This document shows, in pieces, positions 1 to 32,220 of a DNA stretch of 32,220 nucleotides. The notes under the pieces were generated by a model. The model worked only from the letters and a program-made list of their open reading frames with translations, was not told the DNA's origin and searched no databases. The number at the start of each line of letters is the position of its first letter. The stretch's first letter is position 1. The DNA comes from Cyanobacteria bacterium QS_8_64_29 (GTDB taxonomy: Bacteria > Cyanobacteriota > Cyanobacteriia > Cyanobacteriales > Rubidibacteraceae). A program made the position numbers and the translations under genes. The stretch is from positions 24,379-56,598 of the forward strand of contig PXQH01000014.1 in the NCBI GenBank assembly GCA_003022125.1, read 5' to 3'.

Positions 1-2
1 TC

Positions 3-80
3 GACGCGAAAGACCGCCCGATTGTTGCCCACCAACAGGGCAGCGACTGCCAGCAGATCGTCGGCCTCGGCGTGCTCTAA
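3..80 (+). CDS. C-terminal end of an unidentified gene (cut by window edge)
   Basis: An open frame runs from the window edge to a TAA at 78-80 and ends ...CQQIVGLGVL. The fragment (25 residues) reads like a normal folded-protein tail, with mixed polar and hydrophobic residues, but is too short to assign to a family. No other frame in these 80 bases looks better. It is on the opposite strand to the tRNA and cobN that follow, so it ends convergently with them. The 110 bases between this stop and the tRNA hold nothing I can identify. Confidence 0.35.
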   Translation, partial: DAKDRPIVAHQQGSDCQQIVGLGVL

Positions 81-192
81 CGCCACAGTCGCTCGCGGCT
101 AAGCTTGCGCACACTGAACCTAAAGTCAGCCTGCGCCGGGCACGCATCCAGGCGAGCACTCAAGTGGAGAGCAACGCAATCGGCTAGCGCTA

Positions 193-276
193 TGCGGATG
201 GCGAGATTCGAACTCGCATGGCACTAAGGCCACACGCCCCTCAAGCGTGCGTGTCTACCAGTTCCACCACATCCGC
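193..276 (-). tRNA. tRNA-Leu (GAG)
   Basis: Read on the - strand, the acceptor GCGGATG pairs with CATCCGC and is followed by discriminator A. The D arm contains GGTAGAC, the T arm has GTTCGAATC, and the anticodon stem CACGC/GCGTG encloses the loop TTGAGGG with anticodon GAG. The long variable arm is that of a class II tRNA, as expected for leucine. CCA is not encoded. It lies 56 bases after the cobN stop on the same strand, with a perfect 8-bp inverted repeat in between. Confidence 0.95.
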
Positions 277-277
277 A

Positions 278-301
278 CGCGATGCCGGTAGCTGCATCGC
301 G
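278..301 (-). terminator. Hairpin between cobN and tRNA-Leu, possible terminator or processing site
   Basis: CGCGATGC (278-285) and GCATCGCG (294-301) are perfect inverted repeats around an 8-base loop. The hairpin sits just downstream of the cobN stop and 1 base from the 5' end of tRNA-Leu on the same strand. There is no T-tract, so intrinsic termination is doubtful. It could instead help form the tRNA 5' end or be incidental in GC-rich DNA. Confidence 0.3.
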
Positions 302-332
302 CTAACAAGCTAGCACACCGCGCCGCCGGGCT

Positions 333-3300
333 TCAGCCCGCCGTTTCGATCACGCCTTCGGCCTGGTTGGCAATGCCGCGCAACCGCTCCAGCGTGGGCT
401 CGTCTGCCGATTCCCACAGCCCGCGCTGGTGCGCCTCCAACAAGCGCTCGGCCATGTCCCGCAGCGCCCAGGGATTGTGAGCCTGGACGAACTGCTGCAC
501 CTGCTCGTCGAACAAGTAGGCCTGGGCGATGCCCTGGTACATGTAGTCCTCGACGCAGTGGGTGGTGGCGTCGTAGGCAAACAGATAGTCCACAGTGGCC
601 GCAAGCTCAAAAGCGCCTTTGTAGCCGTGGCGCATGACCCCCTCAATCCATTTGGGGTTGACGGCGCGGGCCCGATAGACGCGGGCGATCTCCTCGCGCA
701 ACGCCCGCACTTTGGGCTTGGCGGCAATGGCATTATCGCCAAAGTAGGTCTGGGGGGCCTCGCCGCGCACTGTCCGCACTGCCGCCGTTAGCCCGCCCTG
801 GAACTGGTAGTAGTCGTCCGAATCTAGCAGATCGTGCTCGCGGTTGTCCTGGTTGTGCAGCACTACCTGCATTTGGCTCAGGCGCTGCTCGAAGGCCTCA
901 GGCGCCGAGACACCGCGGATCTCGCCTTGGGTGCGGGTGTAGGCGTAGGCGCTCCAGTTGATGTAGGCGCGCGCCAAGTCCGTGTCGCTGCTCCAGTTTT
1001 GGGCCTCGATGAGCCCCTGCAGTCCGGTGCCGTAGGCCCCGGGACGCGAGCCAAAGACGCGGTAGCACGCGCGCTGCCGGGCTTGCTCGGCCGGGAGCCC
1101 CTGTTGCTGCCACTCGGCGCTTTCTTGCTGGGTGCGCGCCGCCAGCGGGTTCCACTCAGCCGGCTCGTCCAAGTCTGCCACGGCCGCCACGGCGCGATCG
1201 AACAGGTCGATCAGGTGCGGGAAGCCATCGCGAAAGAACCCTGAGATGCGCAGCGTCACATCCACCCGCGGGCGCTCCAGTACCGAAAGCGGCCAAATCT
1301 CAAAATCCACCACGCGGCGGGCGCTGCCCTCCCAAACGGGCTGCACCCCCAACAGCGCCAGCGCCTGGGCGATATCGTCGCCGCCGGTGCGCATGGTGGC
1401 AGTGCCCCAAACCGAGAGCGCCAGCGTCTGGGGATGGTCGCCGTTGTCCTGGGCGTAGCGCTCGATGAGCGCCTCGGCGGCCCTGCGGCCCACATCCCAT
1501 GCCGTTTCGGTGGGGATGGCGCGCACGTCCACCGAGTAAAAGTTGCGCCCGGTGGGCAGTACTTCCGGGCGCCCGCGCGTGGGGGCCCCGGCTGCACCGC
1601 TGGGGATGTAGCCGCCGGCTAAGCCGTGCAGCAGGTGCGCCAGCTCCTGCGGGGTCTGGCGCAGGGCCGGCAGCAGGCGATCGCGGATCCAAGCCAGCTC
1701 GCGCTGGGTGGCTTCCCCCGCATGGCTAGCGCTCTCCCCTAACAGCAGCGCTTCAACTTCGCGCGCCGCCTGGCCCTCCAGTACCTCCACCGCGTCGCCA
1801 GCGGTGCGACAAGCACGCAGGGCCTCGCGGACCTGGGCCGGTGCTGCTGGCGCCTCCGGATGGCAGCGCTCGCCCAGCTCGGCGGTCAGCGGATTGAGAT
1901 CCAGCCCCCAATCGCTGGCTAGCGCCCGGGTCAGACCGGCGCGCTCGCGGTCTGGAGTGCGCGTGATCGCCACAATCAGGTCCCGCAGCTGCCGGTGCGG
2001 CGGACACTGCCCCAGCACGTGCAGCCCGTCCCGGATTTGGGCTTCTTTGAGCTCGCAGAGATAGCCGTCCGCGCGCGTGAGAAACTCAGCTAGCGAGAGC
2101 GCATCAAAGTCGTCGATGCCCAAATCGCGGTGCAGCTGCTGCTGGCGCACCAGCTCGCGGATGCGATCGCCGATGGGCTGCAGCCGCGAGGGATCCAGGC
2201 TTTGGGCTTCGTAGTACTCATCAATGAGGGCCTCTAGCTGCTGCAGCGGGCCGTAGAGCTCGGCGCGGGTCATGGGCGGGGTGAGGTGATCCAGGATGGC
2301 GGCTTGGGCGCGCCGCTTGGCCTGGGCGCCCTCGCCAGGGTCGTTGACGATGAACGGATAAAAGTGCGGCAGCGGCCCCAGCGCCACCTCGGGATAGCAC
2401 GCCGCCGAGAGGGCGCAGCCCTTGCCCGGCAGCCACTCCAGGTTGCCGTGCTTGCCCACGTGGACGATGGCCTGGGCGCCAAACTGCTGCCGCAGCCAGG
2501 CATAAAACGCCAGGTAGGCGTGGGTGGGCGGCAAATCGGGCGAGTGGTAGCTCAGGCTGGGGTCGGCGTTGTAGCCACGCGAGGGCTGGATGCCCACAAA
2601 AACGTTGCCCAGCTGCATCCCTGGGATGGGCCAATTGGTGTCCTCGGGCTCGCCCCAGCGATCGCGCACGCCCTGCTGGGCGGCTTCAGGCAGGCTGTGG
2701 AAAAAATCACCGTACTGCGCGGCAGGCAGCTGCTGGCGCGGCGCGCGCAGGGCCTGGCCTTCCGGGTCATTGGTGGGACCGGCCGTCAGCCAGCCCATGA
2801 GTTCGTCGCCGCTGTTGGGCCGCTCGCCCACGCTGTAGCCGCCCTCCGCTAGCGCCTCTAGGATGCCGACGCAGCTGGCGGGGACATCCAGCCCCACCCC
2901 ATTGGCCAGGCGGCCGTCCCGGTTAGGGTAGTTGGCCAGCACTAGCGCAATGCGGCGCTCGGCAGGCGGCGTGCGGATCAGCTCAATCCACTGCGCGGCC
3001 AGATCCGCGACGAACGCCACGCGATCGGGCACCGGCTGGTAGGCCACCACCTCGGTCTCCAGCTGCGGGTGCCAGTGCTGGGCCGCCTTGAACGAGATAG
3101 CCCGCGTCCCCAGGCGCCCATCGATCTCGGGCAGGGCTACGTTCATGGCCACATCCCGCGGTGGCAGGCCCTGGGCGCTGTCTTGCCATTGTTGGTAGGT
3201 GCCGCCGCTCAAAATCGCCTGCAGCACGGGCACATCTAGCTGCTGCCAAAAGCGGGCTCCATCCTCGCTACCAATGCGCGCTAGCGAAAAGCTAGTGGTA

Positions 3301-4076
3301 TTGACAATCAGCCGCACGGGATTGCCCGAGTCCGGGCAAAAGGCATCTTGCAGCGCCGCCTGCACCTCTTCGCTCCCCAGCGAGGCGACAAACACGGGCA
3401 CCGGCTCCAGCTGGCGCTGGCGCAACGCCTGGCATAGAGCATCGATGGGGGCCGTGTTGCCGGCCAGGTAGTGGGCGCGGTAAAAAATAATGCCCACCCG
3501 AAGCTTGCCGGATGCCCGTTCAGTGTCAGCTGTGTAGCGCCCCACCCGCGGCACCGATTGGGGGAGATCTGGCTGGTAGGAACAACCCAGCGCCACATCG
3601 GCCGCCCACTGCAGCGCGCGCGCGCCGTTGGCGACCCCACCCTCGGTGAAGTAGCGCCACAGCCGGTCGGTGGCGGCCAGCGAGACGGTGGAGTGGCTCA
3701 TCAGGTCCGGATCAGGGCGATCGTCGCCCGGCAGCACGAACAGCGCTGCGCCCGTGGTATCCGCGGTGGCCTTGAGCGCTTCCAGCCCGTAGGGCCAGTA
3801 GGCGTGCCCGCCTAGCAACCGCAGGATGATGGCGCTCGCCTGCGACAGGACCGACTCAGCGTAGGCATCAATGCTGAGCTCCTGCTGCAGGTGCAGCAGG
3901 TTAGTGGCGCGCACAGCCGGGCAGTCAGCCGGCAGGTGGGGAAGCGCCGCCGCCAGGGTCTGGATGTCCGTGTCGGCAGCGGTCAAAACGACGATGGGGG
4001 CCGGGGTCTGCTCGATGAAGACCACCCCATCGGCTTCGGGATTCCAGCCGCCGGGGGTAGCAGCAATGCGATGCAT
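333..4076 (-). CDS. cobN: Cobaltochelatase subunit CobN / Mg-chelatase H-family protein
   Basis: This 1247-residue protein belongs to the large metal-binding subunit family of ATP-dependent tetrapyrrole chelatases (CobN, ChlH/BchH). The hallmark HVGKHGNLEWLPGK lies at about residues 537-550 and is followed by the family's PEVALGPLPHFYPFIVNDPGEG segment. The C-terminus has the expected ATTHCVEDYMYQG stretch. The length and the short N-terminus beginning MHRIAATPGGW favour CobN (cobalt insertion into hydrogenobyrinic acid a,c-diamide in B12 synthesis) over the usually longer ChlH. In cyanobacteria CobN is thought to use the ChlI/ChlD ATPase subunits; no cobS, cobT, chlI or chlD lies nearby. The ATG at 4074-4076 gives the family-like N-terminus. 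The 83 bases up to the divergent PRC-barrel gene hold no cobalamin riboswitch. The CobN versus ChlH choice rests on memory of the families, not an alignment. Confidence 0.87.
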   Translation of the reverse strand: MHRIAATPGGWNPEADGVVFIEQTPAPIVVLTAADTDIQTLAAALPHLPADCPAVRATNLLHLQQELSIDAYAESVLSQASAIILRLLGGHAYWPYGLEALKATADTTGAALFVLPGDDRPDPDLMSHSTVSLAATDRLWRYFTEGGVANGARALQWAADVALGCSYQPDLPQSVPRVGRYTADTERASGKLRVGIIFYRAHYLAGNTAPIDALCQALRQRQLEPVPVFVASLGSEEVQAALQDAFCPDSGNPVRLIVNTTSFSLARIGSEDGARFWQQLDVPVLQAILSGGTYQQWQDSAQGLPPRDVAMNVALPEIDGRLGTRAISFKAAQHWHPQLETEVVAYQPVPDRVAFVADLAAQWIELIRTPPAERRIALVLANYPNRDGRLANGVGLDVPASCVGILEALAEGGYSVGERPNSGDELMGWLTAGPTNDPEGQALRAPRQQLPAAQYGDFFHSLPEAAQQGVRDRWGEPEDTNWPIPGMQLGNVFVGIQPSRGYNADPSLSYHSPDLPPTHAYLAFYAWLRQQFGAQAIVHVGKHGNLEWLPGKGCALSAACYPEVALGPLPHFYPFIVNDPGEGAQAKRRAQAAILDHLTPPMTRAELYGPLQQLEALIDEYYEAQSLDPSRLQPIGDRIRELVRQQQLHRDLGIDDFDALSLAEFLTRADGYLCELKEAQIRDGLHVLGQCPPHRQLRDLIVAITRTPDRERAGLTRALASDWGLDLNPLTAELGERCHPEAPAAPAQVREALRACRTAGDAVEVLEGQAAREVEALLLGESASHAGEATQRELAWIRDRLLPALRQTPQELAHLLHGLAGGYIPSGAAGAPTRGRPEVLPTGRNFYSVDVRAIPTETAWDVGRRAAEALIERYAQDNGDHPQTLALSVWGTATMRTGGDDIAQALALLGVQPVWEGSARRVVDFEIWPLSVLERPRVDVTLRISGFFRDGFPHLIDLFDRAVAAVADLDEPAEWNPLAARTQQESAEWQQQGLPAEQARQRACYRVFGSRPGAYGTGLQGLIEAQNWSSDTDLARAYINWSAYAYTRTQGEIRGVSAPEAFEQRLSQMQVVLHNQDNREHDLLDSDDYYQFQGGLTAAVRTVRGEAPQTYFGDNAIAAKPKVRALREEIARVYRARAVNPKWIEGVMRHGYKGAFELAATVDYLFAYDATTHCVEDYMYQGIAQAYLFDEQVQQFVQAHNPWALRDMAERLLEAHQRGLWESADEPTLERLRGIANQAEGVIETAG

Positions 4077-4159
4077 GAGGGCAGCAGCCTTGATGGGCGC
4101 TTTTCAGGATAAGGGATGGGTCGCCTACACTTGGAACCAGCCGGCCGCCCGCCATTGCC

Positions 4160-4774
4160 ATGAGCGAATCCACCGAGTTGCTGCGCTACCGCGACGTTCG
4201 CGATCGCCTGGTGCTTGATCGCGACACCACCGAGACCTTGGGCCGCCTCACGCGCCTGGGCATCGACCCGCAAAAGCACCAGATCGAGAGCCTAACCTGC
4301 CGCTCGGGCTGGCTGGGCCGCCGCCGCCAGACGTTTGCCTGGTCGCAGCTAGCCGGCATGGGAGAAGACGGCCTGCAGATCGACCGCTCCCCCGATAAAG
4401 CCGCCGAGCGCTCGCCCGAGCAGCTCTATGGGCTGATTGGCAGCGAGCTCTGGACGGATGCTGGTGATCGGATTGGCTGGCTCACCGATTACTGGTTCCG
4501 CCCGCAGACCGGCGCGATCGCTCGCTACCTGTACGCGGCGCGCAGCTCGCGCGATCACTACCTGCTCGATCCGGTAGGCGTCTCGAGCGCCGGCAACCAG
4601 CGCGTGATCGTGCTGACCAGTGCCATCGAGCGGGCAACGCCCTGGCAGGAGGAAGCCCCTGGCGGACTGGCGCGATTGAGCCGGTTCTGGCAGCGCGCTC
4701 GCACCCGCCCCCAGCAAGAGACGGCATCTGAGGGCAACAGCCCCACCCCTACCTCGCCCGCCGATCTCTCGTAA
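4160..4774 (+). CDS. PRC-barrel domain protein
   Basis: This 204-residue soluble protein has two PRC-barrel-like halves. One spans roughly residues 6-75 (LLRYRDVRDRLVLDRDTTE... to the RQTFAWSQLAGMGEDGLQI strand pattern). The other spans roughly 88-160 (LYGLIGSELWTDAGDRIGWL... with YWFRPQTGAIARYLY). PRC barrels are beta-barrel adaptor domains also found in the photosynthetic reaction centre H subunit and in RimM, and cyanobacterial stand-alone forms have no firm function. The last 40 residues are a Pro/Thr/Ser-rich tail. No signal peptide or membrane helix is visible. It is divergent from cobN (83-base spacer) and 62 bases upstream of the LapA-like gene, possibly in one transcript. The ATG at 4160 is the only good start; no strong ribosome binding site precedes it. 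Confidence 0.8.
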   Translation: MSESTELLRYRDVRDRLVLDRDTTETLGRLTRLGIDPQKHQIESLTCRSGWLGRRRQTFAWSQLAGMGEDGLQIDRSPDKAAERSPEQLYGLIGSELWTDAGDRIGWLTDYWFRPQTGAIARYLYAARSSRDHYLLDPVGVSSAGNQRVIVLTSAIERATPWQEEAPGGLARLSRFWQRARTRPQQETASEGNSPTPTSPADLS

Positions 4775-4836
4775 GGCAGCGAGACGGCATCCTCCAGCGG
4801 CGAAGAGCAACCCCCCCGCTAACCTCGGAGCTTGCC

Positions 4837-5181
4837 ATGCGCGCTTCCTTCATCTTAGGCCTAGCCTTGGCCATCCTGGCCCTCGTACTGGCGTTTCAAA
4901 ATACGGCACCTGCCAGCGTCAACTTGCTGTTTTGGACCGTTGAGGGGCCGCGCTACGTTGCGCTGCTGGTGGCATTCGGCTTGGGCATCGCCACAGTCGG
5001 TCTACTGCTAGGACCGCCGCTGTGGCGGCGATCGCGTCGGTTGCGGCAGCGCAACAAGCAAGTGCACGAGCTCGAGCGCACCCTGGAGCAAAAAGACCAG
5101 ACGCTAGCTCAAAAGAACAAGCGCATCCAGTACCTAGAAGGCAATTGGTCCAGCGGCAGCTCCCCGACCGAGGGGCCTTAA
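4837..5181 (+). CDS. LapA/DUF1049-family small membrane protein
   Basis: This 114-residue protein has two hydrophobic helices (about residues 5-21 and 39-60) linked by QNTAPASVNLLFWTVEGP. That arrangement matches the LapA/DUF1049 family, where QN-x-x-V-x-x-x-F-W between two helices is typical. A basic, heptad-like coiled coil follows (about 66-103; RRSRRLRQRNKQVHELERTLEQKDQ). In Escherichia coli LapA-family proteins act in lipopolysaccharide assembly regulation; the cyanobacterial role is not established. It ends convergently with the next gene, and the two stop codons share the sequence TTAA (5178-5181). Confidence 0.82.
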   Translation: MRASFILGLALAILALVLAFQNTAPASVNLLFWTVEGPRYVALLVAFGLGIATVGLLLGPPLWRRSRRLRQRNKQVHELERTLEQKDQTLAQKNKRIQYLEGNWSSGSSPTEGP

Positions 5182-5999
5182 GAGCGGCGCTCGCGCGCCA
5201 AGACCAGCATGTCCGAGCCAAGGTTGGGGCTGCGCGCCAGCAACCGCCCTTCGGCATCAACTGCGCGTACCCAGCTAAAGTCCAGTGCCTGAGCGCGGCG
5301 CTGTAGCTTGTTGGCAAGCCGATCCTGCCGTTGGGGTTCTAGCTCGTACCAGCGATCGGCAAGAGTAACCGTGACAGTACTGCTAGCCAGGTCGGGGCGA
5401 ATGGCCTGGACTAGGTCCGAAGTTTCGCGCTCGGTTAGCTCGGTGATGCGCTCGCGCACTGCCGCCACAAAGGCCTGCTCGGGCGTTGGTTCGGTCTCGG
5501 GCGGTTCGGCTGCCGCTTGTGCTTGGGCGGGTGCTTCCGGCTGGGGCGGCGGCTGTCCGGGCTCGCCGCGGGCAACGCTCAAGCCCAGCCACACCAAGGC
5601 CACGAACGCGCCCACCAGGATGCCGGTTAGCCCCCAGTCGGGCAGCACTCGATTGAGGGCTGCGGGCAGTCGGTTGCGCACTCGCGCCAGAATGCGCGCC
5701 CAACCAGTTGGGGGTGTCGCTCCTTCATCGCTGGTAGCGGCCGGCGTTGGCTCCGCTTGGGATGAGTTGCTGTCCGATTCGGGCGTTTCGCCTCGGTTGG
5801 GATCGGTCATGGCAAGCGCGGCTGGGTTGGCCTCCGTTGCGGGCTGCTGCTCGCGCGCCAGCCCATTGGCGATCGCGCACAGGGCCCGGCTCACCATCCG
5901 CAGCAGCCCCGCTAGCGCGCGAAGCAGATGGCGCCACAGCAGCGGCTGCCTGCCGGCGGGGGTAGGAGCCGTTTCTTCTGGGGGCGGATGGGCTGGCAC
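5178..5999 (-). CDS. Conserved-looking membrane-anchored protein of unknown function
   Basis: Not recognised. The 273-residue frame has an Arg/Ala-rich amphipathic N-terminus, a Glu/Ser/Pro linker (about 60-98), one clear membrane helix (LTGILVGAFVALVWLGLSVA, about 124-143) and a Pro/Gln/Ala/Glu linker. A folded C-terminal domain of about 100 residues follows (EQAFVAAVRERITELTERETSDLV... LADRWYELEPQRQDRLANKLQRRAQ... LARSPNLGSDMLVLARER). This layout suggests a bitopic protein whose C-terminal domain works away from the membrane by a flexible tether. The listed start is GTG at 5997-5999. ATGs at about 5894 and 5810 are alternatives, and the second would drop the N-terminal amphipathic part. The long + strand frame opposite it is Ser/Arg-rich and judged spurious. 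Confidence 0.7.
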   Translation of the reverse strand: MPAHPPPEETAPTPAGRQPLLWRHLLRALAGLLRMVSRALCAIANGLAREQQPATEANPAALAMTDPNRGETPESDSNSSQAEPTPAATSDEGATPPTGWARILARVRNRLPAALNRVLPDWGLTGILVGAFVALVWLGLSVARGEPGQPPPQPEAPAQAQAAAEPPETEPTPEQAFVAAVRERITELTERETSDLVQAIRPDLASSTVTVTLADRWYELEPQRQDRLANKLQRRAQALDFSWVRAVDAEGRLLARSPNLGSDMLVLARERRS

Positions 6000-6039
6000 G
6001 AGCGCTGGGGCGCTTTCCCACGCCCGCTACGATGGGTCA

Positions 6040-6064
6040 GATAGAGCCTCTACCTGAGGCTATC
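6040..6064. promoter_or_regulatory. Bulged inverted repeat in divergent spacer
   Basis: GATAG-AG-CCTC (6040-6050) can pair with GAGG-CTATC (6056-6064) around the loop TACCT, leaving AG bulged. It lies in the 93-base spacer between the divergent membrane-protein gene (starts at 5999, - strand) and the metallophosphoesterase gene (6093, + strand). It could be an operator or a leader structure for the + strand gene. No family assignment is possible. Confidence 0.25.
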
Positions 6065-6092
6065 ATTTGCCCGCTCGCCAACGTGCAAGGGA

Positions 6093-7010
6093 ATGCCGCT
6101 GACGCGCCGCCAATTGCTGATCCTAGCCGCTGCTACCAGTGCCGGCGGCGTGGCGCTTTGGCGGTATGGCCAGCGGCGAGTACTCGCGCACCGGGCGTTT
6201 CGTGATACCAGCGAGCTAGCCGAACCGTGCGGCGAGCCGCTGCTGCGCTTGGCGGCTCTAGCGGATACCGGCACCGGCGGCAGCGATCAGTATGCGGTGG
6301 CTCGCGCCCTAACCCAGTACCGCCGTCAGGCACCGTTCCCGGTGGCCCTGCTAGCCGGAGACAATATCTACAACAACGGCGACATCGACCGCGTCGAAGA
6401 GACCTTCGAGCGGCCCTACCGGCCGCTGCGCCAGCAGGGCGTGGCGTTCCGCGCCTGCCTGGGCAACCACGACATTCGCACGGCCAACGGCGTGCCTCAG
6501 CTGCACTACCCTGGCTTCAACATGCAGGGGCGCTACTATACCTTTCGCCAAGGGCCGGTCCAAGTCTGGGCGCTCGATACCAACCGCAACGCCAACTGGA
6601 CGGCCCAGCTGGATTGGCTGGAGCGGGAACTGCAACGCTCGAGCGCGCCTTGGAGGGTGGTTTTCGGCCACCATCCCATCTATTCTTCGGGCCACTATGG
6701 GGTTAATCCCGAGCTCGAGACCCGGCTGGCGCCGCTGTTTCGCCGCTATGGGGTGCAGCTCTATTTCAACGGGCACGACCACAACTACGAGCGCACCTAT
6801 CCCATTGGCGGGACGACCTACCTAACCTGCGGAGCCGGCGCCGACGTGCGCTCGGTGGGCCGCTCTCGGTGGACGGCGCACGCCGCCGAGCGGCTCAGCT
6901 TTGCCGCACTCGAGTTCCATGCCGATCACGCGCTCGTTCGCGGCATTGGAACCGATGGGAACGCCTTCGATCACGCAGTCGTGCCCCGCGACGCTACGAT
7001 CACTCGCTAA
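6093..7010 (+). CDS. Exported metallophosphoesterase, purple acid phosphatase-like
   Basis: This 305-residue calcineurin-like phosphoesterase has a DTG metal motif (58-60; similar to the D-x-G of tartrate-resistant acid phosphatases), GDNIYNNG (from 89), GNHD (124-127), GHH (192-194) and GHDHNYER (from 227). It therefore has a full set of residues for a two-metal phosphatase site. The N-terminus LTRRQLLILAAATSAGGVA resembles a twin-arginine signal, which would place the folded enzyme outside the cytoplasmic membrane. The substrate is unknown; phosphate monoester scavenging is a reasonable guess. Its TAA stop shares a base with the ATG of the next gene (TAATG), so translation is probably coupled to the binding lipoprotein downstream. 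Confidence 0.85.
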   Translation: MPLTRRQLLILAAATSAGGVALWRYGQRRVLAHRAFRDTSELAEPCGEPLLRLAALADTGTGGSDQYAVARALTQYRRQAPFPVALLAGDNIYNNGDIDRVEETFERPYRPLRQQGVAFRACLGNHDIRTANGVPQLHYPGFNMQGRYYTFRQGPVQVWALDTNRNANWTAQLDWLERELQRSSAPWRVVFGHHPIYSSGHYGVNPELETRLAPLFRRYGVQLYFNGHDHNYERTYPIGGTTYLTCGAGADVRSVGRSRWTAHAAERLSFAALEFHADHALVRGIGTDGNAFDHAVVPRDATITR

Positions 7011-8806
7011 TGCCAGTCTTGCCGCCAATTGCGTTGCCAGTCACCCGCTTGCGCTCGCTCGGACGCCGCGCGATCGCTGCCCTCGTAGCCCTGGGCGTTG
7101 CGATCGGGCTAGGCGGATGCAACCCGGCCATTTTGGACGGTCGCACCGGCGAGAGCCGGCAATTGGTCAAAGTCATCCTCAGCAACCCCAAAACCTTCAA
7201 CGCCATCCTGTCGAAGGAATCGCCCAATGTCTTTGGCTACACCTACCAAGGGTTGGTCGAAGAAAACCCCATTAAGGGCGAGATTGAGCCGGCGCTGGCC
7301 CAGTCTTGGCAAATCGCCGAGGGCGGGCAGCGCGTCACGTTTGTCCTGCGCGAGGGGCTGAAGTGGTCGGATGGCGAGTCCCTGACCGCGCGCGATGTTG
7401 CCTTTACCTTCAACGACCTCATTTTTAACGAGGCCATCCCTAACAATCTCAAGGACAGCTTCCGCATCGGCCCGGAGGGGCAGTTCCCGCAAGTACGTGC
7501 GCTCGATGAGCGCCGGATTGAATTTCGCTTGCCCGAGCCGTTTGCCCCGCTGCTGCGCAGCTTGGGCGTCCCCATCATGCCCGCTCACGCCCTGCGTGCC
7601 TCGGTGACCCAAACCGACGAGCAGGGCCGGCCGCAGTTTTTATCCAAATGGGGCATCGATACACCGCCGGGCGAGATTGTGGTCAACGGCCCCTACCAAC
7701 TGGCCCGCTACGCCACCAACGAGCGGGTTGTCTTCGAGCGCAACCCGCACTACTGGGAAACTGACGAGCAAGGCAACCCGCTGCCCCGCATCGAGCGCGT
7801 TGTTTGGGCGATTGTGGGCAACCAAAACACGCAGCTGCTGCGCTTTCGCGCTGGCGATCTGGATGCCATGGGGGTCTCGCCCGAGTTCTTTGCACTGCTC
7901 AAGCAACAAGCGGCCGAGAGCGACTACCGCATTTACAACGGCGGCCCTGACTACGGCACGCGCTTTATTTCGTTCAACCTCAACCAGGGCCGGCGCAACG
8001 GTGAACCGTTGATCGATCCGGTCAAATCGGCGTGGTTCAATACACTCAACTTTCGCAAGGCCGTGGCCTACGCCATCGACCGCCAGCAGCTAATAAACAC
8101 CGTCTACCGCGGCCTGGGGGCCAAGCAAAACTCGCCCATCTCGGTTCAGTCGCCCTACTACAACGACAGTGTCAAATCCTACGGTCACGCTCCCGACCGA
8201 GCTCGCACCCTGCTGCGCGAGGCGGGCTTCCAATATGACAGCGAGGGTAAATTGCGCGATGCCGAGGGCAACCGCGTCCGTTTTACGCTCATCACCAACG
8301 CCGGCAACAAAACCCGGGAAGCCATGGCTGCCCAGATCGAGCAAGATTTGGCCCAAATCGGCATGCGGGTTGACCTTAACCCCATCGAGTTCAACGTCCT
8401 GGTCAACAAGCTCAGCAATACCCTGGATTGGGAATGTCACTTGTTGGGCTTTACCGGCGGCAACGAGCCCAATGCCGGCGCCAGCATTTGGTTTACCGAC
8501 GGCCGCTTGCACTCGTTCAACCAAAAACCCCAAGCGGGGCAGCAACCGCTCCAGGGCCGCCAGGTTGCCGATTGGGAAAAGCAAATCGAGCGGCTCTACA
8601 TCCGCGCCGCCCAAACGCTGGATGAAGCCGAGCGCAAGGCGCTCTACGCGCGGGCGCAGCAGATCGTGCAGCAAAAGCTGCCCTACATTTATCTAGTCAA
8701 CCCGCTCGCGATGCACGCCGTGCGCGATCGCGTGCGCGGCATCGATTACTCAGCGCTGGGCGGGCCGTTTTGGAACCTCGAGTACCTGACCCTGAGCCCG
8801 GACTAG
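7010..8806 (+). CDS. ABC transporter substrate-binding lipoprotein, peptide/oligopeptide type (SBP family 5)
   Basis: This 598-residue extracytoplasmic solute-binding protein is of the DppA/OppA/NikA type. The chosen ATG at 7010 overlaps the previous stop and gives a basic N-terminus, a hydrophobic stretch (ALVALGVAIGL) and lipobox LGGC with Cys37 as the lipidation site. An upstream in-frame ATG at 6869 would lie inside the phosphatase gene and spoil the signal. Family features include VTFVLREGLKWSDGESLTARDVAF, NGPYQLARY, LNFRKAVAYAIDR and the C-terminal LPYIYLVNPLAMHAVRDRVRGI. The ligand is inferred as a peptide or similar compound. No ATPase gene adjoins it, but a permease of the matching class is encoded at 10961-12007 on the other strand. 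Transcription probably stops at the hairpin at 8826-8850. Confidence 0.92.
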   Translation: MPVLPPIALPVTRLRSLGRRAIAALVALGVAIGLGGCNPAILDGRTGESRQLVKVILSNPKTFNAILSKESPNVFGYTYQGLVEENPIKGEIEPALAQSWQIAEGGQRVTFVLREGLKWSDGESLTARDVAFTFNDLIFNEAIPNNLKDSFRIGPEGQFPQVRALDERRIEFRLPEPFAPLLRSLGVPIMPAHALRASVTQTDEQGRPQFLSKWGIDTPPGEIVVNGPYQLARYATNERVVFERNPHYWETDEQGNPLPRIERVVWAIVGNQNTQLLRFRAGDLDAMGVSPEFFALLKQQAAESDYRIYNGGPDYGTRFISFNLNQGRRNGEPLIDPVKSAWFNTLNFRKAVAYAIDRQQLINTVYRGLGAKQNSPISVQSPYYNDSVKSYGHAPDRARTLLREAGFQYDSEGKLRDAEGNRVRFTLITNAGNKTREAMAAQIEQDLAQIGMRVDLNPIEFNVLVNKLSNTLDWECHLLGFTGGNEPNAGASIWFTDGRLHSFNQKPQAGQQPLQGRQVADWEKQIERLYIRAAQTLDEAERKALYARAQQIVQQKLPYIYLVNPLAMHAVRDRVRGIDYSALGGPFWNLEYLTLSPD

Positions 8807-8825
8807 GGGGCTGGGGGCCTTGAAA

Positions 8826-8850
8826 AACCGTCCCCATTTAGGGGACGGTT
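8826..8850. terminator. Perfect hairpin terminator between convergent genes
   Basis: AACCGTCCCC (8826-8835), loop ATTTA, GGGGACGGTT (8841-8850): a perfect 10-bp stem. It lies between the stop of the + strand binding protein (8806) and the stop of the - strand acidic protein (8887). On each strand the stem ends in TT and there is an A-run on the left side, so it reads best as a bidirectional terminator, with the better T-tract on the - strand. Confidence 0.75.
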
Positions 8851-8886
8851 AAAGCAGCGATGGAGCGACTGGGCGAGGGAACGAGC

Positions 8887-9609
8887 TTAGTTGCTGAGCG
8901 GTGCTGCCTTGCCCTCTAGCTCCATTTGGGCGCCAGCATCGGCACCGGCTGCATCAGTCTCGGCTTCGGTTCCGGTGCTGGCTTCGCCTTCGGTCTCGAG
9001 CTGCAGCTCCGTCTCGCTGAGGTCCTGACTCTGCGTCTCGGTGCTTTGCTGGGCATCGGCTTCGCCATCCGCCTCAGCCTCAGACTCGCTGTCTTGCTCG
9101 GTTTCGCCTTCGGCTTCGGTATCGGCATCAGCGTCGCCCTCAGCCTTGGACTCGCCGGCAGCCTCAACTTCGGTCTCGGTTTCTGCCTCGGCATCGGCAC
9201 TGCCGTCGGTGCCGTCGGATTCGCCGTCCTTGTCTGAGTGATCCTTGTCTGAGTCGCACTCAGGCTCGGCAGGCATGCCGCCAGCCTCAGCGTCCATCTC
9301 GGTCTCAGCGTTCCCCTCCGATTGGATTTTGGCATCAGTGCCTGTAGCGTTGCCGTCGGCCTCAGCAGCTGCATCAGCATTCGAGTCGCCACTAACATCG
9401 AGCTCAGCTGCCGTGCCATTCTCCTGGGCACCAGCGCCGACACCAGCATCGACATTGGCACCGGCACCCAGTTGCGCTTCTAGGGCGAGTTGGCTGCCAC
9501 TAGCAGTGCGATTCCCAACTTCTAACTGCGCGAACGCCGCCGGCGCTAGCAGCGCCGTGCCGGCAGCTGCACCAAGGAGACCGGCAAATCGGATGAGATG
9601 GCGCGTCAT
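8887..9609 (-). CDS. Secreted, extremely acidic low-complexity protein
   Basis: This 240-residue protein belongs to no family I recognise. Residues 1-27 form a classic signal peptide (basic MTRHLIR, then GLLGAAAGTALLAPAAFA|Q). The mature part has about 61 Asp/Glu in some 213 residues against five Lys, one Arg and one His, so its pI is very low. Over long stretches an acidic residue occurs at every second position, alternating with Ala, Thr, Ser or Gly (for example EAETETEVEAAG, DADADTEAEGETEQ). There is one Cys and almost no aromatic residues. It is probably disordered and able to bind cations. It has a strong ribosome binding site (AAGGAG, nine bases before ATG) and lies 78 bases after the MTHFR-family gene on the same strand. 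The repetitive coding DNA could gain or lose units by slippage. Possible roles are salt adaptation, Ca/Mg binding, mineral interaction or cell surface charge; none is shown. Confidence 0.75.
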   Translation of the reverse strand: MTRHLIRFAGLLGAAAGTALLAPAAFAQLEVGNRTASGSQLALEAQLGAGANVDAGVGAGAQENGTAAELDVSGDSNADAAAEADGNATGTDAKIQSEGNAETEMDAEAGGMPAEPECDSDKDHSDKDGESDGTDGSADAEAETETEVEAAGESKAEGDADADTEAEGETEQDSESEAEADGEADAQQSTETQSQDLSETELQLETEGEASTGTEAETDAAGADAGAQMELEGKAAPLSN

Positions 9610-9610
9610 A

Positions 9611-9640
9611 GGGCGTCACTCCTTAATATCGGACGTCACT
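9611..9640 (-). promoter_or_regulatory. Two 10-base direct repeats 20 bp apart in the leader of the acidic protein gene
   Basis: On the - strand AGTGACGTCC (9640-9631) and AGTGACGCCC (9620-9611) are spaced by exactly 20 bases start to start, two helical turns. The second copy lies between the AAGGAG ribosome binding site and the ATG. The intervening bases include TATTAA. The phasing is what a dimeric or cooperative regulator would need. No regulator is assigned. Confidence 0.35.
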
Positions 9641-9687
9641 GCCCATGACCGCTGGCGAGCGAGTGAGTTCCGCGAACTTAGCGTTTG

Positions 9688-10644
9688 CTAGCCCAAACCG
9701 GAGTAGGAGGCCGCGGCTGGCGCCGCTGCAGGCGCCGCTCGGTCGACGGGCGCTACACCTGCTTGGTCGAGGATTTGGGGGATGAGGTGCTCTTTTCTAA
9801 CGGCCATCATGTGAACGCCGTGGCAGCGCTCGCGCGCCATTTGCACCTGCTCGGCAGCAATGGTGATGCCCTCATCGAGCGGATCGGTGGCGCGCTCCAG
9901 CCGCTGGACGATCTCCTCGGGGATGGTAACCCCGGGAACGCAGCGGTCGATGAAGCGGGCGTTTTTGGCCGATTTGAACAAAAAGATGCCTGCCAGCACG
10001 GGTTTTTCGCTCCCGGCAGCCACCTGGGTCATGAACTGCTCTAGGCGGTCAAAATCCGTCAGCATTTGGCTCTGGAAAAACTGGGCCCCAGCCTTGACCT
10101 TGCGTTCGAAGCGGCGCTTGAGGCCGGACCAGCTTTTGAGCTGCGGATCCACGGCAGCACCCGGAAACAGCGCCAAGCCGCCGTCGGGCAAGGCGTTGTC
10201 AGTGGGGTCGTAGCCACTGTTGAGCTGGCCGATCAGCTTGAGCAATCGCACCGACTCGAGCTCAAAGACGGCTTGGGCATCGTCGTTGTCGCCGGCACTG
10301 ACCGGATCGCCGGTTAGCGCCAGAACGTTGCGCAGCCCCAGCGCGTGCGCGCCCATCAAATCGGCTTGCAAGCCAATGCGGTTGCGATCGCGACACGCCA
10401 GCTGGCAAACGGGCTCGATGCCCTGCTGCTGCAGCAGGCTAGCCGCTGCCAGCGACGACATCCGCGCCACGGCACGGCTGCCATCGGTAATGTTGACCGC
10501 ATGCACGCGCCCTTGCAGCGCGCGCGCCATTGCCAGCATGTGGTCCGGGTTGCCCCCTTTGGGTGGCGACACCTCGGCCGTCACGAGAAACTCTTGGGCG
10601 CGGATGGCGCGGCGAAAGCAATCGCTCATATGGGGTGAATCCAT
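9688..10644 (-). CDS. metF: Methylenetetrahydrofolate reductase family protein
   Basis: This 318-residue protein is of the MTHFR TIM-barrel family, which reduces 5,10-methylenetetrahydrofolate to 5-methyltetrahydrofolate for methionine synthesis. Visible family segments are FLVTAEVSPPKGG, HAVNITDGSRAVARMSS, QLACRDRNRIGLQADLMGAHALG, NVLALTGDPV, and the barrel C-half with KAGAQFFQSQMLTDFDRLE and PVLAGIFLF. The protein resembles the form common in cyanobacteria. The flavin and folate sites cannot be checked residue by residue here. The listed ATG gives MDSPHMSDCF; the ATG five codons on is equally possible. An Ala/Pro tail (APVDRAAPAAAPAAASY) is a lineage oddity. The symbol rests on family resemblance, and some members are not the main MetF. 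Confidence 0.82.
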   Translation of the reverse strand: MDSPHMSDCFRRAIRAQEFLVTAEVSPPKGGNPDHMLAMARALQGRVHAVNITDGSRAVARMSSLAAASLLQQQGIEPVCQLACRDRNRIGLQADLMGAHALGLRNVLALTGDPVSAGDNDDAQAVFELESVRLLKLIGQLNSGYDPTDNALPDGGLALFPGAAVDPQLKSWSGLKRRFERKVKAGAQFFQSQMLTDFDRLEQFMTQVAAGSEKPVLAGIFLFKSAKNARFIDRCVPGVTIPEEIVQRLERATDPLDEGITIAAEQVQMARERCHGVHMMAVRKEHLIPQILDQAGVAPVDRAAPAAAPAAASYSGLG

Positions 10645-10854
10645 TCGACAAGGCGGCAGTCCGGCTTGGGAGCGGACCGGGCGCGCAGCACCATTCCTGA
10701 CCCTGTTAGCAAAGGCTGGTTGGGAATCCGCCGCTTTTGCCCGCCAGCAAGCAGCCGGGGGGCAAGCTAGGTTATTAGTTTAGCAGCCTAGGGCCATTGG
10801 CAATGGCGCGATCGTTGGCGTCCCCCACAGGCCGGCTGCGCGCGGCAGTTTGCG
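10645..10854. other. Intergenic stretch with no identified gene
   Basis: About 210 bases between the start of the MTHFR-family gene and a possible 31-codon reading frame. An AT-richer patch (GGTTATTAGTTTAG, near 10770-10784) could be the promoter core for the MTHFR-family gene on the - strand, but no convincing paired -35/-10 was found. No RNA gene or repeat was recognised. Confidence 0.4.
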
Positions 10855-10950
10855 CTAATAAACCGGCGCGGCCCCAAGCAGCACCCACCCAATCCCTAGC
10901 GCTAGTGCTGCCAGCCCTCGCCGCATCATTCCGCGCGATTGCAACCGCAT
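10855..10950 (-). CDS. Possible 31-residue single-helix membrane peptide
   Basis: An ATG at 10948-10950, 10 bases after the permease stop on the same strand, opens a 31-codon frame ending at TAG (10855-10857). It encodes MRLQSRGMMRRGLAAL, then a hydrophobic run to LLGAAPVY. A basic N-terminus plus one hydrophobic helix is the pattern of small membrane proteins. A second start, seven codons in (ATGATG), is possible. The ribosome binding site is weak (AGGCGG). It matches none of the photosystem, cytochrome b6f or NDH small subunits I know. It may be chance, since GC-rich DNA often encodes Ala/Leu runs. Confidence 0.3.
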   Translation of the reverse strand: MRLQSRGMMRRGLAALALGIGWVLLGAAPVY

Positions 10951-10960
10951 CAGAGGCCGC

Positions 10961-12007
10961 CTACTGCAGGTTCTCGAGGCGAATGCGGGGATCGGCAACC
11001 TTAAGTAGCAAATCGGCAAGGAAGTTGCCCGCAATCAGCATGGTGGCCCCCATGAGCAGGCTCGCCATAACCAGATAGATATCCTGAGCGCGGACGGCAT
11101 CCAAGGTAAGGCGACCCAAGCCCGGCCAGTTGAAGAAAAACTCCACCACAAACGAGCCGCTCAACAGGTTGGCAAACTCGAACCCCAGCAACGTAATCAG
11201 CGGATTGATGGCATTGCGCAGCGCGTGTACGTAGATAACCCGGTTCTCGGGCAGCCCCTTAGCGCGCGCGGTGCGGATGTAGTCCTGCTGCAACACATCC
11301 AGCAGCTGGCCGCGCGTAATGCGCTGCAGTCCGGCAAACCCGAACAAACTCAGCGCCAAGGTGGGCAGTAGCAAGTGCCAGCCAATGTCGAGGACTTTGC
11401 CCAGCGGCGAGAGTTGGGCGTGGTTGATGCTGGTCATGCCGCCCACTGGCAAAAGCGGGGTCAGATGCTGCGCCAGGATTAGCAGCAGCAGCGCAGTAAT
11501 GAAACTCGGTAGCCCCTGCCCGGCGTAACTAATAGCGCGCAGGATGCGATCCAGCGGGCGGTTTTGGTGGACGGCGCTAACAATCCCCAGCGGAATGGCA
11601 ATGCTCCAGGTGAGCACAAACGAAGCGGCTGCCAGCAGCAGCGTTGCCGGGATGCGCTCCAGCAGCAGCCCCGAAACGGGCCGGGCGTAGACAAAGCTCT
11701 GGTTGAAGTTGAAGTGGGCCACCACCTGCCAGAGCCAGCGTCCGTACTGCTCGATGGGGGAGCAATCGAGCCCGAACTGCTGCTTGAGTTGCTGGATGGT
11801 CTCGGGCGAGATTTGCGGGTTCTGGCGCAGGTTGTTGAGGTAGTCGCCCGGCGCAATCTGAATGATGGCAAAGCTCAGCATTGACGCTAACAACAGCGTC
11901 AGCAAAGCCTGCAGCAGGCGCTTGAGCGTGTAGAGCAGGAGCTCGTTTTGCGCCAGCCGCCGCAGCCCAGCCCCCGCTTGAAACGAGCGAACTTTGCGCG
12001 CGACCAT
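10961..12007 (-). CDS. ABC transporter permease, DppB/OppB type
   Basis: This 348-residue inner-membrane permease is of the peptide/nickel ABC importer class. The N-terminus LLLYTLKRLLQALLTLLLASMLSFAIIQIAPGDY is the family's first helix and GDP-like motif. Further helices lie at about 130-150, 165-185, 215-235, 275-300 and 315-335. The cytoplasmic EAA-type loop that docks to the ATPase is visible as RTARAKGLPENRVIYVHALRNAINP, with GSFVVEFFFNWPGLG after it. It starts 27 bases after apt. Its likely partner is the binding lipoprotein at 7010-8806. A second permease (DppC type) and the ATPases are absent, so the complete importer must use genes elsewhere. Confidence 0.92.
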   Translation of the reverse strand: MVARKVRSFQAGAGLRRLAQNELLLYTLKRLLQALLTLLLASMLSFAIIQIAPGDYLNNLRQNPQISPETIQQLKQQFGLDCSPIEQYGRWLWQVVAHFNFNQSFVYARPVSGLLLERIPATLLLAAASFVLTWSIAIPLGIVSAVHQNRPLDRILRAISYAGQGLPSFITALLLLILAQHLTPLLPVGGMTSINHAQLSPLGKVLDIGWHLLLPTLALSLFGFAGLQRITRGQLLDVLQQDYIRTARAKGLPENRVIYVHALRNAINPLITLLGFEFANLLSGSFVVEFFFNWPGLGRLTLDAVRAQDIYLVMASLLMGATMLIAGNFLADLLLKVADPRIRLENLQ

Positions 12008-12034
12008 AACCAGCTCAAAATAAGTAATGGGCGC

Positions 12035-12559
12035 TCACTCGTCGTAGGCCATGAGCGCCGTCACCGGCACATCCGGGAGCTTTTGGCGCCCGCCCAACAT
12101 CCGCAGCTCGACAATAAAACCAAAGCCCAACAACTGGCACCCCATTTGCTGCACCAGCTCGCCGGTCGCCCGTGCCGTGCCGCCCGTAGCGAGCAAATCG
12201 TCGACCACGAGCACGCGCGAACCGGCCGGTAGGGCATCTTGGTGAATTTCGAGCTGATCGGTGCCGTACTCCAACTCGTAGTCGATCGCGCGCACGGCAG
12301 CCGGCAGCTTCCCGGGCTTGCGCGCCGGGACGAAGCCTGCCGCCCATCGGTACGCCAGGACTGGCCCCAGCAAAAAGCCGCGCGACTCGATACCCACCAC
12401 ATAGTCGGGGGCTTGGGTTGCCTCGGTGCAACGCTGATGCAAGCGGTCGATCGCCTCGCGCAAGCCAGCCGGATCGCGCAGCAGCGTGGTGATATCGCGA
12501 AAGCGAATGCCGGGTTGGGGAAAGTCAGGGACTTCGCGAACGAGGGATTGCAAATCCAT
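12035..12559 (-). CDS. apt: Adenine phosphoribosyltransferase
   Basis: This 174-residue purine salvage enzyme makes AMP from adenine and PRPP. The PRPP-binding motif [14 protein letters not shown] lies at 116-129. The N-terminal [20 protein letters not shown], the [10 protein letters not shown] loop and PARKPGKLP hood segment are all typical, and the length is normal. The ATG at 12557-12559 is well placed. It leads the - strand run apt then permease, 27 bases apart. The functional link between the two is not obvious, though a shared transcript is likely. Confidence 0.95.
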
Positions 12560-12741
12560 AAGCGGGTAGCTTCCGTCCGGTTCGGATGCCGCTGCAGCCG
12601 CGCAATAGCAGCCCCGCCCGGCAGCCTGCTTTGTGGCATGATTGCACCGGAGGGCTGCCGAGCCAGCGCCTACGAGGCAATGCTAAACCATCGCCGCGCC
12701 GCCCGGTGCCAGCGAGAATGGTCGCGACACAGAACCGCTCG

Positions 12742-13344
12742 ATGCCCAACTCAACCGTTCCCAGCCGGCCGCTGGTGTTCGAACGCCTGCCCGAGCCGGC
12801 GGGGGCTCAACCGCGGTGCTCGCCGCCCATGCAACGGCGGCTCGATCTGCTGCTGCTCGCGCTGGAGGCCCTGGAGTTGGGCGGCTCGGAGCGCATGCTG
12901 GCCACCGTGCGCACGCTGGAGCTGGATGGCATCGTGCGCAATCGCGTCGCCCTGTGGCGCATGCGCTGCACCAATCCCTGGCGGCGCTCGTACGCGCGGT
13001 GCTTGTTGAGCCTGGATGAGGCCCGCGCGCTGGTGGCGATCGCCAGCTACCGTGCCCGGGACCTAACTGTAGTCATCCGGCAGCTGGCCCTGGCCCAACA
13101 AGTCTTACGCGATCGGGGGCAGTCGCTAGAGCAACACTTTCGCCTGGCCGACTACCTGCAACGCTTTCGCGCTCACTTTCGCAGCCGCATGAACCCGCGA
13201 CGCACGCATGTAGCGCGCTATACCCAGTCGCAACAGGTGGCGGACGACCTGGCGCTGTCGCTGCTGAACCAGCTGCTATTTTGCACTGGCACTGCCGGGA
13301 CGCAGCGGCTGTGGTTCAGCCTGTTCGATGGAGAGATCCCATGA
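12742..13344 (+). CDS. DUF3038 domain protein (cyanobacterial)
   Basis: A 200-residue soluble, helix-rich protein. The segments RRLDLLLLALEALELGGSERMLA, RNRVALWRMRCTNPWRR and the C-terminal LLNQLLFCTGTAGTQRLWFSLFDGE are characteristic of DUF3038, a family I know only from cyanobacteria and whose function is unknown. The chosen ATG at 12742 gives a family-like N-terminus (about 33 residues before the LDLLL core); an ATG at 12718 is also in frame. Its stop overlaps the start of the next gene as ATGA (13341-13344), so the two are translationally coupled. The 180 bases between apt and this gene hold no other gene I can support. Confidence 0.82.
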   Translation: MPNSTVPSRPLVFERLPEPAGAQPRCSPPMQRRLDLLLLALEALELGGSERMLATVRTLELDGIVRNRVALWRMRCTNPWRRSYARCLLSLDEARALVAIASYRARDLTVVIRQLALAQQVLRDRGQSLEQHFRLADYLQRFRAHFRSRMNPRRTHVARYTQSQQVADDLALSLLNQLLFCTGTAGTQRLWFSLFDGEIP

Positions 13345-13985
13345 CGGTCCAACGCCAGTACGGGCTGCCCAACTGCACGCTGGTGCTGGAGGGCTGGAGC
13401 AGCGAGGCCCCAACTGGCCAGGGGCGGGCGCCGCTGTCCATTCTGACCAACGTCGAGTGCCATTTCCCCGAGCGTGATCGCTGGCTGAGCGGTGATCGCG
13501 ACTTTCTGACGCAGCTGGCGCAGGCTGCCAGTGCCTACGCCCAACAGTGCCTGAGCGGGCTAGCGCACCCGCAGGCCCGCGAGGCCACCGTCCGCCTCGA
13601 GCCGGCCGAGGGAGACGGGCACCATCGGCTGGTACGGCAGGATGGCTCGACTGAGGCCGAACCCCAGGCCATCGAGCTCACGACTGTGGAGGTCTTTGAC
13701 CTGGTCGAGGCGATCGATCAGTTGCTCGCCGACCGGCAGACGCTACCGGAGCTCTCGCTGCAGTTGAGCCCGGTGCCGCGGCACCACCGCCAACCGGAGC
13801 GCTCTCGGGCACAGCGCGCGGCACCAGCGGCGTTGGGGGTTGCCAGCCTGGCCGTTGCCGGGATCGCGCTGTCGCTGCTGCCGGTGCCCCCGCCGCGCGA
13901 GCGCGAGCCCGCCCCGGCCCAGGGCAACAGCTTGCTGCAACCTAGCCCCGGGCGCGCCGCCCTCAGGCCGCCACGACGAAGTTGA
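13341..13985 (+). CDS. DUF4335 domain protein (cyanobacterial), possibly short
   Basis: A 214-residue protein beginning [19 protein letters not shown], the signature start of DUF4335, which accompanies DUF3038 in cyanobacterial genomes. The conserved part continues with [18 protein letters not shown] and [17 protein letters not shown] charged linker leads to one hydrophobic helix ([21 protein letters not shown], about 172-192) and a 25-residue Pro/Arg tail. From memory, homologues are often longer, so the C-terminus may be shortened here. The last 23 bases overlap the 3' end of leuS on the other strand, which supports a recently moved stop. Function unknown; a membrane-tethered partner of the DUF3038 protein is inferred. 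Confidence 0.8.
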
Positions 13986-16527
13986 CCAGCTTGCCCGGGA
14001 CGACAATGGTTTTTTTGATTGTCTTGCCGGCCAGATAGCGCTCGGCGATGGCTGAGTTACGCGCGTACTGCTCCAGCTCCGCCCGGCTGGCCTCAGCCGG
14101 CACCTCGATGGTGCCGCGCGTTTTGCCCATCACTTGCACCACCAGGTTGAAGGTCTCGGCCACCAGCGCGTCCGGGTCGGCCTGGGGCCAGGCCGCGCGA
14201 TGGATTGAGCTTGGGTGACCCAGCGCGTGCCACAGTTCTTCGGTTATGTGGGGCGCAAACGGCGCCAGCAGCTGCAGCAGCGTCTCGATGCCTTCGGCAT
14301 AGGCTGGCGAATCCGGGCAGTGCGCCTCCCAGAGGACGTTGCTGAGCTTCATCAGCTCCGAAACCGCCGTATTGAACTGGTACCCGGCTTCCACATCCTC
14401 GGTGACCGCCTGAATGGCGCCGTGGGTGGCGCGCCGCAGCGCTTTTTCGGCCTCGCCGAGTTGGTGACGCTCGGGTGGGGTGGAAGGCGGTGGCAGGCTG
14501 GAGGCGCGCTCGACAAAATCCGCGACCAGGCGCCAGACCCGATTGAGGAAGCGGAACTGCCCTTCCACATCGGCCTCGTTCCATTCCAAATCTTTCTCAG
14601 GGGGCACTTTGAACAGAATGAAGGTGCGCGCCGTGTCGGCGCCGTAATCCGCCAGCACCCGCTGCGGGTCCACGCCGTTGTATTTGGACTTGGACATCTT
14701 TTCGTAAAAGCTGGCCAGCGGCTCCCCCGTTTGCGGATCCTTGGGATCGTCGGGATCCACCTGCTCGGGCGGCACGTACTCGCCGGTGCTGGGGTTTTGA
14801 TAGGTGCGCCCCTGCACCATGCCCTGGGTCAGCAGGCGTTGGAAGGGCTCATCGCAATCGAGCAAGCCGCGATCGCGCAGGACCTTGGTGAAAAAGCGCG
14901 CGTACAGCAAGTGCATGACGGCGTGCTCGACCCCACCCACGTACTGATCCACTGGCAGCCACGCATTGGCCTGCTCGCGCGCAAAGGGCTCGCGATCGTT
15001 GCGGGCGTCGGCGTAGCGCAAAAAGTACCAGGACGAGTCCACAAAGGTGTCCATGGTGTCGGTCTCGCGCTGGGCATCGCCGCCGCAGTGCGGGCACGCC
15101 ACGTTCAGCCACTGGGCGTGCTGGCTCAGCGGCGATCCCTGCCCGGTCAAGCTGACATCTTCGGGCAGGGTCACCGGCAGATCGGCTTCGGGGATGGGGA
15201 CGATGCCGCAGTTGGGGCAATGGACCACGGGAATGGGCACCCCCCAGTAGCGCTGGCGCGAGATCAGCCAATTCCGCAGGCGGTACTGTACCCGCGCTTG
15301 GCCCACACCGCGCTCCTCGGCATGGCGCACGATCGCCGCTTTGCCCGCTTGGGCCGAGTACCCATCGAAGGGGCCGGAGTTAACTAGGGTGCCCGGCCCG
15401 GTATGGGCGCGATCGAGCGGTTGCGTGCTATCGCCCCCCTCAGGGGCAACGACCGTGCGCACGGGCAGCCCGTGCTGGCGGGCGAAGGCAAAATCACGCT
15501 CGTCGTGGGCGGGCACGCCCATGACGGCTCCCGTGCCGTATTCGTAGAGCACGTAGTCGGCAACCCAGATGGGCAAGGCCTCGCCGGTGAAGGGGTGGAT
15601 GGCCTGGCCGCCGGTGGGGATGCCCTGCTTGGCTTGGGTGCGCGCCTGCTCGCTCTGCTGGGTGACCTCGCGGACGAATTGGGCGACTGCGTCCTGGCGC
15701 TCGGCGGTCGCGACCTGCTGCGTTAGCGGATTCTCAGGGGCCAGGACTAAATAGGTGATGCCGTAGATCGTCTCGGGGCGCGTGGTAAAGGCACGGATAG
15801 TGCGATCACTGCCGGCAATGGGAAAGTCCAGATCGGCACCGCTCGATTTGCCAATCCAGTTGGCCTGCATGCGCTTGACGCGCTCGGGCCAGCCCTCGAG
15901 CCCCTCCAAATCCGCCAGCAACTGCTCGGCGTAGTCCGTAATTTTGAAAAACCACTGCCGCAGGAGCTTGCGCTCGACCTGGGCGCCGCTGCGCCAGGAG
16001 CGCCCCTTATCATCCACCTGCTCGTTGGCTAGCACGGTCCGATCCACCGGATCCCAGTTGACGGCTGCCTCCTTTTGGTACGCCAGCCCGGCTCGGTAGA
16101 ACTGTAGGAACAGCCACTGCGTCCAGCGGTAGTAGTCGGGCGAGCAGGTGGCAATCTCGCGGCTCCAGTCCAGCGAGAGGCCCAGCTGCTGGAGCTGGCG
16201 CTTCATTTGGGCGATGTTTTGGTAGGTCCAGCTGGCCGGGTGCGTGCCGCGCTCGATGGCCGCATTCTCGGCGGGCAACCCAAACGCGTCCCAGCCCATG
16301 GGATGGAGCACGCGATACCCCTGCATGCGCCGCAGGCGCGCAATGACATCCGTGATGACGTAGTTGCGGACGTGCCCCATGTGCAAGCTCCCCGAGGGAT
16401 AGGGGAACATCGACAGGGCATAGAACTTGGGTCGCGCTGCATCCGCTGGGGTCCGATCCAGCTCGGCTTCGGCCCAGGCCTGCTGCCATTTGGGTTCGAT
16501 GGCTGCCGGGGAATAGTGGGGCTCCAC
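13963..16527 (-). CDS. leuS: Leucyl-tRNA synthetase
   Basis: An 854-residue class I aminoacyl-tRNA synthetase charging tRNA-Leu. It has HMGH at 49-52 in the context [22 protein letters not shown] at about 610-615, and the connective/editing domain with TTRPETIYG and [19 protein letters not shown]. Cysteine pairs of a zinc-binding segment appear as HCPNCG and CPHCGGD. The signature [18 protein letters not shown] is present. The length is that of bacterial LeuRS. The start ATG at 16525-16527 gives [15 protein letters not shown], as expected. It is divergent from the phosphoribulokinase-like gene (136 bases apart) and overlaps the DUF4335 gene by 23 bases at its 3' end. Confidence 0.97.
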
Positions 16528-16663
16528 CGCAGGACTCCTAACCGCTCGCCAGTTGCATCTCGATTATTGTAGTGCACCCCTGGCGCGGGATTGGCGGCAG
16601 CGGCCCATCCCGCTGCGCTGGCTAATAGAATTAAGTTACTTGCCGGAGGGGACAAGCGCAGCA

Positions 16664-17605
16664 ATGGCGCAACGCCGCATCATTCTAGGCATTGTTGGGG
16701 ACAGCGCTGCCGGTAAAACCACCCTCACCCGCGGCATTGCCCAGATCTTGGGCAAGGACAAGGTTACGGTCATCTGCACCGATGACTACCATCGCTACAA
16801 TCGCCAGCAGCGTGCCGAGCTAGGCCTAACGGCGCTGCACCCCGATTGCAATTACCTGGACATCATGCAGCAGCACCTGGCGCTGCTGCGGGACGATTAC
16901 CCCATCCTCAAGCCCATCTACAACCACGAAACGGGCGACTTTGACCCGCCCGAGTACGTCCAGCCCCGGCCGTTTGTCATCGCGGAAGGGTTGTTGGGCT
17001 TTGCCACGCCCGAGGCGCGCGACACCTACGATATCAAGGTCTATCTGGCCCTACCGGAGTCGCTGCGCACCCAGTGGAAGTTCAAGCGCGATACGGGCAA
17101 GCGCGGCTACAGCCAGCGCCAGGTCCAGCAAGCCCTACAGCAGCGCGAAGCCGACGCCCAGCATTTCATCGTTCCCCAGCGGCAGTGGGCTGATGTGGTG
17201 GTGACGTTCTATCCCCCTAACGACAGTGGGGAATCGAACGACGGCCATCTCAACGCCCGCCTGGTGCTGCGCCCCACCATCCCGCACCCGGATTCGATCC
17301 GGTTGTTCGATCCCGAGCGCAGCGAGCTGCAGGCAGCCATCCGTTTGGGCCTAGGGCGCGATATGGGCAAGCCCGTCGATGTGCTAGAAATCGATGGCAA
17401 TGCCACCCGCGACGAGGTGACCCAGCTCGAGCGGATCCTGTGCTCGGAGGTTCCCTCGCTGGAACATGCTTGCCGGCGCGAGGGCGACATCGATTTCGGT
17501 CAAGTAATGGGGACGACGGGCGAGTCGCTGCAGAGCTATCCGCTAGCGCTGACGCAGCTGCTGATCGGCTATCACATGCTTAAGGCCTCGCACCAGAACC
17601 AATGA
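16664..17605 (+). CDS. Phosphoribulokinase-family kinase (paralogue type)
   Basis: A 313-residue P-loop kinase with Walker A GDSAAGKT (12-19), then VTVICTDDYHRYNRQQR, KPIYNHETGDFDPPE and PFVIAEGLLGF, all of the phosphoribulokinase/uridine kinase family. In the classic cyanobacterial enzyme the P-loop reads GDSGCGKS, and its Cys pairs with the Cys in VICLDDYH for thioredoxin/CP12 control. Here the P-loop position is Ala16 while Cys38 is kept, so that disulfide cannot form. The C-terminal half (IPHPDSIRLFDPERSELQAAIRLGLGRDMGKP... ) also differs from the classic enzyme. It is likely a paralogue with a related but unproven substrate. The ATG at 16664 follows GGAGGGGA. A longer frame from 16553 has no support. 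The next gene overlaps it as ATGA. Confidence 0.8.
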   Translation: MAQRRIILGIVGDSAAGKTTLTRGIAQILGKDKVTVICTDDYHRYNRQQRAELGLTALHPDCNYLDIMQQHLALLRDDYPILKPIYNHETGDFDPPEYVQPRPFVIAEGLLGFATPEARDTYDIKVYLALPESLRTQWKFKRDTGKRGYSQRQVQQALQQREADAQHFIVPQRQWADVVVTFYPPNDSGESNDGHLNARLVLRPTIPHPDSIRLFDPERSELQAAIRLGLGRDMGKPVDVLEIDGNATRDEVTQLERILCSEVPSLEHACRREGDIDFGQVMGTTGESLQSYPLALTQLLIGYHMLKASHQNQ

Positions 17606-18021
17606 CGGATCCCAGCGACAGCGCAATCCGCGTGTTTGTTTACGGCACGCTCAAGCCGGGCGAGGCCAACTACCAACCGTACTGCGCCGGCAAAGTTACT
17701 GCCATTCGGCCAGCCTGCACCATCGGCCAACTGTTCGATCTGCCCTTGGGCTACCCGACCATGACCCCGGGCAACGGTTGGGTGTACGGGAACCTGCTCG
17801 AGTTTGACGATGGCAATGTCCTAGCGAATATTGATGCCCTAGAGGGCTACGACCCGCAAGGGCCGCCCCAAGCCAACGACTACCTGCGCCTGGCCCTGCA
17901 GGTCTACACGCCGACTGGCGAGCCGCTGGGCAGCGCGTGGGGCTACATAATGAGCGTTGAGCAGGCACGCGAGTGGGGTGGGACCCTGCTACGCTCCGGG
18001 AATTGGCGCGCCCAGGCCTAG
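17602..18021 (+). CDS. Gamma-glutamylcyclotransferase-like (AIG2/GGCT fold) protein
   Basis: A 139-residue protein with VFVYGTLKPGEAN near the N-terminus (about 11-23), the defining Y-G-[ST]-L loop of the gamma-glutamylcyclotransferase fold. GNLLEFDDGNVLANIDALEGYDP (about 63-85) carries the conserved acidic residue (LEGYDP) used as catalytic base in this family. These enzymes release 5-oxoproline from gamma-glutamyl amines or peptides; the substrate here is unknown. It starts inside the stop of the kinase gene (ATGA, 17602-17605), so the two are co-translated. It ends convergently with the anti-sigma gene with a 4-base overlap. Confidence 0.87.
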   Translation: MTDPSDSAIRVFVYGTLKPGEANYQPYCAGKVTAIRPACTIGQLFDLPLGYPTMTPGNGWVYGNLLEFDDGNVLANIDALEGYDPQGPPQANDYLRLALQVYTPTGEPLGSAWGYIMSVEQAREWGGTLLRSGNWRAQA

Positions 18022-18536
18022 AGTTGCTTTGCGTTGGGCGAGGCGCTCCCGTCGGCCGGTTGGGCTTGCGGCACCTCGACAGTGGGCTGATTGAGCTCGA
18101 TCTGCAGCGCGTCGCTCGTCTCGGGAGAATTGGCTACTGGAGATGTGCCCTCGGTAGGCGAGGATACAGAGGGGCTAGACTTGGGCGATCGCTCGACAAC
18201 TTGCGGCGCCGGCCCTTGGCTACTAGGCGACAGCAGTCCAATGGCAGCGGCCAAGGCTGCCGCGACCGCGCCGCCACCCCAGAGCGCGCCCTGCCGGACG
18301 CGACGCCACCGCAAGCGCCGAAAGACGCGCTGCTCGACCGCCGCAACGTTGAGCTCGCGGCTGGTTCGAGCAATGGCCTGCAAGCCTTGCCGCAACTGGC
18401 AAAGTTGCTGGTACTGCCTTTGCGCTTCGGCATCGTTGGCCAGCCATTGCCGGACTTGCCGGCGCTCGGCTGGCGTTACTTTGCCGTCCAAATAGGCGCT
18501 CAAAAGCTCGTAGCGATCGCGGGGTTGGTTATCCAT
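18018..18536 (-). CDS. Putative anti-sigma factor, single-pass membrane protein
   Basis: A 172-residue protein whose N-terminal part (RYELLSAYLDGKVTPAERRQVRQWLANDAEAQRQYQQL) matches the cytoplasmic anti-sigma domain that binds ECF sigma factors. A membrane helix follows at about 83-103 (GALWGGGAVAAALAAAIGLLS), then a Ser/Pro/Thr-rich, probably extracytoplasmic tail. The H-x3-C-x2-C zinc ligands of ZAS-type anti-sigma factors are absent, so it is of the non-zinc sort. It lies 51 bases after the ECF sigma gene on the same strand, the usual sigma/anti-sigma pairing. The C-terminal tail carries no recognisable sensor domain. Confidence 0.8.
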   Translation of the reverse strand: MDNQPRDRYELLSAYLDGKVTPAERRQVRQWLANDAEAQRQYQQLCQLRQGLQAIARTSRELNVAAVEQRVFRRLRWRRVRQGALWGGGAVAAALAAAIGLLSPSSQGPAPQVVERSPKSSPSVSSPTEGTSPVANSPETSDALQIELNQPTVEVPQAQPADGSASPNAKQL

Positions 18537-18587
18537 GGCTGCCTCTAGACCGACTGACCTGCGAAGGGGAGCAAGCGGAAGGACCGC

Positions 18588-19241
18588 TCATTCATTAAGG
18601 TATCCTTGCAAGACTTCTTGCAAGCGGGTCCGCGCCCGCGCAATGCGCGATTTGACCGTTCCGAGCGAGACGCCGGTCGCCTCGGCAATTTCCTCGTAGG
18701 CGAGCCTTTCAATCTCGCGCAGCACGATGGTGGTTCGAAACGTTTCGGGCAAATCGGCGATCGCGCGCTGCAGTTGCTCGTAGAACTCTTGCGTTGCCAG
18801 ATCGTCATCGGGGCTGGGATCCTCGGAAGGGATCTCCCAGGCCATCTCCCCATCTTCCATGGTACGGGGCGCATCGAGCGAGACTGGGGGCTGCACCCGC
18901 TTGCGCTTGCGCAGCTCGTCGTAAAACAAGTTGGTGGCAATGCGGCTCAACCAGCCCTGAAACTTGACCGGGTCCTGCAAGCGCCGGATGTTGCGATAGA
19001 CCCGGACCCAGACTTCCTGAGCTAGATCCGCGCGATCCGACCAATCCGGGGCTAGGTGGTACAGCACCCGATCGACATGCGGTTGGTAGCGGCGCAGCAG
19101 CTCGGCGAATGCGCCTCGTTCTGGGGTCACCCCTTGCTGGCAGCGCAAGATCAAATCGTGGTTCGAAAGCTTCTCGGACAGCACTGACCGGGGTGGAACA
19201 GTCACCTCAGCGCCAGACCAGGATACCGGACTCGATTGCAT
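18588..19241 (-). CDS. ECF RNA polymerase sigma factor (SigG-like)
   Basis: A 217-residue group 4 sigma factor. Region 2 is seen in ADLAQEVWVRVYRNIRRLQDPVKFQGWLSRIATNLFYDELRKRKR (about 90-135), binding the -10 element and core polymerase. Region 4 with its helix-turn-helix is seen in LPETFRTTIVLREIERLAYEEIAEATGVSLGTVKSRIARARTRLQ (about 163-208), binding the -35 element. The two are joined by an acidic linker (SEDPSPDDDL). Its resemblance is to cyanobacterial SigG, but I cannot prove orthology. The N-terminal 28 residues before EKLSNHDLI may be overlong; alternative starts exist. It is followed by the anti-sigma gene and preceded, 70 bases away, by the M23 peptidase gene. Confidence 0.9.
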   Translation of the reverse strand: MQSSPVSWSGAEVTVPPRSVLSEKLSNHDLILRCQQGVTPERGAFAELLRRYQPHVDRVLYHLAPDWSDRADLAQEVWVRVYRNIRRLQDPVKFQGWLSRIATNLFYDELRKRKRVQPPVSLDAPRTMEDGEMAWEIPSEDPSPDDDLATQEFYEQLQRAIADLPETFRTTIVLREIERLAYEEIAEATGVSLGTVKSRIARARTRLQEVLQGYLNE

Positions 19242-19311
19242 CGTGGACGCGAGCCTGCTCTACGCTTGCTGCTGACGGGCTCGCTCGGCGAAAAGTTTCC
19301 GGCTGGCTGGA

Positions 19312-20190
19312 TTAGCGGATCCCTTGATGCCGCCACGGCACCGGATCGACCGCCACGCCGTGGACGTAGAGCCCCCAGTGGAGGTGCGGCCCGGTGGAAG
19401 CGCCGGTGGAGCCTACCGTACCGATGCGCTCGCCGGCTTCGACGAATTGCCCCTGCTCGACCGCAATCGAGTTGAGGTGCAAAAAGATGCTCTGGACGCC
19501 TTGCCCGTGGTTGATGCCCACGGTATTGCCGTTCAACCGGAACTTCCCCTCAGCGCGCCCAACCAGCCCAATGCGACCGGCTGCCGGCGCAACCACAGCG
19601 GCACCGCGACTGGCAGCATAGTCAACCCCGCCGTGGTAGTAGTCCTCGGCAAAATCGCCGTTGTAGTAGCGGCGCACCCCGTAAACCGTGGAGACGCTAC
19701 CGGGATTGGGACGCTTAAATTGACCGTCCCAGAATTTTTTTTGGGTCACGTTTTGCTTGAAGGCCTCGATGCGATCCAGCTCTGTCTGGGTGGGCTCGGG
19801 GCCGCCGCCAGCTAAGTTGATGCGCTGGGTGGGGAAGCTGTGATCGCGCAGCCAAACCGCGACAGTTTTGGTGTTGCTACCGCTGGTGACGCGCAGCTCG
19901 AGCCGCCCGGAGGCATCGAGCGGACTGGTGGGGACTAGGGCGCGATAGCGCTTGGGGCCAAGCTGGAACGCCGGATGGCTGCCCTCGGTATTGCTGCTGG
20001 TGACTTGGGGACGCTCGGCATCTTGCTCGGTGCGAATGCGAACCGAGATCGTCTCGCCCTGCTTGGGGTTGTCGGGCTCGATATTGAGCTCGAGCGCGCG
20101 CGCCGAGCAAGTTGTCATGAGGGTTCCAAGCGGGATCGCCCCGAGCAGCAGGACCAATCGCGCTTGTCGGGCAAGAGACTGCAAATCCAT
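19312..20190 (-). CDS. Secreted M23-family (LytM-type) peptidase
   Basis: A 292-residue protein with a signal peptide (about 1-32, cleavage after SARA likely), a beta-rich N-terminal domain (IEPDNPKQGETISVRIRTE...), and a C-terminal LytM domain. The domain's zinc ligands are present: H186 and D190 in HGGVDYAA, and H269-x-H271 in GPHLHWGLYVHG. It is therefore predicted to be an active peptidoglycan endopeptidase in the periplasm. It begins 10 bases after the hfq stop, so the two probably share a transcript, and precedes the ECF sigma gene. Its first six residues (MDLQSL) and 15 bases around the start are identical to those of apt, which looks coincidental. Confidence 0.92.
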   Translation of the reverse strand: MDLQSLARQARLVLLLGAIPLGTLMTTCSARALELNIEPDNPKQGETISVRIRTEQDAERPQVTSSNTEGSHPAFQLGPKRYRALVPTSPLDASGRLELRVTSGSNTKTVAVWLRDHSFPTQRINLAGGGPEPTQTELDRIEAFKQNVTQKKFWDGQFKRPNPGSVSTVYGVRRYYNGDFAEDYYHGGVDYAASRGAAVVAPAAGRIGLVGRAEGKFRLNGNTVGINHGQGVQSIFLHLNSIAVEQGQFVEAGERIGTVGSTGASTGPHLHWGLYVHGVAVDPVPWRHQGIR

Positions 20191-20200
20191 AAGCTTCGTG

Positions 20201-20413
20201 TCAGGATTGGGGTTTGATGTAAGCCAGCGTTTGGCGCCAAATCAGGGTTTGCTCGCCCTGCCCGTCGCGCAGGCACAGGCAGTGCGGGTCTTGCCAAACT
20301 AGGGTGCCGATCAAGCGATCGTTGGTGAGCAGCTTGAGTTCCACCTGGCGCTGGTCTTGGATCCAGCTCTGCAGGTGGCGGATGCTGGGCAAGCCCGAAT
20401 CGAACTCAGCCAT
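20201..20413 (-). CDS. hfq: Cyanobacterial Hfq (Sm-like protein)
   Basis: A 70-residue Sm-fold protein beginning MAEFDSGLPSIRHLQSWIQ, with VELKLLTNDRLIGTLVWQDPHCLC (Sm1) and TLIWRQTLAYIKPQS (Sm2, the YIKP variant of the usual YKHA). This is the divergent cyanobacterial Hfq, which in Synechocystis is known to act through the type IV pilus ATPase PilB and affects motility, rather than behaving like enterobacterial Hfq. Its position next to divergent dapF is a familiar cyanobacterial arrangement. The 35-base spacer contains a perfect palindrome. The M23 peptidase gene follows after 10 bases. Confidence 0.93.
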   Translation of the reverse strand: MAEFDSGLPSIRHLQSWIQDQRQVELKLLTNDRLIGTLVWQDPHCLCLRDGQGEQTLIWRQTLAYIKPQS

Positions 20414-20426
20414 CTCAACCGCGGTG

Positions 20427-20438
20427 GGGGGTACCCCC
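20427..20438. promoter_or_regulatory. 12-bp perfect palindrome GGGGGTACCCCC in hfq/dapF spacer
   Basis: GGGGGTACCCCC lies within the 35 bases separating the divergent starts of hfq (20413) and dapF (20449). With so little room, any factor bound here would contact both 5' ends. It could be an operator, or chance in G/C-rich DNA. It is not a HIP1 site. Confidence 0.3.
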
Positions 20439-20448
20439 TAAAAGCACC

Positions 20449-22667
<2,219 letters not shown>

Positions 22668-22691
22668 AGGCACGCATGCGAGGGATTGAGG

Positions 22692-22720
22692 TTGAAGTCC
22701 CCCGCATTCGGTGTTAGATT
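22692..22720 (+). promoter_or_regulatory. Probable sigma-70-type promoter for tRNA-Tyr/tRNA-Thr
   Basis: TTGAAG (22692-22697) and TAGATT (22715-22720) are separated by 17 bases and lie 20 bases before the first base of tRNA-Tyr. Each hexamer matches four of six consensus positions. Transcription would begin near 22727 and give a short 5' leader. Confidence 0.5.
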
Positions 22721-22739
22721 GAGCATTTGTGAGTGCCGT

Positions 22740-22823
22740 GGGTCGGTGTCCGAGTGGTTAATGGAGGCGGACTGTAAATCCGCTGGCTTTACGCCTTCGC
22801 AGGTTCGAATCCTGCCCGGCCCA
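22740..22823 (+). tRNA. tRNA-Tyr (GTA)
   Basis: Acceptor GGGTCGG pairs with CCGGCCC (one G-T pair), discriminator A at 22823. The anticodon loop CTGTAAA carries GTA. A long variable arm follows, as in bacterial class II tRNA-Tyr, and the T arm is GCAGG-TTCGAAT-CCTGC. CCA is not encoded. Nine bases separate it from tRNA-Thr, so the pair is probably one transcript. Confidence 0.96.
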
Positions 22824-22832
22824 CTCCCCCGA

Positions 22833-22904
22833 GCCCGTGTAGCTCAGTGGTAGAGCACACCCTTGGTAAGGGTGAGGTCACGAGTTCAAGTCTCGTCACG
22901 GGCT
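22833..22904 (+). tRNA. tRNA-Thr (GGT)
   Basis: Acceptor GCCCGTG pairs with CACGGGC, discriminator T at 22904. D arm GCTCAGTGGTAGAGC, anticodon stem CACCC/GGGTG with loop TTGGTAA (anticodon GGT), T arm ACGAG-TTCAAGT-CTCGT. CCA is not encoded. Its last nine bases overlap the 3' end of the FAD monooxygenase frame on the other strand. Confidence 0.96.
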
Positions 22905-24208
22905 CTCGCGCCAGCTTTGGGCCAGCAGGGCCGGTCGCAGCAAGGCGGCCGGTGGCTGCATGAGGTGGAGCACGCGGGCGAGCGTGACGTAGGCTGCCGG
23001 ATCGCGGCTGGCTAGGGCGGCGACGCGATCAAGGTAGCGCTGCCCCAGCCGCACGCTCGCCGCCGGTGGCGTGCGGCTGGGGCAGCGCCAGTCTTCGCCG
23101 GTTGCCATCAGCCAGGGCACCGTTTTGAGCCGGGCGAGCTGCCGTTGCACGCGCCGGGTCCAGCCGCGCTTGCAGCGGGCCTGCAGCGCTTGCTGCAATG
23201 CCAGTGCCTCTAGGGCAGCCACGGTCATGCCCTGCCCGTAGACTGGGTTGAAATGGCAGCTGGCATCGCCCATGACGAGGAAGTTGGCCGGCTGCGCCGG
23301 CAGCGCTTCGTAGTGGCGCCAGCGGTTCTCGATGCCGCGGTAAGGGTATAAGGGCGAGAGCGGCTGGGCCGCTTGCACTGCCGTTGCCAGTTCGGGATGG
23401 CCTGTGCTGCGCGCGAAGGCAGCAAAACCCGCTTCATCGCTGGGGGGCGGGTCGCCGCCGGCCCCAGGAGCGTGATGGTCCAGCGATCGCCTTCCACCGG
23501 ATAAATGATGCCCCCGCGCGGCCGATCAGGGGCTTGTGGCATAGCGTAGAGCACCTTGCAATCGGGCCGGGCAGGGGCTGGCAAGCGGCACCAGCGCGTC
23601 GTGTAGCCCAAGCTGGGCTGGACGCGCGTCTCGCGCGGGGCCGGATGACCCAGCTGCTGCAACCACCGGGGGGCTGCCGAGTGGCGACCGCTCGCATCCA
23701 CCACCAGTTGGGCCGCAATGCCCTCGGTCTTGCCGCTGTCCTGACAGAAGCGGACGCCTTGAACGGCGTTGCCGCGGTCGTTGGCAACCAGCTCGGTGAC
23801 CTGGCAGCCATCGCGGCATTCGATGCCATCGCGCGCCATCAAAGCCTGGCGCAGCGTTGCCTCCAGCAGCCCGCGGCTGCAGGCGTAGCTGCCTAGCTCG
23901 GAGGGGCATTGCGGCGCCCAACGCCCGGCCAGCCACCAACGCACGTCGGCCGTCCAGTTCACCCAGCGCGCGCCGCGCTGGGCCAGCGTTGCCGGCAGCC
24001 CCGGAAACAGCGATGCCAAAACCTGCTGTCCGCGCGCGAGCAGCACGTGGGGACGGTAGCTCTGCGGCACGCCGCGGCGCGCTGCATCCGGCTCAGGGAC
24101 GCGATCGCGCTCCAGCAGCGTGACGCGCTCGAAGCGATCACGCAGGACCCGCGCCGCCAGCAGGCCGGCAACGCCACCCCCAATGACAACGGCGCGGGAG
24201 GCAGGCAC
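22896..24208 (-). pseudogene. FAD-dependent monooxygenase/oxidoreductase, frame broken once
   Basis: A flavoprotein of the geranylgeranyl reductase/halogenase/hydroxylase superfamily. The N-terminal Rossmann motif is VVIGGGVAGLLAARVL (about 7-22), with VVDASGRHS mid-protein and FLVMGDASCHFNPVYGQGM near the C-terminus, the second FAD-binding signature. The reading frame shifts at a C-run (23462-23465; a G-run on the coding strand). Adding one G would read LLGAGGDPPPSDEAGF and join both halves into one protein of about 438 residues. Nothing else is damaged, so a recent mutation or a sequencing error is possible. The start is GTG at 24206-24208, four bases after the ileS stop, so ileS and this gene are probably co-transcribed. 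The stop lies inside tRNA-Thr. The substrate is unknown. Confidence 0.8.
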
Positions 24209-24212
24209 AGGC

Positions 24213-27095
24213 TCAGAACCGCCCGGCTAGAGCCGCTTCGCAGCGCTGGCAGATCGTGGGGTGGTGTGTGGACTGGCCCACGCTGGGGTCGTGGTTCCAG
24301 CAGCGATCACATTTGTCGCCCTGGGCGCGCGCAATGCCAATGGTAAACCCCTCGCTGGCATGGCAGTGCGCGGCGCGTTGCGCCGGCTCGGGGCTATCCA
24401 GCAACTCTACTTGGGAGGCCAGCAGCAGGTAGCGCAGCTCATCTACCGAATCCGCAACAGCCGTGCTATCGGCTGGATTGTAGCGTTGCAGCCACTGGCG
24501 CCGCTCGGGATCGCTGACGTAGAGCAGCACCCGCGCCTCCAGCGGTGCGCCAATCGTTTTGGCTGCGCGCGCCTCTTCCATGACCTGGTTGGCCTCCTCG
24601 CGCAGCTGGCGCAGCACCGACCAGGCACCGGCGAGGGCCTCATCGGGCCAGTGCGGCTCGCGATGGACCCAGCCCGACTCAAAAACTGAGCGATAGCCCG
24701 TGCGGTAGGGCAGGTGCTGCCAGATATCTTCGGCCGTGTGGCACAGCACCGGCGCGATGGCCTTGGCGAGGTTCTCCACCGCGATCGCTAGCACGGTCTG
24801 GCAGCTGCGGCGGCGCCAGGCATCGGCCGCCGAGATGTAGAGCCGATCCTTGGCGACGTCGAGGTAGAAATTCGACAGCTCGGTAACGCAGAAGTTTTGG
24901 ATGGTTTGGAAAAAGCGGTAGAACTGGTAGGTCTCGAACCCGGCGGTGACCTCGTCAAACACCGCTGCCATGCGGTGCAGCAGGTAGCGATCCAACTCGG
25001 GCAGCTGCGCGTAGGGAACGCCATGCTGCGCCAGGTCAAAGTCGTAGAGGTTGCCCAGCAAAAAGCGCGCCGTGTTGCGGATTTTGCGGTACGCATCGGC
25101 CAGCTGGCTCAGGATGGTGGGGCCAATGGGCACATCCGCCGAGTAGTTGACCGAGGAGACCCACAACCGCAGCAGGTCGGCCCCATAGGGAGGTTGCTTT
25201 TTCTGGTCGCGGCCGCCTTCAATGATGGTGGCCGGATCGACAACGTTGCCCAGCGACTTGCTCATTTTGCGCCCCTGCTCGTCCAGGACAAAGCCGTGGG
25301 TGAGGACGGCTTGATAGGGGGCTTGGCCGTGGGTGGCCACGCTGGTGAGCAGGCTGGACTGGAACCACCCCCGGTGCTGGTCCGAGCCTTCTAGGTACAG
25401 ATCGACCGGGTAGTGCAGCGCCGGGTGCTGCTGCGCCACGGCCGCCCAGGAGGTCCCCGAGTCGAACCACACGTCCATGGTGTCGGTGCCTTTACGGTAG
25501 GTGCGGCCGTCGCTGCGGTAGGGCTCGGGCAACAGCTCTTGCGCCGAGAGCTCCCACCAGGCATCCGAGCCGCGCTGGGCGAGAACCTGCTGCACGCGGG
25601 CGATGGTGGTTTCGTTGAGCAGCGGCTCGCCCGTTTCGGTGTCGTAAAACACCGGGATGGGAACCCCCCAGCTGCGCTGGCGCGAGATGCACCAGTCCGT
25701 GCGCTCCTGCACCATCGAGCGGATGCGGTTGGCGCCCTGAGGCGGGTACCAATCCACTGCCGCGATCGCCGCTAGGGCCGCCTGGCGGAAGCCATCCACC
25801 GAGGCAAACCACTGCTCGGTGGCCCGAAAGATAGTGGGCTGCTTGGTGCGCCAGTCGTAGGGGTACTTGTGCTCGTAGGCTTGTTCTTGCAGCAGGGCGC
25901 CGGCTGCTTGCAGCGCTTCGATGACGGCGGCGTTGCCCTCACCCAGCACATCCAGGCCGGCAAATTGCCCGGCTTCCTCGGTAAAGCGCCCCTTGCCATC
26001 CACCGGCGAGAACGTCGGCAAGCCGTAGTGCTGGCCCACGGCGTAGTCCTCCTGGCCGTGGCCGGGGGCCGTGTGGACCAAGCCCGTGCCCGACTCGGTG
26101 GTGATGTAGCTGCCGCCAACCACCACCTCCCCCTCGCGCGCGTAGAGCGGGTGGCGGTAGCGCGAGCCGGCTAGGGCACGCCCCGAGAGCGTGGCCTGCA
26201 CGGGCAGCGCCCGATCCAGGACGGCTGCCAGCCGCTCCACCAGCTCGGCAGCCACCAACAGGTAGCGGCCGCCCGCACTGGCCTCGCCGGCATCAACAAC
26301 CGCGTATTGCAGCTCCGGGTTGACGGCAACGGCCAAGTTGCCGGGCACGGTCCAGGGTGTCGTCGTCCAGATGGCTAGGGCCAGGTGGGACAAAAAGCCC
26401 GCCAGCACGGGCTGAGCCTGCTCCCCCAGCGCCGTTACCAGAAACGCCGTGTAAATGCTGCGCGAGACGTGCCCTTCGGGGTACTCCAGCTCCGCCTCGG
26501 CCAGCGCCGTGCGCGAGCTGGGGCTCCAGTGCACCGGCTTGCGGCCGCGGTAGATGTAACCCTGGAGCGCCATTTGCCCAAAGACCCCAATTTGCGCGGC
26601 CTCGTACTGGGGGTTGAGCGTGAGATAGGGCTCGTCCCAATCGCCCCAAACGCCATAGCGCTGGAAGCCCGCCAGCTGCTGCTGCATGGCCTCGAGGGCA
26701 AAGTCGCGGGCTTTGCGGCGCAGCGCCAGCGGCGTCAGCTCGTGCCGCTCGCTACCGCTGAGCTGTTGCAGCACCTCCAGCTCAATGGGCAGCCCGTGGC
26801 AGTCCCACCCCGGGATGTAGTGCGCCTTGTAGCCTTGCAGCAGCTTGTACTTGTTGACGATGTCTTTGAGGATTTTGTTGAGCGCGTGCCCCATGTGCAG
26901 CGCGCCGTTAGCGTAGGGCGGCCCGTCGTGCAAGACAAAGGTCTCGCCCGGGTTGTGCCGCGAGAGCTGCTCGTAGATTTGGTGCTGCTGCCAAAACTGC
27001 TGGTACTGGGGTTCGCGCTGGGCCGCATTGGCCCGCATGGGGAACTCGGTTTGGGGGAGGTTGACGGTGTCTTTGTAGCTGGGGGCGGTTGTCAC
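24213..27095 (-). CDS. ileS: Isoleucyl-tRNA synthetase
   Basis: A 960-residue class I synthetase. HMGH at 67-70 lies in LHDGPPYANGALHMGHALNKILKD, and KMSKS at about 610-614 in DEQGRKMSKSLGNVVDP. The editing domain segment TTTPWTVPGNLAVAV and the specificity region with GWDCHGLPIELEV are present. A C-terminal zinc site uses Cys 929, 932, 949 and 952 (KCDRCWNHDP... ICQRCEAAL), marking the bacterial type I enzyme. It starts 68 bases after the Ycf66 gene and ends four bases before the FAD monooxygenase, making a likely three-gene run. No T-box-like leader was seen, as expected for cyanobacteria. Confidence 0.97.
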   Translation of the reverse strand: MTTAPSYKDTVNLPQTEFPMRANAAQREPQYQQFWQQHQIYEQLSRHNPGETFVLHDGPPYANGALHMGHALNKILKDIVNKYKLLQGYKAHYIPGWDCHGLPIELEVLQQLSGSERHELTPLALRRKARDFALEAMQQQLAGFQRYGVWGDWDEPYLTLNPQYEAAQIGVFGQMALQGYIYRGRKPVHWSPSSRTALAEAELEYPEGHVSRSIYTAFLVTALGEQAQPVLAGFLSHLALAIWTTTPWTVPGNLAVAVNPELQYAVVDAGEASAGGRYLLVAAELVERLAAVLDRALPVQATLSGRALAGSRYRHPLYAREGEVVVGGSYITTESGTGLVHTAPGHGQEDYAVGQHYGLPTFSPVDGKGRFTEEAGQFAGLDVLGEGNAAVIEALQAAGALLQEQAYEHKYPYDWRTKQPTIFRATEQWFASVDGFRQAALAAIAAVDWYPPQGANRIRSMVQERTDWCISRQRSWGVPIPVFYDTETGEPLLNETTIARVQQVLAQRGSDAWWELSAQELLPEPYRSDGRTYRKGTDTMDVWFDSGTSWAAVAQQHPALHYPVDLYLEGSDQHRGWFQSSLLTSVATHGQAPYQAVLTHGFVLDEQGRKMSKSLGNVVDPATIIEGGRDQKKQPPYGADLLRLWVSSVNYSADVPIGPTILSQLADAYRKIRNTARFLLGNLYDFDLAQHGVPYAQLPELDRYLLHRMAAVFDEVTAGFETYQFYRFFQTIQNFCVTELSNFYLDVAKDRLYISAADAWRRRSCQTVLAIAVENLAKAIAPVLCHTAEDIWQHLPYRTGYRSVFESGWVHREPHWPDEALAGAWSVLRQLREEANQVMEEARAAKTIGAPLEARVLLYVSDPERRQWLQRYNPADSTAVADSVDELRYLLLASQVELLDSPEPAQRAAHCHASEGFTIGIARAQGDKCDRCWNHDPSVGQSTHHPTICQRCEAALAGRF

Positions 27096-27163
27096 GAGTC
27101 TCGCGCCACTGGCGTCTGCTACGACTCAACATACCACCGGCCGCTGCGGCTCCTGGCTGCGCG

Positions 27164-27769
27164 CTAGGACTGCGGTGGTTGCGATGGGGAGCCTCCTTCG
27201 GCGTCTTGCCCGTTGCCTTGCTCGGGCGCGCTCTCAGTTGGCCCCTGCTCGCTCTCGCTCGCTGGGGTCTCGCTCGGTTCTGCCGATTCGGCGGATTCCG
27301 GTTCTTGGCTTGCGCTGCTTGGGGATGCGGTGGCCGTTGCTTCGGCGCTTCCGCGACTGGGCTCGGCGGCCTCGGTTGAGCTCGCCTCGGTCGCGGTTTC
27401 GCCCGCTGGCGCTTGCTGGCGCTGGAAGCGTCCCTGCAGGCGCTCGAGCAGATTGCCTGGGGCCCAGCTGCGGGCTTGCTGCAGCAGCTTGGGCGAGATC
27501 TCGGTCTGCTGCGAGGGGGCGACCAGGGCGCGCCGCAGGGTGACCGTTTGCCAGCCCAACCAGCCCAACAGGGCAACGCTAGCAGCCTGGCCCAACAGGA
27601 CGCCCCCCGTGATGCGGCCGGCACACACCCATAGCACTAGCGCGTAGAACAGGCCGGCGCCACTCCAGAAAAAATCGCTTTTGCGGTGGATCTCGGGTAA
27701 GAAGAAAGCCGCCAGGTACAGAGCCAAGCTCCCCAGGGCGACGGCGATCGCGAGCAGGTGTGCCAGCAT
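27164..27769 (-). CDS. Ycf66-family membrane protein
   Basis: A 201-residue protein with three or four N-terminal hydrophobic helices: residues 1-25 (AHLLAIAVALGSLALYLAAFFLPE), 33-50 (FFWSGAGLFYALVLWVC) and 54-75 (GGVLLGQAASVALLGWLGWQTV, then TLRRA). These match the Ycf66 family, found in cyanobacteria and some plastids and of unknown function. The rest is a long disordered tail rich in Ala, Ser, Glu, Pro and Thr (about 115-201). It leads the - strand run with ileS and is divergent from gnd, 153 bases apart. Confidence 0.83.
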   Translation of the reverse strand: MLAHLLAIAVALGSLALYLAAFFLPEIHRKSDFFWSGAGLFYALVLWVCAGRITGGVLLGQAASVALLGWLGWQTVTLRRALVAPSQQTEISPKLLQQARSWAPGNLLERLQGRFQRQQAPAGETATEASSTEAAEPSRGSAEATATASPSSASQEPESAESAEPSETPASESEQGPTESAPEQGNGQDAEGGSPSQPPQS

Positions 27770-27922
27770 CTAGGGCCCCCTTAGTCTCAATCGGGCGTTG
27801 CTGCCTCTACCCATACCAGCCACAGCGCGGTTTGGGGACAAATCCCGGGCAGCGCCAATCGCCAGTCCGTCCCCAGCGGGCTAGCCTGAGGGTGAAGCAG
27901 CCCCACCGCAAGCGAGGCAGCG

Positions 27923-29344
27923 ATGGCACACCCCAGCTTTGGCGTGATCGGCCTGGCCGTCATGGGCGAGAACCTGGCGCTCAACGTCGAGCGTCGGGGC
28001 TTTCCGGTGGCCGTCTACAACCGCACGGCGGCCAAAACCACCGAATTCATGGACAAGCGCGCCCAGGGCAAAAACATCACGCCCGCATATTCGATTGAGG
28101 AATTCGTCCGCACCCTGGCACCGCCGCGCAAGATCCTGGTCATGGTCAAAGCGGGCAAAGCCGTCGATGCCGTCATCCAGCAGCTCAAGCCCTTGCTCGA
28201 TCCCGGCGATTTGATCGTCGATGGCGGCAACTCGCTCTACGAAAACACCCAGCGGCGCACCGAAGAGCTGGAAGCAGCTGGCCTGGGCTTTGTCGGTATG
28301 GGGGTCAGCGGCGGCGAGGAAGGCGCCCTCTACGGGCCCAGCCTCATGCCCGGCGGCACCCGCGATGCCTACCAAAAGCTCGAGCCCATCCTCAGTGCCA
28401 TTGCCGCCCAAGTGGAAGACGGCCCGTGCGTGACCTACATCGGGCCGGGGGGCGCCGGCCACTACGTCAAGATGGTCCACAACGGCATTGAGTACGGCGA
28501 CATGCAGCTCATTGCCGAAGCCTACGACCTGCTGCGCAACGCGCTCGGGCTGGGGCCGCAACAGCTCAGCGAGATCTTTGCCCAGTGGAACGAAACCGAG
28601 GAACTGAACTCGTTCCTGGTCGAGATCGCCGCCGATATCTTCACCAAGCCCGATCCCGAAACTGAGCGGCCGCTTCTCGATGCCATCCTCGATTCGGCTG
28701 GCCAAAAGGGCACCGGGCGCTGGACGGTCTACAGCTCGCTCGAGATGGGCGTGCCCATTCCCACCATTTACGCGGCGGTTAACGCGCGGGTGATCTCGGC
28801 GTTTAAAGAAGAGCGCGTCGCTGCCGCCAAGCAGCTCGCCGGTCCGGCCAGCCAGTACGACGGCGACGCCCAGGCCTTGATCGCCCAAATCCGCGACGCG
28901 CTCTACTGCTCCAAAATGTGCTCCTACGCCCAGGGCATGGCCCTTTTGAGCAAGGCTTCCGAGGAGCTCGGGTTCAACCTGGATTTGAGCGAGATCGCCC
29001 GCATTTGGAAAGGCGGTTGCATCATCCGCGCGGGCTTTCTGGGCAAGATTCAGGCGGCCTTTGGCGACAATCCCAACCTGGCCAACCTGCTACTGGCCCC
29101 CGAGTTCAAGCAAACCATTCTGGACCGCCAGCAAGCCTGGCGCGATGTCATCGCCACAGCCAACCAACTAGGCATCCCCGTCCCAGCCTTTAGCGCCTCG
29201 CTGGATTATTTCGATAGCTACCGGCGCGAGCGCCTGCCGCAAAACCTGACCCAGGCCCAGCGGGACTACTTTGGCGCCCACACCTACGAGCGCGTCGATC
29301 GCCCCCGCGGCGAGTTCTTCCACACCGAATGGGCCAAGCTCTAG
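27923..29344 (+). CDS. gnd: 6-phosphogluconate dehydrogenase, decarboxylating
   Basis: A 473-residue NADP-dependent enzyme of the oxidative pentose phosphate pathway, making ribulose 5-phosphate and CO2. The N-terminal nucleotide site is GVIGLAVMGENLALN (GxAxMG at 10-15), with YNRTAAKT for the cofactor phosphate. IVDGGNSLYENTQRR and GPGGAGHYVKMVHNGIEYGDMQL carry the substrate and catalytic Lys/His residues. The C-terminal helical domain and length are normal. In cyanobacteria this supplies NADPH in the dark. It is followed 83 bases later by an alpha/beta hydrolase gene. Confidence 0.97.
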   Translation: MAHPSFGVIGLAVMGENLALNVERRGFPVAVYNRTAAKTTEFMDKRAQGKNITPAYSIEEFVRTLAPPRKILVMVKAGKAVDAVIQQLKPLLDPGDLIVDGGNSLYENTQRRTEELEAAGLGFVGMGVSGGEEGALYGPSLMPGGTRDAYQKLEPILSAIAAQVEDGPCVTYIGPGGAGHYVKMVHNGIEYGDMQLIAEAYDLLRNALGLGPQQLSEIFAQWNETEELNSFLVEIAADIFTKPDPETERPLLDAILDSAGQKGTGRWTVYSSLEMGVPIPTIYAAVNARVISAFKEERVAAAKQLAGPASQYDGDAQALIAQIRDALYCSKMCSYAQGMALLSKASEELGFNLDLSEIARIWKGGCIIRAGFLGKIQAAFGDNPNLANLLLAPEFKQTILDRQQAWRDVIATANQLGIPVPAFSASLDYFDSYRRERLPQNLTQAQRDYFGAHTYERVDRPRGEFFHTEWAKL

Positions 29345-29427
29345 CGATCGCAGGCGTCGTCCGAGCGTTGCCCGCCCCAGCAGCGATAAACTAGGTCCTC
29401 TAGAAACCTCTGTCGCAAGCGCGTGCC

Positions 29428-30411
29428 ATGACTGAGCCCCCCATGGCGGCCGACTGGTGGCAGGCGGCGTTTCCCCACGGCCGACAGACCCTGACCGTGC
29501 GCGATGCCCGCGGGGCCCCGTTGCGCCTGGCCTACGGCGAAAAGGGGCAGGGCCCGCCGCTGGTGTTGGTGCACGGCATCGGCCACTGGAGCTACGAGTG
29601 GCGCCACCTAATCGACCCGCTGGCGCAGCACTTTCGCGTCATTTGCTTTGATGCCAAAGGGCACGGCTTTTCCCAGAAGCCGCGCGATGCCGACATCACC
29701 CACTTGGGCACTGAGCTGTGCCAGGTCGTGCGGGCGCTGTGCGAGGAGCCACCTACTGTGATGGCGCAATCGCTGGGCGCGCTGGCAGCGCTGGCCGCCG
29801 CCCAGGCCGAGCCGGCGCTGGTGGCCCGGACGATCGCCATCAACGTGCCCGTGTTTGCGCAAGCCCTGCCCAGTTGGGGCATGCAGCTGATGGCGAGCTT
29901 GCCGCTGCCGCTGGCTGAGGCGGTCGATGAGTGGCGCCTCGCCCGGCCGTTTGCTGCGCCCATCCGGGCGATTGTGGGCCAAACCAGCCGCGAGGTGGTG
30001 GCCGATGCCCGCTCGATCTCGGCGCGGGACTGTTACTGGCTCACCTATCCCTACCTGGAGTGCCCGGGGGCGATCGCGGCCTTCTCGCGCATCCTGCGCC
30101 AGGCCGCCCGCGAGATTGCCGGCGCTGCCACCGGCCGGGACACCTACCTGGCCCGCCTGCAGCACAACCTCGATGCCGTCCGCTGCCCCACGCTCGTGCT
30201 CTGGGGCGAGCGCGACTGCTGGTTCCCAGTGGCGGATGGCGAGGCCCTGCAGGCACGCTTGCCCGATGCGCGCTTGCAGGTGCTCCCCGGCTGCGGGCAC
30301 GATGCGGCCGGGTGCTCGCCCGATCGCATCTGCGAGGCCGCGCTCGCGTTCCTCAACGAGACCCAGTGGCCCGCCGGTCGGGCCGCCAACCTGCAGGATT
30401 CGAGAGCCTGA
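29428..30411 (+). CDS. Alpha/beta hydrolase
   Basis: A 327-residue alpha/beta-hydrolase-fold protein. The oxyanion-loop motif LVHGIGHWS lies at about 47-55. The nucleophile is probably S115 in AQSLGA (Ala replaces the first Gly of G-x-S-x-G), with acid D263 in GERDCWFP and base H291 in GCGHDA. All three catalytic residues are in the expected order. No signal peptide is seen. It resembles the MhpC/haloperoxidase-like group, whose substrates vary widely. Its TGA overlaps the start of tldD (TGATG), so translation of the two was coupled before tldD decayed. Confidence 0.88.
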   Translation: MTEPPMAADWWQAAFPHGRQTLTVRDARGAPLRLAYGEKGQGPPLVLVHGIGHWSYEWRHLIDPLAQHFRVICFDAKGHGFSQKPRDADITHLGTELCQVVRALCEEPPTVMAQSLGALAALAAAQAEPALVARTIAINVPVFAQALPSWGMQLMASLPLPLAEAVDEWRLARPFAAPIRAIVGQTSREVVADARSISARDCYWLTYPYLECPGAIAAFSRILRQAAREIAGAATGRDTYLARLQHNLDAVRCPTLVLWGERDCWFPVADGEALQARLPDARLQVLPGCGHDAAGCSPDRICEAALAFLNETQWPAGRAANLQDSRA

Positions 30412-31934
30412 TGGCCGTACTGCCTCCTACCATCCCCGAAACCGAGCTGGCCGAGCAGGCCGTGGCCGCGATCCGCCAGGCGGGCTGCGAGTACGGCGAC
30501 ATTCGCGTGGGGACCTACCGCCAGCAGCAGCTGGCCGCCCGCGATCGCTCGCTGCACCAGCTCAGTGATCGCCACAGCAGCGGCCTGGGCGTGCGCGTGC
30601 TCTACGGCGGCGCGTGGGGCTTTGCCGCCAGCTACCGCCAAACAGCCGAAGCCGTGGCGCAAACCGTTGCCCTGGCGGTGGAGGTAGCCAAGGGCAGCCG
30701 CTTGACGCAGCGCGCGCCGGTACGCCTGGCGCCGGTCGCTGCTTACCGCGACACCTACACCACCCCCATCACTACCGATCCGTTTCAGGTGCCGGTGGCA
30801 GACAAAGCCGAGCTGCTGCTGTCGTTGACCGAGCGCCTGCTGGCCTACCGCGATCGCGGCATCCAAAAGCCTACGCGTTCCTGGATTTGGGCTGCGAGGC
30901 CAAAACCTTTGCCTCCACCGAGGGCTCGCTCATCCAGCAGACGATCTATCGCACCTACCCCGGACTGGGGGCCACCGCGCTGGCCGGCGGCGACGCCCAG
31001 AGCCGCAGCTACGACCGTCCCCCGCTCAATGCGGGCTACGAGCACGTCGCTCCCGAGGACCTGCTGGAGCAGACCGAGCGGGTCGCCCAAGAGGCCATGG
31101 AAAAAGTCCGCGCCCCCGAGGCTCCCGCCAGCGCCACCACCGATCTGGTGCTCAAGCCCAGCAACCTGTTTTTGACCATCCACGAATCGGTGGGCCATCC
31201 CACCGAGCTGGACCGCGTTTACGGCGACGAGGCCAACTTTGCCGGCACCAGCTTTGCCACCCCCCAGGATCTGGGGGCGCTGCAGTACGCCGCCCCGTGG
31301 CTGACCTTCCGCGCCGATCGCACCCAAGCCGGCGGGCGCAGCACCGTGGCTTACGACAATGAAGGCGTCCCCACCCACGACTGGCCGGTGATCCAAAACG
31401 GCGTGCTGGTGGACTACCTCACTGATCGCGAGACAGCCCACCGCCTGGGGCGCGCCTACAGCCACGGCACAGCCTTTGCCGATAGTTGAGCCAGCGTGCC
31501 GCTGGTGCGCATTCCCAACCCCAGCTTGGAACCTGGCCCGGCTGGGGGCGAGCGCACGGCCTCGCTAGCCGAGCAAATCGCCGATACCCCAAGCGGTATC
31601 CTCATCGACGGCGCCGGCAGCTTCTCCATCGACCAGCAGCGGCGCAACTTCCAGTTCGGCGGCGATGCCTTCTGGCAGATCGAGAACGGCCGCGTGATAC
31701 CAATTCTCGTGGCTTATGCACTAGATTGCGATCTCCAAAAATCCTTCAATATGGGAGTTATGTCCTTTGGTTAGCGTGCATCCGCTGCTCAAAATTGACG
31801 CCCTAGGCCCGGCCGCCGAGCGCGAGCCGTGGGGCACCCACATCTGCGGTAAGGGCGAGCCCATTCAAGTTGGGCAAATGACGCACGCGTGCGTGCCGGT
31901 GCGCGCGCGCGGCATTCGCATTGGGCGGGGGTGA
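30411..31934 (+). pseudogene. tldD: TldD-type metalloprotease subunit, disrupted
   Basis: TldD and TldE form a heterodimeric zinc protease that degrades unfolded peptides and matures some ribosomal peptides. The N-terminal part (MAVLPPTIPETELAEQAV... SGLGVRVLYGGAWGFAAS) and the active-site motif HESVGH in FLTIHESVGHPTELDRVYGDEANFAGTSF are preserved. There are three lesions. First, one A is missing from an A-run at 30865-30868, shifting the frame. Second, TGA at 31487-31489 stands where the family has Trp (FADS*ASVPLVRIPNPS). Third, an AT-rich foreign segment (about 31697-31796) replaces the stretch before the tail, which resumes as DALGPAAEREPWG and ends at TGA 31932-31934. The upstream frame is coupled to the hydrolase stop. 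Sequencing error could explain the first lesion, but not all three. Confidence 0.85.
31697..31796 (-). mobile_element. Transposase-end remnant inside tldD
   Basis: This segment is visibly AT-richer than its surroundings and breaks tldD. On the - strand it reads ...LTKGHNSHIEGFLEIAI and stops at TAG (31721-31723), a plausible last piece of a transposase. It then continues through GTGCATAAGCCACGAGAATTGGTAT, whose end resembles termini of some cyanobacterial insertion sequences. Short inverted pieces ATGCAC and GTGCAT flank part of it. Boundaries are approximate and the family is not assigned. Confidence 0.4.
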
Positions 31935-31936
31935 GC

Positions 31937-32127
31937 ATGGCAACAACAACGGCGCCCGCACCGCTAGGCGAGGCCCAGGCTCTGGAGTGGGTTGACTGGG
32001 CCGTGCGCGAATCGCAAGCTGAGGGCGCCAGCATTGGGCTGAGCGCGAGCCGCTCGGCCGCGAGCCGCTTTGCGCGCAACCAAATTACCCAAAACCTCAC
32101 CCGCGATCGCCTGCAGCTGAGCTTGAC
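31937..32127 (+). pseudogene. tldE: N-terminal piece of TldE/PmbA, cut by a mobile element
   Basis: An ATG at 31937, two bases after the tldD stop, opens MATTTAPAPLGEAQALEWVDW... and continues SASRSAASRFARNQITQNLTRDRLQLSLT, a typical TldE/PmbA N-terminus (the FA-x-NQITQN strand is characteristic). Family resemblance stops after about 64 codons. The frame then runs into the foreign sequence and ends at TAG 32174-32176. Full-length TldE is about 430-450 residues; the remainder would lie beyond the inserted element, past the window edge. With tldD also broken, the protease pair is not functional as read. Confidence 0.75.
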
Positions 32128-32220
32128 ACTCCCCTTCCTAAAGGAAGGGGATTCTCGCTTCATTGGGAGGCCCTAGAACTAGCTTGTACCAGCTCCCCGG
32201 AACCTTTACCCTCAGCGAGC
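32128..32220. mobile_element. End of an IS200/IS605-type element (continues past window)
   Basis: Immediately after TTGAC (32123-32127), a tetra/pentanucleotide target typical of the IS200/IS605 group, comes ACTCCCCTTCC-TAAA-GGAAGGGGATTCTCGC. The 9-bp stem (32130-32138 with 32143-32151) with a short loop, then GGGGATTCT, is the subterminal hairpin style of these elements in cyanobacteria. No transposase or TnpB coding sequence lies inside the window, so it could be a full element, a TnpB-only element or a short non-autonomous derivative. Confidence 0.55.

Follow-up and report, generated by a model that had tools for sequence, protein, structure and literature searches.

The serine-aspartate region of the Clf-Sdr (MSCRAMM) proteins of staphylococci is an exported, low-complexity sequence in which an acid alternates with a small residue, and the C-terminal sorting motif of these proteins is LPXTG. 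The acidic matrix proteins of mollusc shells are also secreted and contain acidic low-complexity stretches; Asp-Y repeats occur among them, and binding of mineral by carboxylates on one face has been proposed for such repeats. According to one report, fish otolith Starmaker and Starmaker-like proteins are secreted, very acidic, and disordered, a Starmaker-like protein is compacted by Ca2+ and alters CaCO3 crystals, and regular acidic spacing is suggested as a possible Ca2+ template (PMC4260845). Accripin11, according to another, is a Cys-rich protein with a pI of 6.7 and ends in a short Asp-rich tail (PMC9808598).

The window analyzed here (the whole stretch of 32,220 nucleotides) contains P0001, a gene for a putative exported protein that resembles these systems to different degrees. 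Like the staphylococcal region, it is of low complexity and alternates acids with small residues, but it mixes Asp and Glu with Ala, Gly, Ser, and Thr and lacks a long Ser-Asp dipeptide repeat. It shares secretion, high acidity, and disorder (for P0001, secretion and disorder are predictions) with Starmaker, an animal otolith protein, by description and with no implication of shared function; the shell matrix proteins are likened to it by description as well. Accripin11 differs from P0001 in that its acidic tail is short and its body Cys-rich. Our literature search brought up no paper that we recognized as dealing with P0001 or with a cyanobacterial protein of such design. P0001 looks like an orphan variant of acidic low-complexity exported proteins. 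We tentatively propose, as a reading that could well be wrong, that it is a real, lineage-specific gene for a Sec-exported, soluble, disordered polyanion that would bind Ca2+ and Mg2+ at the cell envelope.

The coordinates, strand, length, and residue counts given for 8887-9609 in the preliminary description of this DNA are correct (Table 1). In a genome sample that excluded the window, 1 of 157 crude ATG ORFs of at least 250 aa has AAGGAG near the place where P0001 has it, and 19 of the 157 have any Shine-Dalgarno-like word, with a background of about 8%. The hairpin after the stop codon also lies just beyond the end (8806) of a convergent gene, which may own it instead of P0001 or alongside it, and a simple pattern scan at P0001 found neither a promoter-like site nor a terminator. 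The codon usage of P0001 fits the habits of the genome more poorly than that of 94% of the genes of at least 200 aa (crude longest-ORF calls and not gene-finder output, as in all our codon, pI, Shine-Dalgarno, and run statistics). With its start site and the hairpin after the stop as support, we take P0001 to be a real gene, which is presumably expressed.

Table 1. Features at the P0001 locus, in window coordinates
Feature	Coordinates	Strand	Basis
P0001 gene, putative exported acidic protein, 240 aa	8887..9609	-	ATG-to-stop frame, signal peptide, 61 D/E per 213 mature residues
Shine-Dalgarno sequence AAGGAG, 9 nt upstream of the P0001 ATG	9619..9624	-	Perfect match
Terminator-like 10-bp hairpin, 36 nt past the P0001 stop, followed by T	8826..8850	-	-23.3 kcal/mol, z -5.1
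metF-like methylenetetrahydrofolate reductase gene, upstream neighbor of P0001, 78 nt apart	9688..10644	-	PF02219, 6.9e-60
Putative signal peptide, P0001 residues 1-27, supposed cleavage between AFA and Q (Gln28)	9529..9609	-	Read by eye
P0001 residues 28-97, Ala/Gly-rich, ordinary acid content (11/70), period-2 hydrophobic pattern	9319..9528	-	
P0001 residues 115-133, segment of Asp, Ser, and Lys that includes the sole Cys (118) and the sole His of the mature part (124)	9211..9267	-	
Alternating core, P0001 residues 137-185, 22/25 same-parity positions acidic	9055..9201	-	

The preliminary description called the product secreted and polyanionic. For secretion the agreement is at the level of the sequence, where an N-terminus with a basic n-region, a hydrophobic h-region, and an A-x-A motif, lacking a lipobox Cys and a twin Arg, looks by eye like a signal peptide. 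The mature part is polyanionic: its 61 acids (37 Glu and 24 Asp) among 213 residues face six basic ones (five Lys and one Arg), with one His, one Cys, and no aromatic residue, and the computed pI is 4.05 with a charge of about -55 at pH 7. Residues 98 to 240 hold 50 acids in 143 positions, and the hydrophobic pattern that precedes them has a lag-2 z of 3.8 over residues 28 to 100. The 24 residues interposed between the same-parity positions of the core are never acidic and comprise 22 small ones (Ala 11, Gly 4, Thr 4, Ser 3) plus one Val and one Gln; the acids of the core are mostly Glu. The limits of the core were set after inspection of the pattern.

The protein was also said to have an acid at every second residue, which is true of the core (137-185) and some shorter stretches but not of the whole chain, as the ordinary acid content of residues 28 to 97 shows; the parity of the acids shifts between stretches. 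Compared with its mature sequence shuffled 20,000 times, P0001 has no adjacent acid pairs (shuffle mean, 17.2) and 37 acids two apart (17.1; z, 6.7), and its longest strictly alternating acidic run of 15 was reached in 0 of the 20,000 shuffles (mean, 3.3). The next longest run in its own genome is 5, among 1,926 ORFs of at least 60 aa in 313 kb (16 stretches plus the window), and in 200-kb samples from two family members the longest runs are 11 (in one of 457 ORFs) and 5 (444 ORFs). The alternation in P0001 is unusual, yet it has parallels elsewhere. Runs of 9 to 28 occur in 4 of 11 weak look-alike loci in other cyanobacteria of the same order (28 in L013, 9 in L016, 26 in L018, and 10 in L019), and since these runs sit in frames that are mostly repeat-like and regular, simple repeats are able to make such patterns.

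The homology searches that the preliminary description had called for have been run, and P0001 looks like an orphan among the genomes searched, which held no congener. A comparison with 30 relatives gave a match in its own genome alone, with no homologue in the 8 other genomes of the family, and within its own genome P0001 matched itself alone at an E-value of ≤10. Among 291 genomes of the order, 10 others matched at 11 places with 17 to 26 bits, which we judged compositional; we rejected these places as homologues, as stops occur in 5 of the 11 and the frames there are unrelated. In 386 genomes of the phylum, a sample overlapping that of the order, P0001 found itself and one weak match already in the order set. 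The N-terminal 115 residues, searched against 282 genomes of the order, matched their own genome and none of the 281 others. Six exact peptide patterns, which detect close relatives only, retrieved no relative from genome_contigs and viral_contigs, and the plasmid and phage collections held no homologue. The PDB search returned three eL29 sequences with E-values of 0.08 or worse and no credible relative. At an E-value of ≤1, Pfam gave PARP as the sole family (0.035) and no adhesive domain; the procyclic acidic repetitive protein family (PF05887) was rejected at 14.5 bits against a gathering score of 100 bits. An orthologue beside metF in related cyanobacteria, also suggested as a check, did not turn up: 88 metF loci contained no counterpart, and none of the 1,342 ORFs in these neighborhoods had an alternating run of at least 6 or passed an acid-rich filter. 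These loci are the 8 of the family and the best 80 of 120 from genome_contigs, at most 85 of them distinct (L038-L040 seem to duplicate L003-L005), with flanks of up to 1.5 or 3 kb that are shorter at contig ends. Absence of the frame from close relatives, which the preliminary description had named as a refuting result, was observed in 8/8 other family genomes; this shows an orphan and is not a disproof of the gene, because the genomes searched included no other member of its genus.

P0001 is probably disordered. On a charge-hydropathy plot, whose two parameters make for weak evidence, the mature protein falls on the disordered side (net charge per residue, 0.258; hydropathy, 0.396), and the acidic part does so above all; residues 28 to 97 alone are borderline, falling just across the line among folded proteins. 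An AlphaFold model computed from the single sequence, a similarly weak guide, has a mean pLDDT of 46.9, a pTM of 0.13, and no assigned secondary structure. The proposal that the acids lie on one face would hold, by geometry, for an extended chain, and the model is of low confidence throughout. An EF-hand pattern of our own, GGxGxD, and D.D.DG had no match in P0001; among looser motifs, D.D.D occurs twice (once at residue 119) and D.DG once (126). We therefore rejected an EF-hand protein, for which there was also no EF-hand Pfam match, and, with no match to GGxGxD, whose repeats are the hallmark of RTX proteins, an RTX protein as well.

How could such a protein serve the cell? We hypothesize that, once the signal peptide is removed, the chain stays in the periplasm, the sheath, or the medium and works as a polyelectrolyte, whose evenly spaced and never adjacent carboxylates would bind Ca2+ and Mg2+ weakly but in large number and would also hold water. 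The outcome may be that divalent cations are buffered, or that the cell envelope and exopolymer are conditioned, in saline water. By analogy with the described acidic proteins, binding of divalent cations or mineral is plausible. In favor of the proposal we count the signal-like N-terminus, the charge, the start site, the hairpin, the alternation, the acidic pattern of the core with its mixed third bases, the predicted disorder, the Starmaker-like precedent, and the loop of alternating acids in a family membrane protein described below. We count against the proposal that there is no homologue with which to compare selection between species, that the codon fit is weak, and that neither a promoter-like site nor a full cation-binding motif was found. 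The better codon score of the antisense register, the borderline position of residues 28 to 97, the second possible owner of the hairpin, and a sampled proteome of ordinary acidity count against it as well. In addition, cation binding alone leaves the alternation unexplained, because clustered acids would serve too. The link to salt made in the preliminary description is circumstantial. A Halothece MAG is one of three identified members among the 8 other family genomes, and Halothece is a halophilic group of salty habitats. Proteins encoded in the genome sample are not acidic in general (median pI, 7.1 for 293 crude genes and 6.7 for the 163 of at least 250 aa), and these values do not support a salt-in proteome.

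An unlikely, though serious, alternative to such a cation-binding polyanion is a recently born or decaying gene, in which a region of hexanucleotide-type repeats happened to be open and exported and has little or no function. The orphan status of P0001, the period-6 autocorrelation of its DNA (0.478), its weak codon adaptation, and the repeat-like alternating runs elsewhere in the order are consistent with this origin. On the other hand, no hexamer array detected by Tandem Repeats Finder (TRF) exceeds 3.7 copies, and codons two apart share their third base in 19 of 49 cases, no excess over a synonymous-shuffle null of 0.342 (p, 0.23). The third bases at the 25 same-parity positions of the core are mixed (G 10, T 6, A 6, C 3), and 22 of the 25 are still acids; simulated neutral decay of a repeat, on the premise that it started uniform and with equal mixing of third bases, kept far fewer GA pairs than the core has. 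A young DNA repeat is therefore an unlikely source of the core, because its third bases are mixed and its acidic pattern is intact at 22 of 25 positions. The simplest reading is that the pattern of acids and small residues in the core would be maintained at the protein level. The good start site, the signal-like N-terminus, and the hairpin also speak against a gene without function.

It is quite unlikely that P0001 is a low-complexity stalk or spacer that, like the Ser-Asp repeats of staphylococcal Clf and Sdr proteins, holds its N-terminal part off the cell. The NCBIfam models for SdrC, ClfB, SdrD, and ClfA do match residues 69 to 219, but at 32 to 35 bits against curated cut-offs of 999 to 2500 bits, so that we rejected membership in the MSCRAMM Clf/Sdr proteins as a match by composition only. 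Moreover, the C-terminus reads EGKAAPLSN by eye with no LPXTG, Pfam detected no adhesive domain, and for the N-terminal 115 residues that would be held out, the search of 281 other genomes of the order gave no relative.

Still more doubtful is a role as a mineral template, with extended strands that expose all carboxylates on one face and bind or inhibit crystals of calcium carbonate (or gypsum or halite) at the cell surface. The complete lack of adjacent acids, the 15-fold run, and the small Ala, Gly, Ser, and Thr on the other parity would suit this role, as would the salty habitat of the Halothece family member. However, the genome has no known mineral context, Glu and Asp are mixed and the protein is not Asp-rich, the acid parity changes from stretch to stretch, and the AlphaFold model is too poor for strands and assigns none. 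We give little credence to a bolder version, in which the exported protein was selected for an exact two-residue spacing of carboxylates, would order itself on Ca2+ or mineral and nucleate or block crystals at the cell surface, has converged with the Asp-Y model of animal shells, and is one of several proteins of the family that keep alternating acids while the letters drift. That P0001 is not a protein gene at all, the frame being the shadow of another frame or a non-coding element, is hardly credible: long open frames are common on both strands at this GC and the codon-aligned antisense register scores higher than the P0001 frame (0.201 versus 0.025; gene mean, 0.246), but the frames antisense to it reach just 103, 66, and 148 aa and begin with TTG or GTG, the other frame on the minus strand (GTG start) also falls short of it with 183 aa, an Rfam scan of 8700-9800 at gathering thresholds had no match, and the start site, the signal-like N-terminus, and the hairpin all fit the frame of 240 aa.

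Alternating acids also occur in an unrelated predicted membrane protein found in this family of cyanobacteria (L139-L146; L120:9601-10248, minus strand), in a loop that follows the first hydrophobic segment. Homologues are present in 8 of 9 family genomes from three genera, including the genome that carries P0001, with none in G001; they have no Pfam match at an E-value of ≤0.01, and in L143 a frame on the same stretch is presumably flotillin-like. The first 85 residues of the 8 copies contain 13 to 19 acids, with 1 or 2 adjacent pairs and 7 to 13 pairs two apart. As in P0001, the acids alternate; between species the letters change and the pattern stays. Unlike P0001, which found no match to these proteins, the loop is a short part of a conserved membrane protein. 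Its presence in 8/8 copies with varying letters and length shows that stretches of alternating acids arise more than once in this family and can be preserved, which does not imply kinship with P0001.

Two other genes of the window deserve mention. A Ycf66 protein (PF07444; 27164-27769, minus strand) has a Ser/Ala/Glu/Pro-rich tail of 91 residues that is of low complexity and not alternating (longest run, 2). The C-terminal residues of an FAD-dependent oxidoreductase (PF01266; 23225-24208, minus strand) look out of frame by eye, pointing to a possible frameshift. At 2.2 Mb, the genome itself (G000; sampled GC, about 64%) is small next to the 2.8 to 4.8 Mb of the 8 other family genomes examined.

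In either case, P0001 is for now a single orphan gene. If the spacing of its acids is irrelevant, it would exemplify a young gene that grew out of low-complexity DNA and has an export signal. If the spacing counts as well as the charge, P0001 would be a compact natural polymer with which the effect of carboxylate spacing on the binding of cations or mineral could be probed by reordering its residues.
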